DNA of 64,000 bases from Rikenella microfusus (GTDB lineage: Bacteria; Bacteroidota; Bacteroidia; Bacteroidales; VadinHA17): contig DZBJ01000009.1 in the NCBI GenBank assembly GCA_022736275.1, positions 1-64,000 of the forward strand, in the 5' to 3' direction. The notes under the pieces are model-generated. The model searched no databases. It saw nothing but the letters and a program-made list of their open reading frames with translations, and had not been told where the DNA came from. Every line of letters starts with the position of its first letter. The first letter of the stretch is position 1. This document shows, one piece after another, positions 1-64,000 of the stretch. Both the position numbers and the translations under genes were made by a program.

Positions 1-2
1 AG

Positions 3-76
3 TGATCCCGACAGGATTCAAACCTGTAACCTTCTGATCCGTAGTCAGATGCTCTATTCAGTTAAGCTACGGGACC
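3..76 (-). tRNA. tRNA-Arg (anticodon ACG)
   Basis: The reverse complement folds as a complete 74-nt cloverleaf. The seven-pair acceptor stem GGTCCCG/CGGGATC has one G-T pair, the anticodon loop CTACGGA sits in a TCTGA/TCAGA stem, and the T arm carries GGTTTGAATCC. Anticodon ACG reads arginine CGN codons. CCA is not encoded. Promoter and any upstream neighbour lie downstream in plus coordinates. Confidence 0.95.
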
Positions 77-241
77 TTTTGCGGGTGCAAAGATAAAATA
101 ATTTTTGTTTGATTGAACAGATATTTCACGGTTCTGATGAATAGATCCGGATATCGGACCTGCCAAATGATTAAGAATCCTGACATTGTTTCTGTCCAGT
201 ATTGAATTAACTCAAATTTACTATTTTATACTACCCTTATT

Positions 242-265
242 ATGAGCATATGTTCATTATATTTG
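242..265 (+). promoter_or_regulatory. Palindromic operator plus TAnnTTTG -7 box ahead of the HdrCB operon
   Basis: ATGAGCATATGTTCAT (242-257) is a palindrome with one mismatched pair. It is followed at once by TATATTTG (258-265), which matches the Bacteroidetes -7 element TAnnTTTG. I see no good -33 TTTG, so the promoter may depend on an activator or be blocked by a repressor bound at the palindrome. Nearly the same palindrome, with the same TATATTTG, precedes the DUF5320 gene at 3750-3782. The DUF134 regulator encoded at 13313-13750 is my candidate binder; that link is inference. Confidence 0.6.
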
Positions 266-307
266 TCGTGAAATTCCGCGCGTAAATTTATATTACCTAC
301 GAGAACT

Positions 308-556
308 ATGATATCTGATTATCGCTGCGTATATTGCCTGATGAAATCTTACGGCAACAGGATAGAAAAAGCTGACCTTATCATCTCCAAAGGGCAAGGT
401 AATCTTGAAGGACTGATAGGGGAGCAAGACCGGAGAATATTCTTCCTCCTGATGGTCAAATGTGATGTCATTGCCGAGTACCTCGGGGTTGAGAGGGGCA
501 GCTACGTGGTTTACAATGACTTCAGAGCGAAATCAGAAATAAATAAAGCATTATGA
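308..556 (+). CDS. Small protein of unknown function, first gene of the radical SAM-HdrCB operon
   Basis: This 82-residue protein is not one I can place in a family. It starts with ATG and its stop overlaps the next gene's start by four bases (ATGA), so it is probably translationally coupled to the radical SAM gene. The N-terminus contains CVYC (C7, C10), which could bind metal and has a loose resemblance to the start of DUF89 phosphatases, but the protein is far too short to be a whole DUF89 enzyme. No signal peptide or membrane segment is evident. It is the first gene after the palindrome and -7 box at 242-265, so it probably shares their control. Confidence 0.55.
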   Translation: MISDYRCVYCLMKSYGNRIEKADLIISKGQGNLEGLIGEQDRRIFFLLMVKCDVIAEYLGVERGSYVVYNDFRAKSEINKAL

Positions 557-1494
557 TAAGTTTCGGTCCGGTTCCTTCCCGCCGGCTTGGGAAAAGCCTT
601 GGCATCAACAATATTATCAGACCTAAAGTCTGCACATACAATTGCATATATTGCCAGGTTGGAAAAACAATGCAGCTGAGTCTGACCCGGAAGTCGTTCT
701 TTACACCTGAGCAGATATTGTGTGAGGTAAATGGACACCTTGAAAAGCTCACCGCAGATGACCGGCCCGATTACCTGACCTTCGTGTCAAACGGCGAGCC
801 CACGCTCGACATAAATCTTGGCCTGTCGATTGAGATGCTTAAGAGGCTTGATATACCTATAGCGGTCATAACCAACTCATCAATGCTTCCGGAACCTGAC
901 GTTCGTCATGAACTCATGCAGGCTGACTGGGTCTCTCTCAAGGTTGACGCCGCTGATGCTGACACCTGGCAGAAGGTGAACCGGCCTGCAGAAGGATTGA
1001 AATTTGAGACTGTGCTTGATGGGATAAAACTCTTTGCAGGTGATTACAGGGGGCAACTGAGGACCGAGACCCTTCTTTGCAAAGGGATAAACGACAGTCA
1101 GGAAAATCTCAGGGATGTTGCAAACATAATCAGCACCCTGGCCCCCGGCCGTGCCTATATCTCCATACCCATCAGGCCTCCCTCTGAGAAAAGCGTTATG
1201 CCGCCGGATGTGGAGACGGTGAACCTTGCCTGGCAGATATTCAGGGAGGCAGGCATCGAAACCGAACTGCTGACCGGCTTCGAAGGTGTTGACACCGGTT
1301 TTACAGGCAATATCTACGAGGACATACTCAATATCACCGCTGTTCACCCACTGAGAGAGGATACTCTCATGGAGCTTCTCATAAAAAACGGAGCGGATTT
1401 CAGAATAGTAGAGTCGCTTCTCAGCCAGAGACTTATCAGAAGCTATCTCTACCAGGGGAAGAAATTTTATCTGCGCGACTTCCATGTTAAGTAA
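553..1494 (+). CDS. Radical SAM protein (COG0731-like)
   Basis: A 313-residue radical SAM enzyme. The motif CTYNCIYC (C27, C31, C34) is the CxxxCxxC signature that binds the [4Fe-4S] cluster and S-adenosylmethionine. The opening GPVPSRRLGxSLGIN is typical of the COG0731 Fe-S oxidoreductase group, whose substrates are mostly unknown. SNGEPTLD further on is the glycine-rich SAM-contact stretch of the barrel. The last ~70 residues form a small extra domain with no cysteine-rich cluster motif. It overlaps the upstream small gene by four bases and lies 44 bases before the HdrC-like gene, so one operon is likely. The substrate cannot be read from sequence; maturation of a redox partner is one possibility. 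Confidence 0.88.
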   Translation: MISFGPVPSRRLGKSLGINNIIRPKVCTYNCIYCQVGKTMQLSLTRKSFFTPEQILCEVNGHLEKLTADDRPDYLTFVSNGEPTLDINLGLSIEMLKRLDIPIAVITNSSMLPEPDVRHELMQADWVSLKVDAADADTWQKVNRPAEGLKFETVLDGIKLFAGDYRGQLRTETLLCKGINDSQENLRDVANIISTLAPGRAYISIPIRPPSEKSVMPPDVETVNLAWQIFREAGIETELLTGFEGVDTGFTGNIYEDILNITAVHPLREDTLMELLIKNGADFRIVESLLSQRLIRSYLYQGKKFYLRDFHVK

Positions 1495-1538
1495 CAATTT
1501 TCAGGGATCAACAGGGAAAGTAATCAAAGACACACAGG

Positions 1539-2237
1539 ATGGGAGATTTATTTAAGGAGCTTGAGAAAGACATAAGGTACCGTGAAGGGCTGAAGGCCTG
1601 CATTAATTGCGGCATATGCACCTCGGTATGCCCTGCCGCCGAGGTGAGCGACTATGACCCGAGGATGGTGGTAGACACTGTTCAGCAGAAGGATGAAAAT
1701 CTACTGAGAGACCTTTTGAAGAGTGACACCATCTGGAGATGCGGTGAGTGTCTCTCATGCAAGACAAGATGTCCAAGGGGTAATGTGCCCTGTTATATTA
1801 TACAATCGCTCAGGGCACTTTCAATAGAGACAGGCCTCTTTGCTGAGAGTAAGGAGGGCCGCAAACAGCTGGTGGTCAAACGCACGGTAGGCGACCATAT
1901 ACTGAAGTATGGTTATTGTGTCTACATTGATGAGGTGCAGAATGAGTGGTATCCTGAACAGGGCCCGGTATGGGAATGGCTCAGAGAGAACAGGGAACAG
2001 ACCCTGGCGCGTTTCAATACCAGCTATGGGAAAGATCAGGCCGGAACATTAAGGAATACGGCACAGGAGTCGCTTGATGACCTTAGAAGAATATTTGATG
2101 AGACAGGGGGAACCGCGCGCTTCAAAAAAATTGAAGAGTTCTCAGCAAAAAAAGCAGCTGAGGCAGGCAAGGAGTTTATTGGAGACAGGGATGAATACTT
2201 TAATGTGCTGAATAATGGCGAAGAGCAGGAAAAATGA
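1539..2237 (+). CDS. HdrC-like iron-sulfur subunit
   Basis: A 232-residue soluble electron-transfer subunit of the heterodisulfide-reductase type. It has two ferredoxin motifs, C21xxC24xxC27xxxC31P and C68xxC71xxC74xxxC78P, each predicted to bind a [4Fe-4S] cluster. It then has a long helical, charged C-terminal half that archaeal HdrC lacks, similar in layout to the HdrC subunits of sulfur-oxidation (sHdr) complexes. There is no membrane segment. It overlaps the HdrB-like gene by 23 bases, so the two are a coupled pair. Expected role: pass electrons between an HdrA-type flavoprotein, such as those at 5201-8493, and HdrB. The physical partnership is inference. Confidence 0.85.
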   Translation: MGDLFKELEKDIRYREGLKACINCGICTSVCPAAEVSDYDPRMVVDTVQQKDENLLRDLLKSDTIWRCGECLSCKTRCPRGNVPCYIIQSLRALSIETGLFAESKEGRKQLVVKRTVGDHILKYGYCVYIDEVQNEWYPEQGPVWEWLRENREQTLARFNTSYGKDQAGTLRNTAQESLDDLRRIFDETGGTARFKKIEEFSAKKAAEAGKEFIGDRDEYFNVLNNGEEQEK

Positions 2238-3285
2238 GATATGGGAGGCTTACCAGAAAGAGATAGCCGAAGATCATTATTATTTTGCACGCAGCTGCAT
2301 CAGGCAGAATTTCTTTCCTGCCGCCGAAGGATTATACCTCCGGATACTTACAGAAGAACTCGGCCTTGACGTTTTCGATGATCCGCGCCAGACGTCATGT
2401 ACCGGTATAGCATATCATTCCGGTGTTCTGCCATTTGAAACGATCATGACCGTTGTTGCGCGCCAGTTTGCCCTGATGACTGAGGCAGGATACAAGAATT
2501 TTGTTGTCTCCTGTGTGACATCATTTGGCATCTACGTTGAGGTTCTTGAAACATGGAAACATAACCCTGATATTGAAAAGAGAGCACGCGAGGCGCTGTT
2601 CAATGCAACCGGAAAAACCTTTGAGATACCAGAAAACCTGGTTCATGCCAGTGATGTGATTTACAAATACAGGGATAAACTGGGTGAAAAAATCAGGAAA
2701 CGGTTGGTTAATGCTTCCACAGGTGAGCCGCTGAAGGTGGTTGATCATATAGGATGTCACTATGCAAAGATCTTTCCGGAGAAGGGGATAGGAGGAGCGG
2801 AGTTCCCGTATGTGCTGGCAGGCATGATAGATTCATGGGGAGGAGACCAGGTTGATTACCCCGAACGCCGGCACTGCTGCGGGTTTGGATTCAGACAGTA
2901 TATCATCAAATCGAACAGGGGATATTCAGTCGCCAACTCCAAAAAGAAGTTTGATTCCATGGAGCCCTTCAAGCCTGACCTGATTATAGCCAATTGTCCG
3001 GGTTGTACCTATTTCATGGACCGCTGGCAGTATGTCATCGCAGAAATGGAGGGCAAAACCTACGGTGCAGACGGTTACGGAATACCTGTTCTTACCTACG
3101 AAGAACTTGCCGGGTTGCTTCTGGGCTATGATCCGTGGGATATAGGCTTGCAGACACACGAGGTAGCCGTTGAACCTCTTCTTGATAAACTTGGCATCAA
3201 ATATAACCCTGAAACCAAGTATGACGGCCTAAACGGAAAAAAACTAAAAGTGCCGGAAAATCCTGCATGTCTGAGAATATGCTGA
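2215..3285 (+). CDS. HdrB-like subunit with one intact and one degenerate CCG domain
   Basis: A 356-residue protein with two CCG domains as in HdrB, the catalytic subunit of heterodisulfide reductases. The second domain is complete: C181, C221-C222 and C261xxC264, the pattern that binds a noncubane [4Fe-4S] cluster. The first is degenerate: C28 is present, but the expected CC pair is S61-C62 and the expected CxxC is C100xxS103. Canonical HdrB has both domains intact. The start overlaps the HdrC gene and is supported by continuous coding sequence. A probable terminator follows at 3334-3363. The substrate is unknown; a disulfide or persulfide carried by TusA/DsrE-type proteins is a plausible guess given the neighbouring operon. 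Confidence 0.83.
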   Translation: MAKSRKNEIWEAYQKEIAEDHYYFARSCIRQNFFPAAEGLYLRILTEELGLDVFDDPRQTSCTGIAYHSGVLPFETIMTVVARQFALMTEAGYKNFVVSCVTSFGIYVEVLETWKHNPDIEKRAREALFNATGKTFEIPENLVHASDVIYKYRDKLGEKIRKRLVNASTGEPLKVVDHIGCHYAKIFPEKGIGGAEFPYVLAGMIDSWGGDQVDYPERRHCCGFGFRQYIIKSNRGYSVANSKKKFDSMEPFKPDLIIANCPGCTYFMDRWQYVIAEMEGKTYGADGYGIPVLTYEELAGLLLGYDPWDIGLQTHEVAVEPLLDKLGIKYNPETKYDGLNGKKLKVPENPACLRIC

Positions 3286-3333
3286 TCTCCCGGCACTGAA
3301 AGTACTGATCTTAAACTGATCGCATTAAAGTCT

Positions 3334-3363
3334 TCTGACCGATTAGGCCAGATCTCTTTTTTT
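3334..3363 (+). terminator. Probable intrinsic terminator of the radical SAM-HdrCB operon
   Basis: TCTGACC (3334-3340) and GGCCAGA (3346-3352) form a stem with one mismatch around a five-base loop. A T-rich run follows to 3363. It sits between the convergent HdrB-like and DUF5320 genes. Confidence 0.5.
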
Positions 3364-3706
3364 ACTCTTTCCCCAGCTCGCTGAGCCGTTTTTCAATATT
3401 TTTCTGCTCGTTACCAAGATATTCGATCTGCGATTTCAGCATTTTGATCTCCTCATCTTTGTTCATTGCCGGCATTGCTGCAGGGAACCCCGGACCATTT
3501 ACCTGCCCGTAAAATCCCTGGCCTCTTCCGGCCATGAAGCCGCGACCGCGACCCATACCCCTGCCGTAGCCTGACCAGCCTCCACGGCCCATACCTCTGC
3601 CCTGACCTTTAGTATATCCGGGTGAGTCAAATCCATAGCAATAACCCATTGCTCTTCCGGTTCCGGGACCCATTCCCGAAGGTCCGGTACGATCTCCTAG
3701 TGGCAT
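3362..3706 (-). CDS. DUF5320 family glycine/arginine-rich protein
   Basis: A 114-residue protein beginning MPLGDRTGPSGMGPGTGRAM, the hallmark of DUF5320 proteins. A low-complexity Gly/Arg/Met/Phe-rich middle part (about residues 25-75) follows, and then a predicted coiled-coil tail. Family members are common in anaerobes next to DUF134 regulators, MTH1175/NifX-like proteins and Mrp-type ATPases; the function is unknown. Here the only such companion is the DUF134 gene at 13313-13750. It is monocistronic. Its promoter (3750-3757) and palindromic operator (3767-3782) match the arrangement ahead of the HdrCB operon, which suggests joint regulation. Confidence 0.8.
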   Translation of the reverse strand: MPLGDRTGPSGMGPGTGRAMGYCYGFDSPGYTKGQGRGMGRGGWSGYGRGMGRGRGFMAGRGQGFYGQVNGPGFPAAMPAMNKDEEIKMLKSQIEYLGNEQKNIEKRLSELGKE

Positions 3707-3749
3707 AACATCTTATTTTTAAGTTAAACATAGATCATGTATAAGAATA

Positions 3750-3782
3750 CAAATATAATTAATTAAATGAACATATGTTCAC
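3750..3782 (-). promoter_or_regulatory. Perfect palindrome TGAACATATGTTCA plus -7 box for the DUF5320 gene
   Basis: TGAACATATGTTCA (3768-3781) is a perfect 14-bp palindrome. On the minus strand TATATTTG (complement of 3750-3757) follows ten bases later and matches the TAnnTTTG -7 element. The palindrome differs by one base from that at 242-257, and both precede the same TATATTTG octamer. No third copy was seen in the window. Confidence 0.65.
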
Positions 3783-3859
3783 ATGGATAATATTTTTAAC
3801 AGCAAAGACGTTGCATGCAAAGTCTCGGCAAACGTTAAGATTCGTATTTAAAAACTAAT

Positions 3860-4906
3860 TCAGTCTTTTCTTATCGCATCAAAATACATTGCGAAAGAGC
3901 GATAGAGGAAGTGTGTCCATTTGCCGAACGGAACAATGACAAGAGCCCACTGCACCAGGATGATCATGTGAGCAAGGTATAACCAGATGTTGGACTGCAG
4001 GATTCCCAGGTCAATAAAAAGTCTGACTGCAAAGGCCGACAGTCCCATCATAAAGAGCCAGGCAACAAACATCCAGTCAGATGGTTGTGATTTCCTGGTT
4101 GACTCTCGTTTTTTTGAGATGCGTTCACTCGCAAAGATCACAGTTACAGTGAAGATTATTATACTGACCACATATCCGAGAACTATGATAAAAGTGCTTT
4201 CGCTTGAGAACCAGTCGAGAAAGATGGTGGTAAACAGCAACCCCAGGTATCCGAACACAAGTATCAGGTGTTCAAACCATCTCACCTGGCTGTCGTCACA
4301 TCCAAGGGTTCGCTTCTGTGTGAACATATGGACTATCAGGTCTAGCAGCCCGGTTGCATAGTTTTTAAATGGCACCCTGATCCCTGGCTTGAGAATGATA
4401 AAGTACCACATGCGAATCAGATTTGGCAGGAGTATGACCGCAAATACTGAGGCGATAGCAACCATCTCGAAGATATGTCCTGTATGCATGATCTTCTCAA
4501 GCTCCAGATTACTGTAGAAGGCATAGGCTATCACTGCCAGGGCTGTCAGAGTCATTGCTGTAATTGTTGCAGGCAGTGACCGGTAGAGCAGTCCTGAAAG
4601 CCCGGTCCAGTCATATACCGAGGTGAGCCATCTCCTGAGAGACATCATCAGCTCGCCCGGCTCGGCGGTCTGAGGGCAGTGTGTTGTGCACTCGCCGCAA
4701 TAATAGCAGAGCCAGGGCTTAAGCGAGCATTTTATTTCATCCTCAAGGCCCAGCACGCTGAATCTGATCATCTCCCGAGGGAAAGAATCTTCCTCAGTGG
4801 AGAGAGAGCATACGGCTGTGCATGTACCGCAGTTATAGCATGCATTGAAATCGAATGCTCCGAATTTTGAAAGCTCTTTCCCGAATTCAGTATTAATTGC
4901 AGTCAT
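3860..4906 (-). CDS. QmoC-like membrane anchor (HdrC ferredoxin domain + cytochrome b-type domain)
   Basis: A 348-residue fusion of an HdrC-like domain and a membrane domain, as in QmoC and HdrE-containing complexes. The N-terminus has C23xxC26xxC29xxxC33 and C67xxC70xxC73xxxC77 for two [4Fe-4S] clusters. From about residue 110 there are five to six hydrophobic segments resembling the NarI-type diheme cytochrome b domain, with histidines near membrane faces (for example HTGHIFEM and HMIILVQW). Expected role: exchange electrons with the menaquinone pool. It is the last gene of the operon, and its start overlaps the stop of the winged-helix gene by one base. No apr or sat genes are present, so a classical sulfate-reduction role is not supported here. 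Confidence 0.82.
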   Translation of the reverse strand: MTAINTEFGKELSKFGAFDFNACYNCGTCTAVCSLSTEEDSFPREMIRFSVLGLEDEIKCSLKPWLCYYCGECTTHCPQTAEPGELMMSLRRWLTSVYDWTGLSGLLYRSLPATITAMTLTALAVIAYAFYSNLELEKIMHTGHIFEMVAIASVFAVILLPNLIRMWYFIILKPGIRVPFKNYATGLLDLIVHMFTQKRTLGCDDSQVRWFEHLILVFGYLGLLFTTIFLDWFSSESTFIIVLGYVVSIIIFTVTVIFASERISKKRESTRKSQPSDWMFVAWLFMMGLSAFAVRLFIDLGILQSNIWLYLAHMIILVQWALVIVPFGKWTHFLYRSFAMYFDAIRKD

Positions 4907-5184
4907 TATTGTTTGAGTTTGTAGGAAAAATATTCGTCCATATCGTCAATTGCACCGGTTTGCACGAAACCGTATTTAATCAGGGTCATTAAAAAGTAAA
5001 CGACCTCACTGCTGGGCATATTAAGCTTTTGTGCCAGCTGGTCGATAGTCATGTCACCCTCCTTTAGCGCTTCAAGGATCGATTTTTTGACCCGTGTAAA
5101 ATTCTTAAGGTTCTCTTTGGCCGCCTCTGACACCTCCCTCTTCTCCCTGAGGTATTTATATGTTTTACCTTTTTCAGCTTCCAT
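4906..5184 (-). CDS. Small winged-helix protein inside the Hdr/Qmo-like operon
   Basis: A 92-residue protein. A basic, helical N-terminus leads into a winged helix-turn-helix from about residue 32: MTIDQLAQKLNMPSSEVVYF is a recognisable HTH core, followed by a wing-like segment and an acidic C-terminus. It sits between the HdrA-like and QmoC-like genes (16-base gap upstream, one-base overlap downstream). A transcription regulator co-expressed in the middle of a complex operon is unusual, so it may instead be a small subunit or assembly factor. No ligand-binding domain or metal motif is visible. Function not known. Confidence 0.7.
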   Translation of the reverse strand: MEAEKGKTYKYLREKREVSEAAKENLKNFTRVKKSILEALKEGDMTIDQLAQKLNMPSSEVVYFLMTLIKYGFVQTGAIDDMDEYFSYKLKQ

Positions 5185-5200
5185 GGATCTGTTTTATAAA

Positions 5201-7195
5201 TTAACTGACAAGTGCATTGATCATACTTTCTATTTCATTATCGGAGAAGGCGATCAGATCGATGGCATTGACAGGGCAAACCGGCAGGCACATCCCGCAT
5301 CCCTTGCATACGCTGTTGTTTATTACTGCAATCTCTTTCCCTTCTGACGTCTCCATTTTAACAGCATCAAACGGGCATGCTTTCTGGCATTCGCCGCACC
5401 ATTTGCAAAGCTCTTTATCAACCTCTGCAATGATTGGTTCAAGCTCAATTTCGCCCTTGCTGACATATGAAAATGTTTTTGTTGCGGCAGAAAGAGCCGA
5501 GTTCATTGATTCGGTGATGTTTTTAGGGCCCTGGCATGCACCGCAGATAGTAATTCCGTCAATAACGGTTTCAACCGGGCGTAGCTTCATGTGGATCTCA
5601 TTAAAGAAGTTATCGCGTCCCTTGGGCAATTTGAAGAGTGTCGCCACTGAGTTATCAGCCCTTGGCACCATTCCGGTCACAAGGACCACGAGATCTGCCG
5701 TAACAGATATTTCTCTCCGTCCGGTCAGAATATCATTGATCTTAACATGTGTGCGGCCGTTCTCCCTGTAAACCAGGGGAGGATCATTTTCATAAGACTG
5801 CAGATAAATATCCCCGAGCCTTAATGACTCAGCATACAGCAGTTCCTGCTTGCCATAGGTGCGTATGCCTCTTGTAAAGTGAAAATTGCTGATGTTACCG
5901 AATTTTCTTTTGGCGTCGATGGAGGTATGAATAACTGAGGTGCAGCAATAACGTGAGCAATAACGGTTCTCACCTTCGATCTGGTTGCTGCCGGTATCTT
6001 TGCTGAGGTCATCTGCCGATGCGACGGTATGCACTTCACCTTCGATCTGGCGGCTTCCCACGCAATAGATATAAGCTATATTTTTTATTTCCTTTCCCTT
6101 ATATATCAGTTTTTTATAATTGAGTTCGGTCAGTCTTTTGAACTGAGGAAGTGTTATTACCTCCTCAAACTGATGATAGCCAAACTCTCCCGGGTAAGGA
6201 GTATAGGGGTCAAATCCGGTGGCCATAAGAACGGAACCAACTCTGATTTCAACGATCTCCTCTTTCTGGCTGAAGTCTATGATGCCACAGACTTTTTCAC
6301 ATTCACCGCAGCGGGTGCAGTTTTTAATATCAATGACCGGGTACTGAGGGTACTCACTGGGGAAGTTGTGGTAAATGGCTTTACGGTTTGTGATGTTAAA
6401 ATTGAATTCATCTGGTACTACAACAGGGCACACATCAATTGCTTTCTGTAGATAGCCCTCATCACATCTCGCCCTGATATACCGGGGTGTGATCTTCACT
6501 TTAAGGGTAAAATCCCCGATGCTGCCTGTGTTTGAGATAACCTCTGCACCGGTCAGAAGTGTGACATTGTCACGGCTGATAAGATCATTATATAGTCTTG
6601 TGACGAGCTCCTTTCCTGTCTGGTTTGTGGTAAACATCACATCCCACTGTGAGACTCTTCCGCCAACAAAATGTTCCCGCTCAATCAGTGTCACCGGAGA
6701 TCCCATGTTTGACAGCTCAATCGCAGCCCTCAGTCCGGCAACACCACCGCCGATCACAGCCACGGCTTTTTCCGAATGTATTTTAATGGGGTTGAGGGCT
6801 TCGGCAAGCCGGACTTTGGCGATGGCTGATTTAACTATACCTATTGCCTTTTCAGTAGCCCCGGCCTTGTCGTCGGAGTGAGCCCATGAAACCTGTTCCC
6901 TGATGTTCGCATGGACATAGTTATACTTGTTCAGCTCAGCTCTTTCGCTTACGGCCCTGAAGGTAACGAGATGAAGCTTTGGAGAGCAAGAGGCTACTAC
7001 CATCCCGTCAAGATTGTTCTGCCTGATATCTTCGATCATCTCCTTCTGACTGGCATCGCTGCAGGCAAACATTGTCGTTTTGGCAAGGCAGACGCCCTCT
7101 TCGTCCCTGACTGCCTCTCTTACCTTTTCAACGTCAACGTAGTCGGAGATATTCCCGCCGCAATGACATATATAGACTCCTAACTTCTTGTTCAT
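5201..7195 (-). CDS. HdrA-like (QmoB-like) iron-sulfur flavoprotein
   Basis: A 664-residue HdrA-family protein. It opens with GVYICHCGGNI (C10, C12), the conserved N-terminal HdrA domain. The FAD-binding motif GGGVAG lies near residues 149-154. A ferredoxin motif C292xxC295xxC298xxxC302 follows, then CSRYCCTS, and finally two C-terminal [4Fe-4S] motifs (CKWCGECQKACP and CKGCGMCLPVCP). The FAD-proximal cysteine loop present in the neighbouring HdrA-like protein is replaced here by FTTNQTG, so the two flavoproteins are not equivalent. QmoB of sulfate reducers has a fused MvhD domain; here that domain is a separate gene (8496-8894). It overlaps the upstream HdrA-like gene by four bases (ATGA). 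Likely role: electron transfer, possibly bifurcation, in a complex with its neighbours. Confidence 0.87.
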   Translation of the reverse strand: MNKKLGVYICHCGGNISDYVDVEKVREAVRDEEGVCLAKTTMFACSDASQKEMIEDIRQNNLDGMVVASCSPKLHLVTFRAVSERAELNKYNYVHANIREQVSWAHSDDKAGATEKAIGIVKSAIAKVRLAEALNPIKIHSEKAVAVIGGGVAGLRAAIELSNMGSPVTLIEREHFVGGRVSQWDVMFTTNQTGKELVTRLYNDLISRDNVTLLTGAEVISNTGSIGDFTLKVKITPRYIRARCDEGYLQKAIDVCPVVVPDEFNFNITNRKAIYHNFPSEYPQYPVIDIKNCTRCGECEKVCGIIDFSQKEEIVEIRVGSVLMATGFDPYTPYPGEFGYHQFEEVITLPQFKRLTELNYKKLIYKGKEIKNIAYIYCVGSRQIEGEVHTVASADDLSKDTGSNQIEGENRYCSRYCCTSVIHTSIDAKRKFGNISNFHFTRGIRTYGKQELLYAESLRLGDIYLQSYENDPPLVYRENGRTHVKINDILTGRREISVTADLVVLVTGMVPRADNSVATLFKLPKGRDNFFNEIHMKLRPVETVIDGITICGACQGPKNITESMNSALSAATKTFSYVSKGEIELEPIIAEVDKELCKWCGECQKACPFDAVKMETSEGKEIAVINNSVCKGCGMCLPVCPVNAIDLIAFSDNEIESMINALVS

Positions 7196-8493
7196 TGTTT
7201 TCGGTTTAGATAACTTATTGCCTCGGACGATGCGGCACCTGCTGATAGTATTGAATCAGGGATATCCATCGGTCCGGATGCCGTGCCTGCAACAAATACA
7301 CCCCTGATGCTCGTTTCCGGGGGGCTGCCGAGAAGATCGGTCTGATGGACAAAACTGAACGGATCAAGTTTCAATTCACCCTCGCCAAAAAAACCGCCGG
7401 CATCAGGATTAGGCATAACTCCAACAGAGAGTATGACCATGTCATGTTCGGACTCTTTAACGACACTTTCATTAATGTCTTCGTAACGGAGGATTAGATT
7501 ACCATTCTCTTTTTCGGTGATTTTGCCGATCTTGCCCTTGACAAAGTTGACTCCCATTCCCTTCGCCTGCTCGTAGAACTCCTCGAATCCCTTGCCGAAT
7601 GACCTGATATTTAAATAATATATGGTCACGTCGGCCATTGGCAGTGCGCCCATCAGGAGCTGGGCCTGCTTGATCGAGTACATGCAGCATATCTGTGAGC
7701 ATATGGGATTGCCGACAGTAGCGTCACGTGATCCTGTGCAGAGTACATATGCAAGCTTGTCCGGCACCTTACCGTCACCTGGTCTGAGTACCGTATTGAA
7801 TGGGCGGGTTGGCGCCAGCTGCCTTTCCATCTCCATGGAGGTAAGCACATTTTTATACAGCCCGTAACCGTATCTGGGTATCTTCAGGGGGTCAAACAGC
7901 CTGAATCCGGTGGCCACTATCACTGTTCCGATATTGACATGGTGCTCTACAGCCTCCATGGTGAAGTCTATGCATTTTGTAGGGCATACTTTTTCACAGG
8001 CGCCGCACAGGGTGCAGTTCTCAATATCTATGGCAGCAACCCTAGGACTGGCTATGCTGAAAGGAATGAATGCCGCCTTCCTGCCAACCAGATTATACTG
8101 GTACTGATCCCTGACTACAACAGGACAGGCCTGTTCACACAGCTGACATCCGGTGCAGTCCTCTTCAATGACATAGCGGGGTGCTTTTACCACAATGGCC
8201 TCAAAGTTGTTCTCGGATTTTTTTTGGATCTTCTTTACCTCAGTCCCGGTAAATATCTTAATTCCGGGATGCCTCGATATCTCAGAAACTTTCGGCGTAG
8301 TTATACAGGCAGAGCAGTCAAGTGTCGGGAATACCTTGCTCAGGAGGATCATTTTACCGCCTATTGAGAGATCTTTTTCAACCAGCAGAACCTTGAATCC
8401 ATTATTGGCAAGGTTCAGTGCTGCTTCTCCGCCTGCGATGCCGGCCCCGATAACAAGCGCATCATAGGAGGCAGTTTCAATGTTTTCAGCCAT
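7192..8493 (-). CDS. HdrA-like (QmoA-like) iron-sulfur flavoprotein
   Basis: A 433-residue FAD protein of the HdrA/QmoA family. The Rossmann motif GAGIAG starts at residue 16. LDCSAC (C60, C63), in a loop reading FPTLDCSACITTPK, is the HdrA-type cysteine pair near the flavin. Two ferredoxin motifs follow: C113xxC116xxC119xxxC123 and C160xxC163xxC166xxxC170. It lacks the N-terminal HCGGN domain and C-terminal ferredoxin of full HdrA, giving a QmoA-like size. It starts two bases after the MvhD-like gene and overlaps the next HdrA-like gene, so subunit co-assembly is likely. Expected to be cytoplasmic, bound to the QmoC-like anchor. Confidence 0.86.
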   Translation of the reverse strand: MAENIETASYDALVIGAGIAGGEAALNLANNGFKVLLVEKDLSIGGKMILLSKVFPTLDCSACITTPKVSEISRHPGIKIFTGTEVKKIQKKSENNFEAIVVKAPRYVIEEDCTGCQLCEQACPVVVRDQYQYNLVGRKAAFIPFSIASPRVAAIDIENCTLCGACEKVCPTKCIDFTMEAVEHHVNIGTVIVATGFRLFDPLKIPRYGYGLYKNVLTSMEMERQLAPTRPFNTVLRPGDGKVPDKLAYVLCTGSRDATVGNPICSQICCMYSIKQAQLLMGALPMADVTIYYLNIRSFGKGFEEFYEQAKGMGVNFVKGKIGKITEKENGNLILRYEDINESVVKESEHDMVILSVGVMPNPDAGGFFGEGELKLDPFSFVHQTDLLGSPPETSIRGVFVAGTASGPMDIPDSILSAGAASSEAISYLNRKQ

Positions 8494-8495
8494 TA

Positions 8496-8894
8496 TCAGC
8501 TCTTTGTTGATTCAAGTAAATACTGGTTAAAACTTCTGATCTGTTTTACGAAAGATTCGCTGCATACCGAGCAGATTGCTGCCATCCTGAGACGTGCAGG
8601 GTCAATGTTTTTGTCCTTCATCATCTGATGTGTGACACCCACAACATGACCGGTCTTTTCGGTACACGATTCTCCGTACGTACAGTCGCTTCCGTCCGCT
8701 GCAATAAACACACCGTCAAATCCCTTTTCGTATGCATGCAGTATCCATCGCGGCTTTATCCCGCTGGAACAGGGTACCGAAATTGTATAAACGGTGGGAG
8801 GGTAGTGTAGCTTTAGTAATCCCGCCATATCAATGGCGGGGTCAGATATCTTTTCCGTTGAGAAGACCAGTATCCTGGCACTTTTCTTATTCAT
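8496..8894 (-). CDS. MvhD/FlpD-like iron-sulfur subunit
   Basis: A 132-residue stand-alone MvhD-type subunit. In methanogens MvhD or FlpD passes electrons to HdrA through a [2Fe-2S] cluster, and in Qmo complexes the domain is fused to QmoB. Recognisable parts are VPCSSGIKP (C42), the GFDGVF stretch and DCTYGESC (C71, C77), with C108 and C111 near the end. The usual N-terminal CNWC-like motif is replaced by FSTEK, so that motif is missing. No hydrogenase or Flx genes are present in the window, so the electron donor is unknown. It lies 16 bases after tusA. Confidence 0.8.
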   Translation of the reverse strand: MNKKSARILVFSTEKISDPAIDMAGLLKLHYPPTVYTISVPCSSGIKPRWILHAYEKGFDGVFIAADGSDCTYGESCTEKTGHVVGVTHQMMKDKNIDPARLRMAAICSVCSESFVKQIRSFNQYLLESTKS

Positions 8895-8910
8895 AACGGC
8901 AAATGATATT

Positions 8911-9162
8911 CTATTTCTTCTTCAGGAAGATCCTGAAAAAGCCGCTCTCTTCAATGGTCCCCAGGTATTCATGGCCCTGTTTTGCGCACCACTTCGGAAT
9001 ATCGACCTTGGTTCCCTCGTCAGCCGACAGAACTTCCATGATCTCACCAACTTTTATCGTTCCAATTGCCTTCTTTGCTTCGAGCAGCGGACCGGGACAG
9101 GCTGTTCCCCTTGCATCGACCGATTTGGTGATGCTGACGCTTCTTAATTCTTCTGGTGTCAT
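8911..9162 (-). CDS. tusA: TusA-like sulfur carrier protein
   Basis: An 83-residue TusA/SirA family protein. The sulfur-carrying cysteine is C22 in the conserved CPGP motif of DARGTACPGPLLEAKKAI. TusA proteins carry a persulfide and pass it to partners; in sulfur oxidisers they feed sHdr and Dsr systems. I chose the ATG at 9162, because the frame upstream overlaps the DsrE-like gene and does not look like TusA. It follows the DsrE-like gene after 104 bases that contain an 8-bp hairpin (9221-9242), and precedes the MvhD-like gene by 16 bases. Its place next to DsrE-like and Hdr-like genes argues for energy metabolism rather than tRNA thiolation. Confidence 0.88.
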   Translation of the reverse strand: MTPEELRSVSITKSVDARGTACPGPLLEAKKAIGTIKVGEIMEVLSADEGTKVDIPKWCAKQGHEYLGTIEESGFFRIFLKKK

Positions 9163-9220
9163 AATTTGATATTTTATTGTGTGATTTAATAATTGAACAC
9201 AAAATTCTTCAACAGCGATC

Positions 9221-9242
9221 TTCCAGGCTGTTTGGCCTGGAA
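9221..9242 (-). other. Intercistronic hairpin between the DsrE-like and tusA genes
   Basis: TTCCAGGC (9221-9228) and GCCTGGAA (9235-9242) form a perfect 8-bp stem with a six-base loop. No T-run follows on the minus strand, so it is not a standard terminator. It could be a processing or stabilising structure, or a weak attenuator that sets the ratio of DsrE-like protein to the rest of the operon. Confidence 0.5.
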
Positions 9243-9266
9243 AGTCCGGCTGCCGGCAACCATGGA

Positions 9267-9692
9267 TCAGATGAAGAGATTGATATCTGCCTCTTCCAGA
9301 GAAGAAATATAGGCGCCGATACCGCATATATCATCGGTAAGACCAATAAAGTCGTCCAGTTTTTCAGCTCCCCATATCTTTCCGGCCAGACCACAGATAT
9401 GTATTTTAACATCGGTGATCTCTTTGGCTTCCTTAAAGAATTCGACCCATGTTTTGACCTTAAGATTTTTCAGAGACTCCAGAAATTCATCCTTCAGGGC
9501 GGGATTTTCAGCCATCTGAAGTTTGCCAGCATCGTCGCCGATATCTTTTCTGAAAGCGCGTGCCCCCTGGAGAAGGACATAAATATCAACTTTCATATCA
9601 AGCGCTGCGGCGCCACTCAGTATTATCCCGGCAGCTGTCAGTTTGTCAACGCTTCCCGAGAATAAACCCAAACACATTTTTTTCTGTTCCAT
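9267..9692 (-). CDS. DsrE/DsrF-like (DsrE2-type) sulfurtransferase protein
   Basis: A 141-residue protein of the DsrE superfamily, small cytoplasmic proteins that move sulfane sulfur by persulfide transfer. The candidate active cysteine lies in VKIHICGLAGKIWG, at the position where DsrE2 proteins carry a conserved Cys. GSVDKLTAAGIILSGAAALD near the start is typical of the group. It is the first gene of the minus-strand operon and is followed by tusA, the pairing seen in sulfur oxidation loci. Upstream lie an 18-bp palindrome (9708-9725) and a CRP-type site (9782-9803). DsrE or DsrE2 subfamily assignment is from motif reading only. Confidence 0.8.
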   Translation of the reverse strand: MEQKKMCLGLFSGSVDKLTAAGIILSGAAALDMKVDIYVLLQGARAFRKDIGDDAGKLQMAENPALKDEFLESLKNLKVKTWVEFFKEAKEITDVKIHICGLAGKIWGAEKLDDFIGLTDDICGIGAYISSLEEADINLFI

Positions 9693-9707
9693 GAGAGACT
9701 TTTTTTA

Positions 9708-9725
9708 TTGTTAATTAATTAACAA
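9708..9725. promoter_or_regulatory. Perfect 18-bp palindrome TTGTTAATTAATTAACAA
   Basis: The sequence is its own reverse complement over 18 bases and ends 15 bases upstream of the DsrE-like start codon (9692). It would lie in the 5' leader or near the transcription start. AT-rich palindromes occur by chance more often than GC-rich ones, so it may not be an operator. Confidence 0.35.
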
Positions 9726-9781
9726 ATGAAACCAATGATTTTTATATATATGCTCTTTTAAATGTGAAGTAGATTATTTAT

Positions 9782-9803
9782 ATTTGTGATATAGGTCACA
9801 AAT
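9782..9803. promoter_or_regulatory. CRP-type site between the divergent Hdr/Qmo operon and crp-like gene
   Basis: ATTTGTGA and TCACAAAT form perfect 8-bp arms around a six-base spacer, containing the TGTGA-N6-TCACA consensus of CRP-type regulators. It lies 16 bases before the ATG of the Crp-like gene (9820), consistent with autoregulation, and about 90 bases before the start of the DsrE-like operon (9692), consistent with activation. The Crp-like protein encoded next to it has Arg-Glu...Arg in its recognition helix (SRESVSR), as CRP does. Confidence 0.72.
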
Positions 9804-9819
9804 TCATATAGCCGGTACC

Positions 9820-10497
9820 ATGAAAAACGAATGTGAATTTTGTTCATTCAAGTCTAAGGCTGCACTGATGCTGAGCGATGGAGAGATTGGCAGGCTCTCT
9901 GACAACTGTGCCCTGGTAAAGCTGAACAAGGGGGATACGGTCATAAAGCAGGGCGCTTTTTCAACAAATGTTGTATATCTGCGAAGTGGTCTGGCCAAAA
10001 TACACATCTCCGGTCCCTATTATGAACAGATTGTAAGGATAGTCAAGCCGCCATCATACCTGGCGTTGCCAACAACATTCGGAGACAAGATAAATCAGTA
10101 CTCGGTCACGGTTATTGAAAAGGCAGAGGTCTGTTTTATTGATATGATTATTTTCAGGTATCTGCTGAGCATAAATCCCTCTTTTTCCTACGAGATCATG
10201 ATAGAATTGTGCAGGAACGAACTTGAGGTCTTTTACAGATGTGCCAACCGTACCCAGAAGCAGATAAGGGGTAAAATAGCTGATTTGTTGTTGGAGATGT
10301 CTGATCAGATATATCACTCCTCGCTCTTCAGCCTACCGGTAAGTCAGTCTGAAATAGGAAATTTGATAGATGCATCAAGGGAGAGTGTAAGCAGAGTTTT
10401 GACTGAATTTAACAAGGAGGGTATTATTAATATGAAGGGAAAGAGGATCGAAATTGAGAACAGGAATACCTTATTATTGATAAGTTCAAACGGCTGA
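9820..10497 (+). CDS. Crp/Fnr family transcriptional regulator
   Basis: A 225-residue regulator with an N-terminal cyclic-nucleotide-binding-like beta barrel and a C-terminal winged helix. The recognition helix reads ASRESVSRVLTEF, with Arg-Glu and the later Arg placed as in the CRP residues that read TGTGA half sites. The N-terminus has C5 and C8 (CEFC), which could bind metal or a cluster, but a full FNR cysteine set is absent. The barrel lacks an obvious cAMP phosphate-binding RxS motif, so the effector is unknown. It is divergent from the DsrE-TusA-Hdr operon and shares a CRP-type site with it. Its last 12 bases overlap the convergent MBL-fold gene. Confidence 0.88.
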   Translation: MKNECEFCSFKSKAALMLSDGEIGRLSDNCALVKLNKGDTVIKQGAFSTNVVYLRSGLAKIHISGPYYEQIVRIVKPPSYLALPTTFGDKINQYSVTVIEKAEVCFIDMIIFRYLLSINPSFSYEIMIELCRNELEVFYRCANRTQKQIRGKIADLLLEMSDQIYHSSLFSLPVSQSEIGNLIDASRESVSRVLTEFNKEGIINMKGKRIEIENRNTLLLISSNG

Positions 10498-11319
10498 TCT
10501 CTTTCCTGTCTTCAGAAGCAGGCTATTAACAGAGGAAGGTGCGTATTCAAATATATTGCCTGCTTTTACCGGCCGGGTACCGAAGGCTGCATTAAACCTG
10601 GTCAGTGCGGCGCCTGAGGTACAGTGGGAGGGAAGGACATTTTTCACATTTTTCCCCTGAAGATAGTTTATTGTCTCTTCTGTTTGAAGGTCATCTTCCC
10701 TGAGATGGAATCCTCCCATGATACCGAAGATTGTTTCTATACCGGTTATTCTTACGGCATATTCCAGTGTATTTACAATTCCTGCATGGCCACAGCCTGT
10801 AACCACAAATAAACCCTCCGGCAGTATCAGGGCCAGGGCACTGTCATCCATTACAAAATCCGGGGTGCCGTCTTCAAACACAAAAGAGGTAGCCCGTGAT
10901 TCAAAAAGTGTTAACCTTGGTATCTCACACAGGAAAATGATTTTGTCTGTGATATGAAAGGGTCTTGAAGATGTTGTCAGTGCAAATTTTTGCTCAAGCT
11001 CATCCTTAGTGTTCTTCAGCCCAATATATGAGTTATCAGACTTTCTGTACCTTTTTACAAAGCAGCCGGGATGGCAGACCAGGCGGCCTCCGTTGAGATG
11101 CTCCAGCCCGTTGCCATGATCAAAATGGCCATGGCTTAGTATCACAACATCAATTTCGTGAAGGTCAATATCCATCGATCCGGCATTTTTCAGGAAAATA
11201 TCACTCTGACCGGTGTCAAACAGTACTTTCCTGTTGTCAAATTCAATCATATATGACAACCCATGCTCTGCTGCTGCATGAGGGCCGGCAATGTTTTCTG
11301 CAAGTACTGATATTCTCAT
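10486..11319 (-). CDS. Metallo-beta-lactamase-fold hydrolase (COG1237-like)
   Basis: A 277-residue MBL-fold protein with the metal motif H63-G-H65-F-D67-H68. A later GCGHAGIVN segment and GGFHL supply further metal-site residues. The order of motifs, with LFDTGQS before the HxHxDH motif, matches the COG1237 group that includes dihydropterin-related phosphate synthases and many uncharacterised hydrolases. No membrane or signal segment. It follows the uracil-DNA glycosylase gene by 18 bases, in a probable operon with it and the ferritin-like gene. The exact substrate is not known. Confidence 0.85.
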   Translation of the reverse strand: MRISVLAENIAGPHAAAEHGLSYMIEFDNRKVLFDTGQSDIFLKNAGSMDIDLHEIDVVILSHGHFDHGNGLEHLNGGRLVCHPGCFVKRYRKSDNSYIGLKNTKDELEQKFALTTSSRPFHITDKIIFLCEIPRLTLFESRATSFVFEDGTPDFVMDDSALALILPEGLFVVTGCGHAGIVNTLEYAVRITGIETIFGIMGGFHLREDDLQTEETINYLQGKNVKNVLPSHCTSGAALTRFNAAFGTRPVKAGNIFEYAPSSVNSLLLKTGKRSAV

Positions 11320-11337
11320 TTTACATGGTTAGATGAA

Positions 11338-11925
11338 TCACACATAGCGGCAATAATGCTTAGGATCAACCAGTTCGCGATATTTGTGGACAATTATTTT
11401 GAAATCTTCCCATGTGTCCCGTTTCAGTAACGGGTCACGAAGCAGGGCTGCGGGGTGGTAAACCGGCATTGTAAGCCTGTTATTCAGTATCAGCCAGCTT
11501 CCTCGTTCACTGGTAATCCGATGGTCAGGACCTGCCATATATCTCAGGGCCGTTGCCCCCAGCAAGATCATTATTTTAGGATCTATCAGTTCAATCTGCT
11601 TCAGCAGCCAGGGCATGCATATCTCAGCCTCCACTGGCGTTGGCATCCTGTTTGCAGGAGGTCTGCATTTCACAATATTGCTTATAAACACATGCTCACT
11701 GCGTGTAAATCCGCACGCATTGAGAATTTTGTCAAGCAACTGTCCGGATCTGCCTACAAAGGGCCTGCCCTGAATGTCTTCATCCCTGCCCGGAGCTTCT
11801 CCGACAATCATTATACCGGCATCAGTTCTGCCCTCACCAAAGATGACATGGTCCCGGGTTTGAGCCAGATCACACTTTGTACATTGAAGAATATTATCTC
11901 TGAGAAGATCTATCTCAGAATTCAT
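11338..11925 (-). CDS. Family 4 uracil-DNA glycosylase
   Basis: A 195-residue iron-sulfur uracil-DNA glycosylase, which removes uracil from DNA and starts base-excision repair. The N-terminal C15xxC18 and two later cysteines (in NIVKCRPP and AEICMPWL) are the four ligands of the family-4 [4Fe-4S] cluster. GEAPGRDEDIQGRPFVGRSG is the water-activating motif 1, and VYHPAALLRD near the end is motif 3. The length is normal for the family. It overlaps the ferritin-like gene by four bases (ATGA), so the two are probably co-transcribed. Confidence 0.93.
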   Translation of the reverse strand: MNSEIDLLRDNILQCTKCDLAQTRDHVIFGEGRTDAGIMIVGEAPGRDEDIQGRPFVGRSGQLLDKILNACGFTRSEHVFISNIVKCRPPANRMPTPVEAEICMPWLLKQIELIDPKIMILLGATALRYMAGPDHRITSERGSWLILNNRLTMPVYHPAALLRDPLLKRDTWEDFKIIVHKYRELVDPKHYCRYV

Positions 11926-12410
11926 ATACTCTGGTCCGAAAGTTTTAGATGCAGACTGGTGCCTGAGTTGGCGAGCATGCTGGTGAGAATCACTTGTTCC
12001 TTTCTTGTTTTTTTAAGCATGTAATAGAAAATATTTGCCACTGTTTCACTAAGTGCATTTTCAGAGGCTAATATATTATAAAATTTAATAAGACAGTCGT
12101 CAAAATGCAGTTCAATTTTTAAAAGATTCTCCATCTTCAGATCACTCCCAAGGTTCAGATTCTTAAAACATTCGGATATCTGATCAGATAACTTTTCACA
12201 GGGAAAATCAAGCCAGCAATCCATCGCCTCGGCGATCTTTCTGTGTCTTTCAAGGTACTCTTCACGGTCCCTCTCATGCTCATACAGGTCATGTATCAAC
12301 GATTTGAGTCCGTTATCCTCAATCTTTTCATAAATGCCATAATATAGTTCGGCAACCTGTTTATGATAAGACTGAATCTGCCCGATTATTTTACTTTTCT
12401 GTCTGTACAT
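11922..12410 (-). CDS. Ferritin/rubrerythrin-like helical protein
   Basis: A 162-residue, almost wholly helical protein. Glu and His residues are spaced as in ferritin-like four-helix bundles (for example YEHERDREEYLERH around residue 44 and KIELHFDD later). These could form a di-iron site, but I cannot assign a specific family. It is the first gene of a three-gene operon with uracil-DNA glycosylase and an MBL-fold protein. An oxidative-stress or iron-related role would fit an anaerobe, but that is inference. Confidence 0.6.
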   Translation of the reverse strand: MYRQKSKIIGQIQSYHKQVAELYYGIYEKIEDNGLKSLIHDLYEHERDREEYLERHRKIAEAMDCWLDFPCEKLSDQISECFKNLNLGSDLKMENLLKIELHFDDCLIKFYNILASENALSETVANIFYYMLKKTRKEQVILTSMLANSGTSLHLKLSDQSI

Positions 12411-12495
12411 TGCCTGTCTCCCTTCTCATTTTTTGGTTCATAACTGTATCAGTTCCGGAAATTTCCTCCAGAATTAAAGTTAAACATCTAAAGTC

Positions 12496-12516
12496 GCTAT
12501 ATATTAGTAATATAGC
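12496..12516. repeat. Inverted repeat upstream of the ferritin-like operon
   Basis: GCTATAT (12496-12502) and ATATAGC (12510-12516) form perfect 7-bp arms around a seven-base spacer, between the ferritin-like start (12410) and the end of the Crp-like gene (12582). No T-run follows on either strand, so an operator is more likely than a terminator. The binder is unknown. Confidence 0.35.
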
Positions 12517-12581
12517 TCAGGGTTGAGCAAATGAACGATTGAGATTTGTCAATTTTTTTATTGAGGATAGCCGGATGGCAT

Positions 12582-13274
12582 TTATCCTTTCTGGTTGATA
12601 ATTTTCAACCTGTCGAGGTCCGTGATTTCGATTTTCCTGCCTTTCAGTTCAATGATTTTATCATTGCTGAATTCTGCAAGTATCCGGACAACGCTTTCCA
12701 TTGATATACCCGATAACTCTGCAATATCTGTTCTGCTGATATAGGAAAAAACGTCAAATTCCCTGAATTTTTCCCTGTTTAAATATAACAGTGTATTTGC
12801 AATTTTTCCGTTTAACTGTCTGAGACCCAGATTCAGGCATTTTGTGAGCATGATATTGTAGTTTTCACAATACCAGTTAGAGAGCTCGCGGGAGAATTCA
12901 CAGCATTGGGTAATCAGATCCTTTATTCCCTCCCGGTCAATTGAACAGACACGGGTTTCCTTCAGGGCAGCCGCGGAGAAATAATAGGTATTATCGCCGA
13001 AAAGGGATGTTAATCCGATGAAATCATGCGGTGTCAGAAGCTTTATGATGATGTTCTTCTCCGGGCCTTCGATATATACTTTTACCAGTCCGTCCAGGAT
13101 ATACAGTATACTTGTGACGGGAGTTCCCAATTTAATTATTGTTTCCCCCTTTTTGTAACTTATGTGACTCTTCTGCGTCCTGTAAAATTCTTCTGCATTT
13201 TTTGTTCGCTGAACAAAACACTCAGGTCTTTCATGGCAGTCAATACAATCAGTTTTCACCAGATACCTGTCCAT
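12582..13274 (-). CDS. Crp/Fnr family regulator with cysteine-rich N-terminus
   Basis: A 230-residue regulator with a cNMP-binding-like barrel and a C-terminal winged helix (SRTDIAELSGISMESVVRIL). The N-terminus has C10, C13 and C19 (CIDCHERPEC), a spacing that could hold an iron-sulfur cluster, as FNR does with its N-terminal cysteines. The recognition helix has Met where CRP has Arg180, so it probably reads a different site from its paralogue at 9820. It lies 38 bases after the DUF134 gene in one probable operon. Redox sensing is inferred from the cysteines and the context. Confidence 0.87.
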   Translation of the reverse strand: MDRYLVKTDCIDCHERPECFVQRTKNAEEFYRTQKSHISYKKGETIIKLGTPVTSILYILDGLVKVYIEGPEKNIIIKLLTPHDFIGLTSLFGDNTYYFSAAALKETRVCSIDREGIKDLITQCCEFSRELSNWYCENYNIMLTKCLNLGLRQLNGKIANTLLYLNREKFREFDVFSYISRTDIAELSGISMESVVRILAEFSNDKIIELKGRKIEITDLDRLKIINQKG

Positions 13275-13312
13275 TACAGAAGAATGTTGGTGTTTTTCAT
13301 TTGCAGTATATA

Positions 13313-13750
13313 CTATTCATCAGTCCGGACTGCTTTCATTTCATCCGGTAAATGGTCATCCAGCCTGGTAATATTGTCGGAGTCACATTCCCTGCACTGG
13401 CTGGCCGGTTGTTCAGATACCATGGTCTCATGGCAGTCATCACATCTGTACCAGTAATTATCGGTAATATAAGTGCCTCCCCGGATCACAATTGCCGTTC
13501 CTTCCACAAATGCCTTAGCGATGGTTTTACGGGCTTTTTCATAAAGGCGTGTAAAGGTTGGCCGTGATATGTTCATCATCCTGGCGGCCTCTTCCTGGTT
13601 CAGGTCTTCATAGTCTGCCAGCCTTAAAGCTTCATACTCCTCGTAGGACATGCAGACAGAATCAAGCTCCCGCATGGGTACGCCGAACGGTTTGAACCCC
13701 TCCATCGGCGGCGGCATTTTTATTCTACGATAACGTCTTCTGTTAGGCAT
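13313..13750 (-). CDS. DUF134 family DNA-binding regulator
   Basis: A DUF134 protein of 145 residues from the ATG at 13750; an in-frame GTG/TTG-type extension to 13759 is possible but MPNRRRYRRI is the family-like start. DUF134 members are sigma-70-region-4-like HTH proteins: YEEYEALRLADYEDLNQEEA leads into NISRPTFTRLYEKAR, the recognition part. The C-terminus adds a zinc ribbon, C103xxC106 and C119xxC122. DUF134 genes often accompany DUF5320 genes in anaerobes, and a DUF5320 gene with a perfect palindromic operator is at 3362-3782. I propose that palindrome, and that at 242-257, as its targets. Confidence 0.85.
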   Translation of the reverse strand: MPNRRRYRRIKMPPPMEGFKPFGVPMRELDSVCMSYEEYEALRLADYEDLNQEEAARMMNISRPTFTRLYEKARKTIAKAFVEGTAIVIRGGTYITDNYWYRCDDCHETMVSEQPASQCRECDSDNITRLDDHLPDEMKAVRTDE

Positions 13751-13928
13751 TAAGACCATAAAATTTCAATACCAAAATTAACAATTAACGGGAGCCCTCC
13801 TCCTCCTGCAGTCTTATTTTAATGAAATCAAATCGAAATTTTACATAATTTTAATCGTTGTTTAACCGTATGGAGAGACACTGCATGCACCGTCTCTGCG
13901 GAAGTATGTCAACGAAATTGAGGTAAAA

Positions 13929-16733
13929 ATGAAAAAAGGATTGAAAATAGCCGGGACAGTGATTGCATCGTTGCTGCTGATGATCATCGCAGCGGGCATT
14001 TTAGTGCCGGTGATATTCAGGGATAAAATAAAGACAAAGGTTGAAACGGAGATCAACGGGATGGTCAATGCTAAGGTCTCATTCAGCGGCTATAAGCTGA
14101 GCTTCTTCAGGGCCTTTCCCAATGTCTCCTTCACGCTTAAAGAACTGAGCGTGACCGGGATTGATGACTTCGAAGGTGACACCCTTGCTGCAGTAAAATC
14201 ATTCTCATTGGTCTTTAACCTCATGAGTCTCTTTGGTGATGGCGGATATGAGATCAAGTCAATAACAGTTGACCGGCCGCTCGTCAATGCCATGGTACCG
14301 GATGACGGGAAGGCGAACTGGGACATTATGAAGGAATCAGCTGAGGAGATCGCGGATGAAACGCCGGATACCCTGCAGTCATCATCTCTGCAGGTTGTAC
14401 TTCACAAATTCAGCATCAATGAAGGGCGGATTTACTATTCCGACCGGCAGTCGGACAGGTCCGTTACTGTCAGGGACCTGGATTTCAACCTTTCAGGCAA
14501 CATGAGCGCCGTAAGTAGTGACCTTTCGATGGACCTGGCTGCAGGAGGCGTTGATTTCGTCATGGATAAGATACCATATCTGACCGACGCCATAATCGGT
14601 TTCCAGGCAGACATTGATGCCCTGCCTGACTCAATGAAGTTCACTCTCAGGGATAACCTTCTGAAGATAAACGATGTGGCCCTGAATTTCTCCGGTAAGG
14701 CAAGCCTGCCCGGTGACGATATAGCCCTGGACCTTGTCTTCAGCACACCTGAGACCTCTTTCAAAAGTCTGCTGTCGCTTGTTCCGGCCTTTTACATGAA
14801 AAGCTATGAAGAGCTGAAGGCCTCCGGAACATTTTCGCTCGAGGGGGCGGTTAAAGGGATTTACAGTTCTGCCGACAGCACGCTTCCGGATCTGACTGCA
14901 GGACTGAAGGTAATGGACGGCGTGATAAGCTATCCTGACCTTCCGGAGAAGATCACCGCCATCAATATTGACGGCAGGGTTCAGACTGACGGCAAGGAGA
15001 TGGACAACACCACCGTTGATGTCAGCCGCTTTCACTTCGAGCTGGCCGGTAATCCCTTTGATCTGACAATGAAACTGGCAACCCCGGTGAGTGACCCTTC
15101 CGTAGCGGCTACGGCAAAAGGACGCATCGACCTGGCAAAACTCCGGCAGGCGGTCCCGCTTGACAGCATCACCCTCGGCGGACTGATTGACGTCTCCCTG
15201 GACCTGGCTGGCAGGATGTCAATGCTGGAAAACAAAATGTACGATCAGTTCAGAGCCGTGGGAAACCTCACAATATCTGACATGTCTGTGACAATGACTG
15301 ATATGCCGGCGTTCATTATCAGCAGCGCCGCATTTGCCTTCAGTCCTGCCTTTGCAGAGATGACCGGTATGGCAGCTGCAATGGGAGAGAAGAGCGACTT
15401 CACTCTCTCCGGCAGGCTTGAGAATTATATCCCTTATCTCTTTTCCGACGGAACCATGAGAGGCAATCTTTCAATGAGGTCAAAGATGGTTGACCTCAAT
15501 GAGATATTTGATATTATCCCGTCAGATACACTGGATGCCGATACCGCCGCTATGGAAATCATCCTGATCCCGCGGAACATCGACTTTACCTTTGACGCAG
15601 CTGTTGAAAGGTTGACTTATGGCAAGCTCTCCGCCGATAACGTGAAAGGCAAAATAGTTGTCCGTGACGGTGTTGTCACTCTGAGCGAGACGGGTATGAA
15701 TGCACTCGGGGGATCGATGCTGGTGAATGCCTCCTACGACACGCGTGACACCCTCAGGCCACTGGTTGAGGCGAAAATGGCAATCAGCGCAGTCAACATC
15801 AAAGAGACCTTCAATACATTCAATACGGTTCGGCACCTTGTTCCGGCAGCAGCCGGACTCGGGGGAAATGTGACTGTAAAGATGGATTTCAGAAGTCACC
15901 TGAGCAGCAGCATGATGCCTCTGATTGGCACCATGTCAGGCAGCGGGGAGCTCTCTTCTGAATCGGTTCAGATACTGGAATCCAAATCTTTTGACATGAT
16001 TAAGAGTGTTCTGAAAATGGATCAGGCCTATACCAATATTGTTAAAGATATGAGGGCAACCTTCATTATCAATGACGGGAGGCTGTTTGTGAAACCATTC
16101 GATACCAGGCTTGGCAACATTAAATTGAACATAGCCGGGGACCAGGGGCTTGACAGGACGATCAATTACCTCATTAAAACGGAGATACCGAGTGCTGATC
16201 TCGGGGCTTCGGCAACGGCTCTCATGGGAGTTTTTTCCACTCAGCTTGCGGCACTGGGCCTGAATGTTGCACCGCCTGAGATCATCAAGGTTAATCTGAA
16301 GGTTGGAGGCACTTTCACTGACCCGGTAATTACGCCCATATTTGCCGGTAGCAGCGGCAGCAGCGGAGATGTAAGCCCTGTCAGTGCCGTAACCACCGCG
16401 GTGACGGAGCAGGTCACTGAAACGGTAAATGAAGCCGCCAGACAGCAGGCTGACAGGATTTTAAAGGAGGCAGAAGAGAAGGCTGACATGCTCCGGAAGG
16501 AGGCTGAAAAATCAGCCCGTCTCATTTGTGAGGAGGCTGACCTGCAGGGGAAGAAGCTGATAAAGGATGCTGAACCAAAAGGCACCATTGCAGTCATGAC
16601 CGCAAAAAAAGCAGCGGACCTGCTAAACAGGGAGGCCGACAAAAGAGCCACCCAGTTGGTAACGGAGGCCAATGCAAGGGCAGACAGCATACTTGCCGGA
16701 GCAAAGGTAAAAGCTGACGAGCTACTGAAATAG
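13929..16733 (+). CDS. AsmA family protein with C-terminal coiled coil
   Basis: A 934-residue AsmA-like protein. It has one N-terminal membrane segment (about residues 7-30), an AsmA domain (RxFPNVSFTLKELSVTG around residue 57), a long repetitive beta-rich middle, and an AsmA_2-like C-terminal domain around residues 640-800. AsmA-like proteins bridge the periplasm and are thought to move phospholipids to the outer membrane. The last ~120 residues are unusual: a charged alanine-rich helix with repeats such as QADRILKEAEEKADMLRKEA, like the stalk of ATP synthase subunit b. It stands alone, divergent from the DUF134 gene. Confidence 0.85.
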   Translation: MKKGLKIAGTVIASLLLMIIAAGILVPVIFRDKIKTKVETEINGMVNAKVSFSGYKLSFFRAFPNVSFTLKELSVTGIDDFEGDTLAAVKSFSLVFNLMSLFGDGGYEIKSITVDRPLVNAMVPDDGKANWDIMKESAEEIADETPDTLQSSSLQVVLHKFSINEGRIYYSDRQSDRSVTVRDLDFNLSGNMSAVSSDLSMDLAAGGVDFVMDKIPYLTDAIIGFQADIDALPDSMKFTLRDNLLKINDVALNFSGKASLPGDDIALDLVFSTPETSFKSLLSLVPAFYMKSYEELKASGTFSLEGAVKGIYSSADSTLPDLTAGLKVMDGVISYPDLPEKITAINIDGRVQTDGKEMDNTTVDVSRFHFELAGNPFDLTMKLATPVSDPSVAATAKGRIDLAKLRQAVPLDSITLGGLIDVSLDLAGRMSMLENKMYDQFRAVGNLTISDMSVTMTDMPAFIISSAAFAFSPAFAEMTGMAAAMGEKSDFTLSGRLENYIPYLFSDGTMRGNLSMRSKMVDLNEIFDIIPSDTLDADTAAMEIILIPRNIDFTFDAAVERLTYGKLSADNVKGKIVVRDGVVTLSETGMNALGGSMLVNASYDTRDTLRPLVEAKMAISAVNIKETFNTFNTVRHLVPAAAGLGGNVTVKMDFRSHLSSSMMPLIGTMSGSGELSSESVQILESKSFDMIKSVLKMDQAYTNIVKDMRATFIINDGRLFVKPFDTRLGNIKLNIAGDQGLDRTINYLIKTEIPSADLGASATALMGVFSTQLAALGLNVAPPEIIKVNLKVGGTFTDPVITPIFAGSSGSSGDVSPVSAVTTAVTEQVTETVNEAARQQADRILKEAEEKADMLRKEAEKSARLICEEADLQGKKLIKDAEPKGTIAVMTAKKAADLLNREADKRATQLVTEANARADSILAGAKVKADELLK

Positions 16734-16812
16734 CGCCGAACCCGCAATAATAATTCCGGAAATAGACTCTGTACGGTCTCTTTATTCTGTTGATAAATTG
16801 CCAGGCAGGAAT

Positions 16813-16836
16813 AAAAAAAGCCACTTCGCAGTGGCT
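16813..16836 (-). terminator. Intrinsic terminator of rplS
   Basis: AGCCACT and AGTGGCT form a 7-bp stem with a four-base loop (16819-16836). On the minus strand it is followed by seven T residues (complement of 16813-16819), right after the rplS stop codon. Confidence 0.88.
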
Positions 16837-16857
16837 CTTAATATGTTTTTACAATGG

Positions 16858-17208
16858 CTAGAATATCTTCTCCCTGATGCGTGCCTTCTTGCCGGTGAGG
16901 TTCCTGAGGTAAAAGATGCGCGCCCTGCGTACTTTCCCGTATTTGTTTATCTCGATCTTGTCAATAAAGGGTGAAACTACCGGGAAAATTCTCTCCACAC
17001 CAATGTTTCCGGACATCTTTCGGACGGTGAAGGTAGCTGTCATGCCCTTTCCTCCTGATCTCTGAATGACCACTCCCCGATACTGCTGTATCCTCTCCTT
17101 GTTACCTTCCTTGATTTTATAGTGTACCGTAACGGTGTCCCCGGCTTTGAATTTCGGGAACTCACTGCTGGCAGCATATTCCTTTTCAACTACTTTCATT
17201 AAGTCCAT
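16858..17208 (-). CDS. rplS: 50S ribosomal protein L19
   Basis: A 116-residue L19, a 50S protein near the 30S interface. [40 protein letters not shown] and RRARIFYLR are all conserved family stretches, and the length is normal. It is a single-gene unit here with its own promoter (17253-17285) and terminator (16813-16836), without the usual trmD/rimM neighbours, which is common in Bacteroidota. Confidence 0.97.
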
Positions 17209-17252
17209 TGCGCAAATAAATTATATGATCTCTACTCTTTTAAAACAGGTCG

Positions 17253-17285
17253 CAAAGGTACAAATAATTTTTTATTATCTGCAAA
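17253..17285 (-). promoter_or_regulatory. Housekeeping promoter of rplS
   Basis: On the minus strand, TTTG (complement of 17282-17285) and TACCTTTG (complement of 17253-17260) are separated by 21 bases, matching the Bacteroidetes -33 TTTG / -7 TAnnTTTG promoter. The -7 box is about 45 bases upstream of the rplS start codon. Confidence 0.75.
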
Positions 17286-17310
17286 TTAATTATTGCAACT
17301 TCAGTACAGA

Positions 17311-19026
17311 TCAGTGACCTGCGCCGGCCGGTACCTTCAGTTTCTCTCCGGCGTCGAGGACTATTCTCATCAGCCATTCCTGGGGATAACCGGGCTGTTT
17401 TACCTCGGGAGTGATGTACTTATAGCCTTCAGGCAGGGCTCTGCGGGTCTTGATATTGCCATCCATATATTTGGTAAAGAGGTGTTTGTAAAGCTCTCTC
17501 CACTCTTTGACCGTATTGTCTCCCGCATTGACCGAGTAGCTTGTGATGAGATCGGATCCCTTTTTTGCTGAGCCTTTGGCAGTGCTCCTGAATAGCTCGG
17601 CCGCTTTGGCATCTATCTCCGCAGTCTCCTTCATGTATTTCTGCTCGAGTTCATTCTGTTTGGCCTGCAGGTCAGGTGTCATGACGCTGGCTCGGCTGTA
17701 AACGAAGTTGGTGACCTCATTGAAGACCCAGAAGGCTGCATCGGCGCTGTAGGTCATAATGTCGCCGTTTCCCACGGCAAATGACTGAGGCACGGAAGTG
17801 ATGCCGCAGTACATCGGAGTATACACTGTATAGTAGGTATCATCAACCCCGAACCATATGATTCCGCCTACCGGGTCAGGGAGCCAACTGCGTGACTGGG
17901 TTACGAAAGAGAAGCCGGTCTGCTGGGTTGCAATGGCTCTCTCATGGAGGTATGTCTGACCGTCAACCTTCCAGCTCATTGGCCTCCATCTGACGGTGCT
18001 GAGGTACGGACCTGCTCCTACATCCTTTGTCATGTCCATGGGTGTATTCTGGTAATAGTCCCTCATCAGTCCCATTACATCATCCAGGCCGAGTTTTTTG
18101 TCAGGCTTGATCCATAGAGGCATCCTGTTGTGCAGGTCATAGCCCATGGCATAATTAAGATAGTCACCCATGGTGCTGTTGACCTTGTTGAATCCTGACC
18201 ATACGCGAGCCTCGCAGAAGCGTGCAGCGCTGAAGTCAACAGGTGCATAGACGTCACTGAAGCTGAACTCTGCGTCTGCACCGTCATACCATCCGAAGCC
18301 GCGTGCGACATCCACCACGTCAGCGGCATATACGGTCTCGACTGCAGGGTTGAAAACCTTGTCAATCTCGGCTGAGGTGATTGAAGTAGTGCCGTTTGCC
18401 ACAGGGAAGGTGGTTATTCTTGCCTGGTTTGCATGACCTGAGATGTAACCGTCAGGAATCATGCGGGCAACAAATGACAATCCCTTCTTTCCGGGGCCCT
18501 TGCCAATCAGTTCCATTATCCACACCTCGTTGGGATCTGAAATTGAAAATGACTCCCCGGAGCTGCAGTACCCGTATTTTTCAGTCAGGGTTACCATGTT
18601 GTAAATTGCTTCGCGGGCGTTCTTTGAACGCTGCAGGGCAATATAGATGAGGCTGCCGTAGTCGATTATACCGTCAGGGTTATGCAGCTCGCCGCGCCCT
18701 CCGTAGGTTGTCTCTCCTATGGCCACCTGATACTGGTTGATGTTGCCTACGACGGAGAAGGTGACGGGTGACTGTTCTATTGAGCCAAGGAATTTGCCCG
18801 CATCCCATTCGTATACATCAACCATTGTTCCCGGCTTATATTTCATTGCAGGCCAGTAGTAGAGTTCACCGTAAAGTACGTGTGAGTCGGCCGAATAGGT
18901 GATCATTGTGGAGCCGTCTTTGCTGGCTCCCTTGGTTACGAGGAAGTTAGTGCATGCCATACTTTTCTCTGAAACAAGAAAGATTGAGAGGAGCAGGGTC
19001 AGCATCAGTGCGTTGATCCTTTTCAT
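17311..19026 (-). CDS. C69 family dipeptidase (secreted)
   Basis: A 571-residue peptidase of family C69, N-terminal-nucleophile enzymes that act on dipeptides and short peptides. A signal peptide ends just before C25 (SMACTNFLVTKGAS). Cys25 becomes the N-terminal nucleophile after processing, as in PepD-type enzymes. Family stretches include DGSTMITYSADSH, INQYQVAIGETTYGGR and REAIYNM. The length is close to that of Bacteroidota C69 proteins. It is a single-gene unit between rplS and cutC. Periplasmic or outer-membrane location is expected. Confidence 0.9.
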   Translation of the reverse strand: MKRINALMLTLLLSIFLVSEKSMACTNFLVTKGASKDGSTMITYSADSHVLYGELYYWPAMKYKPGTMVDVYEWDAGKFLGSIEQSPVTFSVVGNINQYQVAIGETTYGGRGELHNPDGIIDYGSLIYIALQRSKNAREAIYNMVTLTEKYGYCSSGESFSISDPNEVWIMELIGKGPGKKGLSFVARMIPDGYISGHANQARITTFPVANGTTSITSAEIDKVFNPAVETVYAADVVDVARGFGWYDGADAEFSFSDVYAPVDFSAARFCEARVWSGFNKVNSTMGDYLNYAMGYDLHNRMPLWIKPDKKLGLDDVMGLMRDYYQNTPMDMTKDVGAGPYLSTVRWRPMSWKVDGQTYLHERAIATQQTGFSFVTQSRSWLPDPVGGIIWFGVDDTYYTVYTPMYCGITSVPQSFAVGNGDIMTYSADAAFWVFNEVTNFVYSRASVMTPDLQAKQNELEQKYMKETAEIDAKAAELFRSTAKGSAKKGSDLITSYSVNAGDNTVKEWRELYKHLFTKYMDGNIKTRRALPEGYKYITPEVKQPGYPQEWLMRIVLDAGEKLKVPAGAGH

Positions 19027-19124
19027 ACCTGTCGAATTATTTTAAGTTTATGAATATTAAACAATTATATGGTCCCGTACTATCACTTTCACTACGGAAC
19101 AGGTTCCAAAAATAACATCTTTAA

Positions 19125-19877
19125 TTAAAATACAATACCCCTTAAAATCATAATTATTGCCCTGATGCGTTCGGCATCGGCGCTTTTGATGATGTATTCC
19201 GACTGAAGGCGTGGGTCGCCCATGTGGATGCCTTTTCTGCGGAAGGTCATCATGCTATCTCTCTGCCGGCGGCCTGAGAGATGATATTCCCTTGCGGCGG
19301 TGGTTCCTGCCAGGAGAGCAATGTTATACTCATCGATGCCACCCCCGGGCATAATTTCTATCCTGCCTTTTGCTTCGGTCACCAGGGTACGTATAAGTCC
19401 GGCTCCATCGATGGCTGTCTTTGCCTGGCCGGAGGTCAGTATTCGTGCCGCGCCGGCTGAGATTATATCTTCAAGAGCTTTTTTCGGATCGCGGCACATA
19501 TCAAATGCCCTGTGGAAGGTTACGCTCATCGGAGCCGCATATTCATTAAGCAAGGCAGTGCGCTCCACGTCTACCGTTCCGTCACTGTTGAGCATGCCTA
19601 TTACGATGCCGTCGGCGCCATGCTCTCCGGCCGTCTCGATATCTCGCCTCATTACGCTGAAATCGTTGTCGGTGTACAGGAAATCGCCACCCCTCGGCCT
19701 TACAAGCATATTCACCTTTATACCGATATTACGCCGCACCGACTCAATCAGGCCGGCGCTTGGTGTCACTCCGCCTTCGGAAAGGGCTGAGCAGAGTTCA
19801 ATCCTGTCTGCTCCGGCGGCTTCGGCAACAATGGCAGACTCAACAGAGTCAACGCATATTTCAACAAGAAACGACAA
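19125..19877 (-). CDS. cutC: CutC family protein
   Basis: A 250-residue TIM-barrel protein of the CutC family, originally linked to copper homeostasis; the biochemical role is still unclear. Conserved stretches are EICVDSVESAIVAEAAGADRIELC, LVRPRGGDF, GADGIVIGML, TFHRAFDMC and MPGGGI. Length is normal for the family. It is divergent from the nucleotidyltransferase gene at 19948 and has no metal-handling neighbours. Confidence 0.93.
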   Translation of the reverse strand: MSFLVEICVDSVESAIVAEAAGADRIELCSALSEGGVTPSAGLIESVRRNIGIKVNMLVRPRGGDFLYTDNDFSVMRRDIETAGEHGADGIVIGMLNSDGTVDVERTALLNEYAAPMSVTFHRAFDMCRDPKKALEDIISAGAARILTSGQAKTAIDGAGLIRTLVTEAKGRIEIMPGGGIDEYNIALLAGTTAAREYHLSGRRQRDSMMTFRRKGIHMGDPRLQSEYIIKSADAERIRAIIMILRGIVF

Positions 19878-19947
19878 ATCTTTATTTCGAGGCTTTGAAA
19901 GTACATAATATTTAGGTATAATTGTGTGATCTAAAACATTAATTCAT

Positions 19948-20847
19948 ATGCAACCTACATTATTGGTACTGGCTGCCGGGATGGGCAGCAGGTATGGCGG
20001 CAACAAGCAGCTTGATCAGGTCGGACCTTCGGGAGAAACAATCATTGACTATTCAATTTATGACGCAAAGAGAGCCGGATTTGGCAAGGTTGTCTTTGTG
20101 ATAAGGCGTGATATTGAGGAGCAGTTCAAGGAGACTTTTATTAAAAGACTCAAGGATGTGATTGAGATTGATTATGTCTTCCAGGAGATGGGCAACCTGC
20201 CTGAAGGATTTAAGGTGCCTGAGGAGCGCCAGAAGCCATGGGGGACCAGCCATGCAATCCTGGTGACTGAACCGAAGATACATGAACCGTTCGGCGTGAT
20301 AAACGCAGATGATTATTATGGTGTTGACTCATTCAAGGTGCTCTACGATTTTCTGACCAGGGACAAGGATGACACCAATTTCTGCATTGTCGGTTACAGG
20401 CTGGGGAACACTCTCTCTGATCACGGGCATGTCAATCGTGGTATCTGCAAGGTAAGCAATGACGGCTTCCTTGTGAACATTGTTGAGACTCGTGGGATAG
20501 AGAAGAGGCCTGACGGCGTTTTTGCCCCTGACGCGGAAGGGGAAATCAATCAGTACACCGGTGAGGAGATTGTATCAATGAACCTCTTCGGTTTCAAGCC
20601 CACCTGCTATAAATACCTGAACTTGGAATTCAGTAATTTCCTGAGGGAGAGGATTACTGATCCGAAGGCCGAACTTGACATCCCAACATCACTTGATAAA
20701 TTTGTCAAGAAGGGCGAGATCACCATTCAGATACTCCGGAGCAGCAGCCGCTGGTTTGGCGTCACCTACAGGGAGGACAAACCGTTTGTGGTTGAGAGCA
20801 TCAGAAAGATGGTTGATGCCGGGGTCTATCCTGAAAAATTGTTCTGA
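19948..20847 (+). CDS. Nucleotidyltransferase (sugar-1-phosphate NTP transferase family)
   Basis: A 299-residue NTP-transferase-fold protein. The N-terminal LAAGMGSRYGGNKQLDQVGP is the nucleotide-binding signature (GxGxR...K). GVINADDYYG holds the metal-binding Asp, and FNxFGFK-like SMNLFGFKPT is typical of this Bacteroidota subgroup. It probably activates a sugar-1-phosphate, but the sugar is not readable from sequence. It is a single-gene unit, divergent from cutC and convergent with the M23 peptidase gene. Confidence 0.85.
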   Translation: MQPTLLVLAAGMGSRYGGNKQLDQVGPSGETIIDYSIYDAKRAGFGKVVFVIRRDIEEQFKETFIKRLKDVIEIDYVFQEMGNLPEGFKVPEERQKPWGTSHAILVTEPKIHEPFGVINADDYYGVDSFKVLYDFLTRDKDDTNFCIVGYRLGNTLSDHGHVNRGICKVSNDGFLVNIVETRGIEKRPDGVFAPDAEGEINQYTGEEIVSMNLFGFKPTCYKYLNLEFSNFLRERITDPKAELDIPTSLDKFVKKGEITIQILRSSSRWFGVTYREDKPFVVESIRKMVDAGVYPEKLF

Positions 20848-20856
20848 GAACCCTCA

Positions 20857-22572
20857 TTACCATCTGAATTCACTCTTCAGCACTGATCTGTTGCCCCGGT
20901 CATCTGTTACCGTGAGCTCCATCAGGTGAAGGGTGTTTTCGTCTATATATTGCTTATCAGGCTTGTAAATGAGCAGGTTGTTTTTGGCATCATACTCTGC
21001 CAGGGCCCAATCGCCGTCAATCAGCGTCTCATAACTCCTTATGCCGGAGAAGGCGTCCGTAATGGTTACCGTGAACGATTGCCTGCCGGTCAGGTTCGCA
21101 CCCGGAGCAAAGGATGGCCTTATGACCGGTGGCACGGTATCAATGGTTATGGTATAGTCTCCCAGCCTGTTAACGTCACCACTGACAAAGCCATACTTGA
21201 AGTCACCTCCTGAGTAAGAAACAACACCTTTGCTGCTTACCTGCGCGAGGCACATTTTGGATTCCCTGCCGGCAGGTATCGTGTCAGGCCTGATGGAGAG
21301 CCTGAACCTCTCATGTACAGCCACTGTCTCATTATGTACCGAATGAATGGGTGCAAGAAATGTTCGCGTATGGTTCCTCACTTTATAATCGAAGAAAAGG
21401 GTGTCGTATAAAACTCCTGAGGGAAAGTTAATCCTGATGCCGTCAGCGGTGAAATCCGATGCCTTGCCATAGGGCAGTATCTTGCTGCAAATGACCTCTG
21501 CGGGAGGAATGGGAGGTTTGGATACCGATTTTATTTTGAAGGATATCCATGACTTGTTTTCGCGGTTGTCTGTAACCATGATTTTGATATCATGCACCTC
21601 GTCATCGCTGAACCTCAGAACACCGCGCCTGATATGTCCGTCATACATCGAGAGCCTGTTACCGGGCTGAATAAAGAGCCTGTGAATATACTCATTGCCG
21701 GTCGCCTTTGCAGCATAGTCAATGTGGCTGTTTATATATCTCGACTCACTGAAAGCAAAACGGTCGGCAGTGAAGCCGTAGACCTTCAGTCCGTCTACCT
21801 GCAGCTCAAGAGTATATATTCCGCAACGGTTGGTGCTGTTGTCAAAGTTGTCCCAGCATTTTATGCCTATGCCTGTCTCGCCGTAAACGACCGGGATATC
21901 TCCCTCAGCTACCCCGTAGGATCCGTTAAGAGGTACGGCCCTGAGGGTTCTGCTGCTTCTGCTGCTGTTCACTGATGAGTTTCCCGAGAGAGGGTAGAGG
22001 ATCACCTTGTCTATCACCGGCCTGATCCGGTCACTTACACCCAGGTCGAACATCAGGGGATTGACCGGGTCTTCGCTCGACGATTCCCGTATCTCAAGAT
22101 GGAGGTGAGGACCTGACGACGCTCCGGAATTGCCTGACCACGCTATCACCTCGCCGCGGGCAACAGGGAACTGATCACGCTGCGGAAAGAGAGAGACAGT
22201 GAAGTTTTTCAGTTCATACTGCCGCTTCCTGACGAACTCCTCAATGTCAGGCCGGAAGCTTTTAAGGTGTCCATAAACTGAGGAATATCCGTTGGGATGC
22301 CTGACATAAAGAGCTCTTCCGAATCCCGCCGGACTGACACCTATTCTGTAGATATATCCCTCGTCAATGGCAAGCACGTCCTTGCCGGTAGCACCGCCCG
22401 TCTTGTAATCGAGGCCGGAGTGAAAGTGATCACTCCTGAGCTCTGCGAAGCTGGCAGAAAGTGAAGGCTGATCACGAAGCGGCGAGATGAACAGCTCCTT
22501 GTCCGGGATCTGTGAACTAATATTGGCTGCAAATGTTATTGCGGCAAAAAAGAGTATAGTTTTTTTATTCAT
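20857..22572 (-). CDS. M23 family metallopeptidase
   Basis: A 571-residue secreted M23 (LytM-type) peptidase, which cleaves peptidoglycan cross-bridges or regulates amidases. A signal peptide covers about residues 1-20. The M23 domain comes early: H51-x3-D55 (HSGLDY) and SSGPHLHLEI supply the zinc ligands and catalytic His. About 370 residues of beta-rich, Ig-like sequence follow, including a Big-type stretch near the end (TDAFSGIRSYETLIDG). It has a promoter at 22589-22619, divergent from the cell-division genes. Confidence 0.9.
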   Translation of the reverse strand: MNKKTILFFAAITFAANISSQIPDKELFISPLRDQPSLSASFAELRSDHFHSGLDYKTGGATGKDVLAIDEGYIYRIGVSPAGFGRALYVRHPNGYSSVYGHLKSFRPDIEEFVRKRQYELKNFTVSLFPQRDQFPVARGEVIAWSGNSGASSGPHLHLEIRESSSEDPVNPLMFDLGVSDRIRPVIDKVILYPLSGNSSVNSSRSSRTLRAVPLNGSYGVAEGDIPVVYGETGIGIKCWDNFDNSTNRCGIYTLELQVDGLKVYGFTADRFAFSESRYINSHIDYAAKATGNEYIHRLFIQPGNRLSMYDGHIRRGVLRFSDDEVHDIKIMVTDNRENKSWISFKIKSVSKPPIPPAEVICSKILPYGKASDFTADGIRINFPSGVLYDTLFFDYKVRNHTRTFLAPIHSVHNETVAVHERFRLSIRPDTIPAGRESKMCLAQVSSKGVVSYSGGDFKYGFVSGDVNRLGDYTITIDTVPPVIRPSFAPGANLTGRQSFTVTITDAFSGIRSYETLIDGDWALAEYDAKNNLLIYKPDKQYIDENTLHLMELTVTDDRGNRSVLKSEFRW

Positions 22573-22588
22573 GACTTCATCAGATGTG

Positions 22589-22619
22589 CAAAACTAAAGT
22601 TCTGCCCTTAAAGCGCAAA
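22589..22619 (-). promoter_or_regulatory. Promoter of the M23 peptidase gene
   Basis: On the minus strand TTTG (complement of 22616-22619) and TAGTTTTG (complement of 22589-22596) are spaced by 19 bases, the Bacteroidetes housekeeping pattern. The -7 box lies 16 bases before the start codon. Confidence 0.7.
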
Positions 22620-22635
22620 CTTAATGAGATCTTTT

Positions 22636-22666
22636 TTTGAAAACCGCAAAAGAAATGTTACTTTTG
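22636..22666 (+). promoter_or_regulatory. Promoter of the zapB-like/zapA genes
   Basis: TTTG (22636-22639) and TACTTTTG (22659-22666) are separated by 19 bases, matching TTTG / TAnnTTTG. The start codon at 22684 lies 17 bases further on. It is back to back with the M23 peptidase promoter. Confidence 0.72.
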
Positions 22667-22683
22667 CAGTATAGTTGACAGGC

Positions 22684-22977
22684 ATGAATGCAAAGGGATA
22701 TGAGGAGTATCTTTTGCTCAGAAGATCAGTTGAAGCCCTGGTTTCAGAGCATGAAAAACTGGTTGAGCTGTCGGCTGGTTTAAGAAATGAACTGTCAGCA
22801 GTCAAACGGCAGCTGGCAGAAAAAAATGAAGAAGTAAAGGAGCTTCAGGCAAGATACGAAAGAGCTAAGTTCTCAGGTACAATCCTGGGTGTCGGGGAAG
22901 ATGCTGTTGCAGCAAGGAGGAGAGTGAGTGAACTTGTGCGGGAGATAGATAAATGTATTGCTCTTTTAGACAGATAA
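22684..22977 (+). CDS. Coiled-coil protein upstream of zapA (ZapB-like)
   Basis: A 97-residue protein predicted to be almost entirely coiled coil, with heptad-like LVELSAGLRNELSAVKRQLA. I chose the ATG at 22684; a TTG three codons upstream (22675) is less likely. A similar small coiled-coil gene precedes zapA in many Bacteroidota, and it may act as a ZapB-like partner that cross-links ZapA at the Z-ring. The sequence itself is too generic to prove that. It is ten bases upstream of zapA and shares its promoter. Confidence 0.72.
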   Translation: MNAKGYEEYLLLRRSVEALVSEHEKLVELSAGLRNELSAVKRQLAEKNEEVKELQARYERAKFSGTILGVGEDAVAARRRVSELVREIDKCIALLDR

Positions 22978-22987
22978 TTATATAACA

Positions 22988-23278
22988 ATGGATGATAAGC
23001 TATCGATCAGGGTCAATGTGGCCGACAGGTATTATCCGTTGAAGGTGGAAAGTGACAACGAAGAACGTATCCGGAAAGCAGCCCGCTTGATCAACGAAAA
23101 GGTGCTTCAGTACAAGCAGCGCTATGTTGACAAGGATATACAGGATTTTTTGGCGATGGCTGCCCTCCAGTACGTTATCAGGCTCATTGAAATTGAGGAG
23201 AAGGAGGTAGATTCATCGCTGGAGGAAGGGCTGAAGGAGCTGACCGGAATGATCAACCACTGTCTGTCTGAAAAGTAG
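22988..23278 (+). CDS. zapA: Cell division protein ZapA
   Basis: A 96-residue ZapA, which bundles FtsZ filaments at the division site. The N-terminal SIRVNVADRYYPLKVESDNEE is the FtsZ-binding beta domain with the typical YPLKV; the C-terminal half is the dimerising helix (DIQDFLAMAALQYVIRLIE). Length is normal. The order zapA - 6S RNA - rny is conserved in Bacteroidota and supports the call. Confidence 0.92.
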   Translation: MDDKLSIRVNVADRYYPLKVESDNEERIRKAARLINEKVLQYKQRYVDKDIQDFLAMAALQYVIRLIEIEEKEVDSSLEEGLKELTGMINHCLSEK

Positions 23279-23289
23279 ATACGCGTTCT

Positions 23290-23480
23290 TTTAAATAGCA
23301 GGATATTGCCCGCATTGTTTCTCTATTCATTTTGGAAACTCAACAATTTGTACTTTGGAGTTGGTTTTGGATTGCCAAGGACAGGCCTCGGCCCGGTTCG
23401 CCGGGATTGCGCTCAGGCGTGACAGTGGAAGTTCAAAGTAAGACGGCCGCTCTAACCATGTAGATATGGGGTTTTTTAAA
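23290..23480 (+). ncRNA. ssrS: Probable 6S RNA
   Basis: The 249-base gap between zapA and rny has no convincing ORF, and this is where 6S RNA is found in many bacteria. It contains a strong hairpin, CCCGG-TTCG-CCGGG (about 23394-23407), flanked by GCCT/AGGC. A longer-range ACTTTG/CAAAGT pairing would enclose a central bulge. A T6 run after ATATGGGG near 23475 could be its terminator. 6S RNA binds the housekeeping RNA polymerase and damps transcription. The boundaries are approximate and the call rests mostly on synteny and fold. Confidence 0.58.
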
Positions 23481-23527
23481 AGTTGGAGGAACTTTGCGGG
23501 TTTTTTTTAATACATATTTATAAAACC

Positions 23528-25084
23528 ATGAACTTAGGGAATATACCAGCGGGACTGTGTATCGCCATTGGCGGTGCAGCCTTTATCGCAGGAACAGTTT
23601 TGTCATTTTACCTCTGGCAACTGCTCCTGCGCAACAGGAAGAAGAAGATCATCTCTGAAGCCGAAACGGAGGCCGAGGTGATCAGGAAAGAGAAGATACT
23701 TCAGGCCAAGGAGCGTTTTCTTCAGCTCAAGGCCGAGCATGAGAAGGTCATCAATGAGAGGAACAACCGCATCAGCCAGGCCGAAAACAGGATCAAGCAG
23801 AAAGAGCTTGCCCTCTCACAGAAGCTGGAAGAGACACAGAGAAGGAAAAACGAAGCTGACACTCTGAGGGACAGTCTGACACAGCAGATGGAAATGCTCG
23901 ACAAGAGATCGGAAGAACTCACGAAGATGCACCGTCAGCAGGTTGAACAGCTTGAGACCATCTCCGGCCTGTCGGCCGACCAGGCCAGGAACCAGCTTAT
24001 TGAATCACTCAGGGAAGAGGCCCGGACTGATGCCATGTCATACATCAATGAGATCATGGATGATGCCAAGATGACTGCCACCAAAGAAGCTAAGCGTGTA
24101 GTTGTAATGGCAATACAGCGTGTGGCGGCAGAGACAGCCATAGAAAATGCTGTAACGGTCTTCCACATTGATTCAGATGAGATAAAGGGCCGCATCATCG
24201 GCCGTGAGGGACGTAACATACGTGCCCTTGAAGCGGCCACCGGCGTTGAAATAATTGTAGATGATACACCTGAAGCCATCGTTTTGTCGGGGTTTGATCC
24301 CGTTCGCCGTGAGATTGCACGCCTGGCCCTGCACCAGCTGGTCACGGACGGTCGCATCCATCCTGCACGCATTGAGGAGATTGTGGAGAAGACGCGCAAG
24401 CAGGTTGAAGAGGAGATTGTTGAAATTGGCAAGCGTACAACAATAGACCTTGGTATACATGGCCTTCATCCTGAGCTGATCAGGCTTGTAGGCAAGATGA
24501 AATATCGCTCTTCTTACGGACAGAACCTTCTGCAGCACTCCCGTGAAGTGGCCAACCTCTGCTCCATCATGGCAGCCGAGCTGGGCCTTAACCCGAAACT
24601 GGCAAAGAGGGCCGGACTGCTGCATGACATAGGCAAGGTGCCTGATGACGAGCCCGAACTGCCGCATGCAGTTCTCGGCATGAAGCTGGCTGAAAAGTAC
24701 AAGGAGAAGCCCGAGGTCATAAATGCTATCGGGTCACACCATGATGAAGCAGAGATGACCACCCTCATTGCACCGATAGTGCAGGTATGTGATGCCATCT
24801 CAGGTGCACGTCCGGGCGCACGGCGCGAAGTCATCGAATCATACATCAAGAGGCTCAATGAGCTTGAGTCTGTCGCACTCTCATACCCGGGAGTGACCAA
24901 GACATATGCCATCCAGGCAGGAAGAGAGCTGAGGGTGATAGTGGGGGCGGACAAGGTAACTGACAAGGATACGGAAAGCCTCTCTTTTGAGATAGCACGT
25001 AAAATACAGAATGAAATGACATATCCCGGGCAGATAAAAATCACTGTCATCAGGGAGACCAGAGCTGTCAATTACGCTAAATGA
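23528..25084 (+). CDS. rny: Ribonuclease Y
   Basis: A 518-residue RNase Y, the membrane-tethered endonuclease that starts mRNA decay. One N-terminal membrane segment (about residues 7-28) is followed by a long charged coiled coil, a KH domain ([20 protein letters not shown]) and an HD domain with LLHDIGK and a later SHHDEA. I chose the ATG at 23528 because it gives the usual length and a clean membrane segment; an upstream TTG at 23483 would add 15 residues. It overlaps the WecB-like gene by four bases. Confidence 0.95.
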
Positions 25085-26241
25085 AAAAGCTGAAGATCCT
25101 TAACATCGTTGGTGCCAGGCCCCAGATAATAAAAGCCTCGGCTATCAGCCGTGCCATTGCCGGTGAGTTTGCCGGCGAGATTGATGAGGTCGTTGTTCAT
25201 ACCGGCCAGCACTATGATCGCGAGCTCTCCGCTGTATTCTTTGATGAGCTGGAGATAAAGATGCCCGATCACAACCTCCAGGTGGGATCAGGCAGGCATG
25301 GCCGCCAGACCGGAATGATTATGGAACGCATTGAGGATGTGATCATGAATGAGAAGCCTGACTGCGTTGTCATCTACGGTGACACCAACTCAACGCTTGC
25401 AGCAGCCCTGGCTGCCTCCAAACAGCACTTTCCGGTGGTCCACATTGAGGCGGGCATGAGATCATTCAACAAGACAATGCCCGAGGAGCTGAACCGCATT
25501 ATGGCTGACCACGCCTCTACTTTGCTCGTGGCACCCACCAATGCTGCATTCAAGAATCTTATGGCCGAAGGTTTTCGTCCGGAGAATATTGCCCCTTACA
25601 GCATAAACAACCCAAGGGTCTTTCTCACCGGTGACATAATGTATGACAACAGTCTTTTTTATGCAGAGCTGGCTGAGAGGAAGAAACAGGGCTTTCTCTC
25701 CGGTCTCGGGCTGACGGAGAGCAGTTTTGTGCTGGTGACAATACACCGCGATTCCAATACTGATGACCCGGTAAGACTTACATCTATTTTCAGCACCCTG
25801 AAGGATCTTGCAGAGAGTAACAAAATGGCAATGGTCATGCCTCTTCATCCCAGGACCATGATTGCTCTCCGTAACCGTGCTCCTGAGCTCTATGCTGGTC
25901 TTTCAGACCATCCGCTCATCAGGATCGTGCCTCCTGTATCTTTCCTTGAGATGATCCTGCTCGAGAAAAAGGCATGCCTGATCATTACCGATTCCGGCGG
26001 CGTTCAGAAGGAGAGTCATTTCTTCTCCCGTCCGTGCATTGTGCTGAGGAAAGAGACAGAATGGGTTGAACTTGTCAGGAACGGGACGGTGAAGCTTGCC
26101 GATGCCGACCCTCAGAAGATCACTGATGCCTGGGTATGGTTCATGAATAACAGGGAGACGCTTCAGTATCCCGGCTTCTACGGCGACGGCAAGGCTGCCG
26201 CGGCAATTTTGAAGGAGGTTCTGGAGGTCTTCAGGAACTGA
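25081..26241 (+). CDS. wecB: UDP-N-acetylglucosamine 2-epimerase (non-hydrolysing)
   Basis: A 386-residue enzyme that interconverts UDP-GlcNAc and UDP-ManNAc for surface polysaccharides. Family motifs are present in order: [62 protein letters not shown] and SGGVQKES. The start overlaps the rny stop by four bases (ATGA), so the two are coupled. The end overlaps the convergent phosphorylase gene by 11 bases. Other sugar-nucleotide genes are not adjacent, so the end product is unknown. Confidence 0.93.
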
Positions 26242-27094
26242 GGGCATCAAGCACCTGTTGTGCAAGAGACCTGACAGCAGGCTTGTAGTCGGTCAGGAAC
26301 TCGCCGGTAACCCTGTTTCCGATCACAACACATATTGTGAGAGCCTTATGGTTCAGTAGCTTTGCAAGTCCGTAAATCGCGGAGCTCTCCATTTCATAGT
26401 TGGTAACCTTCTCACCCCTGAAACGAAACGAAGTGAGGTTGTCATTCAGTTCGCTGTCAAATGGTTCGAGCCTCAGACGGCGGCCCTGGGGGCCGTAGAA
26501 CCCCGGAGATGATATGGTTATGCCCCTGTTCATACCGGCGGCAACCTTTTCCATCAGGCAGGCATCAGCATCCACAGCATAGGGGTAAGCAAGAGTATCA
26601 GGCCACTCCAGGTGACTCGCCAGGGCATCGGCCAGCTGGTGGTCAAGGCACCACTCATAACCTTCATAAAAGTGCAGTACGCCGTCAAATCCTACCACCT
26701 TTGCCGTCGCAATGAATGAACCGACGGGAATTTCCTTCTGCAGTCCGCCGGCGGTGCCCAGCCTGATAAACGATAGAGTCCTGGGTTCTTCTTTGACAAC
26801 TCCCGTTGAAAGATCAATATTCACCAGGGCATCGAGCTCATTGACGACAATATCAATGTTGTCAGTCCCGATGCCTGACGATATTATGGTGATTTCCACA
26901 TCGCGATAGCTTCCGGTAATGGTGCTGAATTCCCTGTTGCTTTTCCTTACACGCACTGAGTCAAGCATCTGGCCAATCATTTCAACTCTTCCCGGATCTC
27001 CCACAATAATTACCTGATCAGCTATTTCTCCCGGAAGGAGGTGCAGATGGAATATTGATCCGTCAGGGTTGGTTATAAGTTCAGTTTGTTTCAT
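26231..27094 (-). CDS. Nucleoside phosphorylase (uridine phosphorylase-like)
   Basis: A 287-residue enzyme of the PNP/UDP family, which splits nucleosides with phosphate for salvage. GDPGR near residue 33 is the phosphate-binding motif, RLGTAGGL the family signature, and EMESSAIYGLA holds the ribose-binding Met-Glu. It is probably pyrimidine-specific from its resemblance to uridine phosphorylase, but purine activity cannot be excluded. It is a single-gene unit. Confidence 0.88.
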   Translation of the reverse strand: MKQTELITNPDGSIFHLHLLPGEIADQVIIVGDPGRVEMIGQMLDSVRVRKSNREFSTITGSYRDVEITIISSGIGTDNIDIVVNELDALVNIDLSTGVVKEEPRTLSFIRLGTAGGLQKEIPVGSFIATAKVVGFDGVLHFYEGYEWCLDHQLADALASHLEWPDTLAYPYAVDADACLMEKVAAGMNRGITISSPGFYGPQGRRLRLEPFDSELNDNLTSFRFRGEKVTNYEMESSAIYGLAKLLNHKALTICVVIGNRVTGEFLTDYKPAVRSLAQQVLDALSS

Positions 27095-27270
27095 CTTTGA
27101 GAGTTTGAAACAGCAAAATTAGTAAAATTGTATTACCGCGGACATCCCGGTGCAACAGGGTAACAGGCTGTTAAATATTGTTAATTGATAAAAAAATGCT
27201 CCCTGTTAAAGTCAGCTGATTATATTTGCTGAATTCCCGAAACAGACCATTTCCAAAGACAAACCCTGAA

Positions 27271-29339
27271 ATGAAATTTGCCTCGTTGTTACCAGTTTTG
27301 CTTGTTTTCTGTCAGGTTATCATTGCTCAGGGAAATGATCCTGACCTCGCCGGAAGAAAGCTGGATGCCGTGAGGACAGACCAGCGTATCAGGGCAGACG
27401 GTCTGCTTGATGAAGAAGCATGGCAGCTTTCAGATGTTGCAGGAGATTTCGTAATGTACAATCCCTATAATGGTATTGCCTCGAAATACAAGACTGAGGT
27501 GAGGGTCCTTTATGACGATGAGGCACTTTATATTGGCGCAATGATGTTCGATGACTCTCCTGACAGCATCTACGCTGAGCTGGGCCCGAGGGATGATGAA
27601 AACATCAATTCAGATAATTTCTATGTCGAGATTTCGCCCTTCAACGACGGCCTGAACGGAGAAGTATTCAAGGTGACAGCTTCCGGTGTCCAGATTGACA
27701 ATAAACTCTCGACGGGTGATTCATGGCATAGGGAAGATACCTGGGATGCCGTTTGGGAGAGCCGTACAGCCATTCTGGAAAACGGATGGAGCGCAGAGAT
27801 AAGGATACCATATTCTGCCCTGCGGTTCTCAAAAGCCGCCACCCAGATGTGGGGGATTAACTTCTGGCGCGAGGTACGCCGGGACAGGGAGACATCATCA
27901 TGGAGCTTTGTTACCAAGGAATACGGGGCCACTATTACTCACCTTGGAGAGCTTGGAGGATTGCGGGATATCACTCCGCCACTTCGCCTCTCACTGGTTC
28001 CGTATGTGTCAGGTTATCTTGAGAAGATCTCTGATGACCCTGGAGTAAGCACATCATATAACGGCGGACTTGACCTCAAGCTGGGCCTCAGCGAAAGCTT
28101 CACGCTTGATGCGACGCTAATTCCCGATTTCGGGCAGGTGCAGTCGGATGACCACATACTTAATCTTACCCCTTACGAAGTTCAGTACAATGAGAACCGG
28201 CCCTTCTTTATGGAAGGAACAGAGCTTTTCAAGAGAGGGAATATCTTCTACTCAAGAAGAATAGGTGGAGTACCTCACCTCACCGGTGACGTCTACGACC
28301 AGCTTGAAGAAAATGAAGATGTTTCAGAGAACCCTGCCGAGGCAGGTCTTATTAACGCAACGAAAATCTCAGGCAGGACCAAACACGGCCTTGGGATCGG
28401 ATTTTTCAATGCCGTGACAAACAATGTCTATGCCGAAGTGACAGATACGGTTACCGGTGAGACCAGGCAGGTTCTTACCGAGCCGCTTACCAACTATAAT
28501 ATGATTGTGTTCGATCAGAACCTGAAGAACAATTCGTATGTCAGCCTTGCAAACACCAGCGTGATCAGGGATGCTCCCAAAGATGAAAACTTCTATACGG
28601 CAAATGTCACAAGCGTTGAAACACTTGTCAAGACAAAGGATCAGCTGTATTCAGTGGCAGCCACAGCCAACCTGAGCCAGAAATACCATACTGACAGCAC
28701 TGATCTTGGTCACGCCGTTGCTTTCAACATAGGAAAAACGGGAGGAGTTTTCAGAACAGACTATAATCTGTCTCTCATGAGTGACACCTATGATCCGAAT
28801 GACATGGGCTACATAAGGAGAAGCAATGAACTGGAACATTCAGTCGATTTCTCATACAATGTCTATGAGCCAAAAGGGAATCTGATGCAGCAGCGGTATT
28901 CGCTCGATTTGTCCTACGATCAGCTTTACAAACCCAGGGCATTCACTTCTTCATCAATTGAACTCGGCAGCATGATCGTCTTTATGAATTACTGGTCGTT
29001 GTCACTTGATGCTATTGTGACGCCGTGGGGTGAGAATGACTACTATGAGCCCCGGACCTACTGCTTCAGGATGACGGCTCTCTTGAACCCTCTGCCTATG
29101 GCGGGGCATCAGACATGAACACAAACTTCCTTAACATCGACATGGGCCACACATGGCGATTTGCTCCAGGAAGCGAGCTCTCAGTGGTCTGGAAAAATGC
29201 AATCAGGGCAATTTCCTACTATATAACGGAAAATTCCGGTGAGAACTTCAGGAATATGCTGGACGAACCACAGTCAAACAGCATCTCTATAAAGATTTTA
29301 TACTACCTTGACTATCAAAATTTCAAGAAGATATTTTAG
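27271..29339 (+). pseudogene. DUF5916 / family 9 carbohydrate-binding-like protein, internal deletion and frameshift
   Basis: From the ATG at 27271 a signal peptide, a CBM9-like domain (DGLLDEEAWQLSD) and the front of a DUF5916 barrel read well up to YYEPRT near 29056. The frame then becomes out-of-frame sequence ending at 29118. A different frame resumes at about 29058 with LLQDDGSLEPSAYGG and gives the normal C-terminus (FAPGSELSVVWKNAI ... QSNSISIKILYYLDY), ending at 29339. Family members usually have about 150 further residues between these two points, so both a deletion of roughly 450 bp and a frameshift are implied. The remnant was an outer-membrane-type protein of unknown role. A TATATTTG box lies at 27221-27228. 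An assembly collapse is the alternative. Confidence 0.75.
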
Positions 29340-29360
29340 TCCGGATAAAAGTTATATAAC

Positions 29361-29816
29361 ATGATACAAAGGATACAAACCATCTTTCTGCTGGCCATTG
29401 CTGTTCTCTCAGGACTCATGCTGACTGGAGACCTGATAATAATGTCTGCCGGACAGGGGACGTTGTTCAGCATCAGTTTTGCCGGCCTTGGAGAAAACGG
29501 AGGAGAGATCATTCAGCGGCTATGGCCTCTGACCGTTATCCTGGTCCTTGTTCCTCTGCTCGGCATTGCGGCCGTATTTCTTTATAAAAAGCGTGCACTT
29601 CAGATGAGGATTACGATGTTTGTGTTGCTGCTTTCACTTGGCACAATAATCCTCGGAGCCTTTTATGTCATCATGTTCGACAAGAAGATAGACATCAGGA
29701 TATTGTGGACATTAAAAGCGATATTCCCGCTGATATCGGCGATCCTGGCATGGCTGGCATACAGGTCCATAATGAAGGACGACCTGAAGATCAGGTCGTA
29801 CGACCGTCTCAGATGA
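29361..29816 (+). CDS. DUF4293 family membrane protein
   Basis: A 151-residue integral membrane protein with four predicted membrane segments. MIQRIQTIFLLAIAVLSG is the characteristic start of Bacteroidota DUF4293 proteins. The function is unknown. It overlaps the convergent pyrI gene by eight bases. Confidence 0.88.
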   Translation: MIQRIQTIFLLAIAVLSGLMLTGDLIIMSAGQGTLFSISFAGLGENGGEIIQRLWPLTVILVLVPLLGIAAVFLYKKRALQMRITMFVLLLSLGTIILGAFYVIMFDKKIDIRILWTLKAIFPLISAILAWLAYRSIMKDDLKIRSYDRLR

Positions 29817-30276
29817 TCTCCAGCCGTTCCTGATCAGTGATCTTTTCGCAGTAATGGCACTTAAGGGCAACCGGCTTCTTTGAGACAACCCTGAAACGTG
29901 TGGTCACTTTCTCGAAGTTGGTGATGCACTTGGGGTTCATGCATTTGGCTATTGCTGTGATATGGTCAGGCACTGACACCACGCGCTTCTCGATGACCTT
30001 GTAATCCTTGATGATGTTCAGCTTGGCATTGGGCGCCACCAGGGCAATCCTGTTGATATCGTCATCCTCAAAAAACTTATTCGCAATCTTGATGATGGCT
30101 TTCTTGCCATCTGTCTTGCTGTCGAGGTTTGTGCCGAATGTGATCTGGTTCCTGATTCTGTCAAGCCCGAGAATCTTTATTACCTTGAAGAGCGTGCTGG
30201 CAGGGATATGGTCAATGACAGTACCGGACTCAATGGCACTGACAAGCAACTGCTTCGGATCATTTATGTTTTGCAT
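29809..30276 (-). CDS. pyrI: Aspartate carbamoyltransferase regulatory chain
   Basis: A 155-residue PyrI, the regulatory subunit that binds nucleotides and zinc in aspartate transcarbamoylase. The zinc ligands are C112, C117, C140 and C143 (CMNPKC and CHYC). GTVIDHIP and ITFGTNLDSKTDGKKAIIKI are conserved in the nucleotide-binding domain. It follows pyrB by six bases, the standard pyrBI arrangement, and allows CTP feedback inhibition of pyrimidine synthesis. Confidence 0.96.
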   Translation of the reverse strand: MQNINDPKQLLVSAIESGTVIDHIPASTLFKVIKILGLDRIRNQITFGTNLDSKTDGKKAIIKIANKFFEDDDINRIALVAPNAKLNIIKDYKVIEKRVVSVPDHITAIAKCMNPKCITNFEKVTTRFRVVSKKPVALKCHYCEKITDQERLEII

Positions 30277-30282
30277 GGCCTC

Positions 30283-31191
30283 TTATTTTAATCCCAATAA
30301 TGTGCATATGATTGCCTGCCTCGTGAATACCCCGTTGAGAGCCTGTTCGAAATAGTAGGCTTTGGCGTTGGCATCCACATCGGGGTTTATCTCATTCACC
30401 CGCGGGAGGGGGTGCAGGATCTTCATTCCCGGCCTGGTCTCGGAGAGCATGTGATCATGCAGCACATAAGCGTTCTTAACCTTCTCGTACTCCATGGGGT
30501 CTGAGAAACGTTCGCGCTGTACCCGTGTCATGTAGATAATATCTGCCGTGTTCAGGACTTCATTAAGATCAGTTGTCTCATTATATTTCAAACCGAGGTG
30601 GTTGAGATACAGCTTGTACTCTTCAGGCATCATAAGCTCTTCCGGTGCTACGAAGTTGAAAGTTGTCTTCCACTGTGACATGGCGATGAGAAGTGAATGT
30701 ACCGTGCGGCCGTATTTGAGATCGCCCACCATGCAGATATTCAGCCCGTCAAGAGTTCCCTGGGTCTTGAGGATAGAATAGAGGTCGAGCAGTGTCTGGG
30801 TGGGATGCTGGTTGGCTCCGTCACCGGCATTGATAACAGGCACTGTCGAAATCTCGCTCGCATACCTGGCACTCCCTTCAATGGGATGCCGCATGACGAT
30901 CAGATCAACATAGTTGTTTACCGTCCTGATGGTGTCATTCAGTGTCTCACCCTTTGTGACGCTTGAGCTTGATGAATCTGTAAAACCTATCACCTTTCCG
31001 CCAAGCTTGTTGACGGCGCTCTCAAAGCTGAGCCGTGTGCGCGTGGAGGGCTCAAAAAAGAGAGTCGCCACTACCTTGCCGTGCAGGATATCCCGGATGG
31101 GATCCTTCTCAAATTCCGCGGCAAGCTTAAGTATCTGCATGATCTCATCGGTAGAGAGATCATCTATTGAAACTAAGCTTCTGGATTTCAT
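30283..31191 (-). CDS. pyrB: Aspartate carbamoyltransferase catalytic chain
   Basis: A 302-residue PyrB, which joins carbamoyl phosphate and aspartate in pyrimidine synthesis. The carbamoyl-phosphate motif [15 protein letters not shown] (S49-T-R-T-R53) and the SSSVTKGET loop are present, as is HPTQTLLD. I chose the ATG at 31191 because it gives the usual [13 protein letters not shown] start and normal length; the longer frame reaching 31263 has no homology. It forms an operon with pyrI. Confidence 0.96.
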
Positions 31192-31285
31192 TAAGTTATT
31201 ATTTTTATGCCTGATACCTGGCAAAGTTATTACAACTGCGGGTGCATTAATATTGATGTTCAAAAGTATTTAAAAAATAACTTCT

Positions 31286-31903
31286 CTAAACAGTAGCGAC
31301 CCATTTCATGGTCAGTCCGCTGATCTTGCCCAGTCTGCCTTTCACATGTTCTGAAAGCGACGACCTGAATGAGATCTCTAATGTGACATCGTTGCCGCTG
31401 TAATGGTGAGCAGACTGGTTGCATGAATCATCCTTCATAACCTTCATCACGTCATTCATGGCTGAATAGGGGAAGGTCACAATCCATCTTTCGATAAGGT
31501 GCCGTTCAATAATACTTGCCTTGTCAAGGGCATCTGCGGCTGCACTCCTGTAAGCATTAATCAGTCCGCTTACGCCGAGAAGAGTTCCGCCGAAATACCT
31601 GATCACAACAACAAGTATATTGGTCAGCTCACGTGAATTGATCTGTCCCAATATGGGTTTTCCGGCTGTTCCGGACGGTTCTCCGTCATCATTGACACGC
31701 CTTGCCTGCCTGTCAGGAGACAACACCCACGCATAACAGTGGTGCCTGGCATCATGATACTCTTTTCTCAGCTCCTCCAGCCTGTTTTTAATCTCTTCCT
31801 GGGTCGTGACGGGAATGGCCAGGGCAATAAACTTGCTGCCTCTATCCTTAAAGAGTCCATTTGCCTTACTGTCAATTGTTTTATAGGTATCTGAAAACAA
31901 CAT
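31286..31903 (-). CDS. YigZ/IMPACT family protein
   Basis: A 205-residue protein of the YigZ/IMPACT family. RGSKFIALAIPV, ARHHCYAWVLS, DDGEPSGTAGKPIL and VVVIRYFGGTLLGVSGLI are the core motifs. A C-terminal DUF1949-like domain follows. The role may involve translation or stress control by analogy with IMPACT, but bacterial function is unproven. I chose the ATG at 31903; the upstream TTG at 31924 is less likely. It lies 23 bases after the TauE/SafE gene in a likely operon. Confidence 0.9.
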   Translation of the reverse strand: MLFSDTYKTIDSKANGLFKDRGSKFIALAIPVTTQEEIKNRLEELRKEYHDARHHCYAWVLSPDRQARRVNDDGEPSGTAGKPILGQINSRELTNILVVVIRYFGGTLLGVSGLINAYRSAAADALDKASIIERHLIERWIVTFPYSAMNDVMKVMKDDSCNQSAHHYSGNDVTLEISFRSSLSEHVKGRLGKISGLTMKWVATV

Positions 31904-31926
31904 TCCTTTACCGAATCCTACCAATA

Positions 31927-32676
31927 TTATAAATTAAACAACCCCTTCGCACCTTTGAAAAGCGTTAATATTCCCATGAGTACGAGTACCACATAAACTA
32001 CAAGGGTAAAGATGTTCTGGCTTAAGCGTGACACTAACCTGTCGCCTGTGTACAGTCCTGCCAGCAACGCCGGTACAGAGCAGAGGGCAAGAATAAGGGT
32101 TTCAGTTCTGATAAGTCCCGAGAAAAGGTAAAAAACCAGTGCATATGATACGGCAAAGAGAATGAAAACTGAAATAACGGCATTGAATTTTTCCTTGGGT
32201 GTATTAAGTGATGAGAGTATGATTGCCACGGGTGGTCCGGTTATTCCAGTGGCACCTGCAAGTACTCCTCCGAACAATCCGCTCAGTCTCATGGCACTCC
32301 TGTCAGACCGGATGTTCAGGTTCAGGCCGCGCACAAGGGCAAAGACGATAAAGATGATAAGCACCCCCCATGCCAGCTGGATGTATGCCGGATTAATAAA
32401 CTTGAGTATCACTGTTCCGGCGGCCACGCCAATTCCCGTCCAGAGTGCCATTGCGCCAAGAGGCTGATCTTTCACTATCTCTTTTGAGCGACGGTAGTAC
32501 AACACTGAAAATATCACGTTAATCATGGCAATAAAGACCGCAGTATCAGTGACGGGCATGATGAACTGTATCAGGGGCACCGCCACCAGTGCAAGTCCGA
32601 ATCCTGTAAACCCCCTTACCACGGAGGCAGTGAAGATAACAAGGGAGAGAAAGAGGATATTGCCGGCAGTGACCAT
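31927..32676 (-). CDS. TauE/SafE family sulfite/anion exporter
   Basis: A 249-residue integral membrane protein with about eight hydrophobic segments. VVRGFTGFGLALVAVPLI near the start and FGGVLAGATGITGPPVAI in the middle are the two conserved half-repeats of the TauE/SafE family. Such proteins move sulfite, sulfoacetate or other organic anions. The substrate is not predictable, and it is 20 kb from the sulfur-transfer locus. The gene starts one base after the NamZ-like stop, so the genes are an operon. Confidence 0.88.
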   Translation of the reverse strand: MVTAGNILFLSLVIFTASVVRGFTGFGLALVAVPLIQFIMPVTDTAVFIAMINVIFSVLYYRRSKEIVKDQPLGAMALWTGIGVAAGTVILKFINPAYIQLAWGVLIIFIVFALVRGLNLNIRSDRSAMRLSGLFGGVLAGATGITGPPVAIILSSLNTPKEKFNAVISVFILFAVSYALVFYLFSGLIRTETLILALCSVPALLAGLYTGDRLVSRLSQNIFTLVVYVVLVLMGILTLFKGAKGLFNL

Positions 32677-32677
32677 A

Positions 32678-33856
32678 CTAGTCGCTGTAAAGTGCCATTT
32701 GCCGGAACTCGGCTGTGAATTCTTCTATGGAGGCATCCCAGCGTGATATCTCATCACTCAGTGAAAACCCCTTCTCAAGCACCTCCCGCATACGGCTGTC
32801 ACCTGACAGGATGTCGAATGGCATGAGCCGGTATTCATATTCATAGGGAGGCGGGTTGAATGTCAATGACCCGGCCGCGGAGGTTCTTATTATGGAGTCA
32901 AAGAGGTGAAGCGCTGTCACAACGGGCCTGAAGGTTGATGCGTCGGTCACATGTATCTGGATGCCTCTGCAGTATTCACCTGCAAATTTGTGAAAGGTTG
33001 GAATGTAATCATGCATACGGAATGAGCAGCCCGGAATCTTCCTGCTCCTCAGTTCACTTAGCAGCCTGTGGCTGTTGATGAATGGCGCTCCTGTCAGCTC
33101 AAAGGGGATAACCGTTCCTCTTCCCTCCGAGAGGTTTAATGCTTCGGCCAGAACGGTGCCCGGATAAACAAGCGCTGTCTGAGGTGCTGGCATGTTGGGA
33201 GAGGGGAGAACCCATGGCAGTCCGGTCTGATGGTATAGCAGGCGGCGTTTCCATCCTCGCGCCCTGATTACATGCAACTCGCATCCCGGGATATGCTTTT
33301 CCCGGATCCAGACAGCCATCTCGCCAATGGTCATGCGGTGGCAGAGCGGTATTGAGGCGCCACCCACGAATGTGAAATAATGGTCCCTTAACACTGGTCC
33401 GTCAGCTTGCACCCTGCCGATGGGGTTTGGCCTGTCGAGTATGAATACAGGTATCCCGGCTTCTGCGCAGGCTTCCATGCACAGTTTAACGGTCCAGATA
33501 TAAGTATAAAGCCTGGCTCCCACATCCTGCAGGTCCACCACAAGGGCTTCCAGTCCGTCAAGCATCCGGGGAGTGGGTTTGCGGTGTTCCCCATAGAGAC
33601 TGTGAACGGGTATTCCAAGCACGGGATCAGTGGTGCTTTCCCACTCTATCATATTATCCTGCGTCTGGCCCGAGATACCGTGTTGCGGACCGAAAAGAGC
33701 AGCAAGGGTGCATCCGCTGTCACTGCCGAAGACCTCGGTTATGAACCTGAAATCTGAAGTTATGCTTGATGAATGGCACAGAATGCCTATTCTCTTTCCC
33801 CGCAGCCGTGACGGCATCCGCGATGAAACAACATCCAAACCGGTAAATACTTTCAT
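32678..33856 (-). CDS. DUF1343 / NamZ-like exo-beta-N-acetylmuramidase
   Basis: A 392-residue DUF1343 protein. The founding characterised member, NamZ, releases MurNAc from the non-reducing end of peptidoglycan fragments. Conserved stretches include GLDVVSSRMPSRLRGKRIGIL, FGPQHGISG, VVDLQDVGARLYTYIWT, DRPNPIG and PSPNMPAPQTALVYPGT. There is no clear signal peptide, so a cytoplasmic role in muropeptide recycling is possible. First gene of a three-gene operon with the TauE-like and YigZ-like genes. Confidence 0.9.
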   Translation of the reverse strand: MKVFTGLDVVSSRMPSRLRGKRIGILCHSSSITSDFRFITEVFGSDSGCTLAALFGPQHGISGQTQDNMIEWESTTDPVLGIPVHSLYGEHRKPTPRMLDGLEALVVDLQDVGARLYTYIWTVKLCMEACAEAGIPVFILDRPNPIGRVQADGPVLRDHYFTFVGGASIPLCHRMTIGEMAVWIREKHIPGCELHVIRARGWKRRLLYHQTGLPWVLPSPNMPAPQTALVYPGTVLAEALNLSEGRGTVIPFELTGAPFINSHRLLSELRSRKIPGCSFRMHDYIPTFHKFAGEYCRGIQIHVTDASTFRPVVTALHLFDSIIRTSAAGSLTFNPPPYEYEYRLMPFDILSGDSRMREVLEKGFSLSDEISRWDASIEEFTAEFRQMALYSD

Positions 33857-33986
33857 ACGTCAGCAAAATTAATGAAAAGTGGCGGCGATACAAGCAGACC
33901 GGCGCCGGTACGGCATACAAATAATTCAATATATTTGCAACCGCAGGCAGCTTGCCGGTGTTATATTACAAAAACATTAAAAAGAA

Positions 33987-35267
33987 ATGAGGAGTTTACT
34001 ATCAATATTTGTTATTTTTATCGTTCTGGCCTGCAAAGTTGTGGCCCAGGAGAGAATTTCCAGTTTTATACCTTCCTCTGCACCTGACAGGATAATCCTT
34101 ACGATTAAGGGAGATCCTTCCACTACAATGGCGGTGACCTGGAGAACCGACACCTCGGTAAGTGAATCAGTTGCACAGATTTCGCAGAATCTGCCTACTG
34201 TATTCCTGGCGGATTCATCATCTGTAGTGACGGGAACATTTGAAGATGTTGAGGGTGATGGTGTTGTTGGCAGGTTCCATTCGGTCAATTTTACGTCACT
34301 CAGGCCAGGAACAACCTATGCCTACCGCGTGGGTTCAGGCGCTGACGCCAGTGAATGGTTCACATTCAAAACCGCATCAGCCAGTGCGGATCCTTACACA
34401 TTTCTGTTTTTCGGCGATTCCCAGATGGGTACCAATTCGTTGTTTTCAAGAGTGATAAGGCAGGCATACAGAGCAGTGCCCGATGCCAGGCTCATGCTCT
34501 TTCCAGGCGACCTGGTTGACGGAGGAACAGGATCGAAACTTCAGGATGATGAATGGGGTGAGTGGCATGAAGCGGACGGATTTATTAACGCAGAAATACC
34601 AGTCTTGCCCACACCCGGTAACCACGAATACTATAATCCGGGTGACAGGACAAACAGGGCACTTAACAGGTACTGGAAACCGGGGTTCACTTTGCCGGAG
34701 AACGGACCGGCCGGACTCGAAGAGACAGCCTATACTCTGGACTACCAGGGGGTCAGATTCATAATTGTCAACTCAGATGTAATGCTGAGAAGCGAAGATC
34801 TTACCCGGAAACAAGCGGTCTGGGTCGAAGAACTGCTGAAAAACAATCCCTGCAAATGGACTGTAATGGCTTTTCATCATCCCCTCTTCTCAACATCGGC
34901 AAGAAGGGACAACCAAACTGTGAGAGAATCGCTTAAACCACTTATTGATAAATACGGAGTTGATCTGGTTCTTAACGGGCATGATCACACCTATGCCAGG
35001 GGTATGATAATGCCTGATGGTGAAGAGAAGAAGGGCAAACGTGCGGGTACAATATATGTCGTATCCGTCAGCGGAGCCAAGCAGTATCAGCAGGATGCTG
35101 AACCATGGTGGGACCTTGGTCTCACAAATACGCAGCTCTGGCAGGCAATAGCTGTTGACGGCAACGAACTTGAATACAGGGCTTATGATGCTTCAGGCAC
35201 CGTTGTCGACCAGTTTACCCTTAAAAAGAAAAACAACGGTAACAGTTTATTAAACAATGCAAGGTAG
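33987..35267 (+). CDS. Purple acid phosphatase-like metallophosphoesterase
   Basis: A 426-residue secreted phosphoesterase. A signal peptide (about residues 1-20) is followed by an N-terminal fibronectin-like domain (TMAVTWRTD) and a calcineurin-type domain with FFGDSQMG, FPGDLVDGG, PGNHEYY, FHHPLFS and NGHDHTYARG, the metal-binding blocks in order. This layout matches purple acid phosphatases. A TATATTTG box at 33930-33937 is a likely -7 element. The 5'-nucleotidase-like gene follows 25 bases later, suggesting a phosphate-scavenging pair. Confidence 0.9.
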   Translation: MRSLLSIFVIFIVLACKVVAQERISSFIPSSAPDRIILTIKGDPSTTMAVTWRTDTSVSESVAQISQNLPTVFLADSSSVVTGTFEDVEGDGVVGRFHSVNFTSLRPGTTYAYRVGSGADASEWFTFKTASASADPYTFLFFGDSQMGTNSLFSRVIRQAYRAVPDARLMLFPGDLVDGGTGSKLQDDEWGEWHEADGFINAEIPVLPTPGNHEYYNPGDRTNRALNRYWKPGFTLPENGPAGLEETAYTLDYQGVRFIIVNSDVMLRSEDLTRKQAVWVEELLKNNPCKWTVMAFHHPLFSTSARRDNQTVRESLKPLIDKYGVDLVLNGHDHTYARGMIMPDGEEKKGKRAGTIYVVSVSGAKQYQQDAEPWWDLGLTNTQLWQAIAVDGNELEYRAYDASGTVVDQFTLKKKNNGNSLLNNAR

Positions 35268-35292
35268 CTCCGGGCAAACGCAATCCTGACAG

Positions 35293-37023
35293 ATGAAATA
35301 CTATCATATATTTGCAGTCGCTCTCCTGCTTTCACTGGTGATTTTATCGTGCAGTGAGCCTAAAGGCAGCATCGAGATCTATGCCACAACTGACCTTCAC
35401 GGCATGCTTCTTCCTTTTGACAACACGGAGGGCAAGGTCACTGACCGTTCACTTGCCAACCTTGCATCGCTGGTCAGTGACGGTGGAGATGGCAACATCA
35501 TTCTTCTTGACAACGGCGACATACTACAGGGCGATCCGCTGGCCTATTATTACAATTTTGTTGATACCACGCGCACACATGTAATCGCAGATATCCTTAA
35601 TCATCTCGGATATGATGCAGCCACTGCAGGCAATCATGACATTGAGGCAGGGCACCCGGTGTATGACCGTGTGCGACGCCAGTACGACTTTCCTCTGCTG
35701 GCGGCCAATGCCGTTGACATTCAGTCCGGGAAGCCTTATTTCGAGCCTTTTACGGTAGTCAAAAGGGGTGGAATGAAGGTGATTGTATTTGGATTGATAA
35801 CACCGTCTGTACCCAGGTGGCTTCCGGAATCACTCTACCGGGGTATCAGGTTTGAAAGCATGGTTGAAACTGCAAGGAAGTGGATGCCTGTCATGCTTGA
35901 AGCGAAACCCGATCTTATCGTTGGTCTCTTCCATTCAGGCATCGGTAGCGAGGATGAAAGGGGAGACGATGAGAACAGCACACTGGCTGTGGCAGTCAAT
36001 GTTCCGGGCTTTGACGTCATCTTCTGCGGTCATGACCACAGGGAGGATATCAAAGAGGTTGAAAACACGGATGGAAAAACTGTTCTCATTCTTGACGGAG
36101 GCAGCAGGGCCTCCGCATTGATGAATGTGACCGTCACACCAGTGAAACAGCCGGATAGTACCGTGAAGAATGAACTGTCTGGAAGGCTCATCCCGATGAA
36201 TAGCCTCCCGGAGTCACAGGCTTTTATCGAAAGGTATAAAGGCGTCTCCGACACGCTCATGGCCTACACCTCTGAAAAAATAGGCAGTTCGGATGCCACT
36301 GCAACTACCCGTGATGCCTTTTTCGGGCCATCGGCCTTCGTTGACCTTATACACCGGATGCAGCTTGACATCACCGGTGCACAGATATCCCTGGCTGCGC
36401 CTCTCTCGTTTGATCAGAGTATCGAAAAGGGTGAGCTGAGAATAAGAGATATGTACAGGCTCTACCGGTTTGAAAATTTCCTTTATACGGTACAAATGAC
36501 CGGTGGCGAGATTGACAGGCACCTGGAGCATTCGGCAGGATTATGGTTTGCAACCATGAATGACAAAAAAGACTATATGCTCAATTACCGTCTTGATGAC
36601 GGCGGTTCGCCGGTGATGGTCAATGGAACAGCCCGTCTGCGCAATCCTTCCTACAATTTTGAGTCGGCAATGGGTATCCGGTACACCGTTGACGTCAGTA
36701 AACCGCAGGGAGCGAGGGTGAATATCACCGCCCTGAGTGACGGATCACCCTTCAGTCACAGCGCGGCATATACTGTGGCTGTCAACTCTTACCGGGCAAA
36801 CGGCGGTGGCGGACATTTCCCGGCGGCAGGGATTACCGGGAAAGAGCTTGAAAGGAGGATGATTTCAGCCACGGAGCGTGATCTCAGGCATTATATGACA
36901 GAATGGATAAGGGAGAAGGGGACCATCAGCCCGGAGCCACTTTCGGAATGGCAAATTATACCGGTTGAGTGGGCAGCGGCTGCAGCCAGCCGTGAGACGA
37001 GGCTGCTTTTTGGTGACAACTGA
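35293..37023 (+). CDS. 5'-nucleotidase / 2',3'-cyclic phosphodiesterase family lipoprotein
   Basis: A 576-residue enzyme of the UshA/CpdB family. A lipoprotein signal ends at the lipobox LSLVILSC, so it is membrane-anchored. The N-terminal metallophosphatase domain shows YATTDLHGMLL, DNGDILQGDPL, AGNHDIEAG and CGHDHRE. The C-terminal 5'-nucleotidase substrate domain shows SLAAPLSFDQ and NSYRANGGGGHF. Likely substrates are nucleotides or cyclic nucleotides in the periplasm. Probably co-transcribed with the preceding phosphatase gene. Confidence 0.92.
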   Translation: MKYYHIFAVALLLSLVILSCSEPKGSIEIYATTDLHGMLLPFDNTEGKVTDRSLANLASLVSDGGDGNIILLDNGDILQGDPLAYYYNFVDTTRTHVIADILNHLGYDAATAGNHDIEAGHPVYDRVRRQYDFPLLAANAVDIQSGKPYFEPFTVVKRGGMKVIVFGLITPSVPRWLPESLYRGIRFESMVETARKWMPVMLEAKPDLIVGLFHSGIGSEDERGDDENSTLAVAVNVPGFDVIFCGHDHREDIKEVENTDGKTVLILDGGSRASALMNVTVTPVKQPDSTVKNELSGRLIPMNSLPESQAFIERYKGVSDTLMAYTSEKIGSSDATATTRDAFFGPSAFVDLIHRMQLDITGAQISLAAPLSFDQSIEKGELRIRDMYRLYRFENFLYTVQMTGGEIDRHLEHSAGLWFATMNDKKDYMLNYRLDDGGSPVMVNGTARLRNPSYNFESAMGIRYTVDVSKPQGARVNITALSDGSPFSHSAAYTVAVNSYRANGGGGHFPAAGITGKELERRMISATERDLRHYMTEWIREKGTISPEPLSEWQIIPVEWAAAAASRETRLLFGDN

Positions 37024-37096
37024 GATAATCAATAACTTTGAGGAGCGTTTCAATGAATGCATTTTTGCCGGCTTCTCCCCCCCCTGAAAAAAAGTA

Positions 37097-37723
37097 ATGA
37101 AAACGGAGAAAGGAAACAGTGACGGTCAGATGCTCCCAATTGTTGAGGAGTTCTACTCAATCCAGGGCGAGGGATGCAACACTGGGAAGGCAGCCTACTT
37201 CATCAGGATAGGAGGGTGCGACATCTGCTGCAGCTGGTGTGACACAAGATACTCATGGAACGCTGATCTGCATCCGCTGGTTGACATCAGCTCAATGGCT
37301 GACCGTGTCACGGCTGCAGGAGCAGATTCTGTAGTGGTTACCGGCGGTGAGCCACTTATGTGGAACCTTGATCCTCTGTGCGATTTGCTGAAGGCAAAGG
37401 GTTTGAAAACCTATCTTGAGACCTCGGGTGCTTATCGCCTTACCGGCAGGTGGGACTGGATAACCCTGTCGCCAAAAAAGGGATCGCCGCCACTTGAGGA
37501 GATATGGGCCCTTGCCGACGAGCTGAAAGTCGTTGTCTGTGATGGCACTGATTTTGCGGCAGCCGAGACATACAGCTCCATGGTGAGTGTCAAATGCAGG
37601 CTACTTTTGCAACCCGAATGGAGCAGATACAGCGAGATGATAGCAGCTGTGACGGAATATGTCAAGAGAAACACCAGGTGGATGGTATCACTTCAGGCGC
37701 ACAAATTCATGCACATACCCTGA
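37097..37723 (+). CDS. queE: 7-carboxy-7-deazaguanine synthase
   Basis: A 208-residue radical SAM enzyme that makes 7-carboxy-7-deazaguanine in the queuosine pathway. FYSIQGEG near residue 19 is the QueE signature, and C41xxxC45xxC48 (GGCDICCSWCDT) binds the cluster. VVTGGEPLMW contacts SAM, and the C-terminal LQAHKFMHIP matches the QueE end LQxHKxxxI. The stop codon touches the ATG of the OmpA-family gene. No queC or queD is in the window. Confidence 0.95.
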   Translation: MKTEKGNSDGQMLPIVEEFYSIQGEGCNTGKAAYFIRIGGCDICCSWCDTRYSWNADLHPLVDISSMADRVTAAGADSVVVTGGEPLMWNLDPLCDLLKAKGLKTYLETSGAYRLTGRWDWITLSPKKGSPPLEEIWALADELKVVVCDGTDFAAAETYSSMVSVKCRLLLQPEWSRYSEMIAAVTEYVKRNTRWMVSLQAHKFMHIP

Positions 37724-39670
37724 ATGAGGATACGGTTCTGCATATCAGCCTTACTGATGATCATTCTGAGCCAGTGCGCAGTCACCGGACAGAACTATCA
37801 TACGCGTTCAAACAGGGCATTGAAGTACTATGATCAGGGTAAAAGGGATTACGACCTTCTATATTACGCCCGGGCTGAAACAAGCCTTCAGATGGCTGTC
37901 AGGGAAGATGACGGGTTTTATGAAGCTCATATACTTCTGGGGCAACTTTATTCGGACACTGGCGACTGGGAGAAGGCGGTGACCCATTACCGGAAGGCTG
38001 TTGCGATTGATTCACTCTTTTTTGTACCGGCGCTTTACGGTCTGGGCAGGGCAGAGTTGCGTACCGGCAGGTACGCGGAGGCAAGAACCACTCTTGAGAC
38101 TTTCCTCGGTAAGCCCGGAATCACGGAGAAGCTGCGGGCCGAAACTGAAAAGATGCTGACCAGCTGCAGGTTCGCCCTCACTTTTCCTGGCAATTACTTC
38201 GGAAGGGAACCGGTAAACGCGGGTGACTCCGTGAATACAGCGCTTGACGAATACTGGCCCTCAGTGACAGGTGATGGCCAGCAGCTGATATTCACACGCG
38301 AGGTGAAGAGAGCCGGAGGCTATGGCAGGGATAAGCAGGAGGATTTCTATATAAGCCGCTGGGTGAGTGACGGATACTGGGGCACGGGACGCAATGCCGG
38401 TGCCCCTCTGAACACGGCAGGCAATGAGGGGGCACAGTCTATTTCTTCTGACGGGCGATCAATGTATTTCACGGCGTGCGACCGCAATGACGGCTACGGC
38501 CGGTGCGATATCTATTTTTCGTTCCATGACGGTAACCGGTGGTCGCCCGGAGTTAACGCAGGAGCGCCGGTGAACAGCACATACTGGGAATCACAGCCAT
38601 CTGTCAGTCCCAACGGCAGGATGCTTTTCTTTGTCAGTAACAGGCCGGGAGGACAGGGAGGAATGGATATATGGTACTCTGTTCGCGGCAGTGATGGCAA
38701 GTGGGGAAGCCCTGTCAATCCGGGCAAAGCGATTAACACCATTGGTGACGAGTTCTCTCCGTTCATCTACTTCAACAGCAGAACCCTCTATTTCTCCTCA
38801 AACGGCAGAGAGACATTTGGCGGTCATGACATCTACGTGACAACCATGAAACCTGATTCCACGTGGACTCCTCCTGAGAATCTGGGTCCGGCTATAAATA
38901 CACCTGCAGATGAGACAGGTCTTGTGATAGAGTCATCGGGTAAAAGAGCCTACTTCTCATCAGTGCGCGACAAGAGCAGAGGAAAGGATATCTTCTATCT
39001 CGACCTTCCCGAATCAATTCAGCCGGAACCGGTTTCATACTTCAGGGGAACGGTGATTGACAAAGCCACCGGGGCGCCTATATCCGCCAGGTATGAGCTG
39101 ACCGACCTGAGCAGCCGTACCTCAATAATCTCTTCATTGACTGACAGTAAGGGCGGATTCTTCGTCTGCCTCCCCCAGGGATACAGCTACGGGCTTAATG
39201 TGACAGCTGACGGGTATATGATATTTTCGGAGAATTTTGACTTTGTTGAGGGCTATACCTCTGCCGAGCCTTACCGGAAAACAATCGCCCTGAACAAGGT
39301 TAGAAAGGGCGAATTCATGAGGATGTACAATGTGTTCTTCGACACTGACTCCTGGGAGTTGCTTGAGGCATCGGTTCCTGAACTCGAAATGCTCCTTGAA
39401 TTCCTGAGGATTAACAATACGGTGGTGATCGAGATCGGAGGTCATACCGATTCCGACGGAAGTGATGAACATAACCAGGTACTGTCGGAAAAGCGAGCCG
39501 CTGCCGTCAGAAATTACCTGATCAAAAGAGGCATCACTCCTGAGCGAATGTTTTCACATGGTTACGGTGAGACATCTCCGATGGCTGATAACATAACAGC
39601 AGCGGGGAAGAGGCTTAACCGCCGGACTGAGATAACCATACTGTCGGAAGGAATTGTTGTTAAGAAATAG
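37724..39670 (+). CDS. OmpA family protein with TPR and PD40 repeats
   Basis: A 648-residue outer-membrane-associated protein. In order it has a signal peptide (about 1-22), a TPR region (residues 30-140), four to five WD40-like PD40 repeats (about 165-420; motifs such as SISSDGRSMYFTA, SVSPNGRMLFFVS and LYFSSNGRETFGGHDIY), a carboxypeptidase-regulatory-like domain (about 440-515) and a C-terminal OmpA domain (NVFFDTDSWEL ... GHTDSDGSDEHNQVLSEKRA) that binds peptidoglycan. This layout resembles PorE-type proteins of the T9SS. It starts directly after the queE stop. Confidence 0.9.
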   Translation: MRIRFCISALLMIILSQCAVTGQNYHTRSNRALKYYDQGKRDYDLLYYARAETSLQMAVREDDGFYEAHILLGQLYSDTGDWEKAVTHYRKAVAIDSLFFVPALYGLGRAELRTGRYAEARTTLETFLGKPGITEKLRAETEKMLTSCRFALTFPGNYFGREPVNAGDSVNTALDEYWPSVTGDGQQLIFTREVKRAGGYGRDKQEDFYISRWVSDGYWGTGRNAGAPLNTAGNEGAQSISSDGRSMYFTACDRNDGYGRCDIYFSFHDGNRWSPGVNAGAPVNSTYWESQPSVSPNGRMLFFVSNRPGGQGGMDIWYSVRGSDGKWGSPVNPGKAINTIGDEFSPFIYFNSRTLYFSSNGRETFGGHDIYVTTMKPDSTWTPPENLGPAINTPADETGLVIESSGKRAYFSSVRDKSRGKDIFYLDLPESIQPEPVSYFRGTVIDKATGAPISARYELTDLSSRTSIISSLTDSKGGFFVCLPQGYSYGLNVTADGYMIFSENFDFVEGYTSAEPYRKTIALNKVRKGEFMRMYNVFFDTDSWELLEASVPELEMLLEFLRINNTVVIEIGGHTDSDGSDEHNQVLSEKRAAAVRNYLIKRGITPERMFSHGYGETSPMADNITAAGKRLNRRTEITILSEGIVVKK

Positions 39671-39710
39671 TCGCCAGTCCTCAGTCTTCAGACAATCAAT
39701 AAGTTAACAA

Positions 39711-39768
39711 CTGCCGACTGTGGACTGTGGACTGCCGACTGAAAGTGCCGACTGCAGACTGCCGACTT
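39711..39768. repeat. Short imperfect GACTG-type repeats
   Basis: About six imperfect 7-9-base units ending in GACTG or GACT (CTGCCGACTG, TGGACTG, TGGACTG, CCGACTG, GCCGACTG, CAGACTG, CCGACT) run head to tail downstream of the OmpA-family gene. They have no spacers of CRISPR size and no coding frame. This kind of degenerate repeat occurs between Bacteroidota genes; its role is unknown. Confidence 0.7.
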
Positions 39769-39774
39769 GAAAAA

Positions 39775-39813
39775 AAGAGGCCGCCCCGTGAGAGACGGCC
39801 CCGGCCTTCTTTT
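39775..39813. terminator. Bidirectional terminator between OmpA-family and histidine kinase genes
   Basis: AAGAGGCCG and CGGCCTTCTTTT pair as an outer stem, and GGCCG/CGGCC gives an alternative inner pairing. An A-run precedes and a T-run follows, so it could stop transcripts from both convergent genes. Confidence 0.7.
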
Positions 39814-39840
39814 ATCAGACAATTGTAAAACCTCAGAGAA

Positions 39841-40656
39841 TCATATGGCTATCTTGTTCTCTGAAGAACTGCCGGTAAGTATTTTCAAACCTCGACTTTC
39901 TTTTGCCGGCCATGAGACAAAGACAGAAGTGCCTCCGGCATCGTTGGCTTCAACCCTGATTTTGCCTTCCAATGCCAAAATAAGATTTCTGGCCAGGATT
40001 AAATTCATAGCGGAATAGGTATCCTGACTGTCGGAATGTTGGATCTCAGGATTGTCGGAAAGCAGCAGATCACTGCTTCTTGAGAAACCCTGGCCAGAAT
40101 CTTTTACATAGAATGTGATTGTTTCATCGTTGAATGTGCACCCAACCTTGATAAACCCTGAAAAAGTAGATTCGAGCGAATTGCGGAACAGATTGTTGAC
40201 AATTCTTGTCGTTCTTGCCGTGTCAATCTTCAGGATCAGTTTGTCAGGAAGGTTATCCTCCTGTATCAGAACCACCTTGTCCTTGCCCTTTTTCCTCATT
40301 AAAACCCTGAAATCTGAGGTCAGTGACTCGAACAGCCTTGTAGCGTCTGTATCCCTGAGATTTTCCTTAACTGATCCTGCTTCAAGTGCAGCAGTGTCAA
40401 AGAAATTTTCAAACAGTCCTATCAGTTGTTCGCAGGAGGTTAATATCTGTTCTGAGAACTCACGCTTTTCATTTTCACTGAAACGCACGTTGTTCAACAG
40501 GTATGAGAAGGCCACGATTGAATTCATCTGTGTCCTTACCTCATGTGATACACCCGCGAGTATGTTAGGTTTATTGATCATCTGGTTCATTTTTTTCTGC
40601 CCTATCGCCGTTGTCAGATCTTTCTCACTGCAGGCATTACGAAGTATCTCGAACAT
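39841..40656 (-). CDS. Sensorless cytoplasmic histidine kinase
   Basis: A 271-residue histidine kinase core. The phospho-acceptor is H38 in LAGVSHEVRTQMNSIVAF, followed by the dimerisation helices and a HATPase_c domain with RIVNNLFRNSLES (N box) and VKDSGQGF (G1 box). There is no membrane segment, PAS or other sensor domain, and no adjacent response regulator. It is 29 bases downstream of the anti-sigma-like TPR gene, so probably co-transcribed with it and perhaps with the leader-peptide gene. A link to the CHAT/sigma-factor locus is inference. Confidence 0.83.
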   Translation of the reverse strand: MFEILRNACSEKDLTTAIGQKKMNQMINKPNILAGVSHEVRTQMNSIVAFSYLLNNVRFSENEKREFSEQILTSCEQLIGLFENFFDTAALEAGSVKENLRDTDATRLFESLTSDFRVLMRKKGKDKVVLIQEDNLPDKLILKIDTARTTRIVNNLFRNSLESTFSGFIKVGCTFNDETITFYVKDSGQGFSRSSDLLLSDNPEIQHSDSQDTYSAMNLILARNLILALEGKIRVEANDAGGTSVFVSWPAKESRGLKILTGSSSENKIAI

Positions 40657-40685
40657 ATGAACAGCATGAAGTTGGATTAATTCTG

Positions 40686-41432
40686 CTACCTAAGTTTTCG
40701 CGCAAGCCTGGCTGCCTGCCTGTTGTAACGGCTCTTTGAAGCAGCAATGGCCTCGAACTGTTTTACTGCCTTTGCCGTGTTGTCAGTCATCATGTAACAA
40801 AGACCAAGATACCAGGCGGCATCTTCAAGATAGAGGTTGTCATTATGCTCAATCACCCTGGTAAATGATCCGCTGGCCACAGGATAATTGCTAATCTCCA
40901 TATTGGCCATGCCATGCATAAAGACTGATTCCATATTATCCTTTTCACTTACGATCACCTGCTCGAAAAAATTGATGGCTTTATCGTATTCCCTGGCGGT
41001 GTATGACGCAATAGCATTCTCCATCAGGGAATTGCCTGAACTGACTGCTGACCTTACTGCTCCCGGTGATTCATACCGGGTATAATAGGCCCCAAAGAGC
41101 TCACCTGCTGGTTCATCTGGCCTGAGGGTAAAATAAAATGCTGTTGAAACCATTGCCATCAGGATTATTGCTGCTGCATACTTTGCTGATTTTATGGCTG
41201 TTCTGCGAATTGTTCCTGATGAACGCTTCTTCATTTCAATGACTCCGAGCTTTGCTCTAAGGTCAATGATCTCCCTGTTTGCCAGGATTGCATCTGTTTT
41301 TCGTCTGAGATTTACTTCCCTGGCCAGCTCCGGATATTTTTTCATCTGACCGGTAAGCCATTCTGCCTCGGCCCTGCCAGCAGAACCGTCGAGAAAATTC
41401 TCAATTGTGTTGTTGACATTAATTGTCTTCAT
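40686..41432 (-). CDS. Anti-sigma-like membrane protein with TPR domain
   Basis: A 248-residue protein. The cytoplasmic N-terminus (IENFLDGSAGRAEAEWLTGQMK) resembles the small helical domain of FecR/RskA-type anti-sigma factors of Bacteroidota. A single membrane segment follows at about residues 82-103, then TPR-like helices on the far side (YDKAINFFEQVI, YPVASGSFTRVIEH, DNTAKAVKQFEAI). Such proteins usually sequester an ECF sigma factor; the one at 45019-45585 is the obvious partner, with the CHAT-TPR gene between them. No zinc motif. The kinase gene follows after 29 bases. Confidence 0.68.
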   Translation of the reverse strand: MKTINVNNTIENFLDGSAGRAEAEWLTGQMKKYPELAREVNLRRKTDAILANREIIDLRAKLGVIEMKKRSSGTIRRTAIKSAKYAAAIILMAMVSTAFYFTLRPDEPAGELFGAYYTRYESPGAVRSAVSSGNSLMENAIASYTAREYDKAINFFEQVIVSEKDNMESVFMHGMANMEISNYPVASGSFTRVIEHNDNLYLEDAAWYLGLCYMMTDNTAKAVKQFEAIAASKSRYNRQAARLARKLR

Positions 41433-41521
41433 CTTAAAAGTATTATTATTTCACACTTATAAAAAACTATTAATCAAATAGTTAGTTACAGTTTGCGCTA
41501 TGCCTTCCCCTGCACTGCCGT

Positions 41522-41539
41522 CAACATGCTTGCATGTTG
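41522..41539. repeat. Inverted repeat upstream of the anti-sigma-like gene
   Basis: CAACATGC and GCATGTTG are perfect 8-bp arms with two bases between them (7-bp stem if a four-base loop is allowed). It lies in the 193 bases between the leader-peptide gene and the anti-sigma-like gene, and could be an operator or a weak attenuator. A second small hairpin, GCCGG-ATGA-CCGGC, is at 41600-41613. Nothing else is recognisable in this gap. Confidence 0.4.
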
Positions 41540-41625
41540 CCTGTAAGTTCCAGGTAAACCTGCCATGGGCAGATTCGCCTGTATCGGGTATATTTTATGG
41601 CCGGATGACCGGCTCCAGTCAATTC

Positions 41626-41763
41626 CTAAAATTCTATGATCACCGGAGGTTTGGTGGGATTGGTTCCGGTATCACTTTTTCCGCCGTTTCCGCCACGTAC
41701 GTTAATCATCTCTTCATTTGAAAGAACAAATTCAGCAAATTTTTCAATTGTCAGGGTTTTCAT
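41626..41763 (-). CDS. Double-glycine leader peptide precursor (bacteriocin/signal peptide-like)
   Basis: A 45-residue precursor peptide, too short for most gene callers. The leader ends LSNEEMINVRGG, an exact fit to the C39-cleaved consensus LSxxELxxIxGG: Leu -12, Glu -8, Met -7, Val -4, Gly-Gly -2/-1. Cleavage after G25 would release a 20-residue core rich in Gly, Thr and Pro and ending VIIEF, without Cys, so disulfide or lanthionine rings are not expected. I chose the ATG at 41763; a longer start at 41817 adds 18 residues unlike a leader. A C39-peptidase ABC transporter lies at 45729-47915 and a CHAT protease is divergently encoded at 41975. Confidence 0.78.
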   Translation of the reverse strand: MKTLTIEKFAEFVLSNEEMINVRGGNGGKSDTGTNPTKPPVIIEF

Positions 41764-41974
41764 TTCGTTGAGTTTTATTGATAATTCAGGGTTTGTGTGT
41801 ACTTCTATACCGTACATGTCAGAAATGTGGGTTTTGTGACACAGAAAAATGAAGATTTTTTAAAAAAAAATGCAACAAATTGATATTCAGTCATGTATAA
41901 TGGCAGAAGTATTACGGGCAGAGTAACGGATTGTTTTATACATTTACAGCCGGAAAGAAAGAAGAACCACTTTG

Positions 41975-44900
41975 ATGAGCCTGACTTCATACATACTCAT
42001 TCTCTTATTATCGTTTTCAGGTTTGTTTTGTGGCACATCAGTCCCGGAAGCGGCAGTATATCACCGGAGTTCAGAAGATGAAGCAATTCGTGATTCATCT
42101 GCGATGGTTCTGGCTGACCTGAATGATTCCCTTTTATGGCTTCTTGAGAATGACAGGGCATCATCTGCTTCAGAAGAAATTGCGACCGTCATTGAGTCTC
42201 TGCTCTCTGAGGGCAGGACAGCTGAAAAGGTTCTTATCTCTGATTCATACTATATACTGGGGCACTACTATCTCAACAATAAAAGATATAGCCAGGCATC
42301 CGACTATTTTTCAAAATCGGTTGCTTACAGGGAACAATCAGGGCTTTCAGACCGCAGGTATGCCTTGGGACTGAGCAATAACTCAGTTGCCCTGCTGCAG
42401 GCAGGAGATTATTCCTGGGCATATGCCCAGGGTATAAAGGGTCTTAAGGCCAGGAGGGCTGTCTCCGGGAATGATTCCTCTTCACTGGCCGCCAATTATC
42501 TTAATCTCGCGAGCATCTGCCTTGAGATGAATGATCCGGTGAAGGTCATTACTCTGGCAGAAGCCGGACTTGACCTTGCAAAGCAATATCCTGAAAGAAT
42601 TCAGGCCAAAGTAAAGGCTGACCTGTACCAGGTCATCGGGCTGAGCCTCTACCGCACATCGGAATATACCAAGTCACTTGTCTACTGTCGTGAGGCACTC
42701 AGGCTCTACGAGATTGACAAGGACGGAAGCAGAGACTCAAAGCTCCTGATCATGAACACTATTTCCCAACTATACCGCCGTCTCAACCAACCCCTGGAAG
42801 CAGAGGATTTTTTCAGGAAAGGGCTTGCCTTTCAGGCCGGGGGGAAAATTCAGGACAAGTACCTGCTCTATATTAATTATGCTGATTTTCTGGCTGAGAA
42901 CGGACGGACAAAGGAGGGAGAGAAGGTAATGAACGACGGCATCATAAATGTCAGGAGGGAATATGGGCGCAAAAGCCGCGAGTACTGCATGATGATGGCA
43001 TCGGCAGGTGAGTTTGTCTCCCAGACCACCAAAGACTCAGAGCGTGCGATTGAGATGTTCGATGAGTGTTACCCCTATGTGGAAAACCACCCGTGGGATG
43101 TCTCAATGAGGAAATACTTCATTGTCAAGTATGCACAGACACTATTTGATGCAGGAATGTACGGTAATGTTCTGGAGATCAGCAATGACATGCCTCTTCC
43201 TGCCGCTGAAACAGTCAGCGATCCGCTATACCTGAACTCCGCAGTCTCTTTTTCGGAAGATGATATTCAACTGTTGCTTATACGTTACAGGTCGCTTAAC
43301 GCACTGATCCGCGACGACAGCAACACTGAACTTCTGAGGGATGCAGTTGCAACCGGCAGGATGATTGTTTCCGTTTATGACCGCCAGAGGCTTGAGATGA
43401 GTGAAGATGAGAGCCGTACGAATCTCAGCGCCTTCTCAAGGGAGATATACACCGGGATGATTGAAAACTATCAGCAGCTTTATGACCTGACCCATGACCG
43501 TGAGTCGCTTGAGGGCCTATTTGAGTTTTCGGAAAGGAGCAAAGTGGCAGGATTTCTCGCTACGATGCGTGAGCTTAATGCCACCAGGTTTTCTCTCCCG
43601 GAAGAGTTGGTGACACTTGAAAATGAGATATGTAAGGAGATAGGGCTATACCGGGAACTTATCGAAGGCGAACTGGCCAGGGCCTTGCCTGACAGCCTGC
43701 GGCTGGCAACATGGGAGAGCGTTACATTCCGGCTGCTGAGATCGCGTGACTCACTGGTAAAGATCTTTGAGGATAATTACCCCGCATATTACAATCTGAA
43801 GTTCCGGAATGAGGTTACCCGGCTCAGGGATGTCACAGGTGTGACAGGTAAAAAATCAAACCTCCTGAGTTATGTTCTGACGGAGGATAAGCTGTTTATT
43901 TTTATAATAAACCGGAGAGGGACGGAGGTTATTACGCGTGACATTGATTCCACATTCTTTTCCTCGCTCATAAGTTTCAGAAACATGCTCTCCTCCAGGC
44001 CGCTGACAACCACTGTCAGGCAGCCCTTCAATGATTACATGGATCTGGCATTCGATCTTTACAGGGTATTGCTTGAGCCTGCCGTTCCCTTTCTGCAGGG
44101 CGACAAGATCATCATTTCACCTGACAACATCCTTTCATATCTCCCCTTCGAGACCCTCGTGACAGAGGAATTCAGGAGTCCTGAGCTTCTTTACCGTGAG
44201 GTTCCCTTTGCCCTGAAGGAATACAGGTTTTCCTACATATACAGTGTCACGCTCTCCTCAGAGACACAGCAGCGAAGCCGTAGTCTCAGCAACAGTCTTG
44301 TTGCTTTTGCTCCTGACTATGAAGGAATGGAGATTGATGATTCGCTGCTGATGGCCTGGCCCGTTCTGAGGGGTGAGATACGGAGCCTTCCCTATGCAGT
44401 GCTGGAGTCAGAGGATGCCGTTGACCAGTGCGGCGGAAAAGCCTTTATTGCTGAAGAAGCCACTGAGGGAGCTTACAAGAAGGATGCCCGGCATTATCAG
44501 ATCATTCACATGGCGATGCATACCCTTGTCAATGATAACGATCCGGCATATTCGAAAATGATTTTTTCGGCATCCCGGGATGGCAGTGATGATGGCATGC
44601 TGAACACCTACGAGGTCTACAGCGTGCCTGTAAACGCCATGATGGTCGTACTCAGTTCATGCAACACCGGAGTCGGCAAGCTTGTAACCGGGGAGGGAAT
44701 ACTTAGCCTGGCCCGCGGCTTTCTCTATGCCGGCAGCCGGTCTGTTGTAATGTCAATGTGGGCAGTTGAAGACAAATCCGCTTCAACAGTTATACAATCC
44801 TTTTACAAAAACATGAGAAGCGGTCAGACAAAAAGCTCGGCACTGCGTGATGCCCGTCTGAAATTTCTCCGGTCAGCCGACCAGGGTCGGTCGCATCCAT

Positions 44901-45040
44901 ATTACTGGTCGGCCCTGGTGATTTATGGTGATGATACCCCGCTCTGGTTCAACCGGATCCGGCTCTACAGCTCACTGCTCCTCTTCCTGATAGCGGTGGC
45001 AGCTCTGATTGCAGTGGTCTACACACGACCAAGGTCCTGA
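41975..45040 (+). CDS. Membrane-tethered TPR-CHAT protease
   Basis: A 1021-residue protein. After a signal peptide (about 1-20), TPR-like helices fill residues ~30-430, a helical linker follows, and a C-terminal CHAT domain, a caspase-like cysteine peptidase, spans about 680-990. The catalytic dyad is H849 (HMAMHT) and C896 (LSSCNTGVG). GEGILSLARGFLYAGSRSVVMSMW is a strongly conserved CHAT stretch. A final hydrophobic segment (about 998-1016) would anchor the C-terminus in the membrane, leaving TPR and CHAT outside the cytoplasm. I chose ATG 41975 over a preceding TTG. It overlaps the convergent sigma-factor gene by 22 bases. Substrate unknown; the neighbouring peptide or the anti-sigma-like protein are candidates. 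Confidence 0.88.
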   Translation: MSLTSYILILLLSFSGLFCGTSVPEAAVYHRSSEDEAIRDSSAMVLADLNDSLLWLLENDRASSASEEIATVIESLLSEGRTAEKVLISDSYYILGHYYLNNKRYSQASDYFSKSVAYREQSGLSDRRYALGLSNNSVALLQAGDYSWAYAQGIKGLKARRAVSGNDSSSLAANYLNLASICLEMNDPVKVITLAEAGLDLAKQYPERIQAKVKADLYQVIGLSLYRTSEYTKSLVYCREALRLYEIDKDGSRDSKLLIMNTISQLYRRLNQPLEAEDFFRKGLAFQAGGKIQDKYLLYINYADFLAENGRTKEGEKVMNDGIINVRREYGRKSREYCMMMASAGEFVSQTTKDSERAIEMFDECYPYVENHPWDVSMRKYFIVKYAQTLFDAGMYGNVLEISNDMPLPAAETVSDPLYLNSAVSFSEDDIQLLLIRYRSLNALIRDDSNTELLRDAVATGRMIVSVYDRQRLEMSEDESRTNLSAFSREIYTGMIENYQQLYDLTHDRESLEGLFEFSERSKVAGFLATMRELNATRFSLPEELVTLENEICKEIGLYRELIEGELARALPDSLRLATWESVTFRLLRSRDSLVKIFEDNYPAYYNLKFRNEVTRLRDVTGVTGKKSNLLSYVLTEDKLFIFIINRRGTEVITRDIDSTFFSSLISFRNMLSSRPLTTTVRQPFNDYMDLAFDLYRVLLEPAVPFLQGDKIIISPDNILSYLPFETLVTEEFRSPELLYREVPFALKEYRFSYIYSVTLSSETQQRSRSLSNSLVAFAPDYEGMEIDDSLLMAWPVLRGEIRSLPYAVLESEDAVDQCGGKAFIAEEATEGAYKKDARHYQIIHMAMHTLVNDNDPAYSKMIFSASRDGSDDGMLNTYEVYSVPVNAMMVVLSSCNTGVGKLVTGEGILSLARGFLYAGSRSVVMSMWAVEDKSASTVIQSFYKNMRSGQTKSSALRDARLKFLRSADQGRSHPYYWSALVIYGDDTPLWFNRIRLYSSLLLFLIAVAALIAVVYTRPRS

Positions 45041-45585
45041 TACTCAGGATCAGTCTTGATGATCTCCATCAGAGCCTCCTTGCACAGGTACTTCTTCCTC
45101 CGTGCATAAGACTCGTTCTTCAGCGACATCCTTCGCGCTATCTCCTCATAGGTATGTCCCTCGCTGTAAAGGGTAAGCATCATCTGGCAATCCTCCTTCA
45201 GCAGTGCGAATGACCTGGTGACAATCCTCTCAAGGGTAGCGCCGGAAAGATCTTCCGTATCAGGAAAGTCCTCAGGATCACTGTCAAGCGAGGTGAGACG
45301 GGAACGGTAACGGAGCTGGGTGTTCCAGATATTCCTGGCCACTCCGAAGAAGTAGCCCTTCAGATCGCCTGTCAGGGTGAGATTACCACCGGTAACCTGC
45401 TTGTAAAGGATTACAACCGTTTCCTGAAGCACGTCGTAAACATCGTCATCAGACCCGCTGTTCTTCCTCAGATGATCCCGGATAACCTCATAGTAAGCAT
45501 CATAGAGGTAGGTAAGAATACGGTTGTCCTGTCTCCTTATCCCATCAATGATGTCACTGTCCGAATACTTCTTGAATAATCCCAA
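45019..45585 (-). CDS. ECF-type RNA polymerase sigma factor
   Basis: A 188-residue sigma-70 family protein. Region 2 covers about residues 20-95 (DVLQETVVILYKQV and LKGYFFGVARNIWN); region 4 covers about 125-180 (LYSEGHTYEEIARRMSLKNESYARRKKYLCKEAL, with the HTH). The long spacing between regions and the RRKK-rich helix are typical of Bacteroidota ECF factors linked to CHAT/TPR loci. It overlaps the CHAT gene's end by 22 bases and is divergent from the C39 transporter. A CAAATATA box (45603-45610; minus TATATTTG) is its likely -7 element. The likely anti-sigma factor is at 40686-41432. Confidence 0.87.
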   Translation of the reverse strand: MGLFKKYSDSDIIDGIRRQDNRILTYLYDAYYEVIRDHLRKNSGSDDDVYDVLQETVVILYKQVTGGNLTLTGDLKGYFFGVARNIWNTQLRYRSRLTSLDSDPEDFPDTEDLSGATLERIVTRSFALLKEDCQMMLTLYSEGHTYEEIARRMSLKNESYARRKKYLCKEALMEIIKTDPEYQDLGRV

Positions 45586-45602
45586 GGAAGCGCTTTAGTT
45601 GG

Positions 45603-45697
45603 CAAATATAGTATTTCCGGAACCGTTTTCAGAAAAATGTCCCGCCGGAGCTTTTGCCGTACTGTCTCCTGCAGTAGGCAAAATATGGATATATTTG
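45603..45697. promoter_or_regulatory. Divergent -7 boxes between sigma-factor and C39 transporter genes
   Basis: TATATTTG occurs on the plus strand at 45690-45697, about 31 bases before the transporter ATG, and on the minus strand at the complement of 45603-45610, about 18 bases before the sigma-factor start. Both fit TAnnTTTG, but neither has a convincing -33 TTTG at the usual spacing. Confidence 0.5.
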
Positions 45698-45728
45698 CAC
45701 GGACTTAATCGAATTGTACTGTTGCTAT

Positions 45729-47915
45729 ATGACTTATCCTTTTGTAAGGCAATATGATGCAATGGACTGTGGCCCGGCTTGTATCAGTATGATAGCGCTG
45801 TGGCACGGGAAGCGCCTCTCTCTTGAGACAATCAGGAAACGTGCCTGGATTACGCGTGAGGGTGTCTCTTTCCTGGGATTGAAGACTGCCGCCGGCAGCA
45901 TGGGCTTCAGAGCGACAGGGGTGAAGGTGCCCTTCAGCAGGCTCGCCGCAGATGCTCCGCTACCATGCATAGTCCATTGGCAGCAGAACCACTTCATAGT
46001 GGTCAACAGGATCACCGCGGGAAAGGTATGCGTCAGTGACCCTGCCATCGGAAGGTTGACGATGACCCATGAAGAGTTCATGAAGGGGTGGGTTCCCGGC
46101 GAGTCCGGCGGGGAGCCCGCCGGCATGGCACTGTTGCTGGAGCCAGGTCCGGGGTTCGCTGCACTGGAGAACGAACCCCCGCCGAAGGGGGGATTTGAAT
46201 TTTTGCTCCCTTACCTTAAACCATACCGCAGGCAGATAATTATTCTCCTTGCCGGCCTGGTTGCCGGCAGCGCCATACAGCTTGTTTTTCCGTTCCTGAC
46301 CCAGGCTATCATCGACAGGGGTATTTCCGGCAGTGACATCAGGTTGATCTACCTGATCCTTGCTGGCCAGATGGCGCTCATCCTTGGCCGCATGGCAGTT
46401 GAATTCTCACGTGGCTGGCTGCTGCTGCAACTGGGTACTAAACTCAATATCAGTATAGTATCGGACTTCCTGGCCCGTCTGATGGATCTGCCGATAGCAT
46501 ACTTCGACACCAAACTGAATGGCGACATACTGCAGAGAATAGATGACAACACGCGCATTGAAAACTATCTGACATCGTCAAGTCTGGCCATACTCTTTTC
46601 CCTTTTCAACTTTGCAGTATTCGGCGTGGTGCTGGGCATCTACAGTCTCCAGGTCCTCCTTGTTTTCATAACGGGAACTGCCTTGTATATACTCTATGTC
46701 ACCCTCTTCATGCCATCACGTGAGCGGCTTGACAATGTAAGGTTCATACAGATGGCCGAGGCAGGCAACAAGATGATCAATATCGTCAACGGCATGCAGG
46801 AGATTAAGCTGGCTGGAAATGAGGCCGCCAACAGACGCGATTGGGAGAGCCATCAGAAGGAGATATACCGAACCCGGGTCAGGGGACTCAGGATACTTCA
46901 GTTTCAGACAGCGGGAGGGACACTCATTCATGAGTCATTAAACATCATTATTACTGTAATCTCGGCAACTCTTGTCATCAATGGATCAATGACCCTGGGG
47001 ATGATGCTCGCGGTACAGTTCATCACCGGCCAGCTGAACGGACCTGTATCGCAGATAGTCAACTTCATGAGAGCAACGCAGGATGCCAGGATAAGCCTTG
47101 AACGACTCGCTGAGGTGCATGCCATGGAGAGTGAGGAACAGGGTGATGCCACAGAAGTATCCGTAATGCCGGACAGGGTGGACATCACCTGCAAAGAGCT
47201 CTCATTCAGATATGAAGGACCCGGATCACCATGGGTAATCAAGGATCTTAATCTGGTGATCCCGGCCGGAAAGATAACTGCTGTGGTGGGAGAGAGCGGC
47301 TCAGGCAAAACAACCTTGCTCAAGCTTCTGATGGGATTCTACCCGCCTTCTGAAGGATCAATAATGATTGGCGGGAGAAAGCTTGAGGATATAAGCGTTG
47401 GTTCACTCAGGAAGGCAACAGGAGCGGTGATGCAGGAGGGATATATCTTCCCGGATACCATTCTCGGCAACATTGCACCGGGAACGGATGCCCCTGACAT
47501 GGAAAGAGTAGCACAGGCCGTAAGTGTTGCACATCTCAGTCCGTTAACCGATACCCTTCCTTCGGGACTGAAGACACGGGTAGGTCAGGGAGGTCACGGA
47601 CTGAGCCAGGGGCAGAAACAGAGGATTCTGATAGCCAGGGTGGTTTACAAGCAGCCGTCACTGCTGCTTCTTGATGAGGCTACCAGCGCCCTTGACGCAT
47701 CGAACGAGAGGATGATAGTTGAGAACCTGGCCGGCTTTTATTCTGGCAGAACAGTGGTGATTGTGGCTCACCGACTGAGTACCGTACGGCACGCTGACAT
47801 GATCGTGGTGCTTGAACACGGTACGGTTGCTGAAAGCGGAACCCATGAGGAACTCACACAGGTGAGGGGAACTTACTACAGGCTCATAAGAGACCAGCTT
47901 GAGCTGGGACATTGA
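45729..47915 (+). CDS. C39 peptidase-containing ABC transporter (PCAT)
   Basis: A 728-residue bacteriocin-type exporter that cleaves double-glycine leaders and exports the peptide. The N-terminal C39 domain has C14 (RQYDAMDCGPAC; Q8 is the oxyanion Gln), H88 (NHFIVV) and D104 (SDPAIG). A six-segment membrane domain spans about 150-440. The ABC domain shows Walker A GESGSGKTT, signature LSQGQKQR, Walker B LLLLDEATSALD and an H-loop AHRLST. I chose ATG 45729 over an upstream TTG because it puts the C39 domain at the start. The only leader peptide seen is at 41626-41763. No HlyD-type adaptor or TolC-type gene is adjacent. Confidence 0.94.
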   Translation: MTYPFVRQYDAMDCGPACISMIALWHGKRLSLETIRKRAWITREGVSFLGLKTAAGSMGFRATGVKVPFSRLAADAPLPCIVHWQQNHFIVVNRITAGKVCVSDPAIGRLTMTHEEFMKGWVPGESGGEPAGMALLLEPGPGFAALENEPPPKGGFEFLLPYLKPYRRQIIILLAGLVAGSAIQLVFPFLTQAIIDRGISGSDIRLIYLILAGQMALILGRMAVEFSRGWLLLQLGTKLNISIVSDFLARLMDLPIAYFDTKLNGDILQRIDDNTRIENYLTSSSLAILFSLFNFAVFGVVLGIYSLQVLLVFITGTALYILYVTLFMPSRERLDNVRFIQMAEAGNKMINIVNGMQEIKLAGNEAANRRDWESHQKEIYRTRVRGLRILQFQTAGGTLIHESLNIIITVISATLVINGSMTLGMMLAVQFITGQLNGPVSQIVNFMRATQDARISLERLAEVHAMESEEQGDATEVSVMPDRVDITCKELSFRYEGPGSPWVIKDLNLVIPAGKITAVVGESGSGKTTLLKLLMGFYPPSEGSIMIGGRKLEDISVGSLRKATGAVMQEGYIFPDTILGNIAPGTDAPDMERVAQAVSVAHLSPLTDTLPSGLKTRVGQGGHGLSQGQKQRILIARVVYKQPSLLLLDEATSALDASNERMIVENLAGFYSGRTVVIVAHRLSTVRHADMIVVLEHGTVAESGTHEELTQVRGTYYRLIRDQLELGH

Positions 47916-48104
47916 TCAGATACCCTGTTTCTTTCCTGAATAAGGCTCGTAATCATCAGGCTGACCGGAGAGGCTGCTTTTATTCCCGGTTTTTTTTGCC
48001 GCAAAGCCCCCTGAAGCTCCTTTCTTCTTAGCATGGCGCAGGTAGAGGTTGAGACCAACAAGTGCCAGCATGCCTGCCAGGATAATAATGTCTTTCTTTT
48101 CCAT
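47916..48104 (-). CDS. Small single-pass membrane protein
   Basis: A 62-residue protein with one membrane segment at about residues 5-22 (IIILAGMLALVGLNLYL), followed by a basic, Gly/Ser/Lys-rich tail. I chose ATG 48104; a longer frame to 48203 has no family-like content. It is convergent with the C39 transporter (its last base abuts the transporter stop). I do not recognise the family. Confidence 0.5.
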   Translation of the reverse strand: MEKKDIIILAGMLALVGLNLYLRHAKKKGASGGFAAKKTGNKSSLSGQPDDYEPYSGKKQGI

Positions 48105-48290
48105 TGTTAATTCGACTGAATCAGAACCAACAAATTTAACCATTTTAGTTTTCAGCCAGGCATGAGGTTCATTTAAATGATGTATTGGTTTGAGTTTTAC
48201 CAATAATCCATTATTTTCGTGGTTTGAAAAAATGGGGGAGGGAGCTGCATTGCATCCACCTTTGCCAGACGCACTGAAGAAAAAGGATTA

Positions 48291-50489
48291 ATGATGACTA
48301 CAAGAGATCCGAAAGACTCTGTTCATGAAGAACAATTCAATGCCGGAGAAAAGGCATTTGAATCTACGGAAGAGACATTGAATGAAAAAGCTGAAACAGG
48401 TCAGCCGGTGGTTGAAGCCGGAACTGATCATGATGTTGCCATGCCCGAAGATGCCGTGAAGGCAGAAAGTGTTGCGGTTACTGATGAGGAATCCGAGCCC
48501 GAAGATGCCGTGAAGGCAGAAAGTGTTGCGGTTACTGATGAGGAATCCGGTGAGGAGGCAACCCGGGCTGATGAGCCCGTGGAGGCGAAATCTCCCGTTG
48601 CTCAAATCCCGGATGATGACTCTGCTGAGATGATCTCTGCCGAAGGGAAGTCAGCAGATGCTGAATCCGATGATGAGCCATCCGTGAATCGAGATGATGA
48701 CACTGACGCAGATGATGAGCCCGCAGAGGAGCATGTCAACTATGATGAGATCGAACTTCCCCCGGTTGATTACAGCGGTTTCACAAGAAGGGAGCTGGTG
48801 GAGACTCTTGCGCTCATTGTAGAAAACAGGCCTCCGTCGGAGATCGTTGATGATGTGAGCAGGATCAAGGAGCTGTTTTACAAAAAGACCAAGGTTGAAT
48901 TCAACGAGAAGCGCCTGAACTTTGCCAAGGAGGGAGGCAATATTGATGAATACAGGCCTGAGCCCGATGAACTGGAGAACAGAATAAAGATCATCCTGGA
49001 GACATACCGCATCAGGAGAAGCGATTATAACAGGGTACAGGAGAGCGAAAAGCAGGCAAACCTCCGCAAGAAGCTTGAGATTGTAGAGCAGATAAAAGAG
49101 CTTGTTAACAGGGAGGAGGCCATCAACAAGACCTTCCAGGAGTTCAGAAACCTGCAGAACGAATGGCATTCAACGGGCATAGTGCCGCAGTCTGCCCTTA
49201 AGGACCTGTGGGAGAATTATCACCACAGTGTGGAGATCTTCTATGATTATATCAAGATCAACCGTGAGCTCAGGGACCTTGACCTGAAGAAGAACCTCGA
49301 GATAAAGATAACCCTGTGTGAGAAAGCAGAGGAACTTCTTCTTGAACCAAACGCCGTCACAGCCTTTAAGCTCCTCCAGGATTATCACAACAACTGGCGT
49401 GAGATAGGGCCGGTACCCCACGAGAACAAAAACGATGTCTGGGAGCGGTTTCGCGAGGCCACCTCAATGGTCAACAAGAGACACCATGAGTTCTTTGAGA
49501 AGCAGAAGGATGATCAGAAAAAGAACCTCGACGCCAAGACAGCCCTTTGCGAGAAGGCAGAGGAAATTGCTGCGGGCGATATACTCACCTTTGCCGATTT
49601 CAAGGAAAAATCGGATGCCATAATGGAGTGTCAGAAACTCTGGAGAACAATCGGGTTTGCTCCTAAAAAGCACAATAATAAGATATATCAGCGGTTCAGG
49701 ACAGCATGCGATAAATTCTTTGAAAAGAAGCGCGCATTCTTTGCCGAGAGCAAGGAGACGCAGGTCAGAAACCTGCAGCTCAAGACTGAGCTCTGCATGA
49801 AGGCTGAAGCTCTTCAGGAGAGCACCGACTGGAAGGAGACATCGGACATGCTCATAAGACTGCAGAAAGAGTGGAAAGAAATCGGTCCGGTACCTAAAAA
49901 ATACTCTGAAAAGATATGGAAGCGTTTTCGCGTGGCCTGTGACGCATTCTTTACCCGCAAAACGGAATATTTCCAGGGCAGAGATACCTCTTATGAAGAT
50001 AATCTCAACGCCAAGCTTGCCATACTGTCGGAGATCGATGCATTCGATCCGGGAGAGGATATGAAGGCAGGCTTTGAGATGCTAAAGGATATTCAGAGGC
50101 GGTGGACGGAAATAGGTTATGTCCCGTTCAACCGCAAGGAGGAGATAGCACGCCGTTACAAGGAGTCACTGAATAAACAGTTTGACAGGCTGAAACTCGA
50201 TGACGAGGACAAGAACATCCTCAGGTACAGGAGCAAGGTTGACAGTGCCAGATCAAACCCGCGCACGGCCAGGAAAGTAAGGAACGAGCGGGAAAAATTC
50301 TTCAGCAGGATCAAGCAGCTTGAGAGTGATATAGTTCTTTGGGAGAACAACATAGGTTTCTTCGCCAAATCAGCCAATGCTGACACAATGATCAGGGAAG
50401 TCAGGGAGAAGATTGAGGATGCCCGGAGAAATATAAAGATCCTTGAAGAGAAGGTGAAGCTGATTGACAGTTCCATGTATGAAGACTAG
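48291..50489 (+). CDS. DUF349 domain protein with acidic N-terminus
   Basis: A 732-residue protein. Residues 1-160 are very acidic and low complexity and include a perfect tandem duplication of 18 residues (PEDAVKAESVAVTDEESE; see 48444-48549). The rest is about five DUF349 repeats of ~70 residues, each with a core like WREIGPVPHENKNDVWERFR, WRTIGFAPKKHNNKIYQRF or WKEIGPVPKKYSEKIWKRF. A coiled-coil end follows. DUF349 proteins of Bacteroidota are cytoplasmic and of unknown function. It precedes pyrG by 36 bases. Confidence 0.88.
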   Translation: MMTTRDPKDSVHEEQFNAGEKAFESTEETLNEKAETGQPVVEAGTDHDVAMPEDAVKAESVAVTDEESEPEDAVKAESVAVTDEESGEEATRADEPVEAKSPVAQIPDDDSAEMISAEGKSADAESDDEPSVNRDDDTDADDEPAEEHVNYDEIELPPVDYSGFTRRELVETLALIVENRPPSEIVDDVSRIKELFYKKTKVEFNEKRLNFAKEGGNIDEYRPEPDELENRIKIILETYRIRRSDYNRVQESEKQANLRKKLEIVEQIKELVNREEAINKTFQEFRNLQNEWHSTGIVPQSALKDLWENYHHSVEIFYDYIKINRELRDLDLKKNLEIKITLCEKAEELLLEPNAVTAFKLLQDYHNNWREIGPVPHENKNDVWERFREATSMVNKRHHEFFEKQKDDQKKNLDAKTALCEKAEEIAAGDILTFADFKEKSDAIMECQKLWRTIGFAPKKHNNKIYQRFRTACDKFFEKKRAFFAESKETQVRNLQLKTELCMKAEALQESTDWKETSDMLIRLQKEWKEIGPVPKKYSEKIWKRFRVACDAFFTRKTEYFQGRDTSYEDNLNAKLAILSEIDAFDPGEDMKAGFEMLKDIQRRWTEIGYVPFNRKEEIARRYKESLNKQFDRLKLDDEDKNILRYRSKVDSARSNPRTARKVRNEREKFFSRIKQLESDIVLWENNIGFFAKSANADTMIREVREKIEDARRNIKILEEKVKLIDSSMYED
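48444..48549 (+). repeat. 54-bp tandem duplication inside the DUF349 gene
   Basis: The unit starting at 48444 repeats at 48498 with 52 identical bases, and adds 18 residues to the acidic N-terminus. A perfect copy implies a recent event or ongoing slippage. Confidence 0.92.
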
Positions 50490-52130
<1,641 letters not shown>

Positions 52131-52160
52131 TTAGTAATTCAAACAAGTAGCAATAAAAGA

Positions 52161-54137
52161 ATGGATAAGAATACGATAACCGGCATAGTGCTGATTTTTC
52201 TGATCTTTCTCGGGTTCAGTTTTTATAATAACCAGCGTACCGCGAAAGTCTTTGAAGCAGAGACCGAATATGCTGATTCTCTCTATGCCGCCGGTAATTA
52301 TGATGATGCCAGGGAGGCTTACATCAGGGCGCTGGGATACAAGCCCAAAGACCAGCCTACCATTGACAGGGTTGTTGAACTTAATAACAGGCTTGGTCTT
52401 GCTCAGCCGGTACAGGAGAATAATGCTGCAGCAGCTCCTTCCGACTCTGTCTCTGCTCCGTCGGCGACCCCCTCAGAGATGGTGCCTGACAGTGCCGCTC
52501 TGGGGATATTCTCTTCCGGCGCATCAGGCGACCAGGAGTTCTTCCGGATGGAGAATGACCTCATGGTAATTTTATTTTCATCCAGGGGAGGCAAGCCTTA
52601 CTCAGTCACACTCAAGAAATACGATACCCATGACGGCCGGCCTGTGGTTCTTTTTGACGGAGACTCAACCGTGTTCGGCTATAAGTTCTTTACGGCAGAT
52701 AATAAGCCCATCAAGACCGATGATCTCTATTTCAGGCCTGTGAATTACAGCGGTCCCCTGGATGCCTCCGGAGGGCCGGCAAGTCTGACCATGAGGCTTG
52801 AAGCCCGGAACGGTGCCTCGATAGACTATGTCTACACAATGCAGCCGTCTGACTACATGATCAGTCTGGAGACAAAGTTCAACCAGATGGGCTCTGCCAT
52901 CCCTGCAAACACCTCTTCACTTGCACTCGACTGGAAGATGTATCTCCCGCAGCAGGAGAAGGGCAGGCAGAACGAGGACATGTACACCGGCCTTAAATAC
53001 AAGGTATTCCAGGAAGCCGTTGAGGATCTCGGAGGTGCAAGGCAGAGACAGAAGAAGGATGTGGTTACGGAGAACCTGATGAGGACAGACTGGATTGCCT
53101 ACAAGGATCAGTTCTTCTCCTCTGTACTCATTGCTGATGATTTCTTTCTTAATGCAAGCGTCGCTTCTTTAACTGCAGACCCCACGTCAAGATACCTGAG
53201 GTACTTCGAGTCGGAGATAGGTGTACCGTATGTGCATGGTGAGAGCACTGCAATTAAGATGGACATGTATTTCGGGCCCAACAGTTTTACCCTTCTGAAG
53301 AAGTATGACATGCAGCTTGAGGAGCTGGTCTTCCTTGGCAGGAATATAATAAGGTGGATCAACCAGTTTGTGATTATTCCAATATTCAACGTGCTCGATA
53401 ACTTTATCGTAAGCTATGGCCTCATCATTCTTATTCTCACTCTGATTATCAAGGTTGTGCTGTTTCCTCTCACTCACAAGTCGTTCCTGAGTCAGGCCAA
53501 GATGCGGGTCATGAAACCCATGGTTGACGAGCTTGCTAAAAAGTTCCCGAAACAGGAAGATGCGATGAAAAAGCAGCAGGTTACGATGGAGCTCTACAAG
53601 AAAGCCGGCGTCAGCCCCATGGGAGGATGCCTGCCCATGCTTCTGCAGATGCCTATCCTGTTTGCCATGTTCCGTTTCTTCCCGACCTCGATTGAGCTAC
53701 GGCAGCAGTCATTCCTGTGGGCGAAGGACCTGTCGACATATGACAGCATTTTCGACCTGCCATTCACCATTCCCATGTATGGCGATCATGTCAGTCTGTT
53801 TACACTCCTGATGACCGTCTCTACCATCATCTCAACGAAGATCACAAGTCCGGCAGGCGGTCAGGAGCAGATGCCGGGGATGAAGACGATGATGTACATG
53901 ATGCCCGTTATGTTCATGCTCATACTCAATAATTTCTCTGCCGGTCTTACCTATTACTACTTCCTTGCCAACGTTATTACTATTATTCAGACACAGGTTT
54001 CACGTCGTTTTGTAAATGAATCTGAAATCCTTAAAAAGATCGAGGAAAACAAGAAGAAACCTGTTAAGAAATCGAAGTGGGCAATGCGGCTCGAAGCTGC
54101 CTCCAAGGCAAGCGGTCGAAGGCTTCCTAAAAAATAA
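52161..54137 (+). CDS. yidC: Membrane protein insertase YidC
   Basis: A 658-residue YidC, which inserts and folds inner-membrane proteins. One N-terminal membrane segment (about 6-20) is followed by a large periplasmic beta domain (about 125-400), a five-helix insertase core (about 405-620) with VSPMGGCLPMLLQMPILFAMF, and a basic C-terminal tail (KKPVKKSKWAMR) that binds ribosomes. Residues ~30-120 include a tetratricopeptide-like stretch (DSLYAAGNYDDAREAYIRAL), which is unusual. It follows pyrG by 30 bases and ends in a strong terminator. Confidence 0.95.
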   Translation: MDKNTITGIVLIFLIFLGFSFYNNQRTAKVFEAETEYADSLYAAGNYDDAREAYIRALGYKPKDQPTIDRVVELNNRLGLAQPVQENNAAAAPSDSVSAPSATPSEMVPDSAALGIFSSGASGDQEFFRMENDLMVILFSSRGGKPYSVTLKKYDTHDGRPVVLFDGDSTVFGYKFFTADNKPIKTDDLYFRPVNYSGPLDASGGPASLTMRLEARNGASIDYVYTMQPSDYMISLETKFNQMGSAIPANTSSLALDWKMYLPQQEKGRQNEDMYTGLKYKVFQEAVEDLGGARQRQKKDVVTENLMRTDWIAYKDQFFSSVLIADDFFLNASVASLTADPTSRYLRYFESEIGVPYVHGESTAIKMDMYFGPNSFTLLKKYDMQLEELVFLGRNIIRWINQFVIIPIFNVLDNFIVSYGLIILILTLIIKVVLFPLTHKSFLSQAKMRVMKPMVDELAKKFPKQEDAMKKQQVTMELYKKAGVSPMGGCLPMLLQMPILFAMFRFFPTSIELRQQSFLWAKDLSTYDSIFDLPFTIPMYGDHVSLFTLLMTVSTIISTKITSPAGGQEQMPGMKTMMYMMPVMFMLILNNFSAGLTYYYFLANVITIIQTQVSRRFVNESEILKKIEENKKKPVKKSKWAMRLEAASKASGRRLPKK

Positions 54138-54142
54138 AAAGT

Positions 54143-54168
54143 AAAAAGTGCTTTACGGCACTTTTTTT
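54143..54168 (+). terminator. Intrinsic terminator of the DUF349-pyrG-yidC unit
   Basis: AAAAAGTGC and GCACTTTTTTT form a strong stem around TTTACG, six bases after the yidC stop codon. Confidence 0.93.
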
Positions 54169-54238
54169 CTTAAATGTGCACTTAATGCAGCCTTTTTCTA
54201 AATATTAGAACTAAATTGGGCTTTTAATTCTAAATGAA

Positions 54239-55279
54239 ATGGGGAAAAAGGTAAAAAACAAAGACATTGCCGCAAGACTTGGTCTTTCCGGCACATTGGT
54301 TTCACTGGTGCTGAATAACAAGGCCGATCAGCACGGTATCAAGAAAGAGACACAGGAGAGGGTACTTGCAGTTGCAAGGCAGATGGGTTATTTCAATGCA
54401 GCAGATGAGAAGGGAGAAACTGTACCTTCGGAGGAAAAACCGGGGATCATCGGCATGGTTGTTCCGTCAATGAATGATCCGTTCATCTATGAGATCACAC
54501 CCTACCTGCAGAAGGCTTTTTCAAGCATCGGGCTGGGCTTCTCGGTCTTCACAAGAGACCCTGATGACATGCGCTTCAACAGGCTGACAACCTCGCTGAA
54601 GAAATTCTTCAGCGGGATGATACTCGTGGGTAATGCTGCCGATGACAGCGTTGTGAGAGCGCTGAACAGGGACGCGTATCCGCTGGTGCTGCTTGAAAAG
54701 AGCGTGAAGAGGATGCGGCTTAATACTGTCTGCACAAACAGGGTCTCCGGAGCTGCCATCATGACGCAGCACCTGACATCTCTGGGACTCAGGAACCTCC
54801 TGATTGTCTCGGGTGAGGATACGGCTACCTATGACAAGGAGATGCTTGAGGAGCTCAAGGGCGCAACGAAAAAATCTGAAAACTTTGACTCGGTGCATTT
54901 TACCGTTGCAGGTCTGCCTAAAGCCGGCGAAAAGTTCGACTTCAGTCAGATAGAAAACTATCTCAGACCTCCTCACAGGAGTGATGCAATTATTGTCATC
55001 AATTCACCGCTTGTATTCCCTCTGTACCTTGCACTGAAGGAAAAGAACATACGTATCCCGCAGGATGTTGCACTGGTATCGATGGAAGACGGCATAGGGT
55101 TCGATCTGCTGAACACTCCGGTCACCAGACTGCGCAGACCGCTGCCGGCCATGTCACTCAAGGTGGCCAACATTGTGTGGTCTGAGGTGAAGAACCAGGG
55201 CAAGAGCAAGTATAAGCGCCAGGTAAACATGACTCCACAACTGGTTATCAGGAGCAGCTGCGGCTCTTACTTAAAGTAA
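54239..55279 (+). CDS. LacI family transcriptional regulator
   Basis: A 346-residue LacI/GalR-type regulator. The N-terminal HTH (KNKDIAARLGLSGTLVSLVLNNKADQHGIKKETQERV) is complete with a hinge-like ending, and the rest is a periplasmic-binding-protein-like effector domain starting at GIIGMVVPSMNDPF. It lies 101 bases after yidC, behind a terminator. The sugar ligand is unknown; the GH92 mannosidase at 56317 is the nearest carbohydrate gene and might be a target. The stop is immediately followed by the transglutaminase remnant. Confidence 0.9.
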   Translation: MGKKVKNKDIAARLGLSGTLVSLVLNNKADQHGIKKETQERVLAVARQMGYFNAADEKGETVPSEEKPGIIGMVVPSMNDPFIYEITPYLQKAFSSIGLGFSVFTRDPDDMRFNRLTTSLKKFFSGMILVGNAADDSVVRALNRDAYPLVLLEKSVKRMRLNTVCTNRVSGAAIMTQHLTSLGLRNLLIVSGEDTATYDKEMLEELKGATKKSENFDSVHFTVAGLPKAGEKFDFSQIENYLRPPHRSDAIIVINSPLVFPLYLALKEKNIRIPQDVALVSMEDGIGFDLLNTPVTRLRRPLPAMSLKVANIVWSEVKNQGKSKYKRQVNMTPQLVIRSSCGSYLK

Positions 55280-56307
55280 ATAATTATGACACGAATCATC
55301 AGGCTGACGGCCGCTGGCACTATCTGGGAGCCTGCGAGCCCGAACCGGTGCCCGACAGAGGTTGGTTCACCGAACCTGCAAGGAGAGCGATGCTGGTGCA
55401 TACCAGGGCTTTTGGCCTGTATAACGGTACCGAGAACCTGGTAATGAGAAGCCTTCTCTTTTAGGAAATAAATACACTTGAGAGGTATGCCGTGACCAAA
55501 GAACTGAAGGTAAGGGTTGTTGATGTGGCAGGCAAGTGGAATGATGTATGGTTTGCCGGTGAAGAGAGGCCTTCAGGAAACCCGGGTTATGTTAGATTCG
55601 TGTCAGCCCGGAAGGATACTGAGCCTGAATATCACGTTCACTTCAGCCTTGCACGGATAGAGGATGGGAAATATAATACTCTTGACTTTGGCTATGGCGC
55701 AAAGATTAGCGAAATGACCTTTGGCTTCAGCCTTGACCCCGGTATGTACATGCTGACCACGGGCAACAGGGATGATAACGGCAACGTGCTTGCTTCAGTC
55801 AGCTTTTTTGCATTGGGTCCGGGTGAAGATAAAACAATAAGTGTTAGTCTGAGAGAAATACCTGAGAGCGAAGTCTCAGGTGGCAAAATAAATCTGACAG
55901 GTTACCTGCCAACATACTCGGGAGAGAGAATAAACCCACTGTCGCTGGCTGACAGGGGAGTTGTTTTTATATGGATCGAACCGGGGCGGGCACCGACGCG
56001 CCACCTGCTCAACGACCTCCCCAGGCTGCAGGGTGAGTATGATAACTGGGGAGGCAGCTTTGTCTTCCTGACCGACCCTGCACGTACTCCCGATGGCTTC
56101 TCTCCTGAAGATGTAACAGGCACCCCGCGCAATTTGGTCTTTGTTACAGACACACATCTGGCCTTCATGACATCAGCCCTGGGCGAGGGTGCTGCAGAAC
56201 GGCCACTGCCGGTCGTACTGTACTGTAATAAGGAAGGTGACGTATTGTTCTTCTCGGAAGGCTACCGTATTGGCACCGGAGAACAGATATTGAATAAAAT
56301 CAGATAA
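55280..56307 (+). pseudogene. Transglutaminase-type protein, 5'-truncated with in-frame TAG
   Basis: One reading frame from about 55282 to 56307 encodes the C-terminal ~340 residues of a Bacteroidota transglutaminase-like protein. It begins YDTNH...DGRWHYLGACEPEP (the conserved DxxWHxLGACEPEP stretch), continues through RGWFTEPARRAMLVHTRAF, is stopped by TAG at 55462-55464, and resumes in the same frame as INTLERYAVTKELKVRVVD. The rest reads cleanly to the end. The N-terminal half, including the catalytic cysteine region, is missing, and the fragment joins directly to the LacI stop. An internal GTG at 55492 could still give a 271-residue product. It was probably a secreted peptidase-like protein. 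Confidence 0.8.
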
Positions 56308-56316
56308 TCAGTTGTC

Positions 56317-58509
56317 ATGAAAAGAGTTTTCCCGGTTGCTGCTGCATTTCTGTTTGCAGCGATGTCATGTACCCATAGCCCGGAGAGTGATCTCACCGCC
56401 TTTGTTGATCCGTTCATCGGCACCGGAGCACACGGTCATGTTTTCCCCGGCGCCACAACGCCCTTCGGAATGGTGCAACTCAGTCCTGACAACGGAACTT
56501 CAGGCTGGGACTGGTGCTCGGGTTATCACTGGTCTGACAGTCTCATAGCAGGTTTCAGCCACACTCACCTCAGCGGAACAGGCATAGGGGATCTCTGTGA
56601 TATTCTCTTCCTGCCCTCAATGAATGAGTTCAACCTGTCACTGGCTGACAGTACGGCATCACTGGCCAGACTGAACCGAAGCTGGTTCTCTCATGCTGCC
56701 GAGCAGGCCAGGCCGGGATACTATGCAGTGGCGCTTGCCAACGGTATCAATGCCGAGCTGACGGCAACCCCGCGATGCGGCGTACAGAGATATACCGCCA
56801 CCGGTGACGCTCTCATTCACCTGCTAGTTGACCTGGGCTTTGCCATCAACTGGGACAGGCCTGCAGACTGCAGTCTTTCATGGGATGGAACCACCCTCTC
56901 GGGCAGACGCATATCAACCGGGTGGGCCGAGAAACAATACCAGTACTTCTCATCGCTATTCTCTGAGTCTCCTGCCTCAGTCACAATGCTTGAGGCAGGT
57001 ACAAAAGTCAAAGGGACCGCAGTCGAAGGAAAAAACATCGCCTGCATCATGACATTTGAAATCAGGGAAGGGGAGGAGCTGACGGTGAAGACAGGCATCT
57101 CTGCTGTAGATGAAGCAGGCGCAGCAGGCAACCTGACTGCAGAAATGCCGGGGTGGGACTTCAATGCCACTGCCGCAGCGGCAAGCCAGGCATGGCAGGA
57201 GAGGCTGAGCGTCATCAGGGCCTCTGCATCTGACACATCACTGCTGAAGGTATTCTATACTGCACTCTATCATACCATGATAGCTCCAAACCTGTGGTCG
57301 GATGCCGATAACAGGTACCGGGGTACCGACGGCATGGTGCATACGGCTACTGACTTTACCAATTATACTGTCTTTTCACTGTGGGATACCTATCGTACCG
57401 CTCACCCGCTCTTTACCCTTACGGTGCCTGAAATGGTGCCCGATTTTGTTAATACCATGCTGGTAATCAAAGAACAGCAGGGTAAGCTTCCCGTCTGGTC
57501 GCTCATGGGTAATGAGACAAACTGCATGATAGGGTATCATGCTGTGCCTGTGCTTGCTGATGCCATGCAGAAAAAGATCGGAGGATTTGATTATGAAGCC
57601 GCCCTGGACGCTGCCGTTCACTCCGCCAACATGGATTTCCGGGGGCTTGATCATTATCGCAGGTATGGTTATATTCCGTCAGAGCTTGAAAATGAGTCTG
57701 TGGCTAAGACCCTTGAGTATGCTATCGACGACTGGTGCATATCACAGATGGCTGCCACCATGAACAGGCCGGGGCTTGCATCGGAATTCCTTGAACGCTC
57801 AAAGAACTACCGAAATATCTTTGATACTTCCGTTCATTTTGTCCGCGGCCGAATGAGTGACGGCAGCTGGAGGCCGGACTATGACCCTCTCTATTCACAC
57901 CACACCCGGTCTGACTTCACAGAAGGCAACGGGTGGCAATACACATGGCTCGTGCCTCATGATGTAGAGGGCCTTATCTCACTGTTTGGCGGCAGGGAGC
58001 TCTTCCTGCAACGCCTTGATTCGCTATTCAAAGTGGTTGAGGAGGTGAAGGGGGAGAACGCATCACCCGACATAAGCGGATTAATAGGCCAGTATGCTCA
58101 CGGCAATGAACCCTCGCATCACATGGCATATATGTTTTCCATGGCCGGCGCACCTGAAAAGACTGAGACAATGGTACGGAGGATCATGTCAGAGATGTAT
58201 ACCCCTGAGAAGGACGGGATCTGCGGGAATGAAGACTGCGGGCAAATGTCTGCCTGGTATGTCTTCTCCGCCATGGGCTTCTACCCGCTGAACCCCGCAG
58301 ATGGCAGATTCATCCTCGGCAGTCCTGCCCTTGAAGATTTTTCGCTGCAGCTGCCCGGTGAGAAGGTCTTCAGGATCATTGCGGAAAACAACTCACCACA
58401 AAATGTGTACGTCAGTAAAGTACTCCTGAACGGGCAGCAGCATGCCCGCAACTACATTACCTATGACGAGATCATGGCGGGAGGGGAGCTCAGGTTCATA
58501 ATGAAATGA
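56317..58509 (+). CDS. GH92 family alpha-mannosidase (lipoprotein)
   Basis: A 730-residue glycoside hydrolase of family 92, calcium-dependent alpha-mannosidases that trim N-glycans and yeast mannans. A lipoprotein signal ends at the lipobox FAAMSC. Core motifs follow: DPFIGTGAHGHVFPGATTPFGMVQLSPD, SHTHLSGTG, LWDTYRTAHPL, and the catalytic-region GNEDCGQMSAWYVFSAMGFYPL. The length is full. It starts nine bases after the transglutaminase remnant, so it was probably co-transcribed with it. No SusC/SusD pair is nearby. Confidence 0.95.
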   Translation: MKRVFPVAAAFLFAAMSCTHSPESDLTAFVDPFIGTGAHGHVFPGATTPFGMVQLSPDNGTSGWDWCSGYHWSDSLIAGFSHTHLSGTGIGDLCDILFLPSMNEFNLSLADSTASLARLNRSWFSHAAEQARPGYYAVALANGINAELTATPRCGVQRYTATGDALIHLLVDLGFAINWDRPADCSLSWDGTTLSGRRISTGWAEKQYQYFSSLFSESPASVTMLEAGTKVKGTAVEGKNIACIMTFEIREGEELTVKTGISAVDEAGAAGNLTAEMPGWDFNATAAAASQAWQERLSVIRASASDTSLLKVFYTALYHTMIAPNLWSDADNRYRGTDGMVHTATDFTNYTVFSLWDTYRTAHPLFTLTVPEMVPDFVNTMLVIKEQQGKLPVWSLMGNETNCMIGYHAVPVLADAMQKKIGGFDYEAALDAAVHSANMDFRGLDHYRRYGYIPSELENESVAKTLEYAIDDWCISQMAATMNRPGLASEFLERSKNYRNIFDTSVHFVRGRMSDGSWRPDYDPLYSHHTRSDFTEGNGWQYTWLVPHDVEGLISLFGGRELFLQRLDSLFKVVEEVKGENASPDISGLIGQYAHGNEPSHHMAYMFSMAGAPEKTETMVRRIMSEMYTPEKDGICGNEDCGQMSAWYVFSAMGFYPLNPADGRFILGSPALEDFSLQLPGEKVFRIIAENNSPQNVYVSKVLLNGQQHARNYITYDEIMAGGELRFIMK

Positions 58510-58540
58510 ACAATCCTTAACCCCTTTGTTGATAATTATC

Positions 58541-58572
58541 ATTGAGGGGCGACCTCTAATTCATTACATTTG
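58541..58572 (+). promoter_or_regulatory. Promoter of the cobalamin riboswitch transcript
   Basis: ATTG (58541-58544; one mismatch to TTTG) and TACATTTG (58565-58572) are 20 bases apart, matching the Bacteroidetes housekeeping promoter. Transcription would start just before the riboswitch. Confidence 0.6.
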
Positions 58573-58574
58573 TT

Positions 58575-58765
58575 CCATTCTGGTGCTGCCGGTGTTGGCC
58601 GGCAGTGAAAAAGGGAACCCTGTGAAAATCAGGGACAGTACCCGCTGCTGTGAAGCCCGGTCCGCCATCCGGCGGATCATTACAGCCGGATTTCCTGCCA
58701 CTGTCCGCCTTCTGGCGGACGGGAAGGCCCGGTGAGTAGGGATGAGTCAGAAGACCTGCCAGAAC
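58575..58765 (+). promoter_or_regulatory. Cobalamin (B12) riboswitch
   Basis: Characteristic B12-box elements are present in order: GGTGCTGCCGG, AAAGGGAACCCTGTGAAAATC, CAGGGACAGTACCCGCTGCTGTGA, GCCACTG, GGGAAGGCCCGG and GATGAGTCAGAAGACCTGCC. It binds adenosyl- or related cobalamin and normally shuts down expression when B12 is plentiful. It controls the BtuB-like and BtuG-like genes. Two peripheral arms are nearly the same palindrome: TCCGCC-ATCC-GGCGGA (58661-58676) and GTCCGCC-TTCT-GGCGGAC (58703-58720). Confidence 0.95.
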
Positions 58766-58800
58766 GTGTCCTGATGAAGGAGCTTTCGGGAATAAAAGTT

Positions 58801-60795
58801 ATGATTAAAAGGTCATTCACCTATATCATCCCCTCTTGCGTGAGTCGTAATATTATTACGGCTTCAACGGTCATTCTTTCTGCTCTTTTGCCCTTGCAGG
58901 GCGTCGCCCAGGATATCTTCATTGAAGATACTGTGAACATCCTGGCGGTCACTGTCACTGCTTCAGCTTCTCTCCGTCATTCTACGCATACCGTAGTGAA
59001 AATTGACTCTGCGGTCATGGCCCGTTATGAGGGCGGCGATATGGCCACCCTGCTCCATGCTGCCAGCCTCCTGTCAGTCAAACGTTACGGGAACGCCGGC
59101 CTGGCTTCAGCCTCCATACGTGGCTTGTCAGGCAGTCACACAATGGTCACGTGGAACGGATTGTCAATCAATTCCCCGGGCAACGGATACAGTGATTTTG
59201 CCATTATCCCTCTCAGTGCAGCCACATCTGTTAAAATAACCTCCGGAGGTTCTGACCTGGATGATATAGCTGGCTCAATTGGCGGAAAGGTGGAGCTCTC
59301 AACGGAACCGCTCTTCAGCGGGGTGACAGAGGGCTCACTGACCCTCGGGGCAGGAAGCTATGGCGAATACTTATCTGCTGCGACGCTGAGATCGGGATCG
59401 GATCATTTTGCAGTTAACCTTAGCCTGTGGGGCTCGATGGCACAAAATGACTTCAGGTATGTTAACAACGATGCGCCGGGAGGACAAGTGGAAGAGAACA
59501 GGGCTAATTCTGCCTTTGCCACAGGTGGCGCAACAGCTGACGCCGCCTTCAGGTTCAGAAGATCTCTCCTGAGCGCACACCTCTGGTACAATGATGCTGC
59601 CCGTGAATTGCCCGGTCCGGTTACCACGGTACAGCAAAATTTCGGTGAGAGTCAGAAAGACAGGTCCTTCAGAGGCGTAATGAAGTATTCCCTGCAGCCC
59701 GGCAGACTGACAGCCCATATCACCGCGGGAGGGTCATATGATGTCAACCTCTATCACAATGAGGTAGTTCAGCTTACCGGCGAGAACGGTTCTGAAACAT
59801 ATATGGTCAAAACGCATTTTGGCTACCGGCTGACCGACCGTCTGGAACTGCTGCTCAATGCCGGGGATGAGTACCAGGTTGCGAGATCGCTGAGCTATCA
59901 GAACACTGAAGAGCACAATGTTTTTTCTGCATCCCTCGCAGCAAAATATAACCCTGTCCACAGGCTGCGTCTCCTGCTTCAGGCAAGGCAGATGGCCGTT
60001 TCGGGTATGTCTGTCATACCGGAATTTACGGCCGGAGCATCCTGGTTGCTGTCTGAGAACGGTGAGCATATTGTCAAAGCCAGTTTCAGCCGCAATACAA
60101 AACTGCCATGTATGAATGACCTGTACTGGGTCCCCGGAGGCAACAACACTTTATCCCCTGAGACATCCACCGGAGGAGAGGCCGCATGGTCGTTTGCCAG
60201 GGTTGCATCGTCAGGCCTCAGGAACACCCTTGACCTGGCGCTTCATGCATCGAGGGTGGACAATCTTATCCAGTGGCTCCCCGGTCAATCGGGGCTATGG
60301 TCGGCTGTGAATGTCCGCAGTGTAAACGTAAGGGGAGCAGAGGTACGGGTCGGCTCGGAAGTTGCTGTCAGTGAATGGAAAATGAAAGGTAACCTGAACT
60401 ACGCATTCACGCGATCACAGGTAACCGGATCGGAGATTTCCAATGACAATTCGGTGGGCAAACAGCTGATATACTCTCCGCTCCATCACCTTAACATGAA
60501 CATGGATGCCGGGTGGAAAATTTACAGAGCGGGCGTCACAGTAATAACGGAGAGTCGCAGATACACAACCTCAGACAACAGCGAATGGCTTCCGGCATCC
60601 TTCAACGCCGACATGTTTATTGGTGCTTCTTTCGGAAAAGGAAGAACAAGGGTTAAGGCTGACTTCATCATTAACAATGTCCTTAACTCTCCTGCTGAGA
60701 GCGTCCGCAATTACCCCTTGCCCATGAGAACATTTAACCTCAGAATAAACCTTACATTATCAGAAAAACCAAAAAAACATGAAAACACTCATTAG
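58801..60795 (+). CDS. btuB: TonB-dependent cobalamin receptor (BtuB-like)
   Basis: A 664-residue TonB-dependent outer-membrane receptor. The ATG at 58801, downstream of the riboswitch, is the likely start; a long signal peptide follows and ends near GVAQD. A plug domain with SIRGLSGSHTMVTWNGLSINSPGNG and a 22-strand barrel follow to a C-terminal aromatic-rich strand (MRTFNLRINLTL). The B12 riboswitch and the BtuG-like gene (16-base overlap) identify cobalamin, or a related corrinoid, as cargo. No periplasmic BtuF or BtuCD genes are in the window. Confidence 0.92.
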   Translation: MIKRSFTYIIPSCVSRNIITASTVILSALLPLQGVAQDIFIEDTVNILAVTVTASASLRHSTHTVVKIDSAVMARYEGGDMATLLHAASLLSVKRYGNAGLASASIRGLSGSHTMVTWNGLSINSPGNGYSDFAIIPLSAATSVKITSGGSDLDDIAGSIGGKVELSTEPLFSGVTEGSLTLGAGSYGEYLSAATLRSGSDHFAVNLSLWGSMAQNDFRYVNNDAPGGQVEENRANSAFATGGATADAAFRFRRSLLSAHLWYNDAARELPGPVTTVQQNFGESQKDRSFRGVMKYSLQPGRLTAHITAGGSYDVNLYHNEVVQLTGENGSETYMVKTHFGYRLTDRLELLLNAGDEYQVARSLSYQNTEEHNVFSASLAAKYNPVHRLRLLLQARQMAVSGMSVIPEFTAGASWLLSENGEHIVKASFSRNTKLPCMNDLYWVPGGNNTLSPETSTGGEAAWSFARVASSGLRNTLDLALHASRVDNLIQWLPGQSGLWSAVNVRSVNVRGAEVRVGSEVAVSEWKMKGNLNYAFTRSQVTGSEISNDNSVGKQLIYSPLHHLNMNMDAGWKIYRAGVTVITESRRYTTSDNSEWLPASFNADMFIGASFGKGRTRVKADFIINNVLNSPAESVRNYPLPMRTFNLRINLTLSEKPKKHENTH

Positions 60796-61801
60796 ATTAC
60801 TCCTGCTGTCAGTTCTTATCATGATTTCCTGCGAGCGCGCGGATGATCCTTCTCTCTTTCCGGCTGGCAGAGGCTTCTTCCTGCTGAATGAGGGCAATTA
60901 TCTTGCAGGCAACGGATCACTTTCCTTTTACAGCACAGAGACAAAAAAGATATACAATGATCTGTTCACCGCTGAGAATGAGCGTGCCCTTGGCGATATT
61001 CCATCCTATATGGCTGTTGATGGCGACAGGGGTTTCATAATTGTGAATAATTCCGGAACAATTGAGGTGGTTGACATGCGCACCATGGAGAGTCTCACAA
61101 CCATAACAGGGCTGAACTCACCCCGACAGATGGCCATCAGTGGCAGGAAGGGGTATGTAAGCAGCCTCTATTCCACGGCGGTCAGCGTCATTGATTTAGA
61201 CAGGCAGGAGATCGCAGGCAGTTTTGATCTTGGGTCTACTTCAGAAGCCATGGTCATAGCAGACGGAAAGCTTTTCTCTGCATGCTGGTCCGGGGGCAAC
61301 ACGGTTATTGTCACCGACCTTGAAACCGAAGAGGTGATAACCTCGGTTACCGTCGGACTTGAACCTGAAAGCATGGTCCTCGACAAATCCGGGAAGCTGT
61401 GGGTACTCTGTACCGGCGGGTGGCAGGGTGAAGAGATACCGCGACTGGTGAAGATAAATACCGTTACCTATGAAAAGGAAACTGAGATTTTCTTCAGGAC
61501 GACAGGCGACAATCCTTCGTCGCTTACTGCCAATGCAGCAGGCGATACTCTATATTTCCTTGACGAAGGGGTAAGGAGGATGGCTGTAACGGCGTCAGTC
61601 CTGCCGTCGGAGACTTTCATAGCAGCCGGCGGAAGGCTCTTATACAAACTGGCAGTGGGTCCGGGCGGTCAGATTGTTGTTACTGACGCCATCGATTATC
61701 AGCAGAAGGGTGACATTCTTGTTTACAACAGCAGGGGGATTCTTGAGGATACCGAAAAGGCCGGAATCATACCCGGTTTCATGTTCTTTGTGCAGGATTA
61801 A
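60779..61801 (+). CDS. btuG: BtuG-like surface cobalamin-binding lipoprotein (YncE/DUF5074-type propeller)
   Basis: A 340-residue lipoprotein with the lipobox SVLIMISC at residues ~12-19. The remainder is a seven-bladed beta-propeller of the YncE/DUF5074 type: FLLNEGNYLAGNGSLSFY is the characteristic first blade, then repeats like AISGRKGYVSSLYSTAVSVIDL and MVIADGKLFSACWSGG. BtuG of Bacteroides binds B12 with very high affinity on the cell surface and sits on BtuB. The gene overlaps btuB by 16 bases and shares its riboswitch, which strongly supports this role. Confidence 0.88.
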   Translation: MKTLIRLLLLSVLIMISCERADDPSLFPAGRGFFLLNEGNYLAGNGSLSFYSTETKKIYNDLFTAENERALGDIPSYMAVDGDRGFIIVNNSGTIEVVDMRTMESLTTITGLNSPRQMAISGRKGYVSSLYSTAVSVIDLDRQEIAGSFDLGSTSEAMVIADGKLFSACWSGGNTVIVTDLETEEVITSVTVGLEPESMVLDKSGKLWVLCTGGWQGEEIPRLVKINTVTYEKETEIFFRTTGDNPSSLTANAAGDTLYFLDEGVRRMAVTASVLPSETFIAAGGRLLYKLAVGPGGQIVVTDAIDYQQKGDILVYNSRGILEDTEKAGIIPGFMFFVQD

Positions 61802-61840
61802 CCACTTTTTGACTACATTTAACACCGCAACAACAAGAGA

Positions 61841-64000
61841 TTGAAGGGACGAGCGCTCATATCCATACTTATTTTCCTCTCCTCTCTTAACATTTACAGT
61901 CAGGCCGAATTCAGCGTGGGAAGCCCTCTGATGCCGGTTGTGGAAGCATGGCATGAGATAGCTGTGGATCCTCAGCAGGTTGAGGTCTTGCGTTCAATTG
62001 AACAGGCCAAGGATCAGCCTTATCAGTTTGCCATACCGGTACCGGTCTCCCTGACGCCTGAGAATTCCGGGTTCATAGTCCACAGGGGCTCCGAGACCAT
62101 TTGGGTTTTGCCTGTTTCGTCCAAGGGCGCACTCTCGCTTAACCTGATTCTTTCACCCTTTGACCTTCCTGAAGGGGCATATATTTATATCTATGATCAG
62201 GGACACCAGGTAGTACGTGGTGCCTATACCCGTGAGAGCGGGACCAACACGCTGACCATGCCCCTGATGCCTGTTCCCGGAGACAGAATGGTGCTTGAGT
62301 GCCATTTCCCGGGCAGGAGCATCCCCCGCGGGTCAGTAGGTGTTACGCAGGTGGCCCATGATTATGCAGGATTCTTCGGGCTTGAAGGGATTAAGGACCT
62401 TTATTACGGCAGGTCAGGCGACTGCGAGGTAGACATCAACTGTTCAACCAACACGAACTATCTTAGAGCAGCCCGCTCAGTGGTGCGTCTTCTTGTTGCC
62501 GGTGCCGAACTTTGCACCGGCATACTGGTCAATACTACAGGAGGTGAATACAAGGCATATGTCCTTACGGCCAACCATTGTATTGATACGGCATCTCTTG
62601 CGGCGAATACAATTTTTGTATTCAATTATCAGAGCCCGTTCTGTGACGGCCCCGACCTCACTAACATGCATTCACTGGCCGGTTCGCTGCTGCGTGCTGA
62701 AAACCCTGATATCGATTTTACACTCGTGGAACTGAATCAGTTTCCCTCACTTGTCTTCAAGCCCTACCTCTCAGGGTGGGATATCACAGCCACCGTTCCT
62801 TCAAATACATTTACAATACACCATCCCGAGGGTGATGTAAAGAAGATATCAATTGATGACAACGCTCCGATTTCAACCTCTTACCCGATCCCCGGATTTG
62901 TGGCAAACAGCTTCTGGCGCATTCTCAGGTGGGAGATCGGAGCCACGGAGCCCGGGTCATCAGGCGGACCGCTCTTTGACTCCAATGGCAGGCTGAGGGG
63001 AACCCTTACCGGGGGAAGTGCAACGTGTGCTGAGCCGTTAAACGACTATTATGCCAAACTGAGCAGGATGTTCAACATCACCACCATCACCTCCACCAAC
63101 CTTAAATCGTGGCTTGATCCGGTGGCAACAGGGGCCACCATCGTCAGCGGCCGCGATCCCTATGCCTACAATCTGTCCAGGGCAGATACCCTCAGGAATA
63201 TGCCTCTGACTGACCCGGGTACTGCAGATCTCTACTCATTGCCCGGATGGGGTTATTCCACTGGTCATAATTCCGACAGTCTGATCAGATATGCCGAATA
63301 CATTACGTTTCCCGGAACAGGGGAGATAGCATGGGTAAAGCTGAATATTGCAACCGCAACAAACCTTACAGAGGCAGATTCCGTAAGGGTTTTTCTATGG
63401 AACGGAGGGGCACAGCCCGGTTCGGTCATAGCTTCTAAAATGTATCGTATCAGGGAGGTCAAAAGTAATTATGAGATGGAGGTTGACTTTGGCCGAACCA
63501 TAAAAGTTACGGGGTCATATTATGTGGGATACACAGTTTACTACCGGAGCAGGCTAAACTTCCCTCAGCCGCAGTTTGCGGTAAAACACTCCGCACCATG
63601 GCCGCTCCTGACGCAGAACACGGCATGGTTCCACAACGGCACTTCATGGAGACCGTTCACGCAGCACCCCTCATTCCCTATGGCAACATCACTTGGAATA
63701 AATGTGATAATGGTCGAAAATTCCATACTGAACGACATTGAAGACCCTGAATCTGAGGTCGCTCCGCTTAAGGTCTTTCCCAATCCGTTTGGAGGCAGCA
63801 TCACCTTCAGCATGTCAGGCACCGGTGTGACGGAAACAACGCTCAGAATATATGACCATGCCGGCAGGGTGGTCAATGCAGGCGAGTACAGGAATATCTT
63901 TCCGGGTGATCTCACCGTGGAACTCCCGGGGCTCCCGCCCGGGATATATCACTATAACCTGAAGAACGATTCAGTGTTCTACAGCGGTACAGTCATCAAA
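61841..64000 (+). CDS. Secreted trypsin-like serine protease with T9SS sorting domain (runs to window end)
   Basis: A continuous frame of 720 codons that starts with TTG at 61841 and is still open at the last base. A signal peptide (ISILIFLSSLNIYSQ) is followed by a pro-region and a trypsin-like domain with H246 (LTANHCID), D292 (NPDIDFTLVEL) and S374 (GSSGGPLF). The layout resembles lysyl-endopeptidase-type proteases. A beta-sandwich region follows, then a C-terminal type IX secretion domain (LKVFPNPFGGSITF ... PPGIYHYNL...SGTVIK). The stop must be just past the window, since T9SS domains end about here. It follows btuG by 39 bases. Export across the outer membrane is expected. Confidence 0.87.
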   Translation, partial: MKGRALISILIFLSSLNIYSQAEFSVGSPLMPVVEAWHEIAVDPQQVEVLRSIEQAKDQPYQFAIPVPVSLTPENSGFIVHRGSETIWVLPVSSKGALSLNLILSPFDLPEGAYIYIYDQGHQVVRGAYTRESGTNTLTMPLMPVPGDRMVLECHFPGRSIPRGSVGVTQVAHDYAGFFGLEGIKDLYYGRSGDCEVDINCSTNTNYLRAARSVVRLLVAGAELCTGILVNTTGGEYKAYVLTANHCIDTASLAANTIFVFNYQSPFCDGPDLTNMHSLAGSLLRAENPDIDFTLVELNQFPSLVFKPYLSGWDITATVPSNTFTIHHPEGDVKKISIDDNAPISTSYPIPGFVANSFWRILRWEIGATEPGSSGGPLFDSNGRLRGTLTGGSATCAEPLNDYYAKLSRMFNITTITSTNLKSWLDPVATGATIVSGRDPYAYNLSRADTLRNMPLTDPGTADLYSLPGWGYSTGHNSDSLIRYAEYITFPGTGEIAWVKLNIATATNLTEADSVRVFLWNGGAQPGSVIASKMYRIREVKSNYEMEVDFGRTIKVTGSYYVGYTVYYRSRLNFPQPQFAVKHSAPWPLLTQNTAWFHNGTSWRPFTQHPSFPMATSLGINVIMVENSILNDIEDPESEVAPLKVFPNPFGGSITFSMSGTGVTETTLRIYDHAGRVVNAGEYRNIFPGDLTVELPGLPPGIYHYNLKNDSVFYSGTVIK

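Follow-up and report, generated by a model that had tools for sequence, protein, structure and literature searches.

What joins a double-glycine peptide gene to a divergent gene for a TPR-CHAT protease, in a locus that also encodes an ECF sigma factor, a candidate anti-sigma factor and a C39 exporter? Within the window, the whole stretch of 64,000 nucleotides analysed here, the genes that a sequence-only reading had named were all found by Pfam and NCBIfam scans and in the list of ORFs (Table 1). They belong to a fixed chromosomal cassette, in the order histidine kinase, anti-sigma factor, peptide, CHAT, ECF sigma factor and C39 exporter. This order is kept across the window's genus and several other genera. 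Further Bacteroidales, cultured Marinifilum and Labilibaculum among them, carry related cassettes. For the window's genus and many related loci, there is strong support for the suggested co-occurrence of peptide, CHAT, sigma factor, anti-sigma factor and exporter.

The kinase, which belongs to the unit, lay outside the span first assigned to the locus. Its gene is directly 3' of the anti-sigma gene, and the two are neighbors within the genus as well as in many distant loci. By eye, no membrane helix is evident in the kinase.

Table 1. Positions of the cassette genes and associated features in the window.
Feature	Position	Strand	Basis
Histidine kinase (HisKA + HATPase_c)	39844..40656	-	Pfam HATPase_c 3e-8, HisKA 4e-7
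Candidate membrane anti-sigma factor with TPR	40689..41432	-	48-row alignment, AlphaFold2 model, TPR matches
Codons of R127-S128 of the anti-sigma candidate (proposed proteolysis site)	41049..41054	-	near-invariant Arg, low pLDDT
Double-glycine precursor peptide, 45 residues	41629..41763	-	ORF, conservation, coding test
Promoter-like element TGTCACAAA-N12-GACATGTA	41813..41841	-	exact-site counts against reversed control
TPR-CHAT protein	41975..45037	+	Pfam, invariant residues, structure model, hydropathy
ECF sigma factor	45022..45585	-	NCBIfam TIGR02937, 48 bits (cut-off 42.9)
C39 peptidase-ABC exporter	45729..47912	+	Pfam Peptidase_C39 6e-35, ABC_tran, ABC_membrane
Small protein	47919..48203	-	conserved in the window's genus

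The precursor peptide

The peptide reads MKTLTIEKFAEFVLSNEEMINVRGG/NGGKSDTGTNPTKPPVIIEF, a leader of 25 residues followed by a core of 20. The leader had been described as an exact match to the double-glycine consensus; it is not, because Met and Val in LSNEEMINVRGG replace the Leu and Ile of the consensus quoted. Relatives with the same CHAT gene keep the peptide ORF, which is readable in 21 of 22 genomes of the window's genus; its absence there, named beforehand as the refuting result, was not obtained. Marinifilum flexuosum DSM 21950 has peptides in tandem. Judged from the sequences, this is a real gene, with its leader and last ten residues under purifying selection: across 16 genus sequences, pN/pS is 0.16 for the leader and 0.13 for the last ten codons, against 0.63 in the middle, and the other two frames of the strand are open in none of the 16. 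The C-terminus of the core is constrained within the window's genus; from family to family, the cores vary greatly. We rejected a 63-residue ORF extended upstream (from 41817) because the extension overlaps the conserved promoter-like element described below and alignments with relatives begin at the Met at 41763.

The peptide could be a bacteriocin or another RiPP, with CHAT, sigma and anti-sigma factor merely regulating it or giving protection from it. Double-glycine leaders and C39 exporters are typical of bacteriocins (PMC6671954), and the Marinifilum and Labilibaculum peptides exceed the cut-off of NCBIfam model TIGR01847 (‘bacteriocin’). The Labilibaculum exporter nearest to CHAT sits among RiPP maturation genes, together with a radical-SAM peptide maturase (TIGR04148, over cut-off) or a lantibiotic dehydratase, and some sites of the element precede RHS operons. 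The cores, however, are unlike those of bacteroidetocins, which are 42–48 residues long with at least two Cys (PMC6671954). The 77 distinct cores have a median length of 17 residues; by net charge, 63 are negative, 12 (including that of the window) neutral and 2 positive, and Cys occurs in 10 of them, two or more Cys in 4. Left out of these statistics are the spurious core of L051 and four loose-motif peptides judged false (L155, L161, L162 and L176), the latter kept in the tree labels. The window peptide scores 18.1 bits (E=0.0018) with TIGR04149 (GG_sam_targ_CFB), below the curated cut-off of 25. Inspected by eye from kinase to exporter, the window also has no ORF resembling a gene for a maturase or for immunity; the closest radical-SAM gene that was noticed, at 37097-37720, best matches QueE models, below their cut-offs. 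We consider a bacteriocin or RiPP improbable.

CHAT loci with and without a peptide

A profile scan returned at least 80 CHAT loci; of the 80 listed, 14 with less than 500 bp upstream were left out. Among the remaining 66, a divergent ORF with a double-glycine leader lies within 1.1 kb of the CHAT gene in 46 loci, and one on the same strand in a single locus; as chance controls, 660 shuffles gave none and 350 control windows of the same loci gave 1. Six further loci, five of them among the 66, have a peptide that is plausible by eye and missed by the strict motif. The figure of 46 in 66 is no rate for CHAT genes at large, because all 15 rows of the profile come from peptide-bearing loci. In a second sample, 40 loci taken from among the top Pfam CHAT scores in the order, clear peptides were present in 5, with several stretches ending early upstream, and a general rule that CHAT goes with a peptide was dropped.

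Many CHAT genes have no peptide, and there are CHAT-sigma loci in which none was detected. In one branch of the CHAT-sigma cassettes, a T9SS-type secreted protein stands in place of the peptide. Three of 26 matches to the peptide profile lie apart from every cassette gene except an exporter. On the tree (FastTree, long branches flagged, six duplicate loci left out), the three partner classes need 18 changes, compared with a mean of 45.9 after shuffling; none of 200 shuffles gave a number as low.

Protease, anti-sigma factor and promoter-like element

The CHAT protein matches Pfam CHAT with 173 bits (E=1e-50), and H849 and C896, the latter already named in the sequence-only reading, are invariant in alignments of 15 and 43 rows. 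An N-terminal hydrophobic signal is followed by a TPR array, the CHAT domain (694-986) and a C-terminal hydrophobic helix (994-1017). A hydrophobic N-terminus together with the C-terminal helix is found in 90 of 103 distinct sigma-linked CHAT proteins, compared with 11 of 35 others. The protein is predicted to be periplasmic and anchored in the membrane. Its modeled fold is predicted to be separase/Csx29-like, the best matches being human separase and Csx29 complexes, though with low TM-scores, about 0.3–0.4 of the query. Searching PDB sequences with only the CHAT domain yielded no useful match, and the Csx29 model NF041237 scores 11.8 bits against a cut-off of 300. The TPR profile of the protein finds designed consensus TPRs first, then kinesin light chains, NprR and Rap proteins; the Pfam scan shows no HTH or other DNA-binding domain.

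The ECF sigma factor is encoded together with a single-span candidate anti-sigma factor, which would bind it. The candidate consists of a helical N-terminal part (6-71), a predicted membrane helix (78-103), a loop containing R127-S128 and TPRs from residue 135. Among distinct rows without a gap, 134 of 136 have the loop Arg (161 of 163 when loci of genomes reached twice are counted); the other 16 of the 152 distinct anti-sigma rows, those of Prolixibacter included, are split or partial matches. In the AlphaFold2 model, residues 126-131 have pLDDT under 50. R127-S128, in a loop predicted to be disordered and to lie immediately outside the membrane, is a likely cleavage site, as judged from sequence; alternatively, the near-invariant Arg could be structural. 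Separases cleave after Arg (PMC4626109). Csx29 orthologues have non-conserved cut sites (A|S, L|D and M|K; PMC11106740); a preference for Arg can therefore not be taken for granted in CHAT proteins. Across genomes, CHAT and the anti-sigma factor go together: at E<=1e-20, CHAT is found in 88 of 91 genomes with the anti-sigma factor and in 44 of 156 without it (p=5e-29), and at E<=1e-10 in 97 of 108 and 35 of 139, respectively (p=5e-26).

The first base of the promoter-like element TGTCACAAA-N12-GACATGTA lies 78 nt upstream of the peptide start. The exact element occurs at 69 sites in 117 genomes of the family, and the reversed pattern at none. Outside the window's genus, a double-glycine peptide begins 72–95 nt downstream of 25 of 30 sites (the 30 fetched of 46), and some additional sites lie upstream of surface or RHS operons. 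Because the exact element was found in only 3 of 15 genera of the family and 60 of the 117 genomes, its link to the sigma factor is one of correlation. With up to 2 mismatches, 41 sites are found in the 22 genus genomes; those with 2 mismatches were not used, because the reversed control also matched 13 times. The element can also be read as an inverted repeat, TGTCA-N15-TGACA, but sister genera often lack this repeat (found in 6 of 21), and a directional promoter is therefore the better reading. Two near matches in the window's own genome were set aside: one (C126:35342), in a region with a MacAB-like efflux operon, shows no link to the cassette, and the other (C128:46789) lies inside an ORF.

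We propose that the cassette encodes a peptide-activated, protease-gated sigma switch, and give this model as a whole a probability of about 0.55. The C39 exporter would cleave the leader after the double glycine and carry the short core through the inner membrane. In the periplasm the core, perhaps by its conserved C-terminus, would bind the TPR array of the membrane-anchored TPR-CHAT protein and activate its separase-like CHAT domain. The next step would be a cut by the protease at R127-S128, in the part of the transmembrane anti-sigma factor immediately outside the membrane, and further proteolysis would free the ECF sigma factor, which would read the element of the peptide gene and close a positive loop. 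In some genomes it would also read promoters of surface and RHS operons. The genes, with their order and conservation, the element and the Arg loop are visible in the sequence itself, whereas topology, peptide binding, cleavage, sigma binding and the identity of the sigma factor that reads the element are inferred. The sequence-only reading had outlined such a pathway, with exported peptide or envelope stress as the signal. Co-conservation favors it, and the order peptide, CHAT, anti-sigma, sigma appears to be the best reading of the anatomy, gaining support from the Arg loop, the predicted periplasmic CHAT and the promoter-like element. In some cultured relatives the exporter seems not to be dedicated to the peptide.

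A variant keeps a CHAT/anti-sigma switch and makes the peptide a brake, as substrate or inhibitor of CHAT, or has CHAT cut something else while another protease cuts the anti-sigma factor. The branch in which a T9SS-type protein replaces the peptide suggests that one exported partner can replace another and could be a target. The T9SS-type loci, however, also have the loop Arg in 14 of their 15 distinct anti-sigma rows, so that one common cleavage event fits better. We regard this variant as unlikely.

Predicted export of the core and comparison with known systems

The exporter ORF was listed from a TTG at 45714; many relatives align from the Met at 45729. As in PCAT, its C39 domain is fused to ABC membrane and ATPase domains. 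Pairing of the exporter with unrelated peptides had been named as a refuting result, and the outcome is mixed. Apart from the locus exporter, no C39 match was found in the window's assembly, and this exporter is the sole match in 13 of the 20 genus genomes that have any; a 14th has one of uncertain identity, six have two, and in one of the 13 part of a second exporter stands at the start of a contig. In cultured relatives, on the other hand, the exporter nearest to CHAT is about 11–15 kb away, with other double-glycine-leader ORFs near it in 3 of 4, and may also serve other peptides.

Does the core leave the cell? In the window's genus, where the contig extends far enough, no HlyD adaptor gene is found 3' of the locus exporter; the peptide may therefore go no further than the periplasm. 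It could there report export capacity or the state of the envelope, making CHAT-sigma an envelope-stress response and no cell-cell signal. A strong match to the exporter's adaptor family is found in only one of 22 genus genomes (G010). That adaptor, however, looks intact and neighbors part of a second exporter; some adaptor match is present in 17 of the 22, G010 included (weak in the others), the draft genomes are incomplete, and a different adaptor could take on the task. The adaptor gene of other genera is usually directly 3' of the exporter, which points to release outside. Such self-monitoring is, in our judgment, rather unlikely. In the window, the position of the adaptor in other genera is occupied by the small protein, which has no Pfam or NCBIfam match. 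Returning to the switch, its fullest form would be a Bacteroidales pheromone, in which a double-glycine peptide acts through an extracytoplasmic TPR-CHAT protease, the anti-sigma factor is cut at Arg, and the sigma factor induces the peptide and some surface or RHS operons. We put this forward as a tentative possibility. Among the matches listed by full-text literature searches, none described a peptide pheromone system in Bacteroidales, and literature searches found none of this peptide-CHAT-sigma combination.

The system would be an unusual form of bacterial peptide signaling. It shares a double-glycine leader and C39 exporter with bacteroidetocins and TIGR04149 peptides, but the window core is 20 residues long and Cys-free, and no thiol oxidoreductase gene, a feature of bacteroidetocin clusters, is evident in the window by eye. 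RRNPP receptors such as NprR and Rap are matched by the TPR profile, as are TPR proteins generally; they are cytoplasmic, with an output domain such as HTH, whereas the CHAT protein is predicted to be extracytoplasmic and protease-coupled, with no HTH found. DegS is reportedly activated by OMP peptides. It is a PDZ serine protease, in contrast to the clan CD CHAT with TPRs here, and the present system has its own peptide gene and exporter. Cleavage of a membrane anti-sigma factor by an activated protease is a known arrangement (PMC10028731). Caspase-domain (EACC2) systems with ECF sigma and TPR genes combine a caspase domain, an EACC2 module, a variable C-terminus and a DUF1822 TPR protein; CHAT, exported peptide and exporter are not named in the passages of their description covered here.

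Every part of the proposed pathway can be given a name: ligand gene, exporter, candidate receptor-protease, anti-sigma factor with predicted cut site, sigma factor and target promoter. It is therefore testable as a whole, cultured strains included. If the model is true, the CHAT/separase family has a role in extracytoplasmic signaling. Among the closest known systems is also Craspase (type III-E CRISPR: Csx29 TPR-CHAT, Csx30 and CASP-sigma), whose TPR-CHAT protease cuts an inhibitor of an ECF-like sigma factor (PMC10028731). A TPR-CHAT protein is common to both, and no Cas7-11 effector or CRISPR array is evident among the ORFs listed at 33–56 kb. In contrast to Craspase, CHAT and anti-sigma factor are here predicted to lie in the membrane or periplasm, the trigger would be an exported peptide rather than RNA, and a near-invariant Arg takes the place of varied cut sites. 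The comparison suggests a non-CRISPR counterpart of the Csx29-Csx30-sigma logic.

The cassette in the window, its genus and beyond

The sequence-only reading had singled out a peptide-CHAT-sigma locus in the window. This locus is real, and its gene set and order recur across the genus. In the window, the compact unit comprises, in order, a histidine kinase, an anti-sigma factor, the double-glycine peptide, a TPR-CHAT protease, an ECF sigma factor and a C39-ABC exporter. It is flanked on one side by a QueE-like radical-SAM gene and an OmpA/PD40 protein, and on the other by a DUF349 protein and CTP synthase. In the assembly, with a completeness rating of 96%, the CHAT and C39 genes are each the only match found of their kind. 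A CHAT protein search over 60 relatives gave matches in 47, without missing any of the 21 other members of the genus; where contigs are long enough, gene order and flanks are the same across the genus loci. The peptide is present in 21 of the 22 genus genomes, at CHAT-search loci in 18 and on other contigs in three (G008, G011, G004); in the remaining genome, G007, the contig ends too early. Genus peptides are 64–80% identical to that of the window and the CHAT proteins mostly 59–70% (lowest, 45% and 54%). Across the genus, pN/pS of the peptide is 0.16 in the leader, 0.13 in the C-terminal decapeptide and 0.63 in the middle of the core.

A profile (A2) made from CHAT-linked peptides was run on 247 genomes of the order and gave 26 matches in 19 of them, positioned by mapping or, for one (G165), by coordinates alone. 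Nineteen are immediately upstream of a CHAT gene, and one is part of a cassette but sits on the other side. Three adjoin anti-sigma, sigma or kinase genes on stretches with no CHAT, one of them in G184, a genome without any CHAT match. The last three are elsewhere, two of them near an exporter gene. Pfam CHAT is found in 132 of the 247 genomes. Chance falls far short of explaining the peptide-CHAT-sigma link. As the best reading of the cassette, we propose a signalling route of putative interactions: the exported peptide would activate CHAT, which would cut the anti-sigma factor at R127-S128, and the released sigma factor would induce the peptide.

A CHAT profile scan of named genomes confirmed 542 places, of which the best 80 were used; these all carry titles of Bacteroidota or a subgroup. 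Among cultured strains, the tandem peptides number five in Marinifilum flexuosum DSM 21950 (four identical, MKNFEVLNTEDLKNIKGG/YQDKCINEDILV), six in Marinifilum sp. D714 and four in Labilibaculum sp. K2S; versions of their own are carried by Sunxiuqinia, Prolixibacter and Prolixibacteraceae JC049. The 77 distinct cores have a median length of 17 residues, and their net charge is negative in 63, neutral in 12 and positive in two; the window core is neutral. Within the larger clade that includes the window, PP-[VI]-x-[IL] or a close variant forms the end of many cores.

CHAT and anti-sigma proteins

CHAT topology was assigned by simple hydropathy, with no dedicated predictor. By this measure, the 103 distinct sigma-linked CHATs include 98 with a hydrophobic helix at the C-terminus, 95 with one at the N-terminus and 90 with both; for 35 CHATs without a nearby sigma gene the counts are 15, 28 and 11. 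The top Foldseek matches of the CHAT model (mean pLDDT 84) by E-value are human separase and Csx29 complexes, with TM-scores of only ~0.27–0.38 of the query; DdvA, a transmembrane anti-sigma factor, ranks 11. For the TPR array, designed TPRs are the leading matches, followed by kinesin light chain and, lower down, NprR and Rap; the natural proteins among these bind peptides.

The anti-sigma model consists of a helical N-terminal part, a membrane helix (78–103) and TPRs from residue 135. Its pLDDT falls below 50 in two stretches, 71–78 before the helix and 126–131 after it, the latter including R127-S128. R127 is one of three invariant columns in a 48-row alignment. Among 152 distinct rows, 16 are gapped at this position (split or partial matches); Arg is found in 134 of the 136 ungapped rows, and the next residue is Ser in 106 of the 136. 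A conserved R127 in a predicted disordered loop is compatible with protease recognition. In the available portions of the respective papers, separase cleaves after Arg (PMC4626109) and the residues cleaved by Craspase vary (PMC11106740). Two anti-sigma-like genes surround one CHAT in L131, L142, L144, L179, L250, L265, L274 and L275, some of which also have two sigma genes.

Exporters and alternative partners

At CHAT loci of other genera, an HlyD adaptor usually follows the exporter by 0–224 nt (534 nt in L250); it is absent after the exporter of L254 and after a second exporter in both L061 and L262, and five of these contigs leave little or no room for it. Within the genus of the window, the exporter has no adaptor behind it wherever the contig has room. 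A strong adaptor match occurs in one of the 22 genus genomes, G010, as an intact ORF adjoining part of a second exporter. Because no adaptor follows the exporter and G010 alone has a strong match, the peptide may remain in the periplasm in this genus. The intact G010 adaptor counts against the alternative that the peptide serves self-monitoring of the envelope, which becomes slightly less likely and which we regard as rather improbable.

CHAT and the exporter are ~11–15 kb apart in four genomes of cultured Marinifilum and Labilibaculum; in Prolixibacteraceae the exporter adjoins what we take to be translation genes. The Labilibaculum C39 exporter is adjoined by RiPP maturation genes and GG-leader ORFs. 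These maturation genes favor the peptide being a RiPP or bacteriocin, making this slightly likelier; we consider it improbable, more so than self-monitoring. The alternatives to the signalling route are not fully exclusive.

In another branch, a secreted protein of ~400 residues, and no peptide, precedes the sigma-anti-sigma-CHAT set. It occurs in seven of 66 loci (drawn from the best 80 of 542), and no locus has both partners. A T9SS sorting tail is present in each of three scanned copies, of which two score at or above the SdrD_B cut-off and one matches dockerin. Partner types cluster on the CHAT tree better than chance. Since the secreted protein replaces the peptide in one branch and partner types group on the tree, CHAT may work with an exported partner of changeable identity. 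The T9SS-type secreted protein (SdrD_B/dockerin-like) stands where the peptide would be in the CHAT-sigma cassettes of L150, L152, L174, L176, L179, L185, L056, L063 and others.

Features of the window and of stretches read in other genomes
Stretch	Positions	Feature
Window	41600–41613	GCCGG/CCGGC hairpin between peptide stop and anti-sigma start; kept as hairpin in genus alignment
Window	47919–48203	Small genus-conserved protein where other genera place the exporter's HlyD adaptor
L236	6692–7440	Tandem array, 4–6 near-identical peptide genes upstream of CHAT (cultured Marinifilum/Labilibaculum)
L239	6499–7411	As L236
L261	6007–6659	As L236
L288	9519–10973	Labilibaculum RiPP maturation genes (L288, L289: TIGR04148 radical-SAM maturase; lantibiotic dehydratase)
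L289	7671–11236	As L288
L370	1842–9948	Element, secreted S74-type protein, small protein, RHS-type proteins
L371, L372, L373, L374		As L370

Promoter-like element and precedents

The element TGTCACAAA-N12-[GT]ACATG lies upstream in 21 of 21 sister-clade loci, 16 of which have the exact form TGTCACAAA-N12-GACATGTA; an A/T-rich tract precedes it, and it starts ~72–95 nt ahead of the peptide. L213 (L384) has kept the element but yielded no peptide ORF; the next gene, at 129 nt, is that of the anti-sigma factor. Searched for exactly, the element has 23 sites in the genus, spread over 18 of 22 genomes and with 18 of the sites at the peptide locus; in the family it has 69 sites, spread over 60 of 117 genomes. 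The reversed control gave none in either search. The exact element occurs in three of 15 family genera (g1, g2, g8). Sigma factors in the g2 and g8 loci read are 41–52% identical to the window's, and those of distant loci ~25–37%. Those of G027 (g7) and G029 (g9) are 46–47% identical, yet these genomes have no exact site; reading of the element by the cassette sigma factor is therefore a correlation with exceptions.

Five exact genus sites, and further one-mismatch ones, lie ahead of other genes. In six genomes (G001, G006, G011, G016, G018, G019) a site is 64–68 nt before a secreted-protein gene; two scanned products contain Peptidase_S74, and the remaining ones are similar. Downstream come a small protein (with a T9SS tail in one scanned) and, contig allowing, RHS-type proteins, of which three complete ones of ~2000 residues have RHS core matches and differing ends. 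The run is interrupted in G006, as is stretch L371. A G002 site stands upstream of genes for a T9SS protein and an SpvB-type protein. Four genomes have a one-mismatch site ~150 nt ahead of another protein gene; two of the products were scanned, and both have a fibronectin domain. For the genome of the window itself, the peptide site alone is convincing. Outside the genus, two sites stand directly before an HlyD-family gene (L385, L389; two family genomes).

Full-text literature searches, which covered few subscription papers, listed Craspase studies for the most part; among the titles and abstract openings listed, none dealt with a peptide-CHAT-sigma cassette. A term search of the accessible text of a Bacteroidales RiPP survey found neither "CHAT" nor "sigma" (PMC10352776). 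As far as the available text of these sources goes, the nearest precedents of the cassette are Craspase and the predicted caspase-domain systems with ECF sigma and TPR genes (PMC8195603).
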